Assembly: GCA_018648585.1 (NCBI GenBank)
Contig: JABGQW010000012.1
Coordinates: 1-56,993, forward strand
Direction of reading: 5' to 3'
DNA length: 56,993 bases
Source of the DNA: a bacterium
GTDB lineage: Bacteria; Patescibacteriota; Gracilibacteria; UBA4473
The notes under the pieces: generated by a model
What the model saw: only the letters and a program-made list of their open reading frames with translations
Databases searched by the model: none
Told to the model about the DNA's origin: nothing
Translations under genes and position numbers: made by a program
In this document: piece by piece, positions 1 to 56,993 of the stretch
Position numbering within the stretch: the first letter of the stretch is position 1
Layout: each line of letters starts with the position of its first letter

Positions 1-62
1 CTGTGTTTGAACATGTTTGCAGGTTATTTGATGATAATCTGCTAGTCAAGAGCCAAAAATTT

Positions 63-1925
63 TTACTGTTTTGAAATCTGACGAGTTTCCCCACCAACTT
101 TCAAAAAATAAATTCCAGTTGGCTGATCCGAAATATCAACCTGATTTCCGGAGAAATTCAGATTTAATTCCTGTCCCAGCGAATTAAAAATTTCAACGTC
201 CGTTCCAAATGGAACATTCGTGAAATTTAGAATTCCCATTGTTGGATTTGGATAGACTGAAAATGTTTCAGTTCCAAATTCTGAGATTTCGGTTTGAGTC
301 TCAGATTCGTCACCAAGATCAAATCCTTCATCTTCGAAAACTTTCGTAAGAATCGTTGAATTTCCTGGCGCGGAATTGACCAACAATCCATCCGGCATGT
401 ACCACCAGAATCCAGGTTTCCAATCGTACGAAAGGTACGAATGGGGATCAGCTGATAAATCAGACCAAACGGTGTTGGACCACGCCATCTGTGATGCGCG
501 ATCTGTTGTATTCAACTCGTATGAATGCACTTCCGGCATCGCGTACACGAAGACTTCATTGTCTTGCCATTCTTCCTCCGTGTTGTTCACGAATATTGCA
601 TATTCCCGTGTTTGTCCGGGTGCAAAATATTGTGACTGAAACCTCGGACGAACAAAGCCGTCGTCATCCTCGTACACGGAAAAGTTGTCGATCACCATTT
701 CTACCACATTTCCGTACGGATTTACGACACCGTTTAAGACTTCGTAAATTTTGAAATTTGGATTTTCGGCAATCATACCAACAAATCCTACTCCAAAACT
801 GAGTTGCCCGAGCTCGCAATATTGAGCTGAGTTGTAAGAATCTGCCGTTATTTGAAATCTTGCGATTTCTTGATATGCAGTATCTGCAGTTCCGGAGAAA
901 TTTTGTGTCGGAGAAAATTCCACCGTAAAATTGTTTAATAACAATTTCGTGGTGATTCCGACCAATGGTTCTTCTTCAATTGGACGAAGTCCCAATCCCA
1001 AGCCATCTTCGTAAGTGAAGATGGGAACAATTCCGCTGGCGTCTTGAATTGTGACGCCAACTAATTTCCAAGTGACCAAATCTTCATCATCTTCTTGGCC
1101 ACCACCAGCACGCCACTGAAAATCGAAATTTTGATACCCCCACGGAAGAAGCATCTCAACGAACGTGTTTCCATTGAACGTGACGAATCCCGAATCATTT
1201 GAGATTCGTTCGTTCATCAATTCATAACCGTTTGTAAACAAACGGCACGGAAAATGTAAGTTGCTTCCACTCGATTCAACTTGAAACGTCATGGAAGTGA
1301 TCATTCCTGGGTTTTGTGTCAAATTTTCTACGTTGACACTGATCCCATGGAGTTGGGTGGCTCCGATCATCCCAATTTGTGGAGATGAAAGAATGTACGG
1401 ATCATTGGTGTAAACTTCAACTCCAGACGAAAAAATAGACCATATTGGCCCCCATTCTGTATCGAAATTTAACCCAGAAACTGTTGCTGGGTCTCCAGTG
1501 GATATGTCTTCTGGCGTCTTGAACCCCATAAATCGCAGTTGCGCGGAAGTAGACGCCGCCAAATTGTATTGAAGACTTGTTACAACCGAAAGATTATAGA
1601 TTCCTGGGACGAAGATGTAATCTTCTTCGATTTCCCAGTTTTGGGTCGTGGTGGAATCTACTCCCACAGAACTTCCCACCTGAATACCGTTTACGAATAA
1701 TGCGTACTGCTCAAATGTTTCCACATTTGGAGCTGACATCCAACAATTGATCCCATCGATGCGGGTTTCCCCCGCTATCTCAATCTTGAGATCGATGGTA
1801 ATTTGTTCCGATCCAGGTTCCGCATATACCGTTTCCCAACGGTTTACACTTTCCAGAATGTTGATTTGCGCATTTAAAGTCCACGCAAAAAGGACTACTA
1901 AAATAAAAATTACTGTTCTTTTCAT
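63..1925 (-). CDS. Secreted protein with C-terminal T9SS type A-like sorting domain
   Basis: A 620-residue exported protein of unknown activity. It begins with a type I signal peptide (basic MKRT, hydrophobic core, then LNA|Q), so the mature protein would start with glutamine. The last 70 or so residues contain YPNPTMGILNF, a VEIFNSLGQ strand and PTGIYFLKV. This is the layout of the Por-secretion type A sorting tail (TIGR04183) that directs cargo through the Bacteroidota type IX system. The middle is rich in Thr, Ser, Asn and aromatic residues and looks all-beta, but I recognise no domain there. I chose the ATG at 1923-1925 because the signal peptide begins there; the frame stays open to 1982 but that extension does not look like protein. 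No Shine-Dalgarno site is visible. Base use is more even than in the core genes, so acquisition is possible. The gene stands alone, preceded by an inverted repeat. Confidence 0.85.
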   Translation of the reverse strand: MKRTVIFILVVLFAWTLNAQINILESVNRWETVYAEPGSEQITIDLKIEIAGETRIDGINCWMSAPNVETFEQYALFVNGIQVGSSVGVDSTTTQNWEIEEDYIFVPGIYNLSVVTSLQYNLAASTSAQLRFMGFKTPEDISTGDPATVSGLNFDTEWGPIWSIFSSGVEVYTNDPYILSSPQIGMIGATQLHGISVNVENLTQNPGMITSMTFQVESSGSNLHFPCRLFTNGYELMNERISNDSGFVTFNGNTFVEMLLPWGYQNFDFQWRAGGGQEDDEDLVTWKLVGVTIQDASGIVPIFTYEDGLGLGLRPIEEEPLVGITTKLLLNNFTVEFSPTQNFSGTADTAYQEIARFQITADSYNSAQYCELGQLSFGVGFVGMIAENPNFKIYEVLNGVVNPYGNVVEMVIDNFSVYEDDDGFVRPRFQSQYFAPGQTREYAIFVNNTEEEWQDNEVFVYAMPEVHSYELNTTDRASQMAWSNTVWSDLSADPHSYLSYDWKPGFWWYMPDGLLVNSAPGNSTILTKVFEDEGFDLGDESETQTEISEFGTETFSVYPNPTMGILNFTNVPFGTDVEIFNSLGQELNLNFSGNQVDISDQPTGIYFLKVGGETRQISKQ

Positions 1926-1957
1926 AAAAATAAAATTTGTTTGGTTATTGCCTCTGG

Positions 1958-2011
1958 TTAATCCAGACCGATCAACCCCCATAAAAGTGGAAGCTCAGCG
2001 GTCTGGATTAA
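1958..2011. repeat. 13-bp perfect inverted repeat upstream of the secreted protein
   Basis: TTAATCCAGACCG at 1958-1970 is matched by its exact reverse complement at 1999-2011, with a 28-nt loop. Six T follow on the + strand (2012-2017), so it could act as a terminator for a + transcript, but I see no + gene upstream that would need one. It lies 32 nt upstream of the start of the secreted-protein gene, where it could also be an operator or a leader hairpin. Confidence 0.6.
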
Positions 2012-2328
2012 TTTTTTCTTGTCCGATTGTGTCAAAGATCGTGTTTTCTGCGAGAATATCTGCGAATCGCGGATCTCCCCAGAAAAACTGTTTTTGAGTG
2101 CCGTCTGTCCGAATCAAAACGTGTTCAGACAAAAAGACTCGCCCTTTTTACACGAAATTGCAAAAAAGTCAATCTTGTTTTATAGAATAACTTTTTTGTA
2201 TTTGTGCGAGAAAAGTTCTTCTTTCTCGTGAGGAATAACCAGGCAAATTTAAAACTGTGACAAAATCGTTGAAAATCTTTTTAAAAATGTCACGTGAAAA
2301 ATAAAATTCTCAAAAACTTCGCCACAAA
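2012..2328. other. Intergenic region, no gene recognised
   Basis: About 320 bases without a convincing gene. A 70-codon + frame at 2019-2231 has neither a promoter-start arrangement nor protein-like composition. A small hairpin (CGAGAAA / TTTCTCG) lies near 2208-2229. Nested short complementarities lie near 2096-2145 (GAGT/ACTC outside GTCTG/CAGAC), which could be a small structured RNA. I cannot name one. Confidence 0.4.
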
Positions 2329-2685
2329 TTACAACTCCCACGGCGAGTGAAAAACGCGAGGAAAATTCCCCGGAAAATCGTCGTCGTGCCGAGAATACGA
2401 TTCTTTTTTTTCCACCTCGATGCGAGACAAAGCGTCGGCCGGAAGAATTGTTTCAACTTTTTTTCGAGAAGAACCCAACCAGCCCGCCACCACACAAAAT
2501 GCTCGCAATCCATCGTCTCCAAGTGGTTCGAGTTTTTGCCATAATTTTTTCAAAAACACATCACCTCCCAACGCACGATCACACGTTTTGTACATTTCAA
2601 AAATTTCTTTCGCGCACGAAATTTCGCCCAGCTGCTTCGCCGAATCGCACATTTCACCCCGCTTGATAATAAATTCTTTTTCCAT
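2329..2685 (-). CDS. Hypothetical protein, 118 aa
   Basis: Not recognised. It is an alpha-helical, charged, soluble-looking protein with three cysteines in its N-terminal half and no signal peptide or membrane segment. It begins at ATG 2683-2685, and the longest competing frames on the other strand are Arg/Ser/His-rich shadows. A weak A/T-rich stretch precedes the start, without a Shine-Dalgarno site. It is monocistronic and divergent from the HAD gene at 2836. It is probably real because the frame has balanced amino-acid use (Leu, Glu, Lys, Gly, Ala), but it could be a lineage-specific orphan. Confidence 0.55.
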   Translation of the reverse strand: MEKEFIIKRGEMCDSAKQLGEISCAKEIFEMYKTCDRALGGDVFLKKLWQKLEPLGDDGLRAFCVVAGWLGSSRKKVETILPADALSRIEVEKKESYSRHDDDFPGNFPRVFHSPWEL

Positions 2686-2835
2686 TTTTTAATTCAAGTC
2701 ACTCCATTCTAGCATAAAAAATAAAAAAGTAAATCCATTCTAAATCTGCGTACTCGCCAACGCAGAGACGAACAAAAAAGCACTTTGACAAATAAAGTTT
2801 TGACTTTTTTTATATATTTCGGAGAATCACAAACG

Positions 2836-3948
2836 ATGGCTTTTGAAGATGTGTGTGTATTCACCGGACACGATGGCGTAAACACGGGAGTACCTGATGA
2901 AATTGCTCCGTTAATAGAAAAGCATATTCCAGATCCAGAAAATGGAATCTTTTTCTCTGATTTTGATGGTTGTCTCTCTCCTGACGATTTTGGAATCACG
3001 TGTTTCTTTGAAAAACTGCACAACGGAGAATACTGGAAATGGAGCCCAAAACAATTTTCTAAACTCTTACTCCCCACTCAAAAAACAAACAACAATATCG
3101 TTTCTTACTCAAAATTAATAAAGTTTGCCATCGCAAATAACGGCATTGATCCTAAAATTAAAGAACGAGCGAAGAAACTCCAAAATTTACAAGAAAAATT
3201 AAATATTTTGTATGTACAGATTCAAACAGAAACATCTCCAGGACTGCGAAATAAATTCGCAAAAAAAATGCTAGAATTTGATGAATTAATCCTCTCTCTT
3301 GAAGAATTTTTTATGCCGTTTTTTGGAAACCAAATTTTTTCACGATTGAGATTCTTTGCTGGAAAATCCCACACAGATGCAAAAAATCTCGCGGCAACCA
3401 CAATCGAAAAAGGGAAACTTCGAATAAACAAGGATTTATTTTACATATACGAAAATCTGAAAAAAAACGGCGCAGAAGGTCGTATTATTTCGACAAATTT
3501 GATGTCATTTATACGAGAAGCAGTGCGCATAACTATCCTCAGTGATATTTTTTCAGAACAAGATGTACACGCCACAAAAATGCGTGGGACTCGTGGAAAA
3601 GGAAATGAAGCACTTCGTTATCAGAACCTGATCTCCGGAGAACCAGTTTTTGGAACGAGAAAAGCACAAATTTTAAAACAAGAGATCGTCGAAAAAGAAA
3701 AGAAAAATATTCTTTCTGTCGGAGATTCTACTTCCAGCGATGGCACAATGCTCGCTGAATCATTAAAAAGCGGCGGATCAAATATTATTGTTGTCCCAGA
3801 AAATGCAGACGTAGCAAAAGTCGCAAAAATATTTGAATCTCGGCTTGCTCAGTGCCTCGAGGTGCAACAACTGACCGAAGAACAAAAACAACGAATGTGG
3901 TATCTACAGAGCAAAAATTTTGTTGATTCCCGACGAATTACTACTTAA
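2836..3948 (+). CDS. HAD-superfamily hydrolase (phosphoserine phosphatase-like)
   Basis: A 370-residue HAD-type phosphohydrolase of unknown substrate. Motif I is SDFDGCLSPDD, with the nucleophile and acid/base aspartates at residues 42 and 44. A likely motif II is RIISTNLMSF. A lysine suited to motif III lies in FGTRKAQILK. Motif IV is SVGDSTSSDGTMLAES. The stretch between motifs I and II is long and helical, giving a large cap. Start: ATG 2836, because the frame upstream (from 2785) overlaps a promoter-like TTGACA (2785-2790) with TATATA (2811-2816). A GGAG lies 11 nt before the ATG, a marginal Shine-Dalgarno in a genome where these are rare. Its stop overlaps the stop of exonuclease III on the other strand within the shared TTAA at 3945-3948. 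Confidence 0.75.
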   Translation: MAFEDVCVFTGHDGVNTGVPDEIAPLIEKHIPDPENGIFFSDFDGCLSPDDFGITCFFEKLHNGEYWKWSPKQFSKLLLPTQKTNNNIVSYSKLIKFAIANNGIDPKIKERAKKLQNLQEKLNILYVQIQTETSPGLRNKFAKKMLEFDELILSLEEFFMPFFGNQIFSRLRFFAGKSHTDAKNLAATTIEKGKLRINKDLFYIYENLKKNGAEGRIISTNLMSFIREAVRITILSDIFSEQDVHATKMRGTRGKGNEALRYQNLISGEPVFGTRKAQILKQEIVEKEKKNILSVGDSTSSDGTMLAESLKSGGSNIIVVPENADVAKVAKIFESRLAQCLEVQQLTEEQKQRMWYLQSKNFVDSRRITT

Positions 3949-4730
3949 ATCTCCAAGCTCACGGGACAATGATCTGATCCCATCTGATCTGTCAGGTAGT
4001 CAATTTTTTTTACTTTTGAAAAAAACGAATTGTCGACGAAAAAATAATCGAGCCGCCACCCAACATTTCTGTCGCGCGCCCGCGTGATCACGTGCCACCA
4101 CGAGTACACATCTTTTTTTTCTGGAAATTTCGAACGCCAAACGTCGCGCCAGCCGGCAGAAATCCATTTTGAAATCCTCGCACGCTCGTCGGGATGAAAT
4201 CCGATTTTGCCATCATTGTCCGCCGGCCGCGCCAGATCGATCGGTGCGTGCGCGCAGTTGACGTCGCCCGCAAAAATCACCGTTTTTCCCGCAGCGCGAA
4301 GTTTGTTCACAAACGCGAGAAATTTTTCGTAAAATTCAAGTTTGCCCTGCCACGCCGCCGGAGATTTTCCGCCGTTTGGGAAATACACGCCGAGAATTTC
4401 AAAGTTTCCAAAACTCACGCGCGAGATTCGTCCCTCGTCGTCCGTGAAATCTGGCATCCCAACATGAAACTTCAATTCTTCATTTTTAATTTTTAATTTT
4501 TCATTTTTCGAAATCCAAATCGCCGTCCCCGCGTACCCGGGTTTTTCCGCCGCGTGGTAAAATTGTTGAAACTCCGAATATTTTTCGATCAAATTCTGAA
4601 CCTGCTCAGATTTTGATTTTATTTCTTGGAAAAGCAAAATATCCGGATCGTGCGCCGCGAGAAATTTTTCGAGCTCGCCTTTTCGCTCGACTGCGCGAAT
4701 TCCGTTCACGTTCCAGGAAATGATTTTCAT
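3945..4730 (-). CDS. xth: Exodeoxyribonuclease III (ExoA/Xth family AP endonuclease)
   Basis: A 261-residue Mg-dependent apurinic/apyrimidinic endonuclease and 3'-5' exonuclease of base-excision repair. It has the full fold signature: ISWNVNGIRA at the N-terminus, the metal-binding glutamate in LLFQEIKS (E36), GDVNCAH for the Asp/Asn pair, WRLDYFFV, and the C-terminal GSDHCPV with the catalytic histidine. Length is normal for the family. The ATG overlaps the stop of the cysteine desulfurase-like gene by 4 bp (ATGA, 4727-4730), so it is the last gene of the reverse operon dus / methyltransferase / desulfurase / xth and probably relies on translational coupling. It would act with MutY and UvrB encoded in the same window. 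Confidence 0.93.
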   Translation of the reverse strand: MKIISWNVNGIRAVERKGELEKFLAAHDPDILLFQEIKSKSEQVQNLIEKYSEFQQFYHAAEKPGYAGTAIWISKNEKLKIKNEELKFHVGMPDFTDDEGRISRVSFGNFEILGVYFPNGGKSPAAWQGKLEFYEKFLAFVNKLRAAGKTVIFAGDVNCAHAPIDLARPADNDGKIGFHPDERARISKWISAGWRDVWRSKFPEKKDVYSWWHVITRARDRNVGWRLDYFFVDNSFFSKVKKIDYLTDQMGSDHCPVSLEI

Positions 4731-5776
4731 CGATTTCGAAACTCAGAAACGTGGTGCGTCAAAATTTCGCAAAATTCGTCCACCGCGTCGTCGTCGAGAA
4801 ATTTGTGCAGCGAAATCCGGATTGGAAACTGCCACGCGGAATCTTTTTCGATGTGCGAAATCGTCGTCGTCGGCACCAGAATGTCGCTCGTGCACGCCGA
4901 TCCCGTGGAAACGCAGATTCCTTCTTTTTGAGAAAGAATCGACATCATCGCCGCTCCGCGAATGCCACAAAACGCAGCAGAAATCGTTCCCGTCACGCGC
5001 GGTCGATCCGCCGAGTGGATTTTGGAATCCGGAATTTGGGCGATCGCCGACTCGATTTTTTTCGTCCACCGATTTAATTTTGAAACCGTCGCGTCCTGCT
5101 CGGTGATCGCGATTTCGAACGCTTTTGCCATTCCCGCGATGATCCAACAATTTTTGGTGTGGCTGTCGCGAGAAATTTCTGAGAAATCCTGCGGATTTTT
5201 CATCCAGAGAAGTCCGATCATTTTTGGGCCGTACAATTTTTGCGGGGAAAAACTCACCGCGTCCGCCGCCGTTTCAAATTTCAAACCTTTTCCCACCGCC
5301 TGCGCCCAGTCCTCCAAAATCACCGCGTTCGGAAAATTTTCACGCAACGCAAATCCGTCAAAAATCTCGCCGATCTCCGCATTTGCTTTCATCTGCGCCA
5401 GCACTACTGGATTTTTGTGAGAAAGTTCGGAGCCACCGCCACGCGGATCAAATTTATTTCCGGATAAAATTTCGTCGCCGATCGACGAGTGCTCGACCGC
5501 CGAACAGAAAATATTTTCCCAGCCGAACCGCCGCGCGCACGCCCAGAGAAACCGGCGATTTGCGTCCGTCCCCGCGTACGTGATCGCCAACTCCGCCGGC
5601 GAAACGCCAAGCAAATCTGCGATTTTGGAAAGTGAATCGTCGATAACTTTTTGCGCTTCGAACCCGCGCACGTGGTGCGAATTGTTGTTTCCAAATTTTT
5701 CGAAATGTTTTTCCATCTCGACGATCACGCGCGGATCGAGCGGAGACGAAGCGGCTGCGTCAAAATATCGTTTCAT
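4727..5776 (-). CDS. Cysteine desulfurase-like class V aminotransferase (NifS/IscS family)
   Basis: A 349-residue PLP enzyme expected to remove sulfur from cysteine for tRNA thiolation or Fe-S assembly. The start YFDAAASSPLDP matches the family's YLDNAAT region. The PLP lysine is K180 in SFSPQKLYGPK. The persulfide cysteine is C294 in VSTGSACTSD. Oddities: the histidine that normally precedes the PLP lysine (S-x-H-K) is glutamine here, and the DATQ segment reads EDWAQ. It is also shorter than IscS (about 400). These changes leave it open whether it is a standard desulfurase or a diverged relative. It is third in the operon after dus and the TRM9-like methyltransferase, overlapping both neighbours by 4 bp, which suggests a tRNA-modification role. 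Confidence 0.82.
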   Translation of the reverse strand: MKRYFDAAASSPLDPRVIVEMEKHFEKFGNNNSHHVRGFEAQKVIDDSLSKIADLLGVSPAELAITYAGTDANRRFLWACARRFGWENIFCSAVEHSSIGDEILSGNKFDPRGGGSELSHKNPVVLAQMKANAEIGEIFDGFALRENFPNAVILEDWAQAVGKGLKFETAADAVSFSPQKLYGPKMIGLLWMKNPQDFSEISRDSHTKNCWIIAGMAKAFEIAITEQDATVSKLNRWTKKIESAIAQIPDSKIHSADRPRVTGTISAAFCGIRGAAMMSILSQKEGICVSTGSACTSDILVPTTTISHIEKDSAWQFPIRISLHKFLDDDAVDEFCEILTHHVSEFRNR

Positions 5777-6372
5777 TTTTGAACAATGAGAACATAATTT
5801 TTTCTGCGTTCAAGTGTACACCCGAGCACGGAAAATCCGAATTTTTTCGCCAAACTTTTGAGTTCACGCGGAGAAATTTTTCGGTACGTACGGGGAAATT
5901 TTTCAGCACCGAACGGGATCGTCCAATTTTTTTTTCCAAAATTTTTCCAGAAAAATTTCCGCGGCAAATTCCAGGTCGTGAGAAATAAAATTCCGCCCGG
6001 TTTCAAAACACGAAAAACTTCCGCGAAAAACTGGTGTTGTGATTTTTTTGACAGCAGGTGATGAAAACTCGCGATCGCCGTCACAATTTCGAAATTGTCC
6101 GCACCGAACGGCAACGTTTTTTCAAAACTTCCGAGAAAAAAATGATCGCGTGGAAATTCGTCGCGCGCGATTTTCAAAAGTTTTTCCGACAGATCCAGCC
6201 CAAAATAATTTCCATCCGCGACCGGCAGAAATTTTCGCAACCGCGCGTTGCCGCAGCCAAGATCCAGCACGCGATCCATTTTGGAAATGTGCGGCGCGAG
6301 CAAATCAAACTCCGGCCACCCATTTTTTCGAGTGGCGGAAAAATCAACGGCAAACTTGTCGTACTCAGACAT
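5773..6372 (-). CDS. SAM-dependent methyltransferase, TRM9/ALKBH8-like
   Basis: A 199-residue class I methyltransferase. Motif I is VLDLGCGNARLRKFL, followed by the acidic YFGLDLSEKLL and the post-I ASFHHL / VLKPGG segments. The N-terminal YDKFAVDFSATRKNGWPEF resembles the opening of TRM9-type enzymes, which methylate wobble uridine side chains in tRNA. That assignment is inferred from this motif and from the operon. The start is ATG 6370-6372, overlapping the end of dus by 8 bp; an in-frame extension to 6441 lies wholly inside dus and is not credible. Downstream it overlaps the desulfurase-like gene by 4 bp. No Shine-Dalgarno site. A general small-molecule methyltransferase cannot be excluded. 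Confidence 0.8.
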   Translation of the reverse strand: MSEYDKFAVDFSATRKNGWPEFDLLAPHISKMDRVLDLGCGNARLRKFLPVADGNYFGLDLSEKLLKIARDEFPRDHFFLGSFEKTLPFGADNFEIVTAIASFHHLLSKKSQHQFFAEVFRVLKPGGILFLTTWNLPRKFFWKNFGKKNWTIPFGAEKFPRTYRKISPRELKSLAKKFGFSVLGCTLERRKNYVLIVQK

Positions 6373-7378
6373 CGCTCGCAGTGTGCACTGAACGAGAAAT
6401 TTCGTCAAAAATTTCTGACAACTGCTCCAGCGTTTCGACACGAATCAGCCGATCCCGAAAACTCGCGGCGCCCGAAACACCTCGCACCAAGTGCGCAAAA
6501 TGTTTTCGCAACTCGATCATCGCCCATTTTTCGCCTTTTTGTTCGGTGGCGAGTTCGGCGTGTTTGCGAAAAAAATCCAACCGTTCGGAAATCTCCGGTG
6601 TCTCCGGAATTTTTTCTCCAGAAAATGCGGCGCGGCACTGCCGAAAAATCCACGGATTGTAAATCGCCGCGCGACCGATCATCACGCCGTCGAGATTCCC
6701 CAATTTTTCGACCGCCGACTCCGCAGAATCCACATCGCCGTTTCCGATCACGGGAATTTTTAAAAGTTTTTTCACTTCGTAAATTTTTTCCCAATTCGCG
6801 CGTCCGGAAAATTTTTGCTGCGTGGTGCGGCCGTGCACCGCGAGCGAGGAAATTCCCGCCGATTCGAAATTTTTACAGGTGGAGAAAAAATTGTCGTCCG
6901 AAAAAAATCCGAGTCGCATTTTTGCCGTCACCGGCAGCGACGTCGACGCGACCAATTTTTCGATCATTTTTGCCGCGGAATCTGGATTTTTCAAAAGTGC
7001 CGATCCGTTCCCAGAATTCACAATTTTTGGCGACGGGCAGCCGAAATTGAGATCGATAAAATCCGCTCCCAAATCTTCGACGACCGCAGCAGCCGCGACA
7101 AAAGCGTCGGAATCCGATCCAAAAAGTTGGATCCCAAACCCTCCGCGGGGAGCTTTATTTTTCCCAAAAAATGTCATTTTTTCAGATTCGTGAAACTGCA
7201 CCATTCGCAGCGTTTTTTCACTTCCCCGCCGCAACGCTTCGGCGGAAATCAACTCGGAAACGAGAATCGTGCTCGGCTCAATTTCTCGCACCATTCGTCG
7301 AAACGGCGACTCGGTGTACCCCGCCATCGGCGAGAGAAAAAGCAGCGGCTGCGAGCGATCCGAGAAAATTTTTGTCAC
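6365..7378 (-). CDS. dus: tRNA-dihydrouridine synthase (Dus family)
   Basis: A 337-residue flavoenzyme that reduces uridine to dihydrouridine in the tRNA D-loop. Diagnostic segments are LSPMAGYTESPFRRM at the N-terminus, DLNFGCPSPKIVNSGNGSAL with the catalytic cysteine, TAKMRLGF, VHGRTTQQ, and IGNGDV followed by GVMIGRAAIYNPW for FMN phosphate binding. The length fits the DusB type. The start is GTG 7376-7378, placed 6 nt downstream of a -10 box (TACAAC, 7385-7390), so its message is probably leaderless. It is the first gene of a four-gene reverse operon and is divergent from the 1043-residue orphan. Confidence 0.93.
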   Translation of the reverse strand: MTKIFSDRSQPLLFLSPMAGYTESPFRRMVREIEPSTILVSELISAEALRRGSEKTLRMVQFHESEKMTFFGKNKAPRGGFGIQLFGSDSDAFVAAAAVVEDLGADFIDLNFGCPSPKIVNSGNGSALLKNPDSAAKMIEKLVASTSLPVTAKMRLGFFSDDNFFSTCKNFESAGISSLAVHGRTTQQKFSGRANWEKIYEVKKLLKIPVIGNGDVDSAESAVEKLGNLDGVMIGRAAIYNPWIFRQCRAAFSGEKIPETPEISERLDFFRKHAELATEQKGEKWAMIELRKHFAHLVRGVSGAASFRDRLIRVETLEQLSEIFDEISRSVHTASDV

Positions 7379-7384
7379 GCGCGA

Positions 7385-7412
7385 GTTGTACCGAAATCCA
7401 GAAAAATTGCAA
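7385..7412 (-). promoter_or_regulatory. Promoter of the dus operon
   Basis: Read on the minus strand: -35 TTGCAA at 7407-7412, a 16-nt spacer, then -10 TACAAC at 7385-7390. The GTG start follows after 6 nt, which implies a leaderless transcript. TTGCAA is its own reverse complement, so the same hexamer could also serve the + gene (TACAGA at 7431-7436, 18-nt spacing), although TTGACA at 7422-7427 competes with that reading. Confidence 0.55.
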
Positions 7413-7456
7413 CAAGAAATATTGACAAACTACAGAAAATAAGTAAAAACAAAACA

Positions 7457-10400
7457 ATGAAAAACCCCGAACTCAAAAACTCAAAAAAGGAAACGCTGCA
7501 AAAGTTTTACAACGAGCTGAACCCAGAACTGAAAAACGCTGGACTTTTTACAATTCCCGCAGAAAGATCTGAGGAATTTTTATCTGAAATTGAAGATCGC
7601 GAATCGGAAGAAAAAACCAAGTTCGTCAAAACGTTGAACGAACTTTTGAAACAACCAGCCGGCAAAACCCGAATCACAAAAATTCGAGAAGTGCTCCACG
7701 ATTTTGATTTTTTGGGAAATCTAACTGATTTTTTGGCAAATGCTGATAAATCTGAATTGCAAAAGAAAAATATTAATTCAAATGATTTTTCAAAACTTTT
7801 AAATGATCTGCAAAAAGAATCTGGGTTTGTAATTCTTACAACAGATCAAATCTTTGCACAAAATGATGACGTGGCCGCGATAACAGATAAATTAAAAAAA
7901 GAACACGGAGCCAATGTTTCGATCACAGAACTGATAAACGTCACACAAGAAATGGTCGCCGACGGAGCTCTTGGAAGACTTGATATCCAAATCAAAAATT
8001 TTGCCGAAGACCATTACTTGGAGCGGATTACTTTTAATCCGTTGGTCTTTTTTAAAAATCTTCATCAAAAACAAAACATCGCCATCGATCAATTTCCGGG
8101 ACTTAATTTTGAAATGAAAAAACCCGTTATTTCAAAAAAAGATACGCCGTTCAATCGTACATTTTCCGAGAAAAAAAATTACCTTGCCCACGAATGGATT
8201 GATCTTTTATTTTATGTCGAAAAATATGAAGAATTTCCCGAAAGAAAAAAAGAATTTTTGTCTGCGCTTTTTCAAATAATGGTAGTCAACGGAGCCATTT
8301 GGTTTCCGATAAAAAACATACTGAGCCAAAAATATTTTTATCCGATCTGGAACGATTTTGTTGAATTTTTGAAACAGAGTGAATTGGGCGAAGATTTTCT
8401 CTCCGGAGAAACGAAAATGAAACAATATTTTCTTGATTTTTGGGGAACAAAAAAAAATCCCGATCCGAATCCAAAAAACATTCCATTTTCAGGTGCGCTA
8501 AAAAACTTATTTGAAACCTGGCAAAAAAAGAACCAAGAAAAAGAAATGCCAACGGCGCCAGAAAAGATGAAAAAAACAACGAAGAAAAAAGTGAAAAAAA
8601 TCGTACAGTTTCCCACCACGGAAAAAGAAAAAACAGCCGAAAAAAAATTCGAAATTTCTGTTTCAAAACTCGGTGATTTTCAGTTTCAAATCGAAAAACT
8701 AGAAAATCACGGATCGCCCATTTTTGTTCTTTTGAAGAACCCGCCTGAAAAATTGAAATTGAATGCGAAAAACAAACGACTTAAAAACTGCTGGAATCAT
8801 CAAAAAAATATTTTGGATTTAAAAAATCTGTGCCCGCCACATCCAAATTCTATTAAATTTTTTATCGGTGATCCTAATTCCCCACACGCCAAAACTAAGA
8901 AATTCGACCTCACGTGGCCAAAAAAAAAGAGTGTTCCTGCCGCAGAAGCAAAAAATCCACCAGGAACATTTCATGCAGAACCCGCACACGAAGCGGATAC
9001 CAGTTCTAAAAAAGTTGACAAAGCACTCCAGCAAGCTGTCGAAAAAGAAAAACAAGAAAACATGGCGTTGCTGATTTTGGAAAATAAATCCGGTGCGGAA
9101 AAATGTTTTCAATTGGCGGAAACCACCGGCACATTTTCTCCGGAAAAATTAGAAAATCCGAACGGACTCAAACTCCCCGCCGAGATTTTTAAATTTAAAC
9201 TCGAACCATTTGAAATCACAAAACCAGAGATTTTTTCCGACGATCTGGAAAAAATTCTGGCAGAAATAGTGGCCGATCTCATCCAAAAACAAAACGAAAA
9301 AAAATCCGCGGACGAAACTGCAGCAGCAGAAAAAACGAACAACGATGCCGAAAAAAAAGAGGCCGCGGAACGCACTGAAATTTTTGAAAAAATAAAAAAA
9401 CTGCGACGAAAGTTCACGGGAAAAAGTGCGCGATTTCAAATGCGCGAAAACGAAATGAAAAAACAAAATCAAAATCCATATTCCGCGTGGCCCCGCATCA
9501 AAAGCGCCGAAGGTGAAACCTGTTTTCAAAATATTCAAAAAATTGTCAAAAAACTCGGAATCGAAATCAGCGTGCAAGATGATTCTTGTGGAATGGGAAA
9601 TATTGCGATCCAACTTGATTTTGGAAATGATGTGACCACGATAATTTCTGTTCAAAAAACGGACGCGGGAACGTTTCGAATAAACACGGAAACTTCCGAA
9701 AACGCGAAAAATTTTATGCCACAAATTATCGAAAGTGGAAAAATGCTATTTCGGGCAATCGTCATAAAACTCGAAAAGGAAACACTCCCTGAAAATAATG
9801 GCGTTCGAAAAAATGTCGAGACAGCCGAAAAAAAATATGTCCGAAAACTCGAAAAAAGCACAAAAGAACTCGCCAAAAGTCTGTGGGACCATCTTTCTGA
9901 AAAAACGGGACGCGCCGTTGGCTCCCGAGATGAAAACGACCTCGTCGATTGTGTTTTGAAAAATATTTCGCACGAAACCGCTCAAAATAAAGAACTCATT
10001 TTGAAAAATCCGCTGCTAAAATTCCCAAGCAAAAGCAAGTTTAAAAAAATAAAAAATACCACAGACACCGAGCTCATTTCGAAACTGAGAGAACAGCTCA
10101 TTGCCGGAGAAATTAGTGAAAAAAATATTCAAAATATTTTGAAAAAAAATAAAACTATCAAAAAAGAAACTCCGATCCCGATGAACAAAAAACAAAAAAC
10201 GAATTTTGAAAAAGTGAAAAAATTCATCGGAAACAAACGAAATCAAAAATATTTAATTGGTCGCATTCGAGAAGTGGAAAAAGCAAAATTTTTTGACAAA
10301 AAAAGCAACGACAGCTTGTTTTTGAATGAAGTTTTGCTGGATATTTTGAACGACATTTTCCCGCGAATCGGAGAATCGCAGGAGTCACTCTGCGACGCAA

Positions 10401-10588
10401 GACGAAATGGAAAATTTCTGGATAAAAAAATTCAGGACGGGTGGAACAAAAATTGGATCGATTTTTTTGTGGAAGAATGTGCGCGCGAAGGAATCGTACC
10501 AGAACCGGAATCCGCACTCACAATCACGTACGAAGAATTGAAAGTGATGGCGTTTAATTTGGACTGGAAATTTCCGGAGGAAAAATAA
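7457..10588 (+). CDS. Large hypothetical protein, 1043 aa, Lys/Glu-rich
   Basis: Not recognised. A soluble, strongly charged protein with no signal peptide or membrane span. Residues 1-360 look like helical repeats (MKNPELKNSKKETLQKF opens it). A Lys-rich linker of about 40 residues follows near 365-400 (KMKKTTKKKVKKIV). There is then a smaller mixed alpha/beta part, a Glu/Ala/Lys-rich likely coiled coil near 600-660, and a helical C-terminal half. Start: ATG 7457. The frame stays open back to 6815, but that part is antisense to dus and Arg/Ser/Phe-rich, so it is a shadow. TTGACA at 7422-7427 is a probable -35. The 3' end overlaps the convergent DUF192 gene by 35 bp. It could be a scaffold or nucleic-acid-binding protein, but nothing in the sequence settles this. 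Confidence 0.7.
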   Translation: MKNPELKNSKKETLQKFYNELNPELKNAGLFTIPAERSEEFLSEIEDRESEEKTKFVKTLNELLKQPAGKTRITKIREVLHDFDFLGNLTDFLANADKSELQKKNINSNDFSKLLNDLQKESGFVILTTDQIFAQNDDVAAITDKLKKEHGANVSITELINVTQEMVADGALGRLDIQIKNFAEDHYLERITFNPLVFFKNLHQKQNIAIDQFPGLNFEMKKPVISKKDTPFNRTFSEKKNYLAHEWIDLLFYVEKYEEFPERKKEFLSALFQIMVVNGAIWFPIKNILSQKYFYPIWNDFVEFLKQSELGEDFLSGETKMKQYFLDFWGTKKNPDPNPKNIPFSGALKNLFETWQKKNQEKEMPTAPEKMKKTTKKKVKKIVQFPTTEKEKTAEKKFEISVSKLGDFQFQIEKLENHGSPIFVLLKNPPEKLKLNAKNKRLKNCWNHQKNILDLKNLCPPHPNSIKFFIGDPNSPHAKTKKFDLTWPKKKSVPAAEAKNPPGTFHAEPAHEADTSSKKVDKALQQAVEKEKQENMALLILENKSGAEKCFQLAETTGTFSPEKLENPNGLKLPAEIFKFKLEPFEITKPEIFSDDLEKILAEIVADLIQKQNEKKSADETAAAEKTNNDAEKKEAAERTEIFEKIKKLRRKFTGKSARFQMRENEMKKQNQNPYSAWPRIKSAEGETCFQNIQKIVKKLGIEISVQDDSCGMGNIAIQLDFGNDVTTIISVQKTDAGTFRINTETSENAKNFMPQIIESGKMLFRAIVIKLEKETLPENNGVRKNVETAEKKYVRKLEKSTKELAKSLWDHLSEKTGRAVGSRDENDLVDCVLKNISHETAQNKELILKNPLLKFPSKSKFKKIKNTTDTELISKLREQLIAGEISEKNIQNILKKNKTIKKETPIPMNKKQKTNFEKVKKFIGNKRNQKYLIGRIREVEKAKFFDKKSNDSLFLNEVLLDILNDIFPRIGESQESLCDARRNGKFLDKKIQDGWNKNWIDFFVEECAREGIVPEPESALTITYEELKVMAFNLDWKFPEEK

Positions 10589-11003
10589 CCGCGTCACCAA
10601 TTTTTCCGGAAAACTGGTCCGCGCCAATTTCGAGCACCCACTGCGATTTTTCTGAAGGCGAATAAATTGGACACGGTTCTGATTCGCACGGCAAAAGTTT
10701 TTGAAAATCGACCACTTTTTTTTCTGAAGAAATCCAAATCACGTCCAGCGGAATCAGCGTATTTTTCATCCAAAAAGAATGAATTTTCGGCGCATCAAAA
10801 ACAAACAGCATTCCTCCATTTTGCGGGAGAACGTGGCGGTTCATCAATCCCATCGTGCGCGAATCCGGCGTGTCGGCAATTTCGACGGTGAAAGTTTGGC
10901 CGCCAATTTGTACCGCAGGATTTTCGAGTGAAATTTTTGTGGATGAAAATTCGCACCCCACGAAAAAAAGTGACACAATGATGAGCGATAAAACTTTTTT
11001 CAC
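10554..11003 (-). CDS. DUF192 lipoprotein
   Basis: A 149-residue secreted lipoprotein. The N-terminal hydrophobic stretch ends in the lipobox FVGC, which would be lipidated at the cysteine. The rest is the DUF192 beta fold: VEIADTPDSRTMGLMNR, GGMLFVFDAP, SFWMKNTLIPLDVIWI and QWVLEIGADQF. The molecular function of DUF192 is not established. The start is a GTG at 11001-11003, only 6 nt after a -10-like TAGAAT (minus strand, 11010-11015), so the mRNA is probably leaderless. Only 19 bp separate this start from the divergent methyltransferase start at 11023. Confidence 0.85.
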   Translation of the reverse strand: MKKVLSLIIVSLFFVGCEFSSTKISLENPAVQIGGQTFTVEIADTPDSRTMGLMNRHVLPQNGGMLFVFDAPKIHSFWMKNTLIPLDVIWISSEKKVVDFQKLLPCESEPCPIYSPSEKSQWVLEIGADQFSGKIGDAVIFPPEISSPN

Positions 11004-11022
11004 GTAAAAATTCTACTCCAAA

Positions 11023-11574
11023 ATGATAAACTTCATACTTTTTCTGATCATCATCGCGCTGACGGCGGCCAGTATTTTTTCTGTTTTTTTCGCGCTGAGA
11101 CTTTTCCAAACGGGCGTTCCGTTTATTCCCACACCCGATCCGATCGTGGAAAAAATGATCGAACTAGCCGAACTCACTTCTGAAAAAAAGTTTGTAGATC
11201 TGGGCTGCGGCGAAGGAAAAATCGTACGCGCCGCGGGAAAACTGGGCGCTCGCGGATCGGGGTACGAGCTGATAAAACCGCTCGTGTGGTACTCGACGCT
11301 GAGAAATAAACTGGAAAACCTACCGATCGAGTTCCGGTCAGATGATTTTTTTACCGCGAACCTGGAAAATATCGACGTAATTTTTTGCTACCTCTGGCCG
11401 TCTGCGATGAAAAAATTCTGGGAAAATTTTGGAGAAACGCTCACTCCGGGCACGAAAATTATTTCACACGCATTTGAAATTCCACAACTCACTCCCGAAA
11501 AAATCGAAGAAATGGGAAAATCAAAAATTTTTGTGTACCGCGTCGGCGCGCAAATTCCCGCAGAAAAAATCTAA
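11023..11574 (+). CDS. Membrane-anchored methyltransferase, FAM173 (protein-lysine MTase)-like
   Basis: A 183-residue protein with one N-terminal transmembrane segment (about residues 2-28). This is followed by GVPFIPTPDPIVEKMIELA and the SAM motif FVDLGCGEGKIVRAA, then GYELIKPLVWYSTLR and a DVIFCYLWP post-I segment. A single membrane anchor, a short P-[YF]-[VI]-P-[TS] element just before the methyltransferase core and a small Rossmann domain are typical of the FAM173 family. Eukaryotic members methylate lysines in mitochondrial proteins; bacterial substrates are unknown. It starts 19 bp from the divergent DUF192 gene and ends 2 bp before the convergent gpsA-like gene. Confidence 0.75.
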   Translation: MINFILFLIIIALTAASIFSVFFALRLFQTGVPFIPTPDPIVEKMIELAELTSEKKFVDLGCGEGKIVRAAGKLGARGSGYELIKPLVWYSTLRNKLENLPIEFRSDDFFTANLENIDVIFCYLWPSAMKKFWENFGETLTPGTKIISHAFEIPQLTPEKIEEMGKSKIFVYRVGAQIPAEKI

Positions 11575-11576
11575 AA

Positions 11577-12764
11577 TCACAGCTCAAACGGGAGCCGATT
11601 TTGTAAAATTTCCCAGTTTTTTTCTAACTGTTTCGCCGCCAAACCATCCTCAATTCCGGGAACAAAAATCGACTGCAAAACCGATCGCAGCAAAATTTCT
11701 GATTTTGAAAAATCGGATAAATCAATCGAAAATTTCTCCGCCAAAATTGAGAAAATTTCACAAGCGACCCACGCGTGCGTGTTCGGGAGAAACTTTTTGG
11801 AAATCGAAACCGACAAAAACCGCTCCCAGAGTGCATCCGCTTCCGCAAGCATTTCTAAATTTTGAGCCGGCGCGGGCGAAACTTTTTCAGGAGAAACGGT
11901 CAGATCACGAAAATCTTCCATCGCCGTTCCCGTCAAAAACTCCAGCGGAGAATCAGACGAAAACGAGTTGCTGAGCGACAATCCCTCGAGAGTGCGAAAC
12001 TTTTGCAAAATCTCTGAATCGCTGCAGTTTTGTGCTTTCATTTTTCCCGCACGAAAATTTCGCGAGCCAGCCGACTCAGGAAAAATATCCAAACACAACA
12101 GCAAATCCCCCAGCCCCGAAATTCCAAAAATTTCGGCTCGATTTTCATCGTTCGGAGATTCACGATCGATCGATTGAAATCCCGCTCGCAGCGCAGAAAT
12201 CGTTGCTTCGAGTTTTGCCATCGGCGTCACCAGCACATCCCAAATTTTCCCCAATTCAAACACGAAAAAATTCTTGAGCATTCCCCCTCGCTGAACCACC
12301 TCCGTCGAACCAGACGCCACTATTTTCAAAATCTGAGAACTGAGTTGTGTTGCCAAAACTTCCGCGGCGTGAAAATCTTTTCCTGCCAAAACTGTCGCAG
12401 TTGGTGTCGTTCCAATTTGATCCGCAATGTTTGGGCCAGACATCGAAAAACATCGCTTCAAATTTTCCTCCGAAATTTTTTCACAAAATATTTGCAACGC
12501 CCGCTCGCCTTTGGAAGTGATGATCACCTGAGCAAATGGAAAACTCGTGATGTAATCCAAAATCGCCAGCCGCGCACCATTCATCGCATCCGAGGGAATC
12601 GCGAGAAATAAAATATCTGGAGAATTTTCGGGCTCGTCTTCCGGTTTTTCCCAAATCGAAAGTTCCGAAATTGTTTTTCCAAGAAGTGATTCAAACGCTT
12701 TTTTCAGCGCTGTTCCCAACTGACCTTTTCCAATAATTCCAACTTTTGGTTTTTCCATTTTCAT
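11577..12764 (-). CDS. gpsA: Glycerol-3-phosphate dehydrogenase-like protein (NAD(P), GpsA family)
   Basis: A 395-residue dehydrogenase expected to interconvert dihydroxyacetone phosphate and sn-glycerol-3-phosphate. Visible family features are KVGIIGKGQLGTAL (Rossmann loop, GxGxxG-like), FLAIPSDAM, SKGER, FSMSGPNIADQI (usually SGPSFA), GGMLKNFFVFELGKIWD (the catalytic lysine region) and SGLGDLLLC. It is longer than typical GpsA (about 330) because of an extended C-terminal part. Several positions differ from consensus, so substrate specificity is not certain. Start: ATG 12762-12764, overlapping the upstream gene's stop by 4 bp (ATGA). It is second in a two-gene operon behind the DnaQ/DinG-like gene. 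Confidence 0.82.
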   Translation of the reverse strand: MKMEKPKVGIIGKGQLGTALKKAFESLLGKTISELSIWEKPEDEPENSPDILFLAIPSDAMNGARLAILDYITSFPFAQVIITSKGERALQIFCEKISEENLKRCFSMSGPNIADQIGTTPTATVLAGKDFHAAEVLATQLSSQILKIVASGSTEVVQRGGMLKNFFVFELGKIWDVLVTPMAKLEATISALRAGFQSIDRESPNDENRAEIFGISGLGDLLLCLDIFPESAGSRNFRAGKMKAQNCSDSEILQKFRTLEGLSLSNSFSSDSPLEFLTGTAMEDFRDLTVSPEKVSPAPAQNLEMLAEADALWERFLSVSISKKFLPNTHAWVACEIFSILAEKFSIDLSDFSKSEILLRSVLQSIFVPGIEDGLAAKQLEKNWEILQNRLPFEL

Positions 12765-14989
12765 ATTTTTGGAAACGCAGAATCCAAAATTTCTTTGCCC
12801 CACCGAGAGTTTTCTCGTGAGTCCAAAAACACGATTTTTTCAAGATTTGGGAAGAGTGAAACTTTTTGCGAAAGATTTGCAGAAACCTTCGGAATCTGCC
12901 ACACATCCCAAAACTTCAAACCTGAATTTTGAAGTGCTTCCTGCACTGCGTCAAAAAGTGGATGCGGCGCATCAAACGGAAATTTTTGAATAACCAGCGT
13001 TTGAAACGGAAGTTTTCCGAGATCGGCCGTCATTATTTTTTGAAAAAACAACACCAATTTTTTGTGATCCTGTGCCAGCTTCAAGACTTTTCCATTTCCC
13101 CCAGAAACGCGTTCGCCGATGGCAAAGATTCCCTCCAAAACTTCGGACTGCGACAGCCGATCTGAAAATTCGAGGTACACTTTTTTGAGTGTTTCGAGAC
13201 TAGAAAAATACGCTGCCAGCGCAGAAGTTTCGGACACGGCAGATGAAAGTTCTTCAATTTTTTGCACGCAAAACGAGTTGAACTCCGGCGATTTTACCGA
13301 CGGAACACCGCGAGGAACTTCAACTTTTTGTGGATTCTGAGAAAAAAGTTCTGGAAACAAAAAATGTGGTCCCTGGTACGATCCAACAAAAACACGGAAA
13401 AAGAGATTTGATTTTCCCAGCAAATGTCGATGAAAAAAGACTGTTTGGAATTTTTCCAAATCAGATTTTACCGCACGCCAATCATCCGGATGCCACGCAC
13501 CAAAACTCAAATTTCCAGACTGCGGCGCGTACGTTGCCCAGCGAACGAGACGCTCGCGTGGAGTCAACAAAACATCGGACAATTCGTTCAAATTTTTATC
13601 AGAAAATTGTTGCAACGAGTTCGCAAAATCATCAAATCGCTCCTGTGGATCGAGCCTCACTCTTTCTGGAAACGTCGTTGAAATCGTCCGTTGCAATTTT
13701 TTCTGCAGCACTTCGCGACAAAAATTAGTGACAAAAAACTGTGCCGCCACAGAAATATCTTCGGTTTTGTGTTTTAAAAATGGAGCCAACGACCAATTTT
13801 TCGCCGGGAAAAAGAGAAGATTTTCTGCAAAAACTTCTGCTTCGTCCACGAGCAGTGTTCGATTTTGAAATCCTGGCAAATGTCGAAATCTCAAAAACGC
13901 ACGCGGGGAAATCACAAGAATTTTCTCCGGCATTTTTTCTTGCAATACTTTTGCAAAAACTCCCGATTCCTCCTCCGCACAAACTTCTGGCCAAAGATTT
14001 CGCTGGTCGGCGAACAGGTCGAAAAATTCTTTTCCGCGATATCCCAGAAAATGACGAAATTTTATTTGGAGAAAAAACGTCGCCTCAAAATTGGTCATAT
14101 TTTCCCGGTCAGCAGAAAATCTCTCGAGTCGCACCGGATCGAGCAAAACTTCCGGCGTTGGAAAAAGTTTTTCGCCGGAAAAAAAATCGAATCGCGTCGT
14201 CACGATCAACGCGCCAGCAGGATTTTTTTGAGAAACGTGATGCGCCAGCGCTCGCTGAAAATCCGCGGTCTGCCGCGCGTCGCCGGCGCGAACAAACGAT
14301 GTTTTTTCTGCAGAAACTTTTTCGCAAAGTGCGGAAAAATCGGTCGTTGATTCGGTATTTTTTTCTGCGGAAATCGGTGTCGGTCGCCACTCGCCCGTGC
14401 CCGTCGCGCTGAGAAAAAATTCTTTCGCAACCCAGCTCGTGCGCGTTTCCAACGTCGAACGAATCGTGTCCAAAAATTCGCGCGGAAGCTGCTGAATTTT
14501 TGTTTCGAGAAATTCAAAAAGTTGAATTGACGCCTCCACGTCCGACATCGCGCGGTGCGCATTCTCGTGGGAAAATTTGTATTTTTTCGAAAGCACTTCC
14601 AGCGCAAAACTTTCCTCCCCCGGCAACAAAATTCGCGCCAGTTCGTGCGTGTCGATTCGCTGATTTTGCGAAATTTCCACGCCATTTTCGATGAGAAATC
14701 GAATGTCAAAATCGATGTTGTGTCCGACGATCACCGCGTTCCCAATTTTTTCGGATAAAATGGTGCGAAACGACGCGATTTTTTTTCCACGTTGCGAAAT
14801 CTCCGCCTCGGCGATTCCCGTCAAGTGCGTGACAAAAGGCGTCAACGGACTTTTTTCCGGATGAAAAACTTCGTCAAATCGTTCAATTTCCTTGCCCGAT
14901 TCGTCTTTCAAAATGAACGAAATCTCGATGATCGAGTCTCGCTGCGAATCCAATCCGGTTGTTTCGAGATCGAGAAAACAGTACTGCAT
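12761..14989 (-). CDS. DnaQ-type exonuclease fused to a degenerate DinG-like helicase domain
   Basis: A 742-residue protein. Residues 1-165 form a DEDDh 3'-5' exonuclease: LDLETTG (D7, E9), GHNIDFDIRFL (D93) and HRAMSDVEA (H145, D150), so catalysis should be intact. The rest aligns by eye with DinG superfamily 2 helicases, including a DEAE box (LLVDEAEVFAEN, about 382-385) and a C-terminus like LVIQKFPFDAPHPLFDAV ... FLDSRENSRWGKEILDS. The Walker A loop, however, reads VRAGDARQT (233-241) without GxGK[ST], and the motif VI arginines are replaced (SQKVSLFPNLEKI). ATP-driven unwinding is therefore unlikely. Start: ATG 14987-14989, 8 nt after a TTGCAA-17-TACACT promoter; the open frame to 15277 is antisense to rbfA. 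It may serve as a structural or DNA-binding partner of the nuclease. Confidence 0.85.
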   Translation of the reverse strand: MQYCFLDLETTGLDSQRDSIIEISFILKDESGKEIERFDEVFHPEKSPLTPFVTHLTGIAEAEISQRGKKIASFRTILSEKIGNAVIVGHNIDFDIRFLIENGVEISQNQRIDTHELARILLPGEESFALEVLSKKYKFSHENAHRAMSDVEASIQLFEFLETKIQQLPREFLDTIRSTLETRTSWVAKEFFLSATGTGEWRPTPISAEKNTESTTDFSALCEKVSAEKTSFVRAGDARQTADFQRALAHHVSQKNPAGALIVTTRFDFFSGEKLFPTPEVLLDPVRLERFSADRENMTNFEATFFLQIKFRHFLGYRGKEFFDLFADQRNLWPEVCAEEESGVFAKVLQEKMPEKILVISPRAFLRFRHLPGFQNRTLLVDEAEVFAENLLFFPAKNWSLAPFLKHKTEDISVAAQFFVTNFCREVLQKKLQRTISTTFPERVRLDPQERFDDFANSLQQFSDKNLNELSDVLLTPRERLVRWATYAPQSGNLSFGAWHPDDWRAVKSDLEKFQTVFFHRHLLGKSNLFFRVFVGSYQGPHFLFPELFSQNPQKVEVPRGVPSVKSPEFNSFCVQKIEELSSAVSETSALAAYFSSLETLKKVYLEFSDRLSQSEVLEGIFAIGERVSGGNGKVLKLAQDHKKLVLFFQKIMTADLGKLPFQTLVIQKFPFDAPHPLFDAVQEALQNSGLKFWDVWQIPKVSANLSQKVSLFPNLEKIVFLDSRENSRWGKEILDSAFPKI

Positions 14990-14997
14990 CGGTCGAG

Positions 14998-15026
14998 AGT
15001 GTACTGCGAGCATCGCGAACTTGCAA
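14998..15026 (-). promoter_or_regulatory. Promoter of the DnaQ/DinG-like gene
   Basis: On the minus strand: -35 TTGCAA (15021-15026), 17-nt spacer, -10 TACACT (14998-15003), then 8 nt to the ATG. A leaderless transcript is expected. The -35 hexamer is palindromic and is shared with the divergent rbfA promoter. Confidence 0.7.
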
Positions 15027-15048
15027 ATTTTGAAAATTTCACGACAAT
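15021..15048 (+). promoter_or_regulatory. Promoter of rbfA, sharing its -35 box
   Basis: -35 TTGCAA (15021-15026), 16-nt spacer, -10-like GACAAT (15043-15048), then 7 nt to the rbfA ATG at 15056. The same TTGCAA is the -35 of the opposite promoter. Confidence 0.55.
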
Positions 15049-15055
15049 CGCGCCG

Positions 15056-15382
15056 ATGAAAATTTCTCCCCGAAGTCAGAAAATGGCGAGCGTGATTCAG
15101 CAACTTTTGCCCGCGCTGGTGGAAAAAATTTTGACACCGAACCAAATCGGATTTTTGTCCATCACCGCCGTGGAAATCGCCGGAGATTTGGGAATGGCGG
15201 ATATTTTTGTGGACGCGATCGGCGCGCCAGCCGGCTGGATCCGACATTTGGAAAAAATTTCTCCGAAACTCGAACACGAAATTGCCCGCGAATTAAAACT
15301 GCGGAGAAAAATGATTTTTCGTTGGAAGCGCGACGGAGGCCCGCTGCACGCGAAAAAAATGGAAAGTTTGATGCAGGAATAA
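15056..15382 (+). CDS. rbfA: Ribosome-binding factor A
   Basis: A 108-residue KH-like protein that assists 16S rRNA maturation in the 30S subunit. Family features: short helical start (MASVIQQLLPALVEKIL), strand with ITAVEIAGDLGMADIFVDAIG, a helix with ISPKLEHEIARELKLRRKM, and the final strand IFRWKRDGG where most RbfA proteins have a P-x-[IL]-x-F-x-x-D segment. The length is at the short end of the family. Start: ATG 15056, 7 nt after a -10-like box. An in-frame ATG nine codons in is an alternative. The long upstream extension to 14792 is antisense to the nuclease gene and was rejected. It is followed after 14 bp by rdgB. Confidence 0.8.
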   Translation: MKISPRSQKMASVIQQLLPALVEKILTPNQIGFLSITAVEIAGDLGMADIFVDAIGAPAGWIRHLEKISPKLEHEIARELKLRRKMIFRWKRDGGPLHAKKMESLMQE

Positions 15383-15396
15383 TTTTTCAAAAAACG

Positions 15397-16002
15397 ATGA
15401 AAATTCTGATCGCGACCGGAAATCAGGGGAAAAAAATGGAACTGCTCGAAGCGTTCGCCGCGCACGGCGGATTGGAAAATTTGGAAATTTTGTCGCTCGC
15501 GGATTTCCCAGAAATCACCGACGACGTCGAAGAAACCGGAAAAAGTTTTGAGGAAAACGCACTTTTGAAAGCAAAATTTTTTGGAGAAAAATTCAATATT
15601 CCCGCGATCGGCGAAGATTCGGGATTGATTTTGGACGCGTTCCCAGAAAAATTCGGAATCCGCACGCGCCGCGAAATTCCTGCAGCAACAGACGAACTCT
15701 GGCTCGAAACATTTTTGAAATTACTCGAAAATGTCGAAAATCGTCGCGCAACATTTTTTTCGGCAACCGCATTTTTTGATCCGAACAGCGGAAACTCTGA
15801 AACTTTTTTGGGGAGCACTGCTGGAAAAATCACCGCAAAACCCGAATCAAAACTCGAACCGGGAATTCCGGTGTCCGCGGTTTTTTGCGCAGACGGAGAA
15901 ACCAAAGTATATTCTGCACTGCAGCGAGAACAGAAAAATAAAATTTCGCACCGCGGAAAATCCGTTGCCCAGCTACACGCGTTTTTGAAAAACTTAAAAT
16001 AA
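15397..16002 (+). CDS. rdgB: Non-canonical purine NTP pyrophosphatase (RdgB/HAM1 family)
   Basis: A 201-residue house-cleaning enzyme that hydrolyses dITP, XTP and related nucleotides to monophosphates. Signature segments: ILIATGNQGKKMELLEAF, TGKSFEENALLKAKFF, IGEDSGLILDAFP, and the C-terminal KISHRGKSVAQLHAFLK. The DDSGL motif is EDSGL here. Start: ATG 15397; upstream codons belong to the spacer after rbfA. The last 47 bp of the gene lie inside the first copy of a 65-bp tandem duplication (15956-16020), so the sequence of its C-terminus is repeated downstream. It acts alongside the other oxidised or deaminated nucleotide defences in the window (MutY-MutT, ExoIII). Confidence 0.88.
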   Translation: MKILIATGNQGKKMELLEAFAAHGGLENLEILSLADFPEITDDVEETGKSFEENALLKAKFFGEKFNIPAIGEDSGLILDAFPEKFGIRTRREIPAATDELWLETFLKLLENVENRRATFFSATAFFDPNSGNSETFLGSTAGKITAKPESKLEPGIPVSAVFCADGETKVYSALQREQKNKISHRGKSVAQLHAFLKNLK

Positions 16003-16090
16003 AATGAAATTTGTTCCGCTGAAAATCCGTTGCCCAGCTACACGCGTTTTTGAAAAACTTAAAATAAAATGAAATTTGTTCCGCTGAAAA
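15956..16090. repeat. 65-bp perfect tandem duplication at the rdgB/GNAT junction
   Basis: Positions 15956-16020 are repeated exactly at 16021-16085, and the first five bases of a third copy (gaaaa) follow to 16090. The unit holds the end of rdgB, its TAA, a 1-nt spacer, and the first codons of the GNAT gene. Perfect identity suggests a recent slippage event. Confidence 0.95.
16004..16072 (+). other. Decoy 22-codon reading frame created by the duplication
   Basis: The first repeat copy carries the original GNAT start (ATG 16004). It now reads MKFVPLK, then the repeated rdgB tail in another frame, and ends at TGA 16070-16072, overlapping the functional ATG at 16069 by ATGA. It could act as a short upstream frame coupled to the GNAT. 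It is not a gene in its own right. Confidence 0.6.
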
Positions 16091-16626
16091 ATAAAAAAAA
16101 ATCGCAAACGCTGCGACTGCTGAAATTAATTTTTCCGGCAGTGGGCGCGGCGGTTTTGTGGCAATTTTTTCAAAAAGAACGACGTTCTCAAATAAAAATA
16201 ATCGACGGATTGCGGGAACGTGATTTTTTTTGGCAATCGTTTTTGATGAAACTGCAAAAGAAAAAAGACACCACGATTTTTATGGAAATTTGGTACGAAG
16301 AAATATTTCACGGCGTCGTCGCGTACTCTTTTTTGTACCTGTTTCGCAAAAAAATATTTTTTCTAAAATTTTTTGCGATCGAACCGCGACTGCAGGGAAA
16401 CGGCGTCGGAACGCAGGTTTTGCAAAAAATCGAACAACTGGCCGAAACCGAAAATTGTCATTCTTTGTGGCTGCTCGCCAGTCCGTTCAAACGCCGCGTT
16501 CAACATTTTTATTTCAGCCGCGGATTTAAACGTGTTTTTTGGGGAATTTTTTATAAAAAAATATCACAACGAAAAAAATTCTGGCACCAGCTAAAAAATA
16601 GATTTCTTTTGAATCGAAAAAATTGA
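16069..16626 (+). CDS. GNAT-family N-acetyltransferase
   Basis: A 185-residue protein with the GNAT acetyl-CoA motif A in LKFFAIEPRLQGNGVGTQV (Q/R-x-x-G-x-G/A), followed by a helix (LQKIEQLAE) and a motif B-like WLLASPFKRRVQHFYFSRGF. The N-terminal 30 residues are basic and then hydrophobic (LLKLIFPAVGAAVLWQFF), possibly a membrane-associating helix. The substrate cannot be read from the sequence. The start used is ATG 16069 in the second repeat copy; the copy-one ATG at 16004 runs into a stop after 22 codons. It lies in the same orientation as rdgB and probably in its operon. Confidence 0.8.
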   Translation: MKFVPLKNKKKSQTLRLLKLIFPAVGAAVLWQFFQKERRSQIKIIDGLRERDFFWQSFLMKLQKKKDTTIFMEIWYEEIFHGVVAYSFLYLFRKKIFFLKFFAIEPRLQGNGVGTQVLQKIEQLAETENCHSLWLLASPFKRRVQHFYFSRGFKRVFWGIFYKKISQRKKFWHQLKNRFLLNRKN

Positions 16627-16650
16627 TTGATTTGTATTTTCATTTAAAAT
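16623..16650 (+). promoter_or_regulatory. Probable pyrH promoter
   Basis: TTGATT (16623-16628), 16-nt spacer, TAAAAT (16645-16650), then 25 nt to the pyrH ATG. It leaves a short leader with no Shine-Dalgarno site. It overlaps the stop codon region of the GNAT gene. Confidence 0.55.
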
Positions 16651-16675
16651 TTCAGAGATACATTTTGAAAAAAAG

Positions 16676-17392
16676 ATGAAAAAATTCAAACGGATTCTGC
16701 TCAAACTTTCCGGCGAAGCGCTGCTGGGAAAAAAAGATTTTGGGATTGACTACGACATTCTCGATCACATTTGTGATGAAGTGGCAGAAGTGCACAAAAC
16801 CGGCGTGGAAATCGCGATCGTGATCGGCGCGGGCAACATTTGGCGCGGGAGCGAAAACGCGGATTCGGGGATTGATCGCGTTCCGTCGGACTACATCGGA
16901 ATGCTCGGAACCGTGATGAATTCGATCGCGCTGCAGGCAAATTTAGAAAAAAAACACGGAATCCAAACGCGCGTTTGTTCCGCGCTCGACATTCCGTCGA
17001 TGGCAGAACCGTACATCACGCGCCGCGCGCTCCGACATTTGGAAAAAAATCGAATCGTGATCTGCGCCGCCGGAACCGGAAATCCGTTTTTTACGACCGA
17101 CTCCGCCGCCGGACTCCGCGCGCTGGAATTGAACTGCGACGTTTTGATGAAAGCGACGAACGTCGACGGCGTGTACTCCGCCGATCCGGAAAAAGATTCG
17201 GGCGCGAAAAAATTCGACGAAATTACGTTTTCAGAAGTTTTGGAAAAAGAATTGAAAGTGATGGACGCGACCGCCGTTGCGCAGTGCCGCGACAACGAAA
17301 TGCCGATCGTGATTTTCAAATTGATGGAAAAAGGAAATCTCAAAAAAGCCGTCGCCGGAAAAAAAGTCGGCACGCAGATCGTCCTGCGCTGA
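16676..17392 (+). CDS. pyrH: UMP kinase
   Basis: A 238-residue bacterial-type uridylate kinase (amino-acid kinase fold) that phosphorylates UMP to UDP for RNA and nucleotide-sugar synthesis. Conserved parts: RILLKLSGEALLG, VIGAGNIWRGSE, DYIGMLGTVMNSIALQ, the FFTTDSAAGLRALEL region and MKATNVDGVYSADP, ending in VGTQIVLR. Length and motifs are fully typical. It has its own promoter about 25 nt upstream. In many bacteria pyrH sits beside tsf and frr; here it lies between a GNAT gene and a convergent PilX-like gene. Confidence 0.96.
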   Translation: MKKFKRILLKLSGEALLGKKDFGIDYDILDHICDEVAEVHKTGVEIAIVIGAGNIWRGSENADSGIDRVPSDYIGMLGTVMNSIALQANLEKKHGIQTRVCSALDIPSMAEPYITRRALRHLEKNRIVICAAGTGNPFFTTDSAAGLRALELNCDVLMKATNVDGVYSADPEKDSGAKKFDEITFSEVLEKELKVMDATAVAQCRDNEMPIVIFKLMEKGNLKKAVAGKKVGTQIVLR

Positions 17393-17438
17393 ATTTTTTT
17401 AAAAATGCTCCGGCGAGAAAGTTTTTAAATTTTCCCGT

Positions 17439-18389
17439 TCAATCGAAAATCACGGAGTCAAACATTCCCATCGTCGTCCGCTCGGGAATTGTGACGCGGA
17501 TCGTTTTTTCAAAATTCCCGGCCGTCACCGTCGCGCTCGCGGTGTACTCCGTTTTTGGAAACTCCAAACCTGCCGCTGAAAGTAAAAACGGAAGATTTTG
17601 AATTTTTCCTTCACCAGTTTTGTCAAAACTCCCCACCGCGCGAATCGAGAGCAAATAATTGTGCGTTCCCGAAGTTCCGACGAAAAAGGTGGAAAGATCT
17701 GATGACATTTTTCCTGGCAGCACCGCTCCCGGCAAATTGGAATCGTTCGAAGAAATTGAAATCGAAGTGGAGAAAATGTCGCCCGCGCACACGAACGAGT
17801 GCTCCGAGCCGAAATTTCCGGCGCACGGATTTTCTGCGTCCGACGACGTTGGCGTGAATGTTTCGACTTTTGAAATTTCATCGGAAACAATCGTCGCGCG
17901 TTTCAAATCCCACGTGGCGATCACGACGTCAGGATTTGAATTAAAATCCAAACCGCTCGCGTCTCCAATTTCCAGCGTAAAATTATCTGAGGAAGGAATT
18001 CGTTCGATCGTGGCTGCCTCGCCCACGTTCGCCGCTCCGTCCCAAAAAAATGGAATCTGCACGGTTTGATTTTCTCGTAAATTTCCAGAAATTGAATCCG
18101 CGCGTCCGTCGATTTTCCAAGAAACCGACAATTCCGGATCCGCCTGCGCGATCGTCTGCGACGCGTCCGTGCCGTCAAATTGCACGCCCTGCCCACGCGA
18201 GTTGTGATGAAAAAACGCCGCCTCCAGCCCGCCCTCCGCACCGTAAAAAACTTGGTTGCCGCGGACAAGATTTTGTGTTTGATCGAATGATTTTGAAACC
18301 AATCGCATAATTTCCACGCTCAATCCCAACACCAAAAATGACACGATCATCGACACTGCGAGAGAGACTCCGGCATTTTTGTATTTCAT
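17439..18389 (-). CDS. PilX-like membrane-anchored secreted protein
   Basis: A 316-residue protein with a short basic start (MKYKNAG), one long hydrophobic N-terminal helix (about 8-30) and FYGAEGGLEAAFFHHN just after it. This AxGGLE pattern is typical of PilX-type minor pilins and related type II/IV pilus-associated proteins (usually AAEAGLE). The rest is Ser/Thr/Asp-rich and probably beta-structured, with two cysteines in NPCAGNFGSEHSFVCAG that could form a disulfide. The canonical Glu5 of type IV pilins is not evident. A -10-like TAAAAT lies 8 nt before the ATG, and only 30 bp separate it from divergent gpmI. Role in a surface appendage is an inference. Confidence 0.68.
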   Translation of the reverse strand: MKYKNAGVSLAVSMIVSFLVLGLSVEIMRLVSKSFDQTQNLVRGNQVFYGAEGGLEAAFFHHNSRGQGVQFDGTDASQTIAQADPELSVSWKIDGRADSISGNLRENQTVQIPFFWDGAANVGEAATIERIPSSDNFTLEIGDASGLDFNSNPDVVIATWDLKRATIVSDEISKVETFTPTSSDAENPCAGNFGSEHSFVCAGDIFSTSISISSNDSNLPGAVLPGKMSSDLSTFFVGTSGTHNYLLSIRAVGSFDKTGEGKIQNLPFLLSAAGLEFPKTEYTASATVTAGNFEKTIRVTIPERTTMGMFDSVIFD

Positions 18390-18406
18390 TTTGTTTCATT
18401 TTACGT

Positions 18407-18412
18407 CAAAAT
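18407..18412 (+). promoter_or_regulatory. -10 element of gpmI in a 30-bp divergent spacer
   Basis: CAAAAT at 18407-18412 lies 7 nt before the gpmI ATG (18420). In the opposite direction TAAAAT (minus, 18398-18403) lies 8 nt before the PilX-like ATG. No good -35 is visible for either. Both genes are probably leaderless. Confidence 0.4.
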
Positions 18413-18419
18413 CACCGCG

Positions 18420-19943
18420 ATGAAAAAGTTTTGTTTAATTATTCTCGACGGATTTGGAATGGGACACCACGACGCGGGCGACGCGATTTTTCATTCGCAG
18501 AAACCGTTTCTCGATCAGATTTTTGAAAATTTTGATCCGAAAAAAATCACCTCGCTCAAAACATTTGGCCACAGCGTCGGACTCCCCGAAACGCAGACTG
18601 GCGGCTCCGAAGCGGGACATCTCACGCTCGGCGCGGGGCGCCCGATTCGCCAACTTTTGACGATCATCGACGATGAAATTCGCTCCGGCGAATTTGAAAA
18701 AAATCCGGTGCTCGTGGAACTTTTTGAAAAAGCGCGGCAAAAAAATCGGATTCATTTTGTCGGGCTCGTGTCGGACGGCGGAATTCACAGCTACATTTCG
18801 CACGTGCTGGGGCTGCAAAAAATGGCGAAAAAAATCGGGATCGGCGAAACATTTGTCCACGCGATCACCGACGGACGCGACGTCGGCGAGCGCAGCGCGG
18901 CACCTTTTTTGGGAATGGTGGAAAACGGCGCGACCGGAAAAATCGCGAGCGTCGGCGGACGATTTTTTGCGATGGATCGCGACACAAACTGGGATCGCGG
19001 AAAAATCGCGTACGATGTTTTTTGTGATCCGGCGACGGAAACTTCGGCGGAAAACTGGCGCGCGCAGATCGAAAATTTTTATGAAAATTCGGAGAAATCG
19101 GATTATTATTTTCCACCGAAACTTTTCGAAAAAAACGGACAAATCCGCGCGGACGACATCGTGATTTTTTTCAATTTTCGATCCGATCGAATGCAGCAGA
19201 TCGTGGAAATTTTGGTCGATCCGAAGTTTGAAAAATTCGAAACGCCGGTGAAACTCGATCCGAAAAATGTTGGAATTTTTGGAAATTATTCGAATCTCGC
19301 AAAAAAAGCGTACAAACTTTCTGAAAACGGAGCGGAAAAAACGCTCGGTGAAATCGTCGCAGATGCGAAACTTCGGCAGCTGCGGATCAGCGAAACTGAG
19401 AAATTTAATCACGTGACTTTTTATTTTTCTGGCGGACAAAAAAAAGAATTTTCCGGGGAAGAACGAATCCTCGTTCCGTCGCCGAAATGCGAATCGTACG
19501 CGGAAAAACCGGAAATGTCGGCGCGCGAACAAACCGATGCACTCGTGAAAAAATTGGAAACCGACGCCGAATTTTCGCTGATCGTGCAAAATTTTGCGAA
19601 CGCGGATCTGGTCGGACATTCGGGAAATTTGGAAGCGGTGGAAAAAACGGTCGCGGTTTTGGACAAATGTTTGAAAAAAGAACTCCCCGTTTTATTTGAA
19701 AAAGGATTCCACGTACTGATCACCGCCGATCACGGAAACGCCGACGAGATGCGCGAACCGAACGGAAATCCTGCCGCAAATCACACAAAAAATCCCGTGC
19801 CGTGCGTGCTGTTTTCGCCGCGTGGAAAAAAAATTCCAACGCGAAAAAATGGAACGCTCGCCGACATCGCGCCGACTGCGATTGAAATTTTGGGATTGGA
19901 AAAACCGCAAATTATGACCGGAGAAAGTTTGCAAAAATTGTAA
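18420..19943 (+). CDS. gpmI: 2,3-bisphosphoglycerate-independent phosphoglycerate mutase
   Basis: A 507-residue Mn-dependent alkaline-phosphatase-fold enzyme that interconverts 3- and 2-phosphoglycerate in glycolysis. Key residues: D10 in LIILDGFGMG, the phosphorylated serine S63 in TGGSEAGHLTLGAGR, HAITDGRDVGERSA, FFNFRSDRMQQ, NFANADLVGHSGN and the metal-binding ITADHGNADEM. Length is normal. The usual GNSEVGH reads GGSEAGH, a mild change next to the nucleophile. Its C-terminal coding region contains the -35 box of the murC promoter, so the following gene starts only 21 bp after the stop. Confidence 0.95.
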   Translation: MKKFCLIILDGFGMGHHDAGDAIFHSQKPFLDQIFENFDPKKITSLKTFGHSVGLPETQTGGSEAGHLTLGAGRPIRQLLTIIDDEIRSGEFEKNPVLVELFEKARQKNRIHFVGLVSDGGIHSYISHVLGLQKMAKKIGIGETFVHAITDGRDVGERSAAPFLGMVENGATGKIASVGGRFFAMDRDTNWDRGKIAYDVFCDPATETSAENWRAQIENFYENSEKSDYYFPPKLFEKNGQIRADDIVIFFNFRSDRMQQIVEILVDPKFEKFETPVKLDPKNVGIFGNYSNLAKKAYKLSENGAEKTLGEIVADAKLRQLRISETEKFNHVTFYFSGGQKKEFSGEERILVPSPKCESYAEKPEMSAREQTDALVKKLETDAEFSLIVQNFANADLVGHSGNLEAVEKTVAVLDKCLKKELPVLFEKGFHVLITADHGNADEMREPNGNPAANHTKNPVPCVLFSPRGKKIPTRKNGTLADIAPTAIEILGLEKPQIMTGESLQKL

Positions 19944-19957
19944 ATTTCGGGTGTAAT
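19929..19957 (+). promoter_or_regulatory. Leaderless murC promoter
   Basis: TTGCAA (19929-19934, inside the end of gpmI), exactly 17 nt, TGTAAT (19952-19957), then 7 nt to the GTG start at 19965. The geometry places the transcription start at or next to the GTG. Confidence 0.75.
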
Positions 19958-19964
19958 CGCTCGC

Positions 19965-21227
19965 GTGAAACTGCATTTCAGCGGCATCGGCGGGATCGGG
20001 ATTTCGGCGCTCGCGCAACTCTGCCTCGCCCGCGGAGATGAAATCAGCGGCTCGGATCTCGCGGAATCGGAGATTTTTCCGGTTTTGAAAAAACTGAAAA
20101 TCCCGGTCGCACTCGAACAAACCGCCGAAAATATTTCGAAAAATCTGGACGCGCTGATTTATTCGGAAGCCGTCCCCGAGACAAATCCCGAACGCGTTCG
20201 CGCGGAAGAATTGAACATTCCGCAGTTTTCGTATTTTGAGTTTTTGGGAAAAGTGGCGAAAAATTTTCGCACGATCGGAATCGCCGGAACGCACGGAAAA
20301 ACGAGCACGACAGCACTTTTTGCGACCGCTTCGCAATTTACAAAATTGGATCCCACCGTTGTCGTCGGGACGATTTTGAAAGAATTCAGCGAATCAAATT
20401 TCCACGCAGGAAAAAGCGACTGGCTCGTCGTCGAGGCGTGCGAATACCGAGAAAATTTCAAATTTTTGGAGCCGGAAATCGTGATTTTGACCGGAATCGA
20501 GCACGATCATTTTGACGCGTTCCCGACGGAAGAATCGTATTTTTCCGCGTTTGAAAATTTTGTGAAAAATGCAAAAACGGTGATTTTTCACGCGGGCGAC
20601 GAAAATGCGCAGAAAGTTTTGGAAAATTTCCGCGGAGAAAAATTGGCAATTCCGCGTCAGATCGACAACAGCTGGAAATATTTGTTAAAAATTTCCGGGC
20701 AGTACAACTACGACAACGCGACGCTCGCGCTCGCGATTGCGCACAAACTCGATCTGAATTTGGAAGATTTCAAAAAAGGACTCGGAGAATATCGAGGCGC
20801 GGGACGCCGCCAGGAATTTTTGGGAAAACGAAATGGTGTGAATTTTTTTGACGACTACGCCCACCACCCGAGCGAGATTTCGGCACTTTTGCGAGGGTTT
20901 CGCGAAAAATTTCCAGCGGCAAAAATTGGAATTATTTTCGAACCACACCAACATTCTCGCACGCGAGAACTTTTGCCGGAATTTGTGGAAAGTTTGCAGA
21001 TCGCCGACGAAATCGGACTTTTCAAAATTTATCCCGCCCGCGACACCAACGAAGATAAAAAATCGATGCCGGACGAAAAATTCCGCGCAGCGGTTTCAAA
21101 TTCCGTTCCGATCGACGGAGAAAAAGATGCAGAAAAATTTTTGGAAAAATTCGAGCCCGGCGATGTTGTGATTTTTTGCGGAGCGGGAAATATTTCTGCG
21201 TTCGCGCGAAAAGTTCTGAAAAACTAA
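19965..21227 (+). CDS. murC: UDP-N-acetylmuramate--L-alanine ligase (MurC-type Mur ligase)
   Basis: A 420-residue cytoplasmic ATP-dependent ligase that adds L-alanine to UDP-MurNAc in peptidoglycan synthesis. Domain 1 opens with HFSGIGGIGISALAQL (nucleotide-sugar binding). The ATP loop is IAGTHGKTSTTALF. The central domain has VEACEYRENFKFLEP and LTGIEHDHFD. The C-terminal domain has FDDYAHHPSEI and FEPHQHSRTREL. Slightly short for MurC (about 450-490), but all domains are present. A related Mpl-type or MurC-like specificity cannot be ruled out by eye. Start GTG 19965, chosen from the promoter geometry and because FSGIGGIG begins four residues in. Confidence 0.9.
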   Translation: MKLHFSGIGGIGISALAQLCLARGDEISGSDLAESEIFPVLKKLKIPVALEQTAENISKNLDALIYSEAVPETNPERVRAEELNIPQFSYFEFLGKVAKNFRTIGIAGTHGKTSTTALFATASQFTKLDPTVVVGTILKEFSESNFHAGKSDWLVVEACEYRENFKFLEPEIVILTGIEHDHFDAFPTEESYFSAFENFVKNAKTVIFHAGDENAQKVLENFRGEKLAIPRQIDNSWKYLLKISGQYNYDNATLALAIAHKLDLNLEDFKKGLGEYRGAGRRQEFLGKRNGVNFFDDYAHHPSEISALLRGFREKFPAAKIGIIFEPHQHSRTRELLPEFVESLQIADEIGLFKIYPARDTNEDKKSMPDEKFRAAVSNSVPIDGEKDAEKFLEKFEPGDVVIFCGAGNISAFARKVLKN

Positions 21228-21244
21228 AATTTTTTCAAGATTTT

Positions 21245-21409
21245 TTACAAATCATCGATTTCCAAACTTGTGGAATCCGCCGGGTTCGCGTGGGCGGCTG
21301 CAATTTCCTTTGCTCGTTCCGCCATATTTTTTTGAAATTCTGCTGGCGGTTGCCCGAAGCTGTGCCCAGAAACATAATTTTGTTTCTCGTTAAATTCTTT
21401 CTGTTCCAT
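21245..21409 (-). CDS. Small hypothetical protein, 54 aa
   Basis: A short reverse frame that begins at ATG 21407-21409 and ends at TAA 21245-21247. It reads MEQKEFNEKQNYVSGHSFGQ and ends STSLEIDDL. It is hydrophilic, with a likely helix in the middle (EFQKNMAERAKEIAAAHA). Protein-like composition in an otherwise empty 290-bp gap supports it. No known family. It is convergent with murC and divergent from asnS, with an A/T-rich spacer upstream. Confidence 0.5.
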   Translation of the reverse strand: MEQKEFNEKQNYVSGHSFGQPPAEFQKNMAERAKEIAAAHANPADSTSLEIDDL

Positions 21410-21462
21410 TTTTTAAAAAGTTAAATTAATTTATTAATATTTTGTTTTATTTTTTTGTCAAA

Positions 21463-21491
21463 TTGACTTTGAAAAAATCTCGTGTCAAAAT
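21463..21491 (+). promoter_or_regulatory. asnS promoter
   Basis: TTGACT (21463-21468), 17 nt, CAAAAT (21486-21491), then 25 nt to the asnS ATG. It has the same two hexamers and spacing as the aspS promoter at 23502-23530. Confidence 0.65.
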
Positions 21492-21516
21492 CTCCACACT
21501 TTTTCACCCATTCAAA

Positions 21517-22905
21517 ATGGAGACGACCACGATCAGATCCGTGTTTCAGCAACCAGAAAATTTTTTGAATGGAAATATTAATTTGACCGGATGGGTGCTC
21601 ACCGTGCGAGCAAACAACAATCTCGCGTTTGTTTCGATGCGCGACGGAACGTTTTTTACGCCGCTGCAAATCGTGGCGCAGAACGATCTGGAAAATTTTG
21701 AAAAAATCGACAAACTCCCGATCGGATCAGCAATTTCAGTTTTTGGAAAATTGGTCGAATCGCAGGGCGGCGGTCAAAAATTTGAAATTCAGGCAGAAAA
21801 AATCGAAATCGTGCAGGCGGCCGACGCGGATTTTCCGCTGCAAAAAAAACGGCACACTCCCGAATTTCTCCGCACGATCGCGCATCTGCGACCGCGAACA
21901 AATACTTTTCAAGCGGTATTTCGGCTCCGCAGCGTGCTGGCGGGAGCGCTCCACGAATTTTTTCAGCAGAAAAACTTTGTGTACGTTCACACGCCAATCA
22001 TCACCGGATCGGACTGCGAGGGCGCCGGAGAAATGTTTCGCGTGACGACACTCGACGCAAAAAATCCGCCACTGACCGACGACGGAACGGTTGATTTTTC
22101 GAAAGATTTTTTTCACAAAGAAACAAATCTCACCGTGTCCGGCCAGCTCAACGTCGAAGCGTTTTGCATGGCGTTCCGCGACACGTACACATTTGGGCCC
22201 ACATTTCGCGCGGAAAATTCAAACACGCCGCGCCACGCGTCAGAATTTTGGATGATCGAACCGGAAATTGCGTTTTCCGATCTCGCCGCAGACATGGATC
22301 TCGCCGAAGAAATGATGAAATTTCTTTTCAAAACGGCGCTCGAAAAACTGCCCGAAGAAATGGCATTTTTTGACAAATTTGTGCAGCCGGGAATCATCGA
22401 ACGATTGGAAAAAATTATCGCTGCAGATTTTGAGCGAATGCCGTACACCGACGCGATTGAGGTTTTGGAAAAATCCGGAAAAAAATTCGAATTCCCAGTG
22501 AAATGGGGCGTCGATTTGCAGTCGGAACACGAGCAGTTTTTGTGCGAAAAAATCGAAAAACCGGTATTTGTGATCGACTACCCAAAAGACATCAAAGCAT
22601 TTTACATGCGCCAGAACGACGACGGAAAAACGGTCGCCGCGATGGATTTGCTCGTCCCGGGTGTCGGCGAAATCATCGGCGGATCGCAACGCGAGGAGCG
22701 GCTCGAATTTTTGGACAAACGCATCGAAGAAATGGGATTGAACAAAAAAGATTACTGGTGGTACCGCGATTTGCGCCGATTTGGCGGAGTTCCGCACGCG
22801 GGATTTGGACTCGGATTTGAACGACTCGTGCAGTACGTTTCGGGCGTGGCAAACATCCGCGACGTGATCCCGTACCCGCGCACACCGCGAAATGCGGAGT
22901 TTTAA
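21517..22905 (+). CDS. asnS: Asparaginyl-tRNA synthetase
   Basis: A 462-residue class IIb synthetase that charges tRNA-Asn. The N-terminal OB-fold anticodon domain covers about 1-110 ([20 protein letters not shown]). The catalytic domain follows, with motif 2 [20 protein letters not shown], the WMIEPEIAF strand and motif 3 [12 protein letters not shown]. The [15 protein letters not shown] pattern distinguishes AsnRS from AspRS. Its presence indicates direct asparaginylation rather than only the amidotransferase route. Start: ATG 21517, 25 nt after a TTGACT-17-CAAAAT promoter; the longer frame from 21442 covers the promoter. A strong terminator follows. Confidence 0.96.
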
Positions 22906-22928
22906 AAAAATTTTGACACAGAAAAAAA

Positions 22929-22959
22929 GCGTCTCTCAAATTGAGGGGCGCTTTTTTTT
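22929..22959 (+). terminator. Rho-independent terminator after asnS
   Basis: A 9-bp hairpin GCGTCTCTC / GAGGGGCGC (two G-T pairs) with loop AAATT, followed by eight T. It starts 23 bp after the asnS stop and has A-rich sequence upstream, so it may also work for ridA from the other side. Confidence 0.85.
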
Positions 22960-22979
22960 ACCAGATTTTTTTCTTCCAG

Positions 22980-23375
22980 TTATTCTGGAACTTCTACAAT
23001 TAGAGCTACTTCAACCAATGCACCCATTGCGATTTCCGCGCCTCCGCACATTTCACGAGCAGGATAATTGTTGGGGAATAAACTTTTGTATGACACGTTA
23101 AATGCTTTTCCATTTTTTGCCAAATCCCTCACCCAGCAATCTGCTTTCAATACATCATCAAAAGTACATCCAGCTGCTTTCAGGATTGCGTTCAAATTTC
23201 TCATTACTTGTTCTGTTTGTTCCAAAATCCCACCTTCCACAAGTTTTCCGGTTGCGGGATCAATCGGCAATTGACCAGAAATAAATACCATGCCATTTCG
23301 CGATACTGTCGCCTGCGAAAGCGGAAATCCTTTTTCTAGCAAATCCGGAGCATCTTTCGTTTTAATTATTTGCAT
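22980..23375 (-). CDS. ridA: RidA family reactive intermediate (enamine/imine) deaminase
   Basis: A 131-residue YjgF/YER057c/UK114 protein that hydrolyses reactive enamine/imine intermediates, protecting PLP enzymes. Matches: PLSQATVSRNGMVFISGQLP, DPATGKLVEGGILEQTEQVM, NLNAILKAAGC, the catalytic arginine in NYPAREMCGG, and GALVEVALIVEVP. Length is typical. Codon and base use (fewer A/T runs) differ from the neighbouring synthetases, which hints at a different history. It sits alone on the minus strand between asnS and aspS. Confidence 0.93.
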   Translation of the reverse strand: MQIIKTKDAPDLLEKGFPLSQATVSRNGMVFISGQLPIDPATGKLVEGGILEQTEQVMRNLNAILKAAGCTFDDVLKADCWVRDLAKNGKAFNVSYKSLFPNNYPAREMCGGAEIAMGALVEVALIVEVPE

Positions 23376-23501
23376 AACTTCTAAATTGTTTTGTGAAAGA
23401 TCAAATCTGGCGTTCCAAAGGAAACCAGTTAATCTTTCTAATTAAAGGTTTCACTATTGAAAACTTGCACTCAATTTAAATTTTTATAAAAAATGTCAAC
23501 T

Positions 23502-23530
23502 TTGACTTTCGGGTGATTTTTACGCAAAAT
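23502..23530 (+). promoter_or_regulatory. aspS promoter
   Basis: TTGACT (23502-23507), 17 nt, CAAAAT (23525-23530), then 27 nt to the ATG at 23558. The hexamers and spacing equal those of asnS. Confidence 0.65.
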
Positions 23531-23557
23531 CTACGACACAAAACTAATTTAAAAAAG

Positions 23558-25321
23558 ATGCTCCGGACACACACCTGCGGCGAATTGACCGCGAAAAATA
23601 TCGGCGAAAAAGTGACGCTCTGCGGATGGATTCACGATCGACGCGATCTGGGCGGATTGATTTTTCTGACGCTGCGCGATCGGTACGGAAAAACGCAAAT
23701 TATTCTCGATCCAGCGAAATATCCGGACGCGCACAAAATTGCAGAAAAAGTCCGCGCGGAATTTGTTTTAAAAATTACAGGAAAAGTTGCGCAACGCGCT
23801 CCGGGACAGGAAAAATCCGAGCAAAAAACGGGAGAAATTGAAATCGCGCCGGAGCATTTGGAAATTCTGAATCGCGCAAAAACACCGCCGTTCGAAATCG
23901 ACGCGGATGTGAAAAATGAAGATTTGCGACTGGAATTTCGGTACCTCGATCTGCGCCGCGAGCGACTGCAAAAAAATCTGCAACTGCGCCACGAAATGAC
24001 ACTGACGATCCGGAACTTTTTTGATCAGGAAAAATTTCTCGACATCGAAACGCCGATTTTGGTGAAAGGAACGCCGGAGGGATCGCGCGAATATTTGGTT
24101 CCGAGTCGCGTCCATCCGGGGAAATTTTACGTTTTGCCGCAGTCGCCACAGCAATTGAAACAACTTTTGATGCTCGCGGGGTACGACAAATATTTTCAAG
24201 TGGCGCGCTGTTTTCGCGACGAAGATTTGCGCGGCGATCGCCAGCCGGAATTTACGCAGATCGATTTTGAAATGTCGTTTGTGGAGTCCGAGGACGTGAT
24301 CGACGTGACGGAAAAATTGTTTGTCGAACTGACGAAAAAACACGCAGGAAACGTCGACTGGGAAAAATTTTTGGAAAACGGAAAAATGCGCCGAATGACG
24401 TACCGCGACGCGATGGAAAAATACGGCTCGGACAAACCCGACATCCGATTCGAGTTGGAACTGCACGATTTGACGGAAATTTCGAAAAAATGCGGATTCG
24501 GCGTTTTTGAAAATGCGGAAAAAGTTTTCGGACTCTGTGTGCCGAAATCGCTCGGTGAATTTTCGAGAAAAAAAATCGAAGAACTGGAATCTGTCGCCAA
24601 ACAAAATGGCGCACGCGGGCTCGCGTGGTACCGCATCGGCGAGGAATCCGGAGCAGTCGGAAAAAACACGATCGAAAAATTTCGCGCGGAATTGAAAAAA
24701 GAATTCGACGCCAACGACGGCGATCTGATTTTATTCGGCGCGGGAGATTTTTTGCATGCAGTCGAACCACTCGGCGCGGTACGATTGAAACTCGGCGACG
24801 ATTTGAAGTTGAGAAAATCAAACGAGTGGGCGTATCTGTGGGTCGTTGATTTTCCGATGTTTGAAAAAAAAGACGACGGAACTGTCGCCGCGCAGCACCA
24901 CCCGTTCACTTCACCGCTGGCCGCAGATTTTGAAAAATTGGAAACTTCTCCACTCGAATGTCGCGCCCAGGCGTACGACATCGTTCTCAACGGCGTCGAA
25001 CTCGGCGGCGGTTCGATCCGAATCCACGATCCGGAACTGCAGCACAAAATTTTCGAAATTTTCGGAATGTCAGAAAAAGAAACGCAGGCAAAATTTGGAC
25101 ATTTGTTGTCCGCGTTCGAATTTGGCTGCCCGCCGCACGGCGGATGCGCGCTCGGACTCGATCGCATCGTGATGCTTTTTGCCGGCGAACCCAACATCCG
25201 AGAAGTCATCGCGTTCCCAAAAAATCAGGTCGCCGCAGATTTGATGCTGGGCGCGCCCGCACCGATGCCGGAAAAAGAATTGGACGAACAAAATATCGCG
25301 GTGAAAATTTTGGAAAAATGA
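23558..25321 (+). CDS. aspS: Aspartyl-tRNA synthetase (bacterial type)
   Basis: A 587-residue class IIb synthetase. The N-terminal OB fold includes VTLCGWIHDRRDLGGLIFL. Motif 2 is ARCFRDEDLRGDRQPEFTQ. The GAD insertion that marks bacterial AspRS spans about 290-410. The C-terminal catalytic part has VLNGVELGGGSIRIH and motif 3 GLDRIVMLFAGEPNIREVI. Start: ATG 23558; the ORF is open to 23513 but that segment is the promoter. Whether it is discriminating or also charges tRNA-Asn cannot be told by eye; the AsnRS gene 650 bp upstream suggests discriminating. Its stop overlaps the next gene's ATG (ATGA, 25318-25321). Confidence 0.96.
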   Translation: MLRTHTCGELTAKNIGEKVTLCGWIHDRRDLGGLIFLTLRDRYGKTQIILDPAKYPDAHKIAEKVRAEFVLKITGKVAQRAPGQEKSEQKTGEIEIAPEHLEILNRAKTPPFEIDADVKNEDLRLEFRYLDLRRERLQKNLQLRHEMTLTIRNFFDQEKFLDIETPILVKGTPEGSREYLVPSRVHPGKFYVLPQSPQQLKQLLMLAGYDKYFQVARCFRDEDLRGDRQPEFTQIDFEMSFVESEDVIDVTEKLFVELTKKHAGNVDWEKFLENGKMRRMTYRDAMEKYGSDKPDIRFELELHDLTEISKKCGFGVFENAEKVFGLCVPKSLGEFSRKKIEELESVAKQNGARGLAWYRIGEESGAVGKNTIEKFRAELKKEFDANDGDLILFGAGDFLHAVEPLGAVRLKLGDDLKLRKSNEWAYLWVVDFPMFEKKDDGTVAAQHHPFTSPLAADFEKLETSPLECRAQAYDIVLNGVELGGGSIRIHDPELQHKIFEIFGMSEKETQAKFGHLLSAFEFGCPPHGGCALGLDRIVMLFAGEPNIREVIAFPKNQVAADLMLGAPAPMPEKELDEQNIAVKILEK

Positions 25322-25965
25322 TTTTTTTAGAAGCATCGCCATCACACTGGATCACACTATTTGCCGTGTTTTCTGTGACGGGCGTTTTGGGAGAAACGAT
25401 GTTTTGTGCCGCCTGGAAAATGGTGCACGGGAAACCGTTTTGGACGTATTTTGTCGCGCCCATTTTTTCGGGAAACTCGAGTTGGCTCAATTTTATTCCC
25501 TGGGGAATTGGCGGTTTTATTTATTTGGGCGTGTACGATTTGATTTTGAACATCGGTAAATTTTCTCCCAGTTTTCCAGCAATACTGGTCGGCGGTTTTT
25601 TGGGAACATTTTTTTTGTTTCCGTTTTTGTTCGTCTTTTTCCAAAAAAAGAAAAAAATTCAAAACGCACAAAAAATCGGAATAATTCTGCTGCTGGCACT
25701 TTTGGTGCTCGCCGCCACGGATTTTGTTCTCGCACTTTTTCTCCTGATCGGGAGTGCCGTCGCCGGAATCCTGGAATTTTTGTACGGGAAAATTCTCCAA
25801 AAAATTTTTCACAAACCATTTTGGAAATACAACATTTCCGCTCGCGACAACGGACATCTTTCGATGTTGGCACCGATTGGGTTTGCGATTGCGGGCATTT
25901 TTTTTCTGAATGTTTTTTACTGTTTTCAAAAACTTTTTCTCTTTTCTTCATTCCATCACTTCTGA
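25318..25965 (+). CDS. Polytopic membrane protein, unknown function
   Basis: A 215-residue protein with about five or six hydrophobic segments (near 10-30, 45-80, 85-110, 122-150, 180-205). It includes ETMFCAAWKMVHGKPFWTYF and SWLNFIPWGIGGFIYLGVYD, conserved-looking parts that I cannot assign. Its ATG overlaps the aspS stop by 4 bp, so it is translationally coupled to it. A PH-domain membrane protein follows after 4 bp. No catalytic motif is visible. Confidence 0.72.
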   Translation: MIFLEASPSHWITLFAVFSVTGVLGETMFCAAWKMVHGKPFWTYFVAPIFSGNSSWLNFIPWGIGGFIYLGVYDLILNIGKFSPSFPAILVGGFLGTFFLFPFLFVFFQKKKKIQNAQKIGIILLLALLVLAATDFVLALFLLIGSAVAGILEFLYGKILQKIFHKPFWKYNISARDNGHLSMLAPIGFAIAGIFFLNVFYCFQKLFLFSSFHHF

Positions 25966-25969
25966 AAAA

Positions 25970-26425
25970 ATGAAACTCGAAAAATACATCGGTCCTGGAG
26001 AAACGATCAAAATAAAATTTGGAATTTCGGAGCGCTGGTTTTTTGGGCAGATTTTTCCGCTGATCGTGATTTTCGGCGTGCTGATTTTTTTCTGGCGGGA
26101 CAACGTGCTGATCGCGTCGATTCTCTCCGGAATAATTTGGATGATTATTTTTTGGCGCACGCACGGTTTTTTTTCAACGAAATATTTTGCCACCGACAAA
26201 AAAATTTACAAACTCACCGGATTTTTATGGAAAAAACTCGAGTCCGCCGCGGAATCACAACTTGAAAATATCGCGGTGAAACAATCGTTCGTTGCGCGAT
26301 TTTTGTTCGGAATGGGAACGCTAAAATTTCAAACCGCTGGCGCAAACAACTCAGAAATTTCGCTCGTCCGCGTCGACGATCCGTGGGAAACAAAACAAAA
26401 AATCGAATCCGCGTGGCAAAAATAA
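25970..26425 (+). CDS. Membrane protein with bacterial PH (YdbS-like) domain
   Basis: A 151-residue protein. It starts with a short cytoplasmic segment (KYIGPGETIKIKFGISERW), then two transmembrane helices (about 25-60), then a bacterial pleckstrin-homology-like domain (FATDKKIYKLTGFLWKK, ESQLENIAVKQS, GTLKFQTAG, VDDPWETKQKIE). Such DUF304/bPH2 proteins are membrane-associated and mostly uncharacterised. It probably forms an operon with aspS and the membrane protein before it. Its last codons lie in a 36-bp sequence that is repeated at 27123-27158. A terminator follows directly. Confidence 0.82.
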   Translation: MKLEKYIGPGETIKIKFGISERWFFGQIFPLIVIFGVLIFFWRDNVLIASILSGIIWMIIFWRTHGFFSTKYFATDKKIYKLTGFLWKKLESAAESQLENIAVKQSFVARFLFGMGTLKFQTAGANNSEISLVRVDDPWETKQKIESAWQK

Positions 26426-26428
26426 AAA
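26393..26428. repeat. 36-bp direct repeat, copy 1 (end of PH-domain gene)
   Basis: Identical to 27123-27158. This copy encodes the last residues of the PH-domain protein (KQKIESAWQK), its TAA and the A-rich start of the terminator stem. Confidence 0.9.
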
Positions 26429-26456
26429 GAGTGGAACATCGCTGTGCCACTCTTTT
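26425..26456 (+). terminator. Terminator after the PH-domain gene
   Basis: AAAAGAGTGG (26425-26434) pairs with CCACTCTTTT (26447-26456), with an inner ACA/TGT extension. The A/T-flanked stem can work in both directions, serving also the secreted-protein gene that ends at 26474. Confidence 0.75.
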
Positions 26457-26473
26457 CGTCGACTTTTCATCGC

Positions 26474-26908
26474 TCAAAAAAATTCTTTCTTTTTAATGTA
26501 AGATTTCAGATCCAACTGAATCCGCTCCGAGTATCCGATCGATAGTTTTTGAAATCCATTTTTTTCAAAACTGTTTCGAAAAACATTCCCGTTGACAACT
26601 ACGATTTCAGAAATGTTTCCATTGAAATTTAGAAAAAGAAATTCCAATCGTCCAAACCGGTCACGAAACCAAAATTCTCGTTTTTTCGAAAAATTTTGAA
26701 GCAACTCAAATTCAAAGTCATCAAAATCCATGGTGCCATTTTGGTACTGCGCGACGTAATTTTGAATTTCTTCGAGCGAAACCGACGCAGTGTCGGTTTT
26801 GATTTTGCAGATCGGACAAGTCCGTAAAAACGGATTTTCTAAAAATTTCTGCGCTGCAGCACCAATCGTGGAGACAAAAACGGCAAAAATAATTACTAAG
26901 TTTTTCAT
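26474..26908 (-). CDS. Small secreted protein, 144 aa
   Basis: Not recognised. A signal peptide (MKNLVIIFAVFVSTIGAAA|Q) precedes a mature part of about 125 residues, again beginning with glutamine. A CPIC motif lies 12 residues into the mature part (RTCPICKIKT), thioredoxin-like in spacing but without other thioredoxin features; it could bind a metal. The C-terminal half contains alternating aromatic and charged residues (FWFRDRFGRLEFLFLNFNGN) typical of beta structure. It resembles the 160-residue protein at 27202-27684 only in size, export and position, not clearly in sequence. No Shine-Dalgarno site. Confidence 0.68.
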   Translation of the reverse strand: MKNLVIIFAVFVSTIGAAAQKFLENPFLRTCPICKIKTDTASVSLEEIQNYVAQYQNGTMDFDDFEFELLQNFSKKREFWFRDRFGRLEFLFLNFNGNISEIVVVNGNVFRNSFEKNGFQKLSIGYSERIQLDLKSYIKKKEFF

Positions 26909-27122
26909 GTTATTTTTATTTTTAATTTAAAAAGGAATCTCGAATTTCATTTTTGAAAAAATCCGGAAATCCTTTTCAAATCAAGGCGAGCGAAATGAAA
27001 AAGAACGACAACGGAAATTCTCGAATCCCGAACGGACAAAAAAATTCCACGAGGAAAGTTTAGAATATTTCCTGAAAAAGTCAAAGCCACTTCCGCATCT
27101 TTTTTTTGAGTTCTTCAAGACG
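26909..27122. other. Intergenic region with possible gene remnant
   Basis: About 210 bases between two secreted-protein genes. The upstream promoter region of the 26474-26908 gene must lie here, but I see no clear hexamer pair. Near 27090-27121 the minus strand reads RLEELKKKMRKWL then stop, similar in flavour to the UvrB tail. Together with the displaced 36-bp repeat this suggests a decayed duplication. Confidence 0.3.
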
Positions 27123-27158
27123 AAACAAAAAATCGAATCCGCGTGGCAAAAATAAAAA
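27123..27158. repeat. 36-bp direct repeat, copy 2
   Basis: An exact copy of the 3' end of the PH-domain gene (26393-26428), lying 730 bp downstream outside any gene. A different terminator stem follows it. Confidence 0.9.
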
Positions 27159-27185
27159 AACGGTCGAAATAAATCCGACCGTTTT
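27157..27185 (-). terminator. Terminator after the 160-aa secreted protein
   Basis: AAAACGGTCG (27157-27166) pairs with CGACCGTTTT (27176-27185), loop AAATAAATC. It lies 17 bp after the stop of the minus-strand gene at 27202; the flanking A and T runs make it bidirectional. Confidence 0.8.
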
Positions 27186-27201
27186 CTTTCAAACAAAAGC
27201 T

Positions 27202-27684
27202 CTAATATTCTTCTCGATCACGAGAATCTCGCGAAACGAACAATAAATCCTGAGTCCAAGACTTTAAAATTTCTGCCGTTTTTTCGTCAGACAAATTTCC
27301 GTCAAAATCACTGGAAAAGCCTGAAGATAAAAAATTTCCCGCTTTTGTCACGAGAACTACAATGACATTCCCGCCTTTGGGCAAAAATACAAAGTGTTTT
27401 TCCGGATAAGAATCAGTAAAATAAAAAGTCCCGCCACCAACGCGCGGATACTCGCAAAACACGCCGGGCGTGTGATCCGAACTTTCGTAGAATTCTAACA
27501 AATCTACGATTTCCTGTTTTGTCGGATCTTTTTCAGATTCTTGGTAGATCCGATTCAAAAACGGATTTTTAATTTTTACAATTTGTGGTTCTTGCCCCGC
27601 CTTTTCTTGAACTACTATTTTTAGTTCTTGTGCGCTTGCGAATGCAACGACACAAATCAAAATAAATAAACTTACTTTTCTCAT
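27202..27684 (-). CDS. Small secreted protein, 160 aa
   Basis: Not recognised. A signal peptide ends in AFASA|Q, so the mature protein begins QELKIVVQ. The mature part has a Pro/Gly-rich beta-like core (FCEYPRVGGGTFYFTDSYPE, HFVFLPKGGNVIVVLVTKAG) and an acidic C-terminus. One cysteine only. It has no close neighbour in an operon: a terminator follows and a 178-bp spacer precedes it. Its composition is similar to the other small secreted protein nearby. It is likely extracytoplasmic; function unknown. Confidence 0.68.
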   Translation of the reverse strand: MRKVSLFILICVVAFASAQELKIVVQEKAGQEPQIVKIKNPFLNRIYQESEKDPTKQEIVDLLEFYESSDHTPGVFCEYPRVGGGTFYFTDSYPEKHFVFLPKGGNVIVVLVTKAGNFLSSGFSSDFDGNLSDEKTAEILKSWTQDLLFVSRDSRDREEY

Positions 27685-27862
27685 AATTATTTAATTTTAG
27701 TGAAACATTTAATAAATACTGACGCCTCTGCTCCAAAAGCAGAAAACTCAGCATTTGCAAAATGCCACCGAGCTTGTTGTTTGAAAGAACGTCAAGTCGT
27801 CTTTTTTAAAAAAAGAATTCTTGAACTATTTTTGTATAAAACTTTTTTCGGGTTTCGTCAAC

Positions 27863-29836
27863 CTATTTCCGCAGCTTTTTTTCGAGTTCTTCGGTCTGAT
27901 CGCGCAAAATCGCCGCACGTTCGAAATCCAAATTTTGAGTCACGATGTCCATCTCCAATTCCAGCTCGACAATCATCCGTCCGATCTGATCTTTTTTCGT
28001 CAATTTTTCAAAATTTCTCGGCTTCCCGCTCGAAAGATCCCGGGAAATATCAACGATTTTTTTGATAATTGTCATCGGCGTGATTCCGTGTTTTTTGTTG
28101 TACGCGATCTGAATTTTTCGACGACGATCTGTCTCCGAAATCGCAGCTTTCATCGCATCTGTCATCCGATCGGCGTACATCACGACGTGACCGTCCGAAT
28201 TTCGTGCAGCGCGCCCGATGACCTGCAGCAGCGCATCTCGCGAGCGAAGAAATCCTTGTTTGTCCGCGTCCAAAATACAAATCAACGAAACTTCTGGCAG
28301 ATCGAGCCCCTCGCGCAACAAATTAATTCCCACCACAACTTCAATTTTTCCCTCGCGGAGTTCGCGGAGAATTTCGATGCGCTCGAGCGTTTCGATTTCA
28401 GAATGTAAATATTTTGCTTTGAGTCCCGCTTCGACAAAATATTCCGCCAAATCTTCCGCAGATTTTTTGGTGACAGTCGTGACCAGTACTCGCTGATTTT
28501 TTGCGAGTGTTTTGCGAATTTCTTCGAGCAAATTGTCGATCTGATTTTTTGTCGATCGCACTTCGATCGGCGGATCGAGAAGTCCCGTCGGACGAATAAT
28601 TTGCTCCACAATTTCAGATTTCGGACAGTGTTCGTACTCGTATTTTCCGGGCGTCGCGGAAACGTACACCGCCTGCGTCACTTTTTTTTCAAATTCTGAA
28701 AATTTCAACGGCCGATTATCAATCGCGCTTGGCAGCCGAAATCCGTGCTCGATCAGCGTTTGTTTTCGCGACAAATTTCCGTTGTACATTCCGCCAATCT
28801 GCGGAACCGTGATGTGCGATTCGTCGATAAAACAGAGAAAATCTGGTGGAAAATAATCCATCAACGTCGTCGGCGGATCACCGGGAACTCCGTCTGACAA
28901 ATATCGTGTGTAATTTTCAACGCCCGAAACGTACCCGACTTCGCGCAACATTTCCACATCGTACCGAGCCCGTTGTTGCAGTCGGTGCGCGGCGAGTGGA
29001 TTTCCAATTTTTTGAAGTTCGGCAATTCGCAATTCCAAATCTGTTTCAATTCCCGCGATCGAGCCTTCGATTCGTTCGCGCGTGGTCACGTTGTGTTTTG
29101 CTGGGAAAATTAAAATGTCGTCCAATTCTCGAAATACCTCGGACGTAAATGCGTCAATTTCTGTAATTTTTTCGAGAGAATCTCCCCAAAATTCAAGCTG
29201 AAACGCGATGTCGCCGCTCGGCGGAAAAATTGTGATCACGTCGCCCAACACTTCAAAAGTTCCGCGTTCAAAATCAGATTTGACGCGCTGGTACTGGATG
29301 TCGACGAGCGATGTGAGAAATTCTTTCCGCGGATAATCCTGCCCGGATTTGATTTCAATCGCCAATTTTTTGTAATCTTGAGCGTCGCCAATTCCGTAAA
29401 TACACGAAACCGAACTCACGATGATGCAGTCATTTCGCGTGAGCAAATTTTGGGTCGCGGCGTGCCGAAATTTTGCAATTTCTTCGTTGATCGTCGCTTC
29501 TTTTTCAATGTACGTGTCGGTGCGCGGCATGTACGCTTCCGGCTGATAATAATCGTAGTACGAGACGAAATAATTCACCGCGTTTTCTGGGAAAAATTGT
29601 TGAAACTCCGAACAAAGTTGCGCCGCGAGCGTTTTATTGTGCGCCAAAATCAGCGTCGGCCGCTGCGTCTGCTGGATAATGTTCGCCATCGTGAACGTTT
29701 TTCCGGTCCCTGTCGCGCCGAGCATCGTCTGATGCCGAAGTCCGTTTTTTAAACCAGACATCAACGCCTCGATCGCCCGAGGTTGATCCCCAGTCGGCTG
29801 AAAGTCTGAAACCAGTTTGAAATCTCGTCTGTCCAT
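27863..29836 (-). CDS. uvrB: Excinuclease ABC subunit B
   Basis: A 657-residue damage-recognition helicase of nucleotide excision repair. Features: GATGTGKTFTM Walker A (about 40-47), the damage-probing beta-hairpin YYDYYQPEAYMPRTDTYIEK (about 92-111), FIDESHITVPQ Walker B, the SATPGKYEYEH and INLLREGLDLPEVSL helicase motifs, QVIGRAARN, and a C-terminal UVR motif (IVELELEMDIVTQNLDFERA). Full length. It is one of the few genes here with a plausible Shine-Dalgarno site (GGAG, 7 nt before ATG). It follows pheT and the YtxH-like gene on the same strand. Confidence 0.97.
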   Translation of the reverse strand: MDRRDFKLVSDFQPTGDQPRAIEALMSGLKNGLRHQTMLGATGTGKTFTMANIIQQTQRPTLILAHNKTLAAQLCSEFQQFFPENAVNYFVSYYDYYQPEAYMPRTDTYIEKEATINEEIAKFRHAATQNLLTRNDCIIVSSVSCIYGIGDAQDYKKLAIEIKSGQDYPRKEFLTSLVDIQYQRVKSDFERGTFEVLGDVITIFPPSGDIAFQLEFWGDSLEKITEIDAFTSEVFRELDDILIFPAKHNVTTRERIEGSIAGIETDLELRIAELQKIGNPLAAHRLQQRARYDVEMLREVGYVSGVENYTRYLSDGVPGDPPTTLMDYFPPDFLCFIDESHITVPQIGGMYNGNLSRKQTLIEHGFRLPSAIDNRPLKFSEFEKKVTQAVYVSATPGKYEYEHCPKSEIVEQIIRPTGLLDPPIEVRSTKNQIDNLLEEIRKTLAKNQRVLVTTVTKKSAEDLAEYFVEAGLKAKYLHSEIETLERIEILRELREGKIEVVVGINLLREGLDLPEVSLICILDADKQGFLRSRDALLQVIGRAARNSDGHVVMYADRMTDAMKAAISETDRRRKIQIAYNKKHGITPMTIIKKIVDISRDLSSGKPRNFEKLTKKDQIGRMIVELELEMDIVTQNLDFERAAILRDQTEELEKKLRK

Positions 29837-29852
29837 AAAAATGCTCCGCCGA

Positions 29853-29881
29853 GTCTCCCAAAAAAAGGGCGATTGTGCAAG
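29853..29881 (-). promoter_or_regulatory. Possible uvrB promoter
   Basis: On the minus strand: TTGCAC (29876-29881), 17 nt, GAGACT (29853-29858), then 16 nt to the ATG with a GGAG in between. The -10 is weak. Unlike most genes here, it allows a short leader with a ribosome-binding site. Confidence 0.4.
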
Positions 29882-29882
29882 T

Positions 29883-30077
29883 TTATTTTTCCTCGTCCTC
29901 TTTTTTAAGTGCGTCTTTCAAAATCCGAAGCCCGCGCTTTCCTAATTTCAAACCAACTTCTTTCGTTTTTTCTCGATTTTTTTCTGAAGACAACAGCATC
30001 GATGCGACGCCAGCGACGGCTCCACCCACGATCAATCCCGCAAGCAGTCCGCCTCGTTTCTTTTTTTGTTTTCCCAT
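29883..30077 (-). CDS. YtxH-like small membrane protein, 64 aa
   Basis: A basic N-terminus (MGKQKKKRGG), a Gly/Ala-rich transmembrane helix (LLAGLIVGGAVAGVASMLL, residues 11-29) and a Lys/Glu-rich helix to the end. This is the plan of YtxH/gas-vesicle-protein-like small proteins (GxxxGxxxGxxxGxLxAPxxG), with the AP motif missing (LLSSEKNREK). Function of the family is unknown. It lies between pheT (24 bp) and uvrB (46 bp) on the same strand. Confidence 0.72.
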   Translation of the reverse strand: MGKQKKKRGGLLAGLIVGGAVAGVASMLLSSEKNREKTKEVGLKLGKRGLRILKDALKKEDEEK

Positions 30078-30101
30078 TTTTGTAAAATGAACAGATAAAT
30101 T

Positions 30102-32492
30102 TTACTGATTTTCTGCGGAAAAGTCCAGCCGCAGCTTCGCCGAAAACTCTTTTTCCAAATTTTTGACAATCGCCCGAAATTCCGATTCAACCATTTTTTC
30201 GGTCAGCGTTTGTTTTGAAGATCGAAATTCCAAATGAAACGCGAGATTTTTTTGTCCCAAACCCAGTTTTTTTTCATCTTCAAATTCGTCGAATAATTCC
30301 ATTTTTTCCAAATTTTGCGCCGCCGAAAACGCAACCGTTTCGAGATCGGCCACAAGTGTTTTCCGATCGACAACCACCGACAAATCCCGTCGCGACACTG
30401 GGTATGATGAAACCGGAACGTAGTGCTGCCCGGTCGTGCGCTCGCTTTTTTGAAGCTGTTCGAGATCAATTTCTGCAAAAATCGCGACCGAATTTTTAAC
30501 CGGATTTTTTACCGGATGCAGCTGCGCCAAAATACCAATCCGAGTTCCTCCGACAAAAATTTCGGAACACCGCGTCGGATGCGAAATCGCGCACGGATTA
30601 TCACACGGCACAAAATGGATCATTTCGGGATCAACCGCCACCGCGGAAAAAACACCAAATAATTTTGCTTTGAATCGGTAAAATTTCTCAACCGCGTCTA
30701 CTCCAATTTCTGCGGAAAATAATGTTAGTTTTTGCGTTTCAGAGAATTCCGGCTGATACACTTTTCCAATTTCGAAAAAATCAACTCGACGATGCACTCG
30801 CAATTCTGGTTCGAGATGGCGCACAAAATTGGAAACCAGCGTCCGGCGCAAAAAAGTGTATTCCTCGTTCGGCGCGTTCGACGTGGTGACGTACTTCTCC
30901 GGCGTCGTCTGCAAAAAAGTGAGATCGTCCGGACTCACAAACGACGAATGATACACTTCGAGAAACCCACGCGCGGCGAGAAAATTTCGAATGTGCCACT
31001 CCATCCGACGAAGTTTATTAACTCGCGGCGGATCGATCGGCAGCGTCGGGAGAATCGAAACAATATTTTCAAATCCGTACAATCGCACCACTTCTTCGAT
31101 CAAATCTTCGGGAATCGAAACGTCTTTTGTGTTGCGCCAACTCGGCACGTCGACGAGAATTTTTTTCTTTTTTTCGGCGATGGAAAATCCGAGCGCCGTC
31201 AAATATTTTTGAATATTTTCGTTGGAAATCGAAAGTCCCGATCGCGCGCGAATTAATTCCGGATCGAGCTGTATCACGAGCGGCTCGAACGGGTGCGGGA
31301 AAACGTCGGTGATCGGCGCAGAAATTTTTGCTGCGGGAGAAAATTCCAAAACCTGCGCGCACGCCGATCGCAGCGCGGGAACGCACATTTCGGGATCCAA
31401 CGATTTTTCGAAACGCATCGAACTCTCGGATCGCAGCCCCAGCCGCGCGGAAGTTCTGCGGATCGTCGCCGCGTCGAAATTTGCCGATTCGAAAATAATT
31501 TCGGTGGTTTCTGCCGTGACCGCGGAATCTTCGCCGCCCATAATTCCGGCGATCGACAAAACTTTTTTTTCGTCGGCGATCACCACGTCCGCCGGAGAAA
31601 GTTCGTACGTTTCGCCGTCGAGCGCGAGTAATTTTTCGCCTTTTTTTGCCTGGCGCACGATAATTTTTCCGGAAATTTTGGAAGCATCAAACGCGTGCAT
31701 CGGCTGCCCAAATTCGAGCAAAATCAAATTGGTCGCGTCCACAATGTTGGAAATCGCGCGAATTCCCAGATTTTCGAGACAGAGAATTTTTTTGAGCGCA
31801 GAATTTTCGACGGAAATATTTGAAATTTTTGCCGCACAAAATCGACGACAATTTTCGGTTTGAATTTCGACGGGAACTTTTTTTCCTGTTTTTGGAAACG
31901 AAATTTTTGGTTCGGGGAACGAAATTTTTCGATCAAAAATCGCGCCGAGTTCCCGCGCAAATCCGCGGTGTCCGAGCAAATCCGGGCGATGCGTCAAACT
32001 TTTGTTGTCGATGTCGAGCACCGTGTCGCAGAATTCATCGGAAATTTCCGAAAGCGCGCTCCCCAAAAACTTTTCGTCAAACTCCAAAACGCCGTTGTTT
32101 TTCATTCCGAGTTCGGAATTGTCGCAGACCATTCCCGCGGATTTTTCCCCGCGCAACTCTGTTTCAGAAATCTCGATTCCGCTGGCGAGCCGCGCTCCGT
32201 CGAGCGCGACGGGATAAATTTTATTTTCGGTCAGTTCGTGCACGGATCCGAAAATGATTTGTTTTTTCGGTAATTTTTTTCCAAAATCAAATTGTCCCAC
32301 GTGAAGTTTGTCCGAATTTTTGTGCGAACGCACTGCGAGCAATTTTCCCACGAACACGTTTTCAAAAAAAGATTTCCGCGAAATGAGTTCCTCAAGTTCT
32401 GCCGTGTGCAGCGTGAGTTTTTCGCCAATTTTTTCAGCCGAAATTTTTTCCACATCGACCAGTTCCCGAAGCCAGTTGAGAGACAGTTTCAT
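30102..32492 (-). CDS. pheT: Phenylalanyl-tRNA synthetase beta subunit
   Basis: A 796-residue beta subunit of the (alpha-beta)2 PheRS. All domains are present: N-terminal MKLSLNWLRELVD, the EMAP-like tRNA-binding domain (about 40-150, VGKLLAVRSHKNSDKL), B3/B4 editing domain (SISNIVDATNLILLEFGQPMHAFDASK), B5 (VDVPSWRNTKDVSIPEDLIEEV), the catalytic-like core, and the FDX-ACB anticodon-binding domain at the end (VPVSSYPVSRRDLSVVVD). pheS is not adjacent, unlike in most bacteria: upstream is the divergent DUF4012 gene. Start ATG 32490-32492, 8 nt after TTGCAT-17-TACACT, hence leaderless. Confidence 0.96.
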   Translation of the reverse strand: MKLSLNWLRELVDVEKISAEKIGEKLTLHTAELEELISRKSFFENVFVGKLLAVRSHKNSDKLHVGQFDFGKKLPKKQIIFGSVHELTENKIYPVALDGARLASGIEISETELRGEKSAGMVCDNSELGMKNNGVLEFDEKFLGSALSEISDEFCDTVLDIDNKSLTHRPDLLGHRGFARELGAIFDRKISFPEPKISFPKTGKKVPVEIQTENCRRFCAAKISNISVENSALKKILCLENLGIRAISNIVDATNLILLEFGQPMHAFDASKISGKIIVRQAKKGEKLLALDGETYELSPADVVIADEKKVLSIAGIMGGEDSAVTAETTEIIFESANFDAATIRRTSARLGLRSESSMRFEKSLDPEMCVPALRSACAQVLEFSPAAKISAPITDVFPHPFEPLVIQLDPELIRARSGLSISNENIQKYLTALGFSIAEKKKKILVDVPSWRNTKDVSIPEDLIEEVVRLYGFENIVSILPTLPIDPPRVNKLRRMEWHIRNFLAARGFLEVYHSSFVSPDDLTFLQTTPEKYVTTSNAPNEEYTFLRRTLVSNFVRHLEPELRVHRRVDFFEIGKVYQPEFSETQKLTLFSAEIGVDAVEKFYRFKAKLFGVFSAVAVDPEMIHFVPCDNPCAISHPTRCSEIFVGGTRIGILAQLHPVKNPVKNSVAIFAEIDLEQLQKSERTTGQHYVPVSSYPVSRRDLSVVVDRKTLVADLETVAFSAAQNLEKMELFDEFEDEKKLGLGQKNLAFHLEFRSSKQTLTEKMVESEFRAIVKNLEKEFSAKLRLDFSAENQ

Positions 32493-32500
32493 CCGCGCGG

Positions 32501-32529
32501 AGTGTAAAAAAAAATCCGGGGAAATGCAA
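32501..32529 (-). promoter_or_regulatory. Leaderless pheT promoter
   Basis: On the minus strand: TTGCAT (32524-32529), 17 nt containing eight T, TACACT (32501-32506), then 8 nt to ATG. Confidence 0.75.
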
Positions 32530-32542
32530 TCCCTGCGCAAAG

Positions 32543-32570
32543 TTGCGGATTTTGAAATTTGTGGCAGACT
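32543..32570 (+). promoter_or_regulatory. Probable DUF4012 gene promoter
   Basis: TTGCGG (32543-32548), 16 nt, CAGACT (32565-32570), then 7 nt to the ATG at 32578. The -10 is a poor match, but spacing and distance equal those of the better examples. Confidence 0.45.
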
Positions 32571-32577
32571 GCGGGCG

Positions 32578-34128
32578 ATGAATTTTTCGAAATTTTGGAA
32601 CCAAAAAATCGGCGTTTTGGTCGTCGTACTGCTGCTCGTTCTTTTTTTGCTGGCAACGAGCTGGCCGGTGCGGAAACTGTTGTCGCCGAAATTTTTGACC
32701 GACCAACCTTTAATTTTGTTGACGAACGAAGCCGAGGCGCGGCCGTGCGGCGGATTTTTGACAGCGTTCGGAGAATTAAAATTCCTGCCACCGAGCGTAA
32801 GTTTTCAAAATGTGTACGCGCTCTCGGATTTGAGTTTTGGCGCAGCACCACTCCCGCTGCGAGAAATTTCGAGCGAATTGAAATTTTGGGATCTCGGCAC
32901 ATCGACGGATTTGGAAAAATGCGCGCAAACTTTTCGAGAAAATTTCCCGGGAAATGTCGATCGCGCGATTTTGGTGGATTTTCAAAGCGTAGAAAAACTC
33001 GTCGCGCTGGTCGAACCAGTCGGAGATTTCACGAGCGAAAATTTATTTTCGAAATTGTCGCGAACCGTGGCAAATGTCGATCGACACGACGAAACTTCGC
33101 TCGCGGAGCGGAAATCCCCGATTGCTGATTTTGGAAAAAAACTCGCAAAAAAACTCGCACTCCGTCCGTGGCTCTGGCCGCGCGCGACAAAAATTTTGGC
33201 GACAGAAATCGAACACGGAAATATTTTTGTGGAAGGAATTTCTTCGAGCGAAAAAATCGAACCGACCGATTTTGCCGTAATCGAATGGAATCTCGGCGGC
33301 GCAAAAAGTTCCCGATTTTTGGAAAAAAATCTCACAATTTCGCTGCGAGAAACAACGCGCGGACGCTGGAATATTCGCGGAAAATTGACGATCGAGCACC
33401 TCGGCGGCTGGGACGAACCGATCAGCCAAATGTGGCGCGGCGGATTTGAACTCCGGCTGCCAAAAATTTTGGGACAAGAACCGCGATTTTTCCCGATGGA
33501 AATCGCGCCGGGACAAAACAAAACGCAGGTTTTTGATTTTTCGTACAACGGCGATCCGCTGAAAAAGTTTGGAATTTTTCGCCCCCGCAGCCAAAAACTT
33601 TCCGCCGACGTGCACGTGTCGGTTTTTCCGCAGCAAGTTTTGAAAAGTAATATTTTGAAAACACACGAAAATGTTGGCACATTTTCGGGGGATTTGGAAA
33701 AAATGCGACACGAATTTTCATGGGACGCCGCTCCAGACGTGACGGAACCGTTCGTAGTTTTACACGAGTGGTTGAAAATGGAAAATCTTCCCGACTCCGC
33801 GCGACAAAAATGGGCTGAAAATTTCTTGATTTCATCTCGTCGATTTTCGGTCGCAGAAATCCATTTCAACGAACCTATTGCGATCAACTCCGATGCAGAA
33901 ATTTTGATGCACGACAAAAATTTCGAAAATCCAGAAATCACAAACGATCCGGTCGTCGCCGATGGGATTTTATTGGAAAATCAGCGCACGCTACTGCTCG
34001 GATTTTGGCAAGAAAATGTGCAACCAAACGAGCGGTTTTCGTTGCAATTTTCGGGAATTCAAGATCTCAGCGGAAACAAAATTTCGAATCAGGCGTACAC
34101 GATCATCGATCGAACGAATGCGCAGTAA
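32578..34128 (+). CDS. DUF4012 membrane-anchored protein
   Basis: A 516-residue protein with a transmembrane helix at residues 10-30 (VLVVVLLLVLFLLATSW) and an extracytoplasmic DUF4012 domain. The family's hallmark is an N-x-E-x-R-P-x-G-G-F segment, here LLTNEAEARPCGGFLTAFG. Later parts (SVEKLVALVEPVG, FAVIEWNLGGAK) also fit. DUF4012 is common in CPR bacteria and Actinobacteria; its function is unknown, perhaps a cell-surface or wall-polymer role. Start: ATG 32578 directly before the membrane anchor; the open frame to 32308 lies antisense to pheT and was rejected. It is 87 bp upstream of clpC, which has its own promoter. Confidence 0.85.
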   Translation: MNFSKFWNQKIGVLVVVLLLVLFLLATSWPVRKLLSPKFLTDQPLILLTNEAEARPCGGFLTAFGELKFLPPSVSFQNVYALSDLSFGAAPLPLREISSELKFWDLGTSTDLEKCAQTFRENFPGNVDRAILVDFQSVEKLVALVEPVGDFTSENLFSKLSRTVANVDRHDETSLAERKSPIADFGKKLAKKLALRPWLWPRATKILATEIEHGNIFVEGISSSEKIEPTDFAVIEWNLGGAKSSRFLEKNLTISLRETTRGRWNIRGKLTIEHLGGWDEPISQMWRGGFELRLPKILGQEPRFFPMEIAPGQNKTQVFDFSYNGDPLKKFGIFRPRSQKLSADVHVSVFPQQVLKSNILKTHENVGTFSGDLEKMRHEFSWDAAPDVTEPFVVLHEWLKMENLPDSARQKWAENFLISSRRFSVAEIHFNEPIAINSDAEILMHDKNFENPEITNDPVVADGILLENQRTLLLGFWQENVQPNERFSLQFSGIQDLSGNKISNQAYTIIDRTNAQ

Positions 34129-34162
34129 AATAAAAATGGGACGAAGATCAAGTCAAAAATGT

Positions 34163-34190
34163 TTGAAAATCTCGATTCTCGTGCTAAAAT
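34163..34190 (+). promoter_or_regulatory. clpC promoter
   Basis: TTGAAA (34163-34168), 16 nt, TAAAAT (34185-34190), then 25 nt to ATG 34216. It gives a leader of about 20 nt without a Shine-Dalgarno site. I see no inverted-repeat heat-shock operator. Confidence 0.65.
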
Positions 34191-34215
34191 TCGCAGACTC
34201 AAAAATCCAAAAAAC

Positions 34216-36891
34216 ATGACATCACATTTTGATTCGTTCACCCCGTTTGCAAAAAACACGCTCATTCTCGCGCAGGAAGAAATGCGACTACTCGGCGAAA
34301 AACAAGTTCAAACGCAGCATTTGTTGCTTGGAATCTTGCGCCAGCCAAAAGCCACCGCGTGTGAATTGTTGCGAAATCTCGGCGTGACGTACGAAAACGC
34401 GTTTCGAATTTCAAAAGAAATCCGAGTCAGCACTCCCGCGGACGTACAAATTCCGCCAAAAAATGTGGACGAAAAAGAAAAAAACATTTTCTCGCCGTTT
34501 TGCCAAAAATCCATCGAAGCGGCTGCGCAAGCAACTCTCGATTTTGGTCATTCGATGGTGGACAGCGAGCACATTCTGTACGCGTTGCTGCGACAAAAAA
34601 ACTCGGGCGCGGTCCACGTGCTGCGATCGCTGATGATTCGCCCAGAACAGGTGCTTGAAACGCTCGAGAATTTGTTTCGAAAAAATCCGTCCGCAGAAAG
34701 TAAAATCCCGGTCGAAGGAAAACAACCACCGATGGATGCCAATGGTTTGAATTCTCTTTTTGAGGGGTTGCACAGCATTTTGGTGGGAATCGCACAAAAT
34801 CCTGGCGGCGATCGATCTGGCAGCGGCGGACAGTTTCCTGCACAAAGATTTGAAGACGAATCGGGCTCTTTTGATGTCACGGCTTCGGCTGCTGGCGGCG
34901 CACGCGGTGGACGGAAAAAAAAGTTGGCATTGGATTATTTTTGTGAAGATTTCACAGAACGCGCACGCGAGGGAAAATTGGATAAAATTATCGGACGCGA
35001 CAAAGAAATCAGCCGCGTCGTCCAGATTTTGAGCCGAAAAACAAAAAACAATCCCGCACTTCTCGGCGATCCGGGCGTAGGAAAAACGGCGATCATCGAG
35101 GGACTCGCGCAACAAATTGCAGCGGGAAATGTTCCCGACAGTTTGCTCGACAAACGCGTGTTGTCGCTGTCGATGGCAAATCTCGTCGCGGGAACAAAAT
35201 ATCGCGGAGAATTTGAAGAACGCATCAAACGCATCATCGACGAAGCGTCCGCGAGTGAAAACGAAGTGATTTTATTTATCGACGAGCTCCACACGATCAT
35301 CGGCGCAGGAAGTTCCGAGGGATCGCTCGACGCGGCGAATATTTTGAAACCCGCACTTTCTCGTGGAAAAATTCAGGTGATCGGCGCCACCACGATGGAA
35401 GAATTCCGGAAACACGTGGAAAAAGATTCCGCGCTCACTCGGCGATTTCAGCCAGTGAATGTTCCCGAACCGACGGAATCCGAAGCGACAGAAATTTTGA
35501 CGGGACTGCGAAAACACTACGAAAATTTTCATCTGGTAAAAATCGACAACGAAGCGCTCGCAACAGCAGTGAAACTTTCGAGTCGATACGTCGCGGATCG
35601 TTTTTTGCCGGACAAAGCGCTCGATCTGCTCGACGAAGCGTGCGCTGCAAAAAGTCTCACCACGTCGCTCAACGGAAAAGAAATCCGCGAAGTGCGCATA
35701 AAACTTTCAAAAATTCAGAAGAAAAAAGAAGAAGCCGTGATCGCGCAAGATTACGAAAAAGCAAACAAACTACATCTGGATGAACAAACAGCAGAAGAAG
35801 AAATTGCGAAATTGAAGACGCGAAAAATCGATCGATCAAAAATGAAAACCGTCGATAAAAATGACATCGCAAAAGTTTTGGAGCAAACGACCGGAATTCC
35901 CGTGACGAAACTCGTGAGCTCCGAGATGAAAAATCTCTCCGATTTAGAAAAAACACTGAAAATTAAAATCGCCGGACAAGACAACGCGATCGAGCAGATT
36001 TCGAAATCAATCCGTCGCGCACGACTCGGACTCTCCGATCCGCAGCGACCACTCGGCGCATTTTTGTTTCTCGGACCCACCGGCGTTGGAAAAACGGAAC
36101 TGGTGAAACAACTCGCGCAGGAAATTTATCACGACGAAAAATCGTTGATCAAAATCGACATGTCCGAATTCAGCCAGGCGCACACCGGATCGCGGCTCGT
36201 GGGAGCGACCGCTGGGTACGTCGGACACGAGGAGGGCGGCGAGCTCACGGAAAAAGTTCGACGGCGTCCGCACTCGATCGTCCTTTTTGATGAAATTGAA
36301 AAAGCGCACCGCGACGTGCACAACATGCTGCTGCAAATTTTTGAAGACGGGCAGCTCACCGACGGAAAAGGCCGCACCGTGAGTTTTAAAAATACGATCG
36401 TGATTTTGACGTCGAACGTCGGCGCGGACCGGTTTCAAAAAAACGCGAACGCGATCGGATTCACCGACACGCCAAAAGATTTGGCCGAACACGAAAGTGA
36501 ATTTGAGTCGATCACCGACGACGTGAAAAAAGATTTGAAAAAAAAGTTCACGCCGGAATTTTTGAACCGACTGGATTCGACGATTGTTTTTCATCCGCTC
36601 GACCGCGAAGCGATAAAAAGAATTGTGAAAATTCAGCTCGACAATTTTTTGAAACGACTCTCGGAGAAAAAAATCACGCTGCATCTCGGCGGAAATGTGA
36701 TCAACTCGCTGGCAAAAATGGCGTACAATCCAGAATTTGGCGCGCGCGAAGTTCGGCGCGTTGTCACCGATCGGCTGGAACATCCGCTCGCAGAAGCTCT
36801 CCTGAGCGGTACTGTGACGGAAGAAAGCGCGTATCGCGTTTCGTTCGACAGCGTAAAAAAATCGTGCCAATTTGAGTCCACGAAAAAGTAG
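34216..36891 (+). CDS. clpC: ATP-dependent Clp protease ATPase subunit (ClpC type)
   Basis: An 891-residue Hsp100 unfoldase that feeds substrates to ClpP. Two N-terminal Clp_N repeats (about 5-75 and 90-150) are followed by a Gly-rich linker (about 200-225). The first AAA+ domain has Walker A LGDPGVGKTAI near 284-291 and LFIDELHTIIGAG. A middle segment with a UVR-like coiled coil (QDYEKANKLHLDEQTAEEEI) follows. The second AAA+ domain has LGPTGVGKTELVK near 620-627, and the D2-small domain closes the protein. An IGF tripeptide (NANAIGFTD) fits the ClpP-docking loop. Start ATG 34216 at SHFDSFTPFAKN, the usual ClpC opening; the frame from 34159 covers the promoter. Confidence 0.95.
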   Translation: MTSHFDSFTPFAKNTLILAQEEMRLLGEKQVQTQHLLLGILRQPKATACELLRNLGVTYENAFRISKEIRVSTPADVQIPPKNVDEKEKNIFSPFCQKSIEAAAQATLDFGHSMVDSEHILYALLRQKNSGAVHVLRSLMIRPEQVLETLENLFRKNPSAESKIPVEGKQPPMDANGLNSLFEGLHSILVGIAQNPGGDRSGSGGQFPAQRFEDESGSFDVTASAAGGARGGRKKKLALDYFCEDFTERAREGKLDKIIGRDKEISRVVQILSRKTKNNPALLGDPGVGKTAIIEGLAQQIAAGNVPDSLLDKRVLSLSMANLVAGTKYRGEFEERIKRIIDEASASENEVILFIDELHTIIGAGSSEGSLDAANILKPALSRGKIQVIGATTMEEFRKHVEKDSALTRRFQPVNVPEPTESEATEILTGLRKHYENFHLVKIDNEALATAVKLSSRYVADRFLPDKALDLLDEACAAKSLTTSLNGKEIREVRIKLSKIQKKKEEAVIAQDYEKANKLHLDEQTAEEEIAKLKTRKIDRSKMKTVDKNDIAKVLEQTTGIPVTKLVSSEMKNLSDLEKTLKIKIAGQDNAIEQISKSIRRARLGLSDPQRPLGAFLFLGPTGVGKTELVKQLAQEIYHDEKSLIKIDMSEFSQAHTGSRLVGATAGYVGHEEGGELTEKVRRRPHSIVLFDEIEKAHRDVHNMLLQIFEDGQLTDGKGRTVSFKNTIVILTSNVGADRFQKNANAIGFTDTPKDLAEHESEFESITDDVKKDLKKKFTPEFLNRLDSTIVFHPLDREAIKRIVKIQLDNFLKRLSEKKITLHLGGNVINSLAKMAYNPEFGAREVRRVVTDRLEHPLAEALLSGTVTEESAYRVSFDSVKKSCQFESTKK

Positions 36892-36913
36892 CGGGTTTCT
36901 CAAATTTTTGTGG

Positions 36914-36919
36914 TAAAAT
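36914..36919 (+). promoter_or_regulatory. -10 element of the VirD4-like gene
   Basis: TAAAAT 9 nt before the ATG at 36929; no convincing -35. It implies a leader of only 2-3 nt. Confidence 0.4.
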
Positions 36920-36928
36920 AGCACGCGA

Positions 36929-39397
36929 ATGGAGTACGCACATATTTTTTGGGGAACACTCGCCGTGGCAGCAATCGCGCTGCTGATTTTGTTGAAGTGG
37001 GCAATCGGGAGCCGCGCAGACTTTCATCGAAGTTTGCGATTTGTGTTTTTGGAAGTGATGATTCCGAAAAAAGAATCCAAAGAAGACTACGAACGCGATC
37101 GCGATCAGACGAACGAAATTCGACGCGTAGTCGGTGTTGGCGATCATTTTATGCGAAGTTTGTCCGGAATTTATTCGCCCGATTGGAAACATTTTTGGAG
37201 ACGACAGGATTTTTTGTCGCTCGAGTACGTCGCGACCGATGGAGAAATTAAATTTTATGTCGGATGTCCACGCGAACTGCAAAAAGTTGTGGAAAAACAA
37301 ATCACAAGTTTTTATCCGGAGGCGGTCGTCGAAGAAACCGATTCGCCGAAACTTTTTTCGCCAAAAACGCAGCAGGTGACCGGATACGTACGCGCGGCAA
37401 AACAATATTTTTTTCCGATTCGCACGTACCAAAAATTCGAATCCACCGATCCGATCAACAATATTTTGAATTCATTGTCGAACGCGTCCGACGAAAATGG
37501 AAACTCCGCCGCGATCCAAATTATGATTCGCCCGGTCGCCGACAACTGGCAAAAAAAAGCGCGCCGACTTTCGAAAAAACTCGGCTCGGGAAAACGCAGC
37601 GCCGTCTGGTGGAATCCACTGTCGTGGCTGGGAGCAGTTTTTAGCGTGCTGATTTCTGGAACTGATGAAAATAAATCTGGCGGAAACGACGACGAAAAAG
37701 ACACTGAATCGCAGGAAACGGTAAAAGCGATCGAGGAAAAAGCGGAAAAATCTGGATTTCGCACGCTGATCCGATGCGTGACAAGTTCGCCCGATCGACG
37801 CGCCGCACAGGTAAATATGACATCGGTACTCAATTCTTTTGCTCAGTACGGAGCGCCGAGTCTGAATAGTTTTCAAACGCATAATTCGGGAAAATATCAT
37901 TCTCGTCGCACGCTGATTCGAAATCTGTTGCTGCGAAATTTTCGCCGAACGTGGATGGCGCAACACAAACTGGTTTTGAATTCTGAGGAACTCGCCTCGC
38001 TGTTTCATTTTCCACACATAAAATACAACAACATTCCCGCGGTGAAATGGCAAAATTATAAAATTTCCCCCGCGCCAGCGAACATTCCAAAATCTGGGCT
38101 GCTGCTCGGACACAACATTTATCGCGGAAAAAAGACGCCCATTTATTTGAAAAACGACGACCGGTTTCGACATTTTTATGTGATTGGTCAGACAGGAACG
38201 GGAAAATCTTCGATTTTTCAGTCGATGGTTCGCCAGGATTTGCAGGAAAATCGCGGCTGCTGCATCGTTGATCCGCACGGAAGTTTGGTCGAATCGCTGC
38301 TGCCGTTTGTCCCAAAAGATCGCGTGGACGACGTGATTATTTTTGATCCGTCCGATCTCGAACGCCCGATGGGATTGAATTTGCTCGAAGCTGAAACCGA
38401 GGAGGAAAAAGACATGGTCGCGCTCGACGCGATGAATATTATGTTGAAAATGTTCGACGAAGAAACGTTCGGACCACGCATTCAGGATTATTTTCGAAAC
38501 GGTGTTTTGACGCTGATGGCAGATCCTGCCGGCGGCTGCATGACCGACATCGTGCGTCTTTTTACCGACGACGGATTTCAGCGCGCAAAAGTAAAACACG
38601 TAAAAAATCCCGTGGTAAAAAGTTTTTGGACAAAACAAATGGCGCAGACCGGACAGCGCGAAAAACAAGAAATGATTCCGTATTTTGCAGCAAAATTCGG
38701 CGCGTTCGTGACCAACGCGATGATGCGAAATATTATCGGGCAGACGAAATCTGCGTTCGATTTTGCGAAAGTGATGGAGGAGGGAAAAATTCTTTTCATG
38801 AATTTGTCGAAGGGAATGACCGGCGAAATTAATTCGAAATTGCTCGGGTTGATCGTCGTTTCAAAATTGCAAGTCGCGGCGCTGCGACGGCAAAAAAAAC
38901 TCACCAGCGGCGAAAAACCCGCGGACTTTTTCTTGTACATCGACGAGTTCCAAAACTACGTCACCGACTCGCTCGAATCGATTCTTTCGGAGGCAAGAAA
39001 ATACCGACTCGGACTCGCGATGGCGCACCAGTACTTGAATCAGATCGACACGAGCCAATCAAAAAAAGGCGGCGTAAATTTGAAAGATGCGGTTTTTGGA
39101 AACGTCGGCACGATGATGTGCTACAAAATCGGTGCGCAGGACGCGGAAGCGATGGCGAAAGAAATGGCGCCGGTTTTCACCGATCAGGATTTGATCAACA
39201 TCGACAAATACAAGGCGGTGATGAAACTTTCGGTCGACACGCAGCCGAGTCGTCCGTTTTCAATTATTCCGACAAATCCGTACCTCGAAAAAGGAAGTCC
39301 CGAGATGGCGACGGCGCTGAAACAAATTTCGCGACTCACGTACGCAAGAAGCAAAAAATTTGTGGAGAAAGAAATTTTCACGCGACTTGACGTTTGA
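36929..39397 (+). CDS. VirD4/TraD-like membrane ATPase (type IV secretion DNA-binding domain)
   Basis: An 822-residue inner-membrane ATPase. One N-terminal transmembrane helix (about 5-26) is followed by a 350-residue membrane-proximal region including an acidic, Lys-rich insert. The motor domain then has Walker A VIGQTGTGKSSIFQS (about 420-427), CCIVDPHGSLVESLL, and Walker B FFLYIDEFQNYVTDS near 669, followed by EARKYRLGLAMAHQYLNQI and an arginine-finger region. This is the coupling-protein/DUF87-like ATPase found across CPR genomes, thought to power DNA or pilus traffic. No relaxase is nearby; pilin-like proteins are encoded at 45930-48139 and 53271. Not obviously co-transcribed with clpC 37 bp upstream. 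Confidence 0.87.
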   Translation: MEYAHIFWGTLAVAAIALLILLKWAIGSRADFHRSLRFVFLEVMIPKKESKEDYERDRDQTNEIRRVVGVGDHFMRSLSGIYSPDWKHFWRRQDFLSLEYVATDGEIKFYVGCPRELQKVVEKQITSFYPEAVVEETDSPKLFSPKTQQVTGYVRAAKQYFFPIRTYQKFESTDPINNILNSLSNASDENGNSAAIQIMIRPVADNWQKKARRLSKKLGSGKRSAVWWNPLSWLGAVFSVLISGTDENKSGGNDDEKDTESQETVKAIEEKAEKSGFRTLIRCVTSSPDRRAAQVNMTSVLNSFAQYGAPSLNSFQTHNSGKYHSRRTLIRNLLLRNFRRTWMAQHKLVLNSEELASLFHFPHIKYNNIPAVKWQNYKISPAPANIPKSGLLLGHNIYRGKKTPIYLKNDDRFRHFYVIGQTGTGKSSIFQSMVRQDLQENRGCCIVDPHGSLVESLLPFVPKDRVDDVIIFDPSDLERPMGLNLLEAETEEEKDMVALDAMNIMLKMFDEETFGPRIQDYFRNGVLTLMADPAGGCMTDIVRLFTDDGFQRAKVKHVKNPVVKSFWTKQMAQTGQREKQEMIPYFAAKFGAFVTNAMMRNIIGQTKSAFDFAKVMEEGKILFMNLSKGMTGEINSKLLGLIVVSKLQVAALRRQKKLTSGEKPADFFLYIDEFQNYVTDSLESILSEARKYRLGLAMAHQYLNQIDTSQSKKGGVNLKDAVFGNVGTMMCYKIGAQDAEAMAKEMAPVFTDQDLINIDKYKAVMKLSVDTQPSRPFSIIPTNPYLEKGSPEMATALKQISRLTYARSKKFVEKEIFTRLDV

Positions 39398-39409
39398 GAA
39401 TTTTGAAAC

Positions 39410-39438
39410 TTGAAAGTTCATGGAAACTTTAATATAAT
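39410..39438 (+). promoter_or_regulatory. Promoter of the toxin-antitoxin operon
   Basis: TTGAAA (39410-39415), exactly 17 nt, TATAAT (39433-39438). This and 45894-45922 are the best sigma-70-like matches in the window. Transcription should start near 39445, about 20 nt before the antitoxin ATG. Confidence 0.85.
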
Positions 39439-39445
39439 ATTTGTA

Positions 39446-39457
39446 GTTAAATTTAAC
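39446..39457. promoter_or_regulatory. 12-bp palindromic operator candidate of the TA operon
   Basis: GTTAAATTTAAC is a perfect palindrome between the predicted transcription start and the antitoxin ATG (39466). Phd/YefM antitoxins typically repress their own operon by binding palindromes at the promoter, so this is a good candidate site. Confidence 0.55.
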
Positions 39458-39465
39458 GGTAAAAA

Positions 39466-39714
39466 ATGCCAATTATCACAACAAATTCAAAATTCCAAAA
39501 AAACATTGGACAATTTGCAAAATCGGTACAAAAAAAACCATGCATCATCACCACGCACGGCGAACCCAAAATGGTTGTTTTGCCGTATTTTGAAAACAAT
39601 GAAGATTTGATTGATGATTATTTTGAAAATTTCGAAATGTGGCAAAATCAAGAAAAATTACAAAAAAAATATGGCGAAGCACTCAAAAGTGGAAAATCTA
39701 AACGCGTGATTTAA
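39466..39714 (+). CDS. Phd/YefM-type antitoxin
   Basis: An 82-residue protein: an N-terminal DNA-binding domain (ITTNSKFQKNIGQFAKSVQK, PCIITTHGEPKMVVLPYF) in the Phd/YefM style, then an acidic, likely disordered C-terminal part that would wrap the toxin (ENNEDLIDDYFENFEMW). It is expected to neutralise the RelE/ParE-like toxin encoded 1 nt downstream and to autorepress the operon. The promoter is strong and a palindrome sits in the leader. The order antitoxin-toxin and the tight spacing are canonical for type II systems. Confidence 0.87.
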   Translation: MPIITTNSKFQKNIGQFAKSVQKKPCIITTHGEPKMVVLPYFENNEDLIDDYFENFEMWQNQEKLQKKYGEALKSGKSKRVI

Positions 39715-39715
39715 A

Positions 39716-39973
39716 ATGATTGTTTTTGAATTTTTATCATCTTCTGAAAAAAGTTTTCAAAAAATCGACAAAAAAAATCAAGATCGAATTATTAAAAAAC
39801 TGCAATCATTAAAAAAACATCCAAATATTTTTCATATTTTACGGCCACTTTTTGATTTTAAACCAGCAACACACAGACTGCGAATTGGGAATTTTCGATT
39901 AATTTTGAAACAAGAAGCTGCAACCAATTTTTTAATTTTGGACATTGGCGATCGACGCGAAATTTATAAATAA
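39716..39973 (+). CDS. RelE/ParE-superfamily toxin
   Basis: An 85-residue toxin with the family layout: helix 1-2 (SEKSFQKIDKKNQDRIIKKLQSL), then strands with ATHRLRIGNFRLILKQE and the end LDIGDRREIYK, matching the Y/H-R-L-R-x-G-x-[YF]-R and H/D-R-R-x-x-[IV]-Y pattern. Members are usually ribosome-dependent mRNA endonucleases (RelE) or gyrase poisons (ParE); the motifs here do not discriminate. The ATG follows the antitoxin TAA after one base, so translation is coupled. It is convergent with tuf. Confidence 0.87.
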   Translation: MIVFEFLSSSEKSFQKIDKKNQDRIIKKLQSLKKHPNIFHILRPLFDFKPATHRLRIGNFRLILKQEAATNFLILDIGDRREIYK

Positions 39974-40014
39974 AAAATCACGCCACCAATTTTTGCGTTT
40001 TTCTTTTTTTTGAA

Positions 40015-40045
40015 ACTAAAAAAATCCCCAGCTCGCGCCGAGGAT
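40015..40045 (-). terminator. tuf terminator
   Basis: On the minus strand, a G/C-rich hairpin (40024-40045; arms ATCCTCG / TGGGGAT, or alternatively CTCG-GCG-CGAG in the centre) is followed by a T run (A at 40018-40024 on +). It lies 28 bp after the tuf stop. Confidence 0.65.
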
Positions 40046-40073
40046 ATTTTAATTCGAAATTTGGAAACCAAAA

Positions 40074-41267
40074 TTATTTCAAAACTTTGGTCAAAACTCC
40101 CGCTCCAACGGTGCGTCCTCCTTCGCGGATTGCGAAACGAGTTCCTTCGTTCAGCGCGATCGGGGTGAGCAACGTCACCACAAATTTTGCGTTGTCGCCA
40201 GGCATCACCATTTCAACACCGGCAGGCAAAACAATTTCTCCAGTCACATCCGTCGTTCGGATGAAAAACTGCGGTTTGTATCCTTTGAAAAATGGAGTAT
40301 GCCGTCCGCCCTCTTCTTTTTTGAGAACGTAAACCTCCGCTTCAAATTCGCTGTGCGGCGTGATCGATCCGGATGCTGCCAAGACCTGTCCACGCTCAAT
40401 TTCTTCTCGCTCAATTCCTCGAAGCAAAAGCCCCACATTGTCACCAGCGCGTCCTTCGTCGAGAAGTTTTTTGAACATCTCCACTCCCGTCACGGTAACT
40501 TTTCGTGTATCTTTGACTCCGACCATTTCAACTTCCGTACCAACTTTGACAATTCCCTGTTCGATACGACCAGTTGCCACCGTTCCTCGGCCTTTTATGG
40601 AGAAAACATCCTCCACTGGCATCAAAAATGGTTTATCGATTTCACGTTTTGGCTCAGGAATTACTTCGTCGATTGCTTTGACCAATTCCATAATTTTGTC
40701 GCCCCATTCTCCTTTTGGATCGTCGAGCGCTTTGAGCGCTGATCCGTGAATAATTCGTGCATTGTCTCCGTCGTAGTCACGTTTTGAAAGTTCTTCTCGA
40801 ACTTCCATTTCCACGAGTTCGAGCATTTCTTTGTCGTCCACCATGTCGCATTTGTTCAAAAACACAACGATGTTGTCCACTCCCACCTGGCGAGCCAAGA
40901 GGATGTGTTCTTTTGTTTGTGGCATCGGACCATCCGTTGCCGCGACGACGAGAATGGCTCCGTCCATCTGGGCGGCGCCCGTGATCATATTTTTCACGTA
41001 ATCGGCATGTCCAGGACAGTCGACGTGCGCGTAGTGTCGGCTTTCACTTTCGTACTCCTGGTGAGAAGTTGCGATCGTGATTCCTCGTGCTTTTTCTTCA
41101 GGTGCGTTATCGATCTGATCAAACGCAACTTTTTTGTTGATGTCTGAAGGGAGTCGATCTGCGAGAACAACCGTAATTGCTGCCGTCAACGTGGTTTTAC
41201 CATGGTCGACGTGACCAATTGTTCCCACATTGACGTGCGGTTTGTTGCGGACAAAAGCGTCAGCCAT
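40074..41267 (-). CDS. tuf: Elongation factor Tu
   Basis: A 397-residue GTPase that delivers aminoacyl-tRNA to the ribosome. G motifs: GHVDHGKTT (G1), RGITIA (switch I), DCPGHADYV (G3), NKCDMVDD (G4) and GSALKAL (G5 region). Domains II and III are complete to [11 protein letters not shown]. Switch I is a little divergent ([20 protein letters not shown]). Codon use is visibly more restricted than in neighbouring genes, as expected for high expression. The leader is about 35 nt from a TTGACA-16-TAAAAT promoter. No Shine-Dalgarno site is visible even for this highly expressed gene. It is a single-gene unit, away from ribosomal-protein genes. Confidence 0.98.
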
Positions 41268-41308
41268 GATAATTGTGGATTAAAATAAAAATGCAAAAGT
41301 GCGCACGG

Positions 41309-41336
41309 ATTTTAATTTTGGAACAGACTTTGTCAA
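41309..41336 (-). promoter_or_regulatory. tuf promoter
   Basis: On the minus strand: TTGACA (41331-41336), 16 nt, TAAAAT (41309-41314). It leaves a leader of about 35 nt before the ATG. Confidence 0.75.
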
Positions 41337-41386
41337 AACTTTTTTTCATTTCAAGAAAAAAATAAAGTTGACTTCCCTGAAAAAGT

Positions 41387-41401
41387 GGACAATCATTGTC
41401 C
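41387..41401. promoter_or_regulatory. 15-bp 7-1-7 palindrome, PerR/Fur-box-like operator
   Basis: GGACAATCATTGTCC is a perfect 7-1-7 inverted repeat, the architecture of Fur/PerR boxes (TTATAATNATTATAA type). TTGACT lies at 41368-41373, so the palindrome covers the -10 position and the transcription start. It is 23 bp upstream of the PerR-like ATG, which suggests autoregulation of the perR-dps-peroxiredoxin operon. Confidence 0.65.
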
Positions 41402-41424
41402 GTGGAAAAAATGATTTTCAACAA

Positions 41425-41847
41425 ATGAATTTCGCTCACAAAAAACGCATTCAGTATTTTGAAGAAATCTGTCGGGAAAACAAACTTCCGATCACGCCGC
41501 AAAAACTAGAAATTTTTAAATTCTTGGCAAGCACGACCGCACATCCATCGGCGCAAGAAATTTTCCAAGTAATGAAAAAAAAGTTTCCGCGGATTTCATT
41601 TTCGACGGTGTACAAAAATCTCAAAAAATTGAAAATCCTGAAACTCGTGCGCGAAATCGAAATGAAAAACAACATCGCGCGATTTGACGCAAATCTCGCC
41701 GATCACCACCACATCATCAATTTGGATTCGGGCGAAATCTTGGATGTGTTTGCGGAACAAATCGGGGAAATCCCAATTCCAGAGCAAGCAAAAAATTTTA
41801 CGCTCGAGGGCGTCTCGGTGAATTTTTTCGTCCGGGACAAAAAATAA
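41425..41847 (+). CDS. Fur-family regulator, PerR-like
   Basis: A 140-residue repressor. Winged helix: ITPQKLEIFKFLASTTAHPSA, then FPRISFSTVYKNLKKLKIL for recognition. The regulatory metal site is visible as RFDANLADHHHIIN with GEILDV (Asp/His ligands as in PerR). Neither of the two CxxC pairs that bind structural zinc is present; the first reads NLDS and the C-terminus has no cysteine. With Dps and a peroxiredoxin directly downstream, a peroxide-sensing role is the natural reading. A 7-1-7 palindrome overlaps its promoter. Start ATG 41425: an upstream ATG at 41411 is out of frame. Confidence 0.85.
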   Translation: MNFAHKKRIQYFEEICRENKLPITPQKLEIFKFLASTTAHPSAQEIFQVMKKKFPRISFSTVYKNLKKLKILKLVREIEMKNNIARFDANLADHHHIINLDSGEILDVFAEQIGEIPIPEQAKNFTLEGVSVNFFVRDKK

Positions 41848-41873
41848 TTTCGTAATTTTTAATTTTCAAAAAA

Positions 41874-42305
41874 ATGAAAACAACTGACATCGTTCGCGAA
41901 CTTTCTGAAATTTTGGCGAGCAACTACATTTTGTACATCAAAACCCAAAATTACCACTGGAACGTCACGGGGCCTGCATTTTTTGGACTCCACGCGATGC
42001 TCGAAAAAATGTACAACGATCTTTTTACGGCAAATGACGACATCGCTGAACGCATCCGCGCCCTGGGAAATTTTGCCCCGGGAACCGCAAGCGAATTTTT
42101 GAAACTTTCTTTTGTCGATGAACCGACAGAAATTCCGAGCGCCGAAAAAATGGTCGAGACGCTGCTCGCCGATCACGAAAAAATGGCGGAAAAAATGAAA
42201 AAACTCGCACAAAATGCCGACGAGGGAACGCAGGATCTCCTCAGCCCTCGCGTCGCGACGCACGAAAAAACTGCCTGGATGCTGCGCAGCTTTCTTGCGA
42301 AATAA
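41874..42305 (+). CDS. dps: Dps-family ferritin-like DNA-protection protein
   Basis: A 143-residue four-helix protein that oxidises and stores iron and protects DNA from peroxide. The ferroxidase-site residues lie in YIKTQNYHWNVTGPAFFGLH (His, then Asp/Glu after it) and MYNDLFTANDDIAERI. The C-terminal helix is THEKTAWMLRSFLAK. Short N-terminus without a Lys-rich DNA-binding tail. It follows the PerR-like gene by 26 bp in a linker whose first 19 bases recur before the peroxiredoxin gene. It would consume ferrous iron and peroxide together. Confidence 0.93.
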   Translation: MKTTDIVRELSEILASNYILYIKTQNYHWNVTGPAFFGLHAMLEKMYNDLFTANDDIAERIRALGNFAPGTASEFLKLSFVDEPTEIPSAEKMVETLLADHEKMAEKMKKLAQNADEGTQDLLSPRVATHEKTAWMLRSFLAK

Positions 42306-42334
42306 TTTCGTAATTTTTTAAAAATATTTTCAAA

Positions 42335-42907
42335 ATGAATTGTTGTGAAAACGAACCCGAATTTTTGTGTTCCGCGCAGGTGGGACAGCGCGCGCCAGAT
42401 TTTTGCGTGCCGGCGTGGGATCCGACCGATCCACAAAATATGGAGAAAAAAATCTGTCTCGCCGATTTCAAGGGAAAATGGCTCTGGCTGTTTTTTTACC
42501 CGCTGGATTTTACGTTTGTCTGTCCGACGGAACTGGTGAAAATGGGCGAGCTGAAAAAAGATTTTGAAGCCCTCGGCTGCGAAATTCTCGGCGCGAGCAC
42601 GGATTCTGTTTTTTCGCACCAGGCGTGGGCAAAACACGATCCGCGAATTTCGAAAATTCCGTTCCCAATTTTGTCGGATATGAATCACGATTTGTCGTAC
42701 GATTTCGGAGTTTTGCATCCGGACGGCGTTTCGCTGCGCGGCGCATTTTTGATCGATCCGGACGGAATTTTGCAGTCCGCCACGATCAATAATCTCCCGG
42801 TCGGACGAAACCCGGAGGAACTTTTGCGAACTTTGAAAGCATTTCAAACCGGCGATCTCTGCCCGGTCAACTGGAACGAAGGAAAAAAGACGCTCGGAAA
42901 AGCGTAA
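42335..42907 (+). CDS. 2-Cys peroxiredoxin (AhpC/TSA, Prx1/AhpC class)
   Basis: A 190-residue thiol peroxidase. The peroxidatic cysteine is in DFTFVCPTELVKM, the resolving cysteine in TGDLCPVNWNEGKKT, and the substrate arginine region is WAKHDPRISKIPFPILSD. The N-terminus has an unusual cluster of cysteines (MNCCENEPEFLC) that might bind metal or take part in redox exchange. No AhpF or thioredoxin reductase gene is seen in the window. It is third gene of the PerR-like/Dps operon, which ends at a terminator. Confidence 0.93.
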   Translation: MNCCENEPEFLCSAQVGQRAPDFCVPAWDPTDPQNMEKKICLADFKGKWLWLFFYPLDFTFVCPTELVKMGELKKDFEALGCEILGASTDSVFSHQAWAKHDPRISKIPFPILSDMNHDLSYDFGVLHPDGVSLRGAFLIDPDGILQSATINNLPVGRNPEELLRTLKAFQTGDLCPVNWNEGKKTLGKA

Positions 42908-42944
42908 TTTTTTACAGAAAAATCGAAAAAATTGAACGAAAAAG

Positions 42945-42968
42945 TCGGAGAAATTCTCCGATTTTTTT
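42945..42968. terminator. Bidirectional terminator between peroxiredoxin and mtaB
   Basis: TCGGAGAAATTCTCCGA (42945-42961) is a hairpin with an A run before and seven T after it. It serves the + operon and, reversed, mtaB, whose stop codon at 42967-42969 abuts the T run. Confidence 0.8.
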
Positions 42969-44169
42969 ATTCCACCAAAATTTCCGGAGAAATTTCAAGT
43001 TCGGAAATCGTATTTTCTGGCACGTTCGAAATATTTTTCACGCGGAGAAAATTGGTCGTCCAGCCGCTCCCATTTTTTTCCCACAAAACTTTTTGTTTTT
43101 TTCCGATCTGCGCGGCGATGAATTTTTTTCGAAATTCTGTTCCCATTTTTCGAAGTTCTGCCGATCGCTGTTTTTTAATTTCGATGGAAATTTGGTTCGG
43201 CATTTTTGCGGCGACCGTCCCGGCGCGCGCGGAGAACGGAAACACGTGCAGTTTTGAAAAATTCCACGCGCGAATTTGCCGCACGGTTTCACGGAAAAGT
43301 TCGTCGGTTTCCCCGGGAAATCCAACGATCACGTCGCACGAAAATCCGGCGTTCGGACGCACCGCGCGCGCCGATTTTAAAAGTTTTGAAATTTCGCTCG
43401 TGCCGTGTCCGCGATTCATTTTTTTTAAAATTGTGTCGCTCCCCGACTGCACCGAAACGTGCAGGTGATCGCAGATCCGCGGATTTTGAAATATTTCGAA
43501 AAATTTGTCGTCGATGTACTCCGGCCCGATCGAACTGATCCGAATTCGCGGGATCGAAGTTTTTTCCAAGATTTCTGCCAAAAGTTCTGAAAATTTCGAT
43601 TCTTCTGGTTTTCGCGTGTGCGAGCATCCCCACGCCGCGAGATTTATTCCCGTCAAAATAATTTCGCGCCCGCCCGTTTTTTCGAATTCTAAAATTTCGT
43701 CGATGATTTTTTTTGCAGAAAAACTGTGCGCCGCGCCGCGCGCGAACGGAATGATGCAGTACGCGCAGTACGTGTCGCAGCCAGTTTGGATCGGAATATT
43801 TTTGCGCGTACGTTCGGGTTCGATTCGAAATCCGGTTTCCGGTTCGGGTTTTGAAAGTTCGGAAAAAAACGTGACAACATCTGCTGGCGTCGGACACACC
43901 GCGCACCCGGGAAATGCCGTTTTCCACCGGTCGGGAGAAATTTTTGTCGAACATCCGGTCACGACAATTTGTGCGCCCGTGCGCGTGAAAAAATTTGTTT
44001 TGGCGCGAGATTTTTTGTCCGCGGTGTCGGTCACCGTGCACGTGTTGATCACGATAAAATCAGGATTTTCATCCGAGATCGCAAATCCCATTTTTTGAAG
44101 TTCGTGCTGCGCAAATTCAGAATCCGCGAAATTCATTTTGCAACCGAGTGTTTCGAAGTGGACGCGCAT
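42967..44169 (-). CDS. mtaB: MiaB-like tRNA methylthiotransferase (MtaB type)
   Basis: A 400-residue radical-SAM enzyme, probably installing the 2-methylthio group on t6A37 of tRNA. The N-terminal UPF0004 domain has FETLGCKMNFADSE, INTCTVTDTADKKSR and VVTGC, giving the second Fe-S cluster. The radical SAM motif is QTGCDTYCAYCIIPFARG (CxxxCxxC). HVSVQSGSDTILKKMNRGH and DVIVGFPGETDE follow, then a TRAM-like C-terminus. The opening and the single-protein organisation favour MtaB over MiaB. Start ATG 44167-44169, 8 nt after TTGCGA-16-CACAAT; the 12-residue extension lies in the promoter. Confidence 0.9.
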   Translation of the reverse strand: MRVHFETLGCKMNFADSEFAQHELQKMGFAISDENPDFIVINTCTVTDTADKKSRAKTNFFTRTGAQIVVTGCSTKISPDRWKTAFPGCAVCPTPADVVTFFSELSKPEPETGFRIEPERTRKNIPIQTGCDTYCAYCIIPFARGAAHSFSAKKIIDEILEFEKTGGREIILTGINLAAWGCSHTRKPEESKFSELLAEILEKTSIPRIRISSIGPEYIDDKFFEIFQNPRICDHLHVSVQSGSDTILKKMNRGHGTSEISKLLKSARAVRPNAGFSCDVIVGFPGETDELFRETVRQIRAWNFSKLHVFPFSARAGTVAAKMPNQISIEIKKQRSAELRKMGTEFRKKFIAAQIGKKQKVLWEKNGSGWTTNFLRVKNISNVPENTISELEISPEILVE

Positions 44170-44177
44170 CGAGAGAA

Positions 44178-44205
44178 ATTGTGCGGATTTTTTAATTTTT
44201 CGCAA
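44178..44205 (-). promoter_or_regulatory. Leaderless mtaB promoter
   Basis: On the minus strand: TTGCGA (44200-44205), 16 nt, CACAAT (44178-44183), then 8 nt to the ATG. Confidence 0.6.
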
Positions 44206-44251
44206 CCCGATGGCTTGACTTTTCTTTTTTTTAATTTAAAAAAACAAAGAA

Positions 44252-45064
44252 ATGCAAAAAAATTTCACGGAACACCTCTGTAACCAGCCCGCGGAACAGG
44301 TTATTTCTTGGGCTGAAAAAAATATTCAATCTGATCAAAATCTTCAAGAAACCGAACGTGTTTTAAATTGGAGGGGTGGACAAATCGTGAGCAAAAACCA
44401 AGAAACCAAATTTTTACCACCACTGACCAAGTTGTACGAAAAAACAGCGCGGAAAATCGGGAACGGCAAAAATTATTTTAAAAACAAAATTGAATCCACC
44501 GGAATCATTCGTCTCGATTCACCGATCACAAAAGGACGCAAAAAAGGAGAAAATTTATCATTTCAAACAGCAATTGGGATGCGCCACAAATCCATCTGGA
44601 TCGACCAAAATAAACAAGAAATACTCAAAACAATCACCGATCTGATTTTATTTGGACTGCAATCCAGAGCGACCGAACACCTGCCGTGGGGTCTCGATTA
44701 TTCAGAGGAAAAAACTTTGGAATTTTTGAAACACTCCGGGAATAATTTTGTAGGAGCGGTTTGGGATGCGATTCTGCTGCACGAAATTGCAAAAAACAAA
44801 ATCAACACCAGCGCCTCCGCAGGAATTGTGCGTCGAGAATGGCCACAAAAACTAAAAACGGGGAATCCGATTATATTTTCAAATGGACTTTCTTTTGACG
44901 AACTTAAAAAGTCAAGAACGCCGGAAGAACTGATTCGCGCGCAAAAAAAATCAATTTTTCGAATGATCGAACAAATGCTCCAAAATCCACAAAAAGAATC
45001 TGGATATCAAAAAATCAAAAATGCAACCTCCAGAATGACCGAAAAAAAAGCGCGAATGTACTGA
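44252..45064 (+). CDS. Hypothetical protein, 270 aa
   Basis: Not recognised. A basic, soluble, mostly helical protein without signal peptide. It contains RLDSPITKGRKKGENLSF, ATEHLPWGLDYSEEKTLEFL and LLHEIAKNKINTSASAGIV. The C-terminus is Lys/Gln/Met-rich. A TTGACT at 44215-44220 may be its -35, but the -10 region is a T/A run. The ATG is at 44252 with no Shine-Dalgarno site. Its style recalls the 1043-residue orphan at 7457, but I see no clear sequence similarity. It is divergent from mtaB and ends 175 bp before the tRNA terminator. Confidence 0.65.
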   Translation: MQKNFTEHLCNQPAEQVISWAEKNIQSDQNLQETERVLNWRGGQIVSKNQETKFLPPLTKLYEKTARKIGNGKNYFKNKIESTGIIRLDSPITKGRKKGENLSFQTAIGMRHKSIWIDQNKQEILKTITDLILFGLQSRATEHLPWGLDYSEEKTLEFLKHSGNNFVGAVWDAILLHEIAKNKINTSASAGIVRREWPQKLKTGNPIIFSNGLSFDELKKSRTPEELIRAQKKSIFRMIEQMLQNPQKESGYQKIKNATSRMTEKKARMY

Positions 45065-45100
45065 AAAAATCCAAGCAAAAATCCAAAACGAAATTCCCGA

Positions 45101-45140
45101 GCAAAATTCACAAAGCGTGTTTTGCGCGGAAAAGGAGGAA
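45101..45140. repeat. tRNA-flank repeat, copy 1
   Basis: A 23-base core at 45101-45123 (GCAAAATTC, then AAGCGTGTTTT after a variable part) matches 45344-45366 with two differences. A GGAAAAGGAGGA element follows at 45129-45140. The copies lie on either side of tRNA-Lys. Confidence 0.7.
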
Positions 45141-45211
45141 TGGCGAAGCGATGGAGTTTTTTTGTGCAACAAAATCGGATTCTCCTCTCCATTTCAATTA
45201 TTCAAAAAACA

Positions 45212-45230
45212 ACAAATCAAAAAGATTTGT
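45212..45230 (-). terminator. Terminator of the tRNA-Ala/tRNA-Lys transcript
   Basis: ACAAATC / GATTTGT with loop AAAAA, followed on the minus strand by TTGTTTTTTG. It lies 11 bp after the tRNA-Lys 3' end. Confidence 0.65.
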
Positions 45231-45241
45231 CATTTTTAAAA

Positions 45242-45316
45242 TGGTGGGGAAGGCGGGATTCGAACCCGCGGCCAATAGCTTAAAAGGCTACTGCTCTACC
45301 ACTGAGCTACTTCCCC
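45242..45316 (-). tRNA. tRNA-Lys (anticodon TTT), CCA encoded
   Basis: 75 nt including an encoded CCA. Acceptor GGGGAAG pairs with CTTCCCC, discriminator A. D-arm has AGCTCAGTGGTAGAGC. The anticodon loop is CTTTTAA with TTT at 34-36, on a GTAGC/GCTAT stem. The T-arm is GCGGG-TTCGAAT-CCCGC. Second tRNA of a minus-strand transcript. Confidence 0.97.
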
Positions 45317-45343
45317 GTGGTGCTTTGTTCTTCTTTTTTCCAA

Positions 45344-45413
45344 GCAAAATTCGCGAAGCGTGTTTTTCTCTGGGGTCCCCAGAAAATCAAAGATTTTTTG
45401 GGGAAAAGGAGGA
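45344..45413. repeat. tRNA-flank repeat, copy 2, with palindromic insert
   Basis: The core at 45344-45366 and GGAAAAGGAGGA at 45402-45413 match the copy at 45101-45140. Between the two elements this copy has a 35-bp insert with the palindrome TCTGGGGTCCCCAGA (45369-45383). Confidence 0.65.
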
Positions 45414-45430
45414 TCCGACTCTCGAGCGAA

Positions 45431-45447
45431 GTCCACCAACGGTGGAC
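45431..45447. repeat. Strong hairpin in the inter-tRNA spacer
   Basis: GTCCACC-AAC-GGTGGAC, a 7-bp stem with a 3-nt loop, flanked by CGAG/CTCG arms that could extend it around internal loops. It has no T run, so it is not a standard terminator. It may be a processing signal for the tRNA precursor. Confidence 0.6.
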
Positions 45448-45473
45448 GAAACTCGAATTGTCGTGATTCGACG

Positions 45474-45550
45474 TGGTGGAGCCACAGGGATTCGAACCCT
45501 GGACCCCCTGCTTGCAAAGCAGGTGCTCTAGCCAGCTGAGCTATGGCCCC
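45474..45550 (-). tRNA. tRNA-Ala (anticodon TGC), CCA encoded
   Basis: 77 nt with encoded CCA. Acceptor GGGGCCA pairs with TGGCTCC (one G-T), discriminator A. D-arm AGCTCAGCTGGCTAGAGC. Anticodon loop TTTGCAA with TGC at 34-36 on a CCTGC/GCAGG stem. T-arm CAGGG-TTCGAAT-CCCTG. It begins 5 bp after the stop of the 79-residue membrane protein gene, so both are probably on one transcript. Confidence 0.97.
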
Positions 45551-45555
45551 ATTTT

Positions 45556-45795
45556 TCAACTCACTCCTCCGAAAAACTTTCCAAATGTCGATCGCAACCA
45601 GTGCGGCAAATCTCCTGTCAACCACACGATGGAAAATAATGTCATCGCCAGTCCAAGCAATTTTATGAACGTGTACGTTCCACCGCTGCCAAAAATTTTT
45701 TCAGCAAATGGAATTTCACCGAAAAATTGGTCGACGATTTTCACCGCGTACACAATGACAACAATTCCGCCCGGGATCAACAACCACGCGATCAT
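45556..45795 (-). CDS. Small membrane protein, 79 aa, upstream of tRNA-Ala
   Basis: A protein with two hydrophobic helices (IAWLLIPGGIVVIVYAVKIV and TFIKLLGLAMTLFSIVWLTG) joined by FFGEIPFAEKIFGSGG, like a pilin-type membrane hairpin but without the S-x-G-x-E motif seen in the neighbouring proteins. Start ATG 45793-45795, chosen because a strong promoter (TTGACA-16-TACAAT) lies just upstream and would cut into any longer product; the frame itself is open to 45954. The tRNA-Ala gene begins 5 bp after the stop. It is divergent from the three-hairpin protein at 45930. Confidence 0.68.
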   Translation of the reverse strand: MIAWLLIPGGIVVIVYAVKIVDQFFGEIPFAEKIFGSGGTYTFIKLLGLAMTLFSIVWLTGDLPHWLRSTFGKFFGGVS

Positions 45796-45835
45796 CACGT
45801 TTGAAAAAAAATCTGAAAAAGAACAAAACAGCGCG

Positions 45836-45863
45836 ATTGTAGGGACGCCGTTTTTTTTGTCAA
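45836..45863 (-). promoter_or_regulatory. Promoter for the 79-aa protein and the two tRNAs
   Basis: On the minus strand: TTGACA (45858-45863), 16 nt, TACAAT (45836-45841). Predicted start near 45829, leader about 34 nt. No other promoter is evident before the tRNAs. Confidence 0.75.
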
Positions 45864-45893
45864 ATTTCACTGGCAAAAATCCCGCTCCAACAC

Positions 45894-45922
45894 TTGAAAA
45901 ATACTGACTTTTCTGGTATAAT
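45894..45922 (+). promoter_or_regulatory. Leaderless promoter of the three-hairpin protein operon
   Basis: TTGAAA (45894-45899), 17 nt, perfect TATAAT (45917-45922), then 7 nt to ATG 45930. The start codon coincides with the predicted transcription start. Confidence 0.88.
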
Positions 45923-45929
45923 TTTTTGA

Positions 45930-47144
45930 ATGAAAAAACTTCTCGTCGTCGCACTCACCACATTTTGCGTTCTCGTGCCGGGAACTTTTGTTCTGGCAAC
46001 CGGAACTTTTTCTTGTGAGGAAACAAATCAAACCGCACAAAACGTGTGCGAAGGCGTTTTGAATTTGAAAAAAATCGCAGAAAAACGGCGAATTTCAAGC
46101 ATCGAAGCGATCAAAATTTTGGATTACAATTCCGGACAAGATTCGCAAACGCAGCAAATTCAAGCCGATCAATTCATCGCGGACGCTGAGTCGAAATTTT
46201 TTCTGGGAAAAAACGAAAGCGATGTGACGCAAAAAATTCTGCATTTCAACAGCGCCGGAGAAAAATACCAAGCGGCAATCGCAAAGTTTGATGCCGCGAC
46301 AAAATATTTGCCGCTCACAACGCGAAATTACGACTCAATTTACACGGACAAAAATCTCATCATGCAGGCCGGCGGAAATTTTTCTGGTGGAGGAAAAGAC
46401 AGTACATCGTGGTTTCGAGAAATGTTTTCCTGGAAAAACGGACAACTCCTCCGCACGATCAACCGAATTCTCGGTGGAATCGGAATTATTTATTTTTTGA
46501 TTTTAGGATTGAAATTTATTTTTTCCCAGGGAAGTGACGAAAAAATCAGCAACTACAAAGAGCAATTCGGCTGGATCGTCGTCGGACTCGTCGTGATTTC
46601 GTTGGCAGAATTTATCGGATTTCAAGTGCTCGATCCGACGCAACGCGATATCATCTCCGGCACGGGCAACAACAGCGCGACGCAGAATTTTTATGAAAAA
46701 ACAAAACAAGTCGTGCGATTCTTTGAGTACATCGTCGGCGGTTTTATGCTGATCAACGGCCTGATGTCCGGGTACAATCTGATCATGCACGGACCAAAAG
46801 AAGAATCCGTTTCGCAGGAAAAAAAGTTTTTACAATCGTTTCTCGTCGGTTCGATTTTCATTTTGATGGCCGAAGTTTTTGTCCGAATTTTTTCGTTGCA
46901 GGACGGACTCACAAACGCGCGATATCTCGCGATCACAGAAATTGCCGGATTGGTAAATTACATGCTGTCGTTCATCGCGATCATCGCAACAATTATGCTA
47001 ATTTTTTCAAGTCTGTACTACATCATCAGCTTTGGAGACGAAGAACAAATGGGGCGCGCAAAACGAATTTTGTACTCAAATATTCTCGGCGTCGTGATCG
47101 CATTTTCTGCGTACACGATCGCGCGATTTCTCATCAACGTGTAA
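45930..47144 (+). CDS. Exported membrane protein with three type IV secretion pilin-like hairpins
   Basis: A 404-residue protein. A signal peptide (to about VLA|TG) precedes a 150-residue extracytoplasmic helical region (two cysteines near the start). Three membrane hairpins follow. Hairpin 1: FLILGLKFIFSQGSDEKISN then FGWIVVGLVVISLAEFI. Hairpin 2: VGGFMLINGLMSGYNLIMHG then FLVGSIFILMAEVFVRIF. Hairpin 3: MLIFSSLYYIISFGDEEQMG then RAKRILYSNILGVVIAFSAY. Hairpins 1 and 3 carry the hydrophobic-S-x-G-[DE]-E element and basic residues typical of PF18895-type pilins, which normally have one hairpin. Paired with the similar gene 2 bp downstream. A role in a pilus or secretion channel is inferred. Confidence 0.8.
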   Translation: MKKLLVVALTTFCVLVPGTFVLATGTFSCEETNQTAQNVCEGVLNLKKIAEKRRISSIEAIKILDYNSGQDSQTQQIQADQFIADAESKFFLGKNESDVTQKILHFNSAGEKYQAAIAKFDAATKYLPLTTRNYDSIYTDKNLIMQAGGNFSGGGKDSTSWFREMFSWKNGQLLRTINRILGGIGIIYFLILGLKFIFSQGSDEKISNYKEQFGWIVVGLVVISLAEFIGFQVLDPTQRDIISGTGNNSATQNFYEKTKQVVRFFEYIVGGFMLINGLMSGYNLIMHGPKEESVSQEKKFLQSFLVGSIFILMAEVFVRIFSLQDGLTNARYLAITEIAGLVNYMLSFIAIIATIMLIFSSLYYIISFGDEEQMGRAKRILYSNILGVVIAFSAYTIARFLINV

Positions 47145-47146
47145 AA

Positions 47147-48139
47147 ATGAAAAAAATATTTTTGTTGTCGATCGCGTTGATCTCGCTCTGCGGAGCGGGA
47201 ATCGGACAGGCGCAAACTTCTGGAATTTCTTCGGTGACAGAAAAATTGCACACACTTCCCACGGGAGCTGCGTCAATTCCCGCGATGGAAACGCTGTTTC
47301 AAAAAGATGGGAAATTTTTTGATGCAAACCTCGAATCAAAACTTCCCGACTACACCGGAGACAAAAAAACGGGCGCAGAACAACTCCGAAACGCCGTTCG
47401 ATTGATCGATAAATTTTTAATTCGCATCGGAATTCCGATCGCAATTTTGTTGATCGCGTACGCCGGAATCGAACTTTTGTCGGCGCAAGGAAAAGAAGAA
47501 ACACACAGTCAAAAAATCACGCAGCTGCTCGCGATCGCGATCGGATTTTTGTTGATGCTGAGCGCCGCACATTTGGTGGACTGGGTTGTTTTTGGAAACG
47601 AGGGAGATATTTTTCGAGACAAAGATGGCGCCGGAAACGCAATCGATCCGGCAGCATTTGCAAAACGCGGCGTGACCGAACTCGAAGGATTATTCCATTT
47701 TCTGACAACTTTTGCGGTGATCATCGCCGTGGCGTACATTATTTTCAACGCGATGACAATGATTTTGGCCGCCGGAGAAAACGAAAGCGAACTTGCCGGC
47801 GCAAAAAAACGAATTGTTTTTGGAATCACCGGAATGGCAATTTTGATTTCGATCAAACCGATGCGCGATCTTTTCACAGAATCCGACGGAAAACTCGCCG
47901 TGGGAAATATTCATCTCACGATCGACCTGATCGCAAAATGGGCAAATTATATTCTCGGGCTGCTCGGCGTTTTTGCGGTGATCGGGCTGATTTATGCGGG
48001 AATCCGATTGATTTCAAATTTTGGCGACGAGGCGGCGATGGAAAACGCAAAAAAAATTATGATCGCCTGCGGAATCGGGCTGCTGGTGGCATTTTCTGCC
48101 TGGACGGTGGTCAATCATTTTGCGACACCAGCCGGCTGA
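47147..48139 (+). CDS. Second exported protein with three pilin-like hairpins
   Basis: A 330-residue protein. The signal peptide ends in IGQA|QTSG, so the mature protein begins with glutamine. A 65-residue exported segment is followed by three hairpins, each with a short polar turn: ELLSAQGKEETHSQK; MILAAGENESELAGAKKRIV; LISNFGDEAAMENAKKIM. All match the S/A-x-G-[EDK]-[EN]-x(3-6)-[AK]-K element of the single-hairpin pilin at 53271. The third hairpin is closest to that protein. It starts 2 nt after the preceding gene's stop and shares its promoter. Together the two probably form a complex in the cytoplasmic membrane; function is inferred only. Confidence 0.8.
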   Translation: MKKIFLLSIALISLCGAGIGQAQTSGISSVTEKLHTLPTGAASIPAMETLFQKDGKFFDANLESKLPDYTGDKKTGAEQLRNAVRLIDKFLIRIGIPIAILLIAYAGIELLSAQGKEETHSQKITQLLAIAIGFLLMLSAAHLVDWVVFGNEGDIFRDKDGAGNAIDPAAFAKRGVTELEGLFHFLTTFAVIIAVAYIIFNAMTMILAAGENESELAGAKKRIVFGITGMAILISIKPMRDLFTESDGKLAVGNIHLTIDLIAKWANYILGLLGVFAVIGLIYAGIRLISNFGDEAAMENAKKIMIACGIGLLVAFSAWTVVNHFATPAG

Positions 48140-48144
48140 TCCGA

Positions 48145-48173
48145 TTGATTTTTGAAAATTTTTAAAGTACAAA
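48145..48173 (+). promoter_or_regulatory. Promoter of the mutY-mutT fusion
   Basis: TTGATT (48145-48150), 17 nt, TACAAA (48168-48173), then 9 nt to ATG 48183. The upstream TTG codon (48174) would overlap the transcription start, so the ATG is preferred. Confidence 0.6.
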
Positions 48174-48182
48174 TTGCCCGAG

Positions 48183-49235
48183 ATGAACGACCCGAAAAAT
48201 TTTTCTGCAGCGCTGGAAAATTGGTACTCGAAAAACGGGCGCGATTTGGCGTGGCGAAAAACAACCGATCCGTACAAAATCTGGATCAGCGAAATTATGC
48301 TGCAACAAACGCAAGTTCCGCGAGTGGAGACGAAATATTTTCCGCAATTTTTGATGAAATTTCCAGACGTTGAAACGCTCGCCGCCGCAAATTGGGAAAA
48401 AATTTTCCCCGTGTGGCGCGGACTCGGATTTTATTCCCGCGGGAAAAATGTACTGAAAACCGCGAAAATAATCGTGAAAAATTTTGGTGGAAAATTTCCG
48501 CACGATCGGGCGGAATTGCAAAAATTCCCCGGAATCGGAGAGTACACGGCGGCAGCAATTTTCGCTTTTTCGTGGGATGAAAAAGTTGCCGCGATCGACA
48601 CGAACGTTTCGAAAATTTTGAAAATTTTGTGGCCCGCGGAAAACGTGGCGCAACTTGCCGAAAAATTGGTGCGCGATTCGAAATCTGGCCGCGACTGGAA
48701 CAACGCGATGATGGATCTCGCAACGAAATTACGCACGGGAGAAAAAATCGACGGAGATCTCGGAGGATTTTTTCCTGATGAAATTCGAGCGAAATTTTTA
48801 CCCGCACGAAAAAAATTTGAAAAAAACGCACGCAGCAAAAAAAAATGGCGGCTCGAAATCGGGATCGCGTGCATCCGACACGACGGAAAATATTTAATCC
48901 AAACGCGCCCGGAGGGAAAAAGTTTCACCGGACAGTGGGAATTTCCCGGCGGAAAACGAGAAAAAGGCGAAACACTCCGCGCGTGCGTACAACGCGAGTG
49001 CCGCGAGGAACTCGGCGTGGAAGTTTCGGTGCGTCCGCATTTTTACGAAGAATTAATCGATTTTGACAAAACACAACTGCTGCTGCGATTTCATCGCTGC
49101 CAAATTCAAAAAGGAACCGTGGAATCACGCGAGGAACAAAAATTTGATTGGGTCGCTCCGGCTGATTTTGGAAAAGTAGATTTTTTGAGCACAAATGCAA
49201 AAGCGCTCGAAAAATTGCGCCAGATGCGCGTGTGA
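48183..49235 (+). CDS. mutY: MutY adenine glycosylase without Fe-S cysteines, fused to an intact Nudix (MutT-like) domain
   Basis: A 350-residue protein. Residues 1-205 are a HhH-GPD glycosylase: W34-I-S-E37-IMLQQTQV with the catalytic glutamate, helix-hairpin-helix FPGIGEYTAAAI (115-126) and catalytic D139 in AAIDTNV. It would remove adenine opposite 8-oxoguanine. The four cysteines that bind the 4Fe-4S cluster in ordinary MutY (expected about 185-215) are all absent; that region reads LATKLRTGEKIDGDLGGFFP. The C-terminal domain (about 222-350) has a complete Nudix box, G257-x5-E263-x7-RECREELGV (271-279), whereas the MutT-like domain of usual MutY proteins has lost it. It may therefore also hydrolyse 8-oxo-dGTP. 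It is followed by ftsK with its own promoter. Confidence 0.88.
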   Translation: MNDPKNFSAALENWYSKNGRDLAWRKTTDPYKIWISEIMLQQTQVPRVETKYFPQFLMKFPDVETLAAANWEKIFPVWRGLGFYSRGKNVLKTAKIIVKNFGGKFPHDRAELQKFPGIGEYTAAAIFAFSWDEKVAAIDTNVSKILKILWPAENVAQLAEKLVRDSKSGRDWNNAMMDLATKLRTGEKIDGDLGGFFPDEIRAKFLPARKKFEKNARSKKKWRLEIGIACIRHDGKYLIQTRPEGKSFTGQWEFPGGKREKGETLRACVQRECREELGVEVSVRPHFYEELIDFDKTQLLLRFHRCQIQKGTVESREEQKFDWVAPADFGKVDFLSTNAKALEKLRQMRV

Positions 49236-49264
49236 TTGTGTTTTTGTAGAAATTTCGGTAAAAT
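49236..49264 (+). promoter_or_regulatory. ftsK promoter
   Basis: TTGTGT (49236-49241), 17 nt, TAAAAT (49259-49264). An in-frame ATG at 49263 overlaps the -10, so translation should start at ATG 49278, leaving a leader of about 6 nt. Confidence 0.6.
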
Positions 49265-49277
49265 GTCTTCTGCAAAA

Positions 49278-51572
49278 ATGGTCAGAAGAAAAAAAGCCCC
49301 CAGCGTGCGAATCCCGGCATCGGTTTTGCGAAAAGAAGCGCAAAAAGCGGCAAAAAAAATGCTCACCGCAGAAAAAAAGAAAGAACGAACACGAGAGCTC
49401 CGAGAAAAAGCAAAAAATCGCGCAAAAAAACAGGTTGAAAAAAGAGCAGAAAAATACGCAGAACACGTGGAATTTTTTGATGAAACTTTGAAACGTGAAA
49501 TCTGGGGCGGCGTTTGGATCGTGCTCGCGGTACTTTTGGTGGCAATTTTTTCGAGCCAAGAAGGAATTTCCGGCGACATTTTTCACGGAATAAAAAAATT
49601 GTTTGGAATCGGGACATGGATTTTGCCCGGAATTTTTCTCGTACTCGGGCTCACGCTCGTTCGGAGCGGAAAAAATCCCATCGCGTTTCCTCCGCTTCGA
49701 GTCGCGGCGCTGATCGGACTTTTTTGCTCGATTTTGGGCGTGACAAATTTATTTGTGTCGCACGCAGAATCGCTCGCGCTCGCGCACGAATTTGGCGGAG
49801 CGATCGGATTTGCGATCGGATATTTTCCACGAGAAATCCTCGGAACGGCAGTAACGGCTGTAATTTTTCTCGGAATTTTGTGGTTGTGTACGATGGCAGG
49901 ATTTGGAATTCGGATGTCGCAGCTTTTGAAAAAATCAGAAACAGAAAAACCGACGGCGAAAAAAATTACAAAAAAAGAATTCGGCGCGGAAGAAGTCCCC
50001 GCACCAGAAATAAAAAAACGATTTGAAAATGAACTCGAAATCGTGGATTCGACGCGAAAAGCAGCACCGAGCGGAAAATCGGCGAAACAACTCGATTTGG
50101 AAAAAGCTGACGCGCTGACCGAGGCAAAAAATAAAAAAGTCATCGGCGTCTGGACACCGCCAGATTTGGAAATTTTACGAGAAAACGATTCGACAATCAT
50201 CGTCGACGAAACGCAGCTGCGTGCCAGTGCGGACAAAATTCGAGAAAAATTGTTTCAGTTTGGGATCGACGTCACGATGAAATCAGTGCACGTGGGACCG
50301 ACGGTGACACAGTTTACACTCGAACCCGCGCCCGGCGTAAAATTGACGAAAATCACCGCGCTAAAAAATGATCTCGCGCTCACGCTCGCCGCAGAAAATA
50401 TTCGAATCGAGGCACCGATCCGCGGAAAAAGTTTGGTCGGGATTGAAATTCCGAACGAAAAACGCGCGATCGTCGGAATGCGCGAAATTTTGGAATCCGA
50501 CACCTGGGACGAAATGCCTTCGAAACTCAAACTCGCCGTCGGACGCGATGTCGCAGGAAAACCCGCCGTCGTGGATTTGGCGAAAATGCCGCACATGCTG
50601 ATCGCCGGAAAAACGGGTTCGGGAAAATCAGTCGCGATGAACGCATTTCTCGCATCGCTGCTCTGGACAAATTCTCCGGACGATTTGCGATTAATTTTGA
50701 TCGATCCGAAACGCGTCGAACTCAAACCGTACAATAATTTGCCGCATCTGCTCACGCCGGTGATCGTCGAGCCGGAAAAAGCGGTTTCTGCGCTCGCCTG
50801 GGCCGTCGCGGAGATGAACCGCCGGTACCGAAAACTCGCCGCCGCGAGCGTGCGAAATCTAGACGAATACAACGCGAAACTTCCGGATGAAAAAGAACCG
50901 TACATCGTGATCGTGATCGACGAACTCGCCGATTTGATGATGGTCGCAGGAAAAGATGTCGAAGCCGCCGTTTGTCGTGTCGCGCAGTTGGCACGCGCGG
51001 TTGGAATGCACCTAATCGTCGCAACACAGCGTCCGAGCGTCGACGTGGTGACTGGTTTAATCAAAGCAAATTTACCAACGCGTGTGGCGTTCCGTGTGAG
51101 CTCCCAGGTGGATTCACGGACAATCATCGACGGAATCGGCGCCGAAGATTTGCTCGGATTCGGCGATATGCTGATGCTGGACGGAAATTCCGGCGATTTG
51201 ACGCGACTGCAGGGAATTTATATTTCGACCGAAGAAGTCGAGCGACTGACAAATCACATCAAACTCCAATTTCCAGAAATGGTCGCGAACGACGAAGTTA
51301 CCGCACAATCGATCGAAGGAATGGCAAAAGGGGGCGTTTTGACGGCTGGAATTGAAAAAGATGAAATCCCAGACGAAAAACTCGACGCACTTTTTGGGGA
51401 TGCGGTGGCGCTCGTGATGGAAACAAAAAAAGCATCCGCAAGTTTTTTGCAGCGCCGACTCGAAGTCGGGTACGCGCGTGCCGCTCGCCTGCTCGATCAA
51501 ATGGAATCGAAAGGAATTGTCGGTCCGTCGCGGGGCGCGAAACCGCGCGAAATTTTTGGACCACGAAATTAA
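49278..51572 (+). CDS. ftsK: DNA translocase FtsK/SpoIIIE
   Basis: A 764-residue septal DNA pump for chromosome segregation. A Lys/Arg/Ala-rich N-terminal helix (about 1-60) precedes four transmembrane segments (about 70-205) and a short linker. Then come the alpha domain, and the beta motor with Walker A IAGKTGSGKSVAMN (about 444-451), RLILIDPKRVEL, VIVIDELADLMM and HLIVATQRPSVDVVTG. The C-terminal gamma winged helix (ASASFLQRRLEVGYARAARL) would read KOPS-like sequences. Start ATG 49278; two earlier in-frame ATGs overlap the promoter. The stop shares a TTAA with the convergent gene at 51569. Confidence 0.95.
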   Translation: MVRRKKAPSVRIPASVLRKEAQKAAKKMLTAEKKKERTRELREKAKNRAKKQVEKRAEKYAEHVEFFDETLKREIWGGVWIVLAVLLVAIFSSQEGISGDIFHGIKKLFGIGTWILPGIFLVLGLTLVRSGKNPIAFPPLRVAALIGLFCSILGVTNLFVSHAESLALAHEFGGAIGFAIGYFPREILGTAVTAVIFLGILWLCTMAGFGIRMSQLLKKSETEKPTAKKITKKEFGAEEVPAPEIKKRFENELEIVDSTRKAAPSGKSAKQLDLEKADALTEAKNKKVIGVWTPPDLEILRENDSTIIVDETQLRASADKIREKLFQFGIDVTMKSVHVGPTVTQFTLEPAPGVKLTKITALKNDLALTLAAENIRIEAPIRGKSLVGIEIPNEKRAIVGMREILESDTWDEMPSKLKLAVGRDVAGKPAVVDLAKMPHMLIAGKTGSGKSVAMNAFLASLLWTNSPDDLRLILIDPKRVELKPYNNLPHLLTPVIVEPEKAVSALAWAVAEMNRRYRKLAAASVRNLDEYNAKLPDEKEPYIVIVIDELADLMMVAGKDVEAAVCRVAQLARAVGMHLIVATQRPSVDVVTGLIKANLPTRVAFRVSSQVDSRTIIDGIGAEDLLGFGDMLMLDGNSGDLTRLQGIYISTEEVERLTNHIKLQFPEMVANDEVTAQSIEGMAKGGVLTAGIEKDEIPDEKLDALFGDAVALVMETKKASASFLQRRLEVGYARAARLLDQMESKGIVGPSRGAKPREIFGPRN

Positions 51573-52036
51573 ATAATTTTCCACACGCAACACGAAGTTT
51601 TGTTTTTTGCTGCTACTGTTTTTGAACGATCGGCGATCAATTTTGAAAGTGAAAATTCCGGATTTTCTCGATTCGAAAAGATTTTTTCCCAGTCAGATTC
51701 CTCCAACGGATGCGCATAAAAAAATGGTGTAATTTTGACAGTATCCCCATCCGGCGACTCAACGGTTTCAACGCGTGCGGTCACCACTTCTGCTAATTTC
51801 TTTGCTGCTGCGAGCAAACATTTTCCAATTCGTGGCACCATAAATTTTTCCACAAAATACTCTGAATTATCATTTATCGCATGCTCACGCAATTTTACAA
51901 TTTCTGCTGCAGAGATTTTGAAAGAAAATTTTGTCGATAATTCTTGCGCCCATTCTTGATCCTGTTTTGAAGCGAGCGGTCGAGTTTCCGCTTCTATTTG
52001 CCACATTTCTCGATCTAATTCAGAAATTCCGCTCAT
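51569..52036 (-). CDS. Hypothetical protein, 155 aa
   Basis: Not recognised. A soluble, acidic N-terminal half (MSGISELDREMWQIEAETRP) and a helical middle with KCLLAAAKKLAEVVTARVET, then ESPDGDTVKITPFFYAHPLE, which looks like a beta hairpin. Two adjacent cysteines lie near the C-terminus (KTSCCVWKII). The start ATG 52034-52036 lies about 24 nt after a TTGACT-16-TAAATT promoter. Its stop overlaps that of ftsK. It is divergent from the PfkB gene. Probably a lineage-specific protein. Confidence 0.62.
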   Translation of the reverse strand: MSGISELDREMWQIEAETRPLASKQDQEWAQELSTKFSFKISAAEIVKLREHAINDNSEYFVEKFMVPRIGKCLLAAAKKLAEVVTARVETVESPDGDTVKITPFFYAHPLEESDWEKIFSNRENPEFSLSKLIADRSKTVAAKNKTSCCVWKII

Positions 52037-52060
52037 TTGAAAAAAAGTTACAACTACAAG

Positions 52061-52088
52061 AATTTAAACCAGGAAGCGATAAAGTCAA
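52061..52088 (-). promoter_or_regulatory. Promoter of the 155-aa hypothetical gene
   Basis: On the minus strand: TTGACT (52083-52088), 16 nt, TAAATT (52061-52066), then 24 nt to the ATG. Confidence 0.55.
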
Positions 52089-52139
52089 GTTTTTGAACTG
52101 GATCGTTTTGAAAAAAAATCATAAAATTAACGCACAAAA

Positions 52140-53204
52140 ATGCAAAAAAAATTCGACATCTGCACAATCGGTTCGGTGACTCTCGACACGTTTCTGGCGC
52201 CAGCAGAAATGGATTTTTGGCAACCACGCGGAAAATCTAAAAAAATGGCGTTCGACGTGGGAGCGAAAATTTTGACAAAAACGCTCGCGCGGCACATCGG
52301 CGGCAGCAGTGCAAATTCTGCGATCGGATTTGGAAAACTCGAAATGAAAACCGCCGTACTCGGCACGATCGGCGACGACGACCACGGCGCATTTATTTTG
52401 CACCAACTGGAAAAACTGAACGTGGAAACAAAGTTTTTGAAAATCCAAAAGAACCAACCGTCCGAATCGTCGCTGGTTTTTGTGACGCCGGAGGGACAGC
52501 GCACAATTTTTCACGAAACGAACGAACGAAAATCGCACCACTCTTTCCCAAAAACGCACGCAATTTACATCGGACATCTCACGGAAAATGAGGAAAAAAT
52601 CTGGGAAAAAATCATCGAACGCAAACTCAATCGCTGGAAAAAAAATCCGCTGATCGTCGCGTGGAATCCGGGAAAAACGCAGTTCGAATCGGGATTTGGA
52701 AAATACCAAAATTTTTTTCCGCACGTCGATATTTTAATTTTGAATGTCGAGGAAGCCGAACTTTTTTCGGGAAAAAAATCGAAACAAATTTCACGAGAAA
52801 AATCCACCGGAACAAGTTTGAATTTTCAAAAAAATCTGCCGAAAAAAATTGCCGATCTGAACTCGATCGCCGAGAAATTTTTGAACGCGGGCGTGAAAAC
52901 CGTCGTGATCACGGACGGTCCGCGCGGCGCGCAACTTTTTCAAGAAGAAAAAAATTCACACAAAATACTGCACCTGATCGCGCCCGTGATCTGCGACGAC
53001 GCGCCGGTCAGCACGCTCGGCGCAGGCGACAGTTTTTCGGTCGGAGTTCTCGCCGCGAGATTGAAAAATTTGTCGCCCGTTTCGCAACTTTTGTGGGGAA
53101 GTTTAAATTCAAACGCCGTGATCCGAGAATTTGGCGCACAAAATGGACAACTCCGACTCCGCGCGATGCAGCACTCGGTAAAAATGGTGGTGAAACGAAA
53201 ATAA
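52140..53204 (+). CDS. PfkB-family carbohydrate/nucleoside kinase
   Basis: A 354-residue ribokinase-fold kinase. The first PfkB signature is in HIGGSSANSAIGFGKLEMKT followed by VLGTIGDDDHGAFIL. The second is STLGAGDSFSVGVLAARL, with the catalytic aspartate in AGDS. An unusual 30-residue Lys/Ser-rich insert lies around residues 220-240. Adenosine, ribose or sugar-phosphate substrates are all possible; the N-terminal SVTLDTFL and later FHETNERKSHH do not settle it. No other sugar-metabolism gene is adjacent. Start ATG 52140 in an A-rich leader, no Shine-Dalgarno site. Confidence 0.85.
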   Translation: MQKKFDICTIGSVTLDTFLAPAEMDFWQPRGKSKKMAFDVGAKILTKTLARHIGGSSANSAIGFGKLEMKTAVLGTIGDDDHGAFILHQLEKLNVETKFLKIQKNQPSESSLVFVTPEGQRTIFHETNERKSHHSFPKTHAIYIGHLTENEEKIWEKIIERKLNRWKKNPLIVAWNPGKTQFESGFGKYQNFFPHVDILILNVEEAELFSGKKSKQISREKSTGTSLNFQKNLPKKIADLNSIAEKFLNAGVKTVVITDGPRGAQLFQEEKNSHKILHLIAPVICDDAPVSTLGAGDSFSVGVLAARLKNLSPVSQLLWGSLNSNAVIREFGAQNGQLRLRAMQHSVKMVVKRK

Positions 53205-53212
53205 TATTTTCA

Positions 53213-53244
53213 CAAAAAAAACGCCCCAGGAAGACGTTTTTTTT
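53213..53244. terminator. Weak bidirectional terminator between pfkB-like and pilin genes
   Basis: An eight-A run plus ACG faces CGT plus an eight-T run around CCCCAGGAAGA. The G/C part of the stem is only 2-3 bp, so confidence is limited, but it sits between two convergent genes where a terminator is expected. Confidence 0.4.
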
Positions 53245-53270
53245 AAATATATCGGAACAAGGTTCTAACT

Positions 53271-53642
53271 CTAAAATCCAGTACTCACCCCATCGGCTGC
53301 CTTGAGCAACGTGTTGACGAGTGCGAACGAAACAAGAACGATGATGATCCCAATCGCTGCATACAAAAGTACTTTTTTTGCTTTGTCGGTATCTTCTCCT
53401 GCAGATGTAATGTAGAGAAATCCTCCGTAAATAATCATCACGGTCGCCACCAATCCCAAGAAAAATAGGAAATAATTGATGATCGTGCGGGCAATATTAC
53501 GAGCAGATCCTTCTCCGCCGGTTGCGGAAGTAATATTGTTTGGGCTGTCTGCTGGGTCGATCATCTGAGCGACTGCCGGCTCGATGGTCAAAAGCCCAAC
53601 GGCCAGAAGAAGTCCGAGCGCGGGAGCAAGAAATTTTCTCAT
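53271..53642 (-). CDS. Single-hairpin type IV secretion pilin-like protein
   Basis: A 123-residue protein. The signal peptide ends in EPAVA|Q, so the mature protein begins QMIDPADSP. A short Gly/Asn-rich exported stretch precedes one membrane hairpin: IINYFLFFLGLVATVMIIYG, turn FLYITSAGEDTDKAKK, then YAAIGIIIVLVSFALVNTLL. This is the PF18895-type (T4SS pilin, TrbC/VirB2-like) plan common in CPR bacteria. Start ATG 53640-53642, where the signal peptide begins; the 10-residue extension is not supported. It is likely the structural subunit related to the two three-hairpin proteins at 45930-48139. Confidence 0.85.
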   Translation of the reverse strand: MRKFLAPALGLLLAVGLLTIEPAVAQMIDPADSPNNITSATGGEGSARNIARTIINYFLFFLGLVATVMIIYGGFLYITSAGEDTDKAKKVLLYAAIGIIIVLVSFALVNTLLKAADGVSTGF

Positions 53643-53767
53643 TGTGCTGTATGTTTTTAATGCGGAGACCAATTTTCACAACGTAACGCCGGAAAAAAGT
53701 ATCTCACGAGTTCTTCAGGAGAATTTTCGGGGAAAACAAAATTTTTGGCAAGTTTTTTTCCCTTTTT

Positions 53768-53776
53768 TGCTAGAAT
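53768..53776 (+). promoter_or_regulatory. Extended -10 promoter of recG
   Basis: TGCTAGAAT at 53768-53776 is an extended -10 (TGnTAnAAT). The ATG (53784) follows 7 nt after the hexamer, so the mRNA is leaderless. TTGGCA at 53745-53750 is too far (20 nt) to be a good -35. Confidence 0.6.
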
Positions 53777-53783
53777 TCGACCG

Positions 53784-55805
53784 ATGAGTTTGAATTTTTT
53801 ATTGAAAAATGTGCTGCGCACCACGAGCGCACACGTGAAAAAACTGGATGGATTGGGCCTTTCCACCGTTCGAGAGTTACTCGAATATTTTCCGAGAAAA
53901 ATTGAATCGACCGATCTCGTGGGAAATTTTTTGGAAATTCGGCTCGGAGAAAAAAATACGCTCTCGGGAAAACTCTGTGATTTTCGAAAAGAAAAAACAC
54001 CACGCGGAAAAATGCTCGGACGCGCGGCGCTCGTGCTCGACGACGGCGCCACAATCGACGTGATTTGGTTTCAAATTCCGTACATTTTGAGAAATTTGCG
54101 CGACGAATCACGCGTTTTTTTGGTGGGAAAAGTGGATCGAAATTTTGGGAAAATCCAGATCTCAAATCCAGAAGTACATCTCGACAAAAACGTACACGTG
54201 GGCAGACTCCGCGCGATTTATCCGGAATCGCCGCCGATCACATCGAAATGGTTGCGCGAAAAAATTGCCGGACTTTTGATGTTCGTGAAAGATTTCCCAG
54301 AAATTTTACCGGAGGAAATTTTGGCGGAGAAAAATTTTTTGAAAAAACCTGCTGCGGTCAAACAAATCCATCATCCCGACTCGGGAGAAATTTGGTACGC
54401 CGCGAAAAAACGGCTCGCGTTTGAAGAAGTTTTTGAAATTCAGGTGCGCGTGCTGCGCGAGAAATTTTTTCGAGAACAAGCAGCAAAAAATCCGTTCCGC
54501 GTAAAATTCGATCCAGAACCGGTCAAAAAAGATTTGAAAAAATTACCGTTCGAACTCACCACCGCGCAGAAAAAAACGCTGTTTCAGATTTTGAAAGATT
54601 TCGAACTCGATCGTCCCGCGCACCGACTGGTGCAGGGTGACGTGGGAAGTGGAAAAACCGTCGTCGCATTTCTCGCGGGAGCGGCACAAATTCGTGCGGG
54701 AAATCAGGTCGCAATTTTGGCGCCGACGGAAATTTTGGCGCAACAACATTTTGCCGGCGCGTTGAAATTTTTTGACGAAGAAACGCGCGTCGAACTGCTC
54801 ACCGGATCCGTTCCTGCAAAAAAAAAGGAAGAAATCAAAAAAAATCTGCGCACCGGACAAATTCAAATTTTAATCGGGACGCACGCGATTTTGACGGAAA
54901 ATACTGTTTTTAAAAATCTCGGACTCGCCGTCGTCGATGAACAACATCGATTCGGCGTGCGGCAGCGAGCAATTTTGGCAGAAAATCACGCGCACGTCGT
55001 TGCGATGACGGCCACACCGATCCCGCGAACACTCGCGCTCACCGTGTACGGCGATCAAGATATTTCGGTGATCGATGAACTCCCGCCGGGCAGGAAAAAA
55101 ATCATCACGCGCGTCGTCGCGGATGAAAAAACAATCACGCTCTGCAACCGATTTATCGACGATCAGATTGAAAAAAAGCGGCAAATTTTTTGGGTGTGTC
55201 CGCTGATCGACGAGTCGGATAAAATCGAAGCGAAAAATGTGCACGACGAGTACGACCGGATCGCGCAGATTGTTTTTCCAAAACGAAACGTAGAATTTCT
55301 CCACGGAAAAATGAAACCGAAAGAAAAAAACGCCGTGATGCAGCGATTCAAAAATCGAGAATTCGACATTTTGGTTTCGACGAGCGTGATCGAAGTTGGC
55401 GTCGACATTCCGGACGCAACCGTGATGGTGATCGAAAATTCGGAACGATTTGGGCTCTCGCAACTCCACCAATTTCGCGGGCGAATCGGACGGAACGAAA
55501 TGCAATCGTACTGTTTTTTGATGGTGGGGAAAAAAGACGACGCGCAAAAAACGCGGCTACAATCGATGGAAAAATTTCACTCCGGGCACAAACTCTCCGA
55601 AATCGATCTCGAGCTGCGCGGGATGGGTGAATTGTACGGCGTGCGACAGTCGGGAATTCCTGATTTCAAATGTGCTGATTTGTCCGACGTAGAAACGTTG
55701 CAGTCCGCACGCGACTGGGCAGTGAAAATTTTGAAAGAAGATCTGTCGCTCGAAAAATTCCCCGCGCTGCGAAAAAAAGTCGACAGCGACGAGACGTTTT
55801 TTTGA
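53784..55805 (+). CDS. recG: ATP-dependent DNA helicase RecG
   Basis: A 673-residue superfamily 2 helicase that remodels stalled replication forks. The N-terminal wedge/OB region starts with LDGLGLSTVRELLEYFPRKI. The helicase core has LVQGDVGSGKTVVAFLAG (Walker A, about 285-292), LAPTEILAQQH, LAVVDEQHRFGVRQR (DEQH), MTATPIPRTLAL, STSVIEVGVDIPDATVMVIE, and FRGRIGRNEMQSYCFLM with the arginine motif. The TRG-like end has LELRGMGELYGVRQSGIPDF. Full length. Start ATG 53784 from the promoter geometry; the extension from 53745 is leader sequence. Confidence 0.96.
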   Translation: MSLNFLLKNVLRTTSAHVKKLDGLGLSTVRELLEYFPRKIESTDLVGNFLEIRLGEKNTLSGKLCDFRKEKTPRGKMLGRAALVLDDGATIDVIWFQIPYILRNLRDESRVFLVGKVDRNFGKIQISNPEVHLDKNVHVGRLRAIYPESPPITSKWLREKIAGLLMFVKDFPEILPEEILAEKNFLKKPAAVKQIHHPDSGEIWYAAKKRLAFEEVFEIQVRVLREKFFREQAAKNPFRVKFDPEPVKKDLKKLPFELTTAQKKTLFQILKDFELDRPAHRLVQGDVGSGKTVVAFLAGAAQIRAGNQVAILAPTEILAQQHFAGALKFFDEETRVELLTGSVPAKKKEEIKKNLRTGQIQILIGTHAILTENTVFKNLGLAVVDEQHRFGVRQRAILAENHAHVVAMTATPIPRTLALTVYGDQDISVIDELPPGRKKIITRVVADEKTITLCNRFIDDQIEKKRQIFWVCPLIDESDKIEAKNVHDEYDRIAQIVFPKRNVEFLHGKMKPKEKNAVMQRFKNREFDILVSTSVIEVGVDIPDATVMVIENSERFGLSQLHQFRGRIGRNEMQSYCFLMVGKKDDAQKTRLQSMEKFHSGHKLSEIDLELRGMGELYGVRQSGIPDFKCADLSDVETLQSARDWAVKILKEDLSLEKFPALRKKVDSDETFF

Positions 55806-55820
55806 GGATTTGAATAAAAA

Positions 55821-56333
55821 TCACGCGCCAAGTTTTTTCACCAACTCGCCGTTTTTGTACAAATAAGTTGATTTTTCCAGTTTCTCCATTCTGTGAAAAA
55901 AGATCCAGCGATCAATGCTTTTTCTAGAAACAGCCGCCAAGTTCGGAAATTTTTCCAAATCAACCGTCGCCGAGTACGCCGACAACCCTGTTAAGTTTGG
56001 TGCCAGCGACTCCGGAATTTCCTCCGCGTCGCGTGCCTCCAACAAAAGGTTTTCAAATTGGCTCAAAAATTTAATTTCTTCCGCGTTGAATTTTTTGACA
56101 CCCGGGACAAAAATCTGAGCACCACCACTTTCAAGAAAGCGACTCACGTCAAGTCCCGCAGAAAATTCTGGAGAAAATGTCGTTCCGCTCTCCTCGATTG
56201 CGCGCGAAACTTTTGCCGGAATTGAATCATCCAATTCTTCCTCCTCCGCGTCCAAAATATCAATTTTAGGAGCAGGCCCCGATTCCGCGGTTTTTGAGAA
56301 AAAGACGAAACGAACGTGATTTGGATTTCCCAT
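55821..56333 (-). CDS. Hypothetical protein, 170 aa
   Basis: Not recognised. It has an acidic stretch near the N-terminus (KIDILDAEEEELDDSIPAK). The body contains VSRFLESGGAQIFVPGVKKF and LSQFENLLLEARDAEEIPE. The end is basic (WIFFHRMEKLEKSTYLYKNG). No signal peptide or membrane helix. The ATG at 56331-56333 follows an A/T-rich region without a clear promoter. It is convergent with recG (15 bp apart). Balanced composition suggests a real gene. Confidence 0.62.
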   Translation of the reverse strand: MGNPNHVRFVFFSKTAESGPAPKIDILDAEEEELDDSIPAKVSRAIEESGTTFSPEFSAGLDVSRFLESGGAQIFVPGVKKFNAEEIKFLSQFENLLLEARDAEEIPESLAPNLTGLSAYSATVDLEKFPNLAAVSRKSIDRWIFFHRMEKLEKSTYLYKNGELVKKLGA

Positions 56334-56381
56334 TTTTTATTTTGAAAGTCTGCCTTTTTTGAGAAATTTTTTATAAAATCG

Positions 56382-56977
56382 TTAATCAGATTTTCTGTCT
56401 TCTGTGCCAACTGTAATTCTTACAAGAGAATTTTCCTTCGGCCCAACTCCGTGATCAGAAATCCTAATTTTATGAATCGCTCCTTTCTTTTTGGAGGCCA
56501 TAACATAAACATACTGACTGTTCGATAAAGGACTTTCTTGTATTTTACTTATTATACATCCTTTGTCCTGAAGTCTTTTTACAACCGCCTTTTGTGTTGA
56601 CTCTATTAATTTCTTATTTTTTTCCTTTTTTTAATTTCTTCCACCCAATCGTCGTCCCGTTGTCTTTTTTTCTCTAAAAATTCTTTTTTTATTTTTTCAA
56701 ATGAAGGCTTCTCTGTGTTTTTAAAGAATTCCATGGCAGACTCAAGAGATTCTTTCAACTTTTCAACGGCATCTTCGATTATACTATCAGTCCAACTAAA
56801 AATATGATGATAGCTAAACCCTTCTTCATCTATAAACAAACGATTTCCCGCCAGGTTTTCTCTCACTAATTTTTCAACCTGTGGTAAAAATTTTTCTGCT
56901 TGTTTCGCGTCCTTTTCCCTTTTTTTATAGAGTTCTCTTTTAGGGTCAAGACAACTTAACGGGTCAATTAAAACCTG
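56382..56977 (-). pseudogene. Frameshifted hypothetical gene (two overlapping frames)
   Basis: On the minus strand one frame is open from 56977 to its TAA at 56606, without any ATG start; the first GTG is at 56866. It reads LIDPLSCLDPKREL, then a helical Lys/Glu-rich part (EKLKESLESAMEFFKNTEK) and ends VEEIKKRKKIRN. At the A7-GG-A7 tract (56618-56633 on +) a shift by one base leads into a second frame, open to TAA 56382-56384: KKLIESTQKAVVKRLQDKGC, then SQYVYVMASKKKGAIHKIRI and ending TEDRKSD. Both parts look like protein and neither has a good start. Codon use (AGA, ATA, GGA) differs from most genes here. It is either a pseudogene, an assembly error, or a gene read by slippage. The 5' end may also be damaged or lie beyond the window. 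Confidence 0.6.
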
Positions 56978-56993
56978 TTAACCTTTTCTATGA

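Follow-up and report, generated by a model that had tools for sequence, protein, structure and literature searches.

A class-wide pair of pilin-family proteins with three membrane hairpins each in Gracilibacteria

Pilins of the VirB2 type are encoded in Patescibacteria as arrays of 2-11 separate genes (PMC12102498), and in the saccharibacterium 'Ca. S. epibionticum' an array of six pilins is reported to be essential (PMC12857230, PMC12102498). VirB6/TrbL, a second membrane component of type IV secretion systems (T4SS), has been proposed for R388 as a possible platform for pilin assembly (PMC12857230). In Gracilibacteria, the T4SS genes are dispersed and VirB6, an inner-membrane component, is reported absent; the published T4SS survey offers no explanation for it there (PMC12102498). 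Little has been described of how Gracilibacteria and the ultrasmall bacteria related to them hold on to their hosts and feed on them. Here we describe a two-gene locus of this class whose products belong to the pilin family, each carrying three membrane hairpins in one chain. The window, the whole stretch of 56,993 nucleotides that we analysed, is one contig (C2) of a 1.05 Mb genome estimated to be 99.8% complete.

Two adjacent genes with three hairpins each

The first-pass annotation had read two neighbouring genes as encoding three hairpins apiece after an exported part. The open reading frames, a custom hairpin HMM and AF2 models agree on this architecture, giving the following features:

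45930..47144, + strand: gene A (404 aa), with signal peptide, exported helical N-terminal region and three PF18895-family hairpins
45930..45998, + strand: predicted signal peptide of A, residues 1-23 (end approximate), inferred from sequence, with a hydrophobic segment at 5-21
46449..46616, + strand: A hairpin 1, residues 174-229, turn FSQGSDEKISNYKE, diverged type, E inside TM2
46710..46886, + strand: A hairpin 2, residues 261-319, turn HGPKEESVSQEKK, diverged type, E inside TM2
46950..47123, + strand: A hairpin 3, residues 341-398, turn SFGDEEQMGRAKR, canonical pilin type
47147..48139, + strand: gene B (330 aa), with signal peptide, short disordered exported region and three PF18895-family hairpins
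47414..47581, + strand: B hairpin 1, residues 90-145, diverged type
47693..47857, + strand: B hairpin 2, residues 183-237, diverged/intermediate type
47939..48115, + strand: B hairpin 3, residues 265-323, canonical pilin type
53271..53672, - strand: S, single-hairpin pilin-family protein of 133 aa (PF18895, E 5.7e-8)
36929..39397, + strand: VirD4/T4CP-like ATPase of 822 aa, a candidate partner only

Genes A and B lie on the same strand with a gap of 2 bp, and each product begins with a hydrophobic signal-like segment. Both match the Pfam family PF18895 (T4SS_pilin) above its curated cut-off of 26.6 bits: A with E 3.5e-16 (59.5 bits) and B with E 3.8e-21 (75.4 bits) over three stretches, hairpin 3 of B being the top PF18895 match of the genome. 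The assignment of the hairpins to the T4SS-pilin family, which unrelated profile matches could have overturned, is thereby upheld. The hairpin HMM, seeded with seven hairpins of the window, widened on fetched relatives and scanned over fetched genome stretches, located exactly three hairpins in each of the two proteins, against no hits at all in 1000 shuffled copies. Across the class the turns at all six positions share the consensus G-[DN]-E-E..K-A-K-K, an acidic pair with a lysine-rich end. The motif had earlier been noticed in five of the six turns; it is real, but all six turns align, the sixth being that of A hairpin 2 (HGPKEESVSQEKK).

Six membrane helices are predicted after the signal peptide in each protein. 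The AF2 models, built from 27 relatives of A and 29 of B and of moderate confidence (mean pLDDT 71 and 73), show three helix pairs per protein with a four-residue turn in each, and these pairs are the best-predicted parts. In B the helices span residues 76-112/117-148, 168-208/213-243 and 255-290/295-326, and those of A are comparable. Ahead of its hairpins A carries about 150 exported residues that are helical, whereas the equivalent part of B is short and disordered. Foldseek searches of both models against the PDB returned nothing below E 0.1 and thus no similar solved structure, and sequence-profile searches of the PDB returned only composition matches to membrane helices.

A hydrophobic N-terminal segment is present in 79/88 proteins of such pairs. 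Lysine and arginine make up 14.6% of residues in the inner turns against 7.0% in the outer linkers, an excess that fits an N-out topology with the turns inside and the linkers outside. Signal-peptidase-like AxA sites occur in 108/176 linkers and in 110/176 shuffled ones, so we rejected the notion of a polyprotein cut into single pilins. VirB2/TrbC pilins have a single hairpin per mature subunit; A and B have three per chain.

Spread and neighbourhood of the pair

Adjacent same-strand genes with exactly 3+3 hairpins were present at fetched loci of 44 genomes from about 14 families of one class (f1-f6, f8, f9, f11, f16 and f18-f21), so the absence of the pair from relatives, which the first-pass annotation had named as a refutation, is not observed. 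A further 3+3 pair, additional to these families, occurs in a genome of f12 that uses a TGA-glycine code (G030). In the 44 pairs the gap between A and B is mostly -8 to +10 bp and the linkers between hairpins measure 21-58 residues. The length of the N-terminal region lies anywhere between about 20 and 530 residues, the upper end being reached before hairpin 1 in some A proteins. A first search with B found relatives in 41/41 genomes, most with a second match alongside, and among 287 genomes across the phylum the full-length three-hairpin matches came from the same class. All A relatives (27/27) match PF18895 at E <= 0.01. The closest named relative, a Candidatus Gracilibacteria MAG, shares 63% identity in B, and a scan of genome contigs returned one close relative only.

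The exceptions are few. Family f7 has 4+4 hairpins, the last hairpin of each gene again being canonical; f10 (L173 and L174, TGA-recoded) combines a gene of three hairpins with a partner reduced to a single one (3+1); one genome (G031) has an array of single hairpins; and an intact pair is missing from G008 and from the incomplete genomes G017 and G019. In two f7 loci (L070 and L077) the position types match between A and B, as if an internal hairpin had been gained in both. Counted over the fetched loci of the class, 69 genes have one hairpin, 6 have two, 99 three, 4 four and 1 five; outside it the numbers are 42, 10, 1 and 2 for one to four hairpins, mostly single-hairpin arrays with occasional fusions of two, three or four. 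The five-hairpin PF18895 protein (L139:3998-5377) comes from a genome of the class in which the 3+3 pair is present as well, and the resemblance of its hairpins to each other suggests recent tandem duplication. We also considered a strict total of six hairpins as a rule and rejected it: the total is 8 in f7 and 4 in f10, and it ranges over 3-9 in arrays outside the class, even if the three f61 genomes examined do have 6.

Around the window's pair, the order A-B-mutY-ftsK-pfkB-S(reverse)-recG is kept across several genera of the same family. S is thus syntenic with A-B, and in several relatives it lies a few kb from prgI, which is itself 8-10 kb from B in four genomes of the family (G001, G011, G012 and G018) and 12-15 kb from the pair in two genomes of a second family. 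In the present genome the pair sits beside mutY and ftsK and shares no operon with virB4, prgI or a PKD giant. Upstream, a small two-TM protein (45556-45954, - strand) is divergent from gene A; its conserved part of about 78 aa starts at an internal ATG, and nine further genomes of the family have it upstream of the pair at 44-67% identity. We considered it as a T4SS part, and no family could be assigned. The VirD4-like gene adjoins a pair of Phd-like antitoxin and ParE-like toxin genes (39466-39973).

A closer gene partner than VirD4 emerged in seven other families (f4, f6, f16, f18, f19, f20 and f21), where B is followed, directly or within a few genes, by a giant protein whose single hairpin lies close to its N-terminus. 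The giants scanned for domains are PKD-rich and, where examined, the next gene encodes a 3-TM PKD protein. Of all the clues to function this gene linkage is the strongest: A, B and the PKD giant are probably parts of a single surface apparatus. Contig C21 of the present genome (G000:C21, L047:4605-13547) carries a single-hairpin protein, a one-hairpin PKD giant, a 3-TM PKD protein and an SLH/VWA/VIT protein, a cluster that is probably the surface part of the same apparatus as the pair.

The remaining T4SS components are scattered over the genome. In the first-pass annotation S was the putative polymer of a pilus and the VirD4-like ATPase its putative motor, roles that stay conjectural here. 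The more usual assembly components are a VirB4-type ATPase and PrgI/TrsD-like proteins, and the genome has VirB4, PrgI/VirB3 and a TrsD-like protein, as expected of a patescibacterial T4SS. The VirB4-like ATPase (TraG P-loop, E 2.1e-24) lies on C13 and has no T4SS neighbours, and PrgI lies on C14, followed by a 255-aa TraC/TrsD-like protein. Proximity to virB4, a trait of VirB2/TrbC pilins, is lacking in the pair, which is on a different contig. Other PF18895 proteins of the genome (on C5, C7, C21, C25 and C26) are single hairpins, several with large exported domains. No convincing VirB6/TrbL was detected in this genome; the one TrbL match, on C8 (E 0.018), was rejected as an 11-TM transporter-like protein.

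Hairpin specialisation and candidate functions

Profiles of A and B align in full register over all three hairpins (E 5.6e-46), and the hairpins differ by position. Compared by hhalign, the third hairpins (A3 and B3) group with single pilins at 121-135 bits, whereas A1, A2 and B1 reach 77-91 bits against singles and B2 is intermediate. In about 30-70% of A1, A2, B1 and B2 (about 70% of relatives for hairpin 2 of A) the outer half of TM2 contains an acidic residue, against less than 10% of A3, B3 and singles. Hairpin 3 of A and B therefore retains the pilin consensus and hairpins 1-2 have diverged. Every array or fused hairpin examined outside the class scored best with the single-pilin profile, indicating that the A and B types are class-specific and that fusions elsewhere have separate origins. 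A fixed base role for the pair is plausible on sequence grounds, because the departure from the pilin consensus affects four of the six hairpins and depends on position. Pilin arrays, it would seem, can become fused, fixed multi-hairpin proteins with a division of labour between hairpins, a possibility that bears on why other Patescibacteria retain several divergent pilins.

The reading that we favour, with a probability of roughly 0.45, is that A and B form a fixed, pilin-derived membrane platform of a class-specific, T4SS-derived surface machine, with docking of further subunits and power from VirB4. It builds on homology, fusion, a topology signature, conservation, gene linkage and position-specific divergence, from which we infer an A-B complex, its platform role, docking and the energy source. 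A and B would descend from VirB2-like T4SS pilins by fusion and specialisation. Sec would export both, leaving the N-terminus outside, and the three hairpins of each chain would cross the cytoplasmic membrane so that their G[DN]EE..KAKK turns face inward. A and B would then join into a fixed platform in which hairpins 1-2 of each chain are structural, while hairpin 3, still pilin-like, may dock single-hairpin subunits such as pilin S and the giant PKD protein reaching the host. VirB4, with PrgI/TrsD, could power the insertion or extraction of these subunits. Against a fixed platform stand the position of the pair in this genome, outside any operon of virB4, prgI or the PKD giant, the TrbL/VirB6-like proteins of five relatives, the varying hairpin number (4+4 and 3+1), the empty Foldseek search and the moderate pLDDT.

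Part of this evidence would also suit a class-specific replacement of VirB6, in which A and B are a polytopic T4SS channel of pilin hairpins that passes substrate. Each protein resembles VirB6 in having six membrane helices in about 300 residues, VirB6 was found neither in this genome nor, by the published survey, in the class (PMC12102498), and the intramembrane acidic residues of the diverged hairpins could line a polar path. Homology to VirB6/TrbL was nevertheless rejected, since a profile comparison of the B family with the TrbL/VirB6-like proteins of the class gave a probability of 0.6%, and TrbL (PF04610) is absent from the Pfam families that match A, B or the 27 A-type relatives. Moreover, five relatives have a TrbL/VirB6-like protein elsewhere and at least four of them also have the pair, so there A and B are not simply the missing VirB6. 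We regard such a replacement as unlikely. In f9, TrbL/VirB6-like proteins stand beside pilins of one or two hairpins (L088:5940-8411 and L089:7460-9460), a second T4SS-like locus additional to the 3+3 pair, and similar TrbL relatives occur in G020, G029 and G033.

The partnership with PKD proteins could also mean that the hairpins are mere membrane anchors of a PKD-type adhesion complex that neither secretes nor polymerises and is not a T4SS. The nearest partners in the seven families are the giants and the 3-TM PKD protein, the PKD cluster on C21 includes an SLH/VWA protein, and the pair is distant from virB4. Anchoring, however, has no need of three copies with a conserved charged turn, and the VirB4/PrgI/TrsD core is retained in nearly all these reduced genomes (the TrsD-like protein was checked in two), which makes pure anchoring doubtful.

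A bolder version of the fixed platform, which we hold to be rather improbable, has the class converting a pilin array into a fixed hetero-oligomer: the six distinct hairpins of the 3+3 pair would form a closed or helical membrane ring that serves as translocon and pilus base, replaces VirB6 and bears single-hairpin PKD giants and pilins on its host-facing side. The 4+4 and 3+1 families imply that a strict ring stoichiometry is not required. If such a ring did exist, the six-pilin array of Saccharibacteria might by analogy be a fixed hetero-assembly and not a store of antigenic variants.

Membership of the pilin family, together with the essential arrays of separate pilins in Saccharibacteria (PMC12857230, PMC12102498), also raises the prospect that A and B are themselves pilus subunits, fused pilins that polymerise three hairpins at once. 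We give this little credence: the pilin consensus is lost in hairpins 1-2 and kept in hairpin 3, the N-terminal regions of some A proteins, which reach about 530 residues, are awkward for a polymer, and single-hairpin candidates for the polymer exist alongside. Chance fusion, an ordinary tandem duplication of a membrane domain without shared architecture, has parallels in the independent fusions of 2, 4 and 5 hairpins elsewhere and is nonetheless highly improbable, contradicted by 3+3 in 44 genomes of about 14 families, by ordered neighbours and by position-specific hairpins.

Comparison with known systems

The first-pass annotation knew of no described system with this arrangement, and that statement holds for the open-access literature searched: fused pilins of this kind are not described there, and only arrays of separate pilin genes are (PMC12102498). 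The domain itself is a known one, and a pilin-family annotation can be given to both proteins; the class-wide 3+3 pair with specialised hairpins appears to be undescribed. As a two-gene module linked to PKD giants, it offers a specific candidate for the membrane component that the survey did not account for, and would make the presumed host-contact apparatus directly testable by simple biochemistry.

With PF18895 and TrbC/VirB2 (PF04956) pilins and the patescibacterial arrays, A and B share the hairpin domain, the charged cytoplasmic turn and the signal peptide, and the arrays come from the same phylum. They differ in having three hairpins per chain, a two-gene pair, diverged hairpins 1-2 and long exported N-terminal regions, whereas the known arrays are described as separate genes. 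The Mbov_0395 family (NF045849) of mycoplasma ICEs comprises pilin-like conjugal transfer proteins with single hairpins of about 80 aa; all B relatives (29/29) match it, and the window proteins score under its curated cut-off of 40 bits. VirB6/TrbL (PF04610) is alike in its roughly 300 residues and several membrane helices and differs in having no sequence or profile relation to the pair. The array of 'Ca. S. epibionticum' likewise holds six divergent hairpins in one chromosomal cluster, with a T4SS that includes VirB4 and PrgI. Array hairpins of the other classes examined are all of the canonical type, a comparison to which the S. epibionticum array is external. That array consists of six genes near virB4, whereas the pair consists of two fused genes away from virB4.
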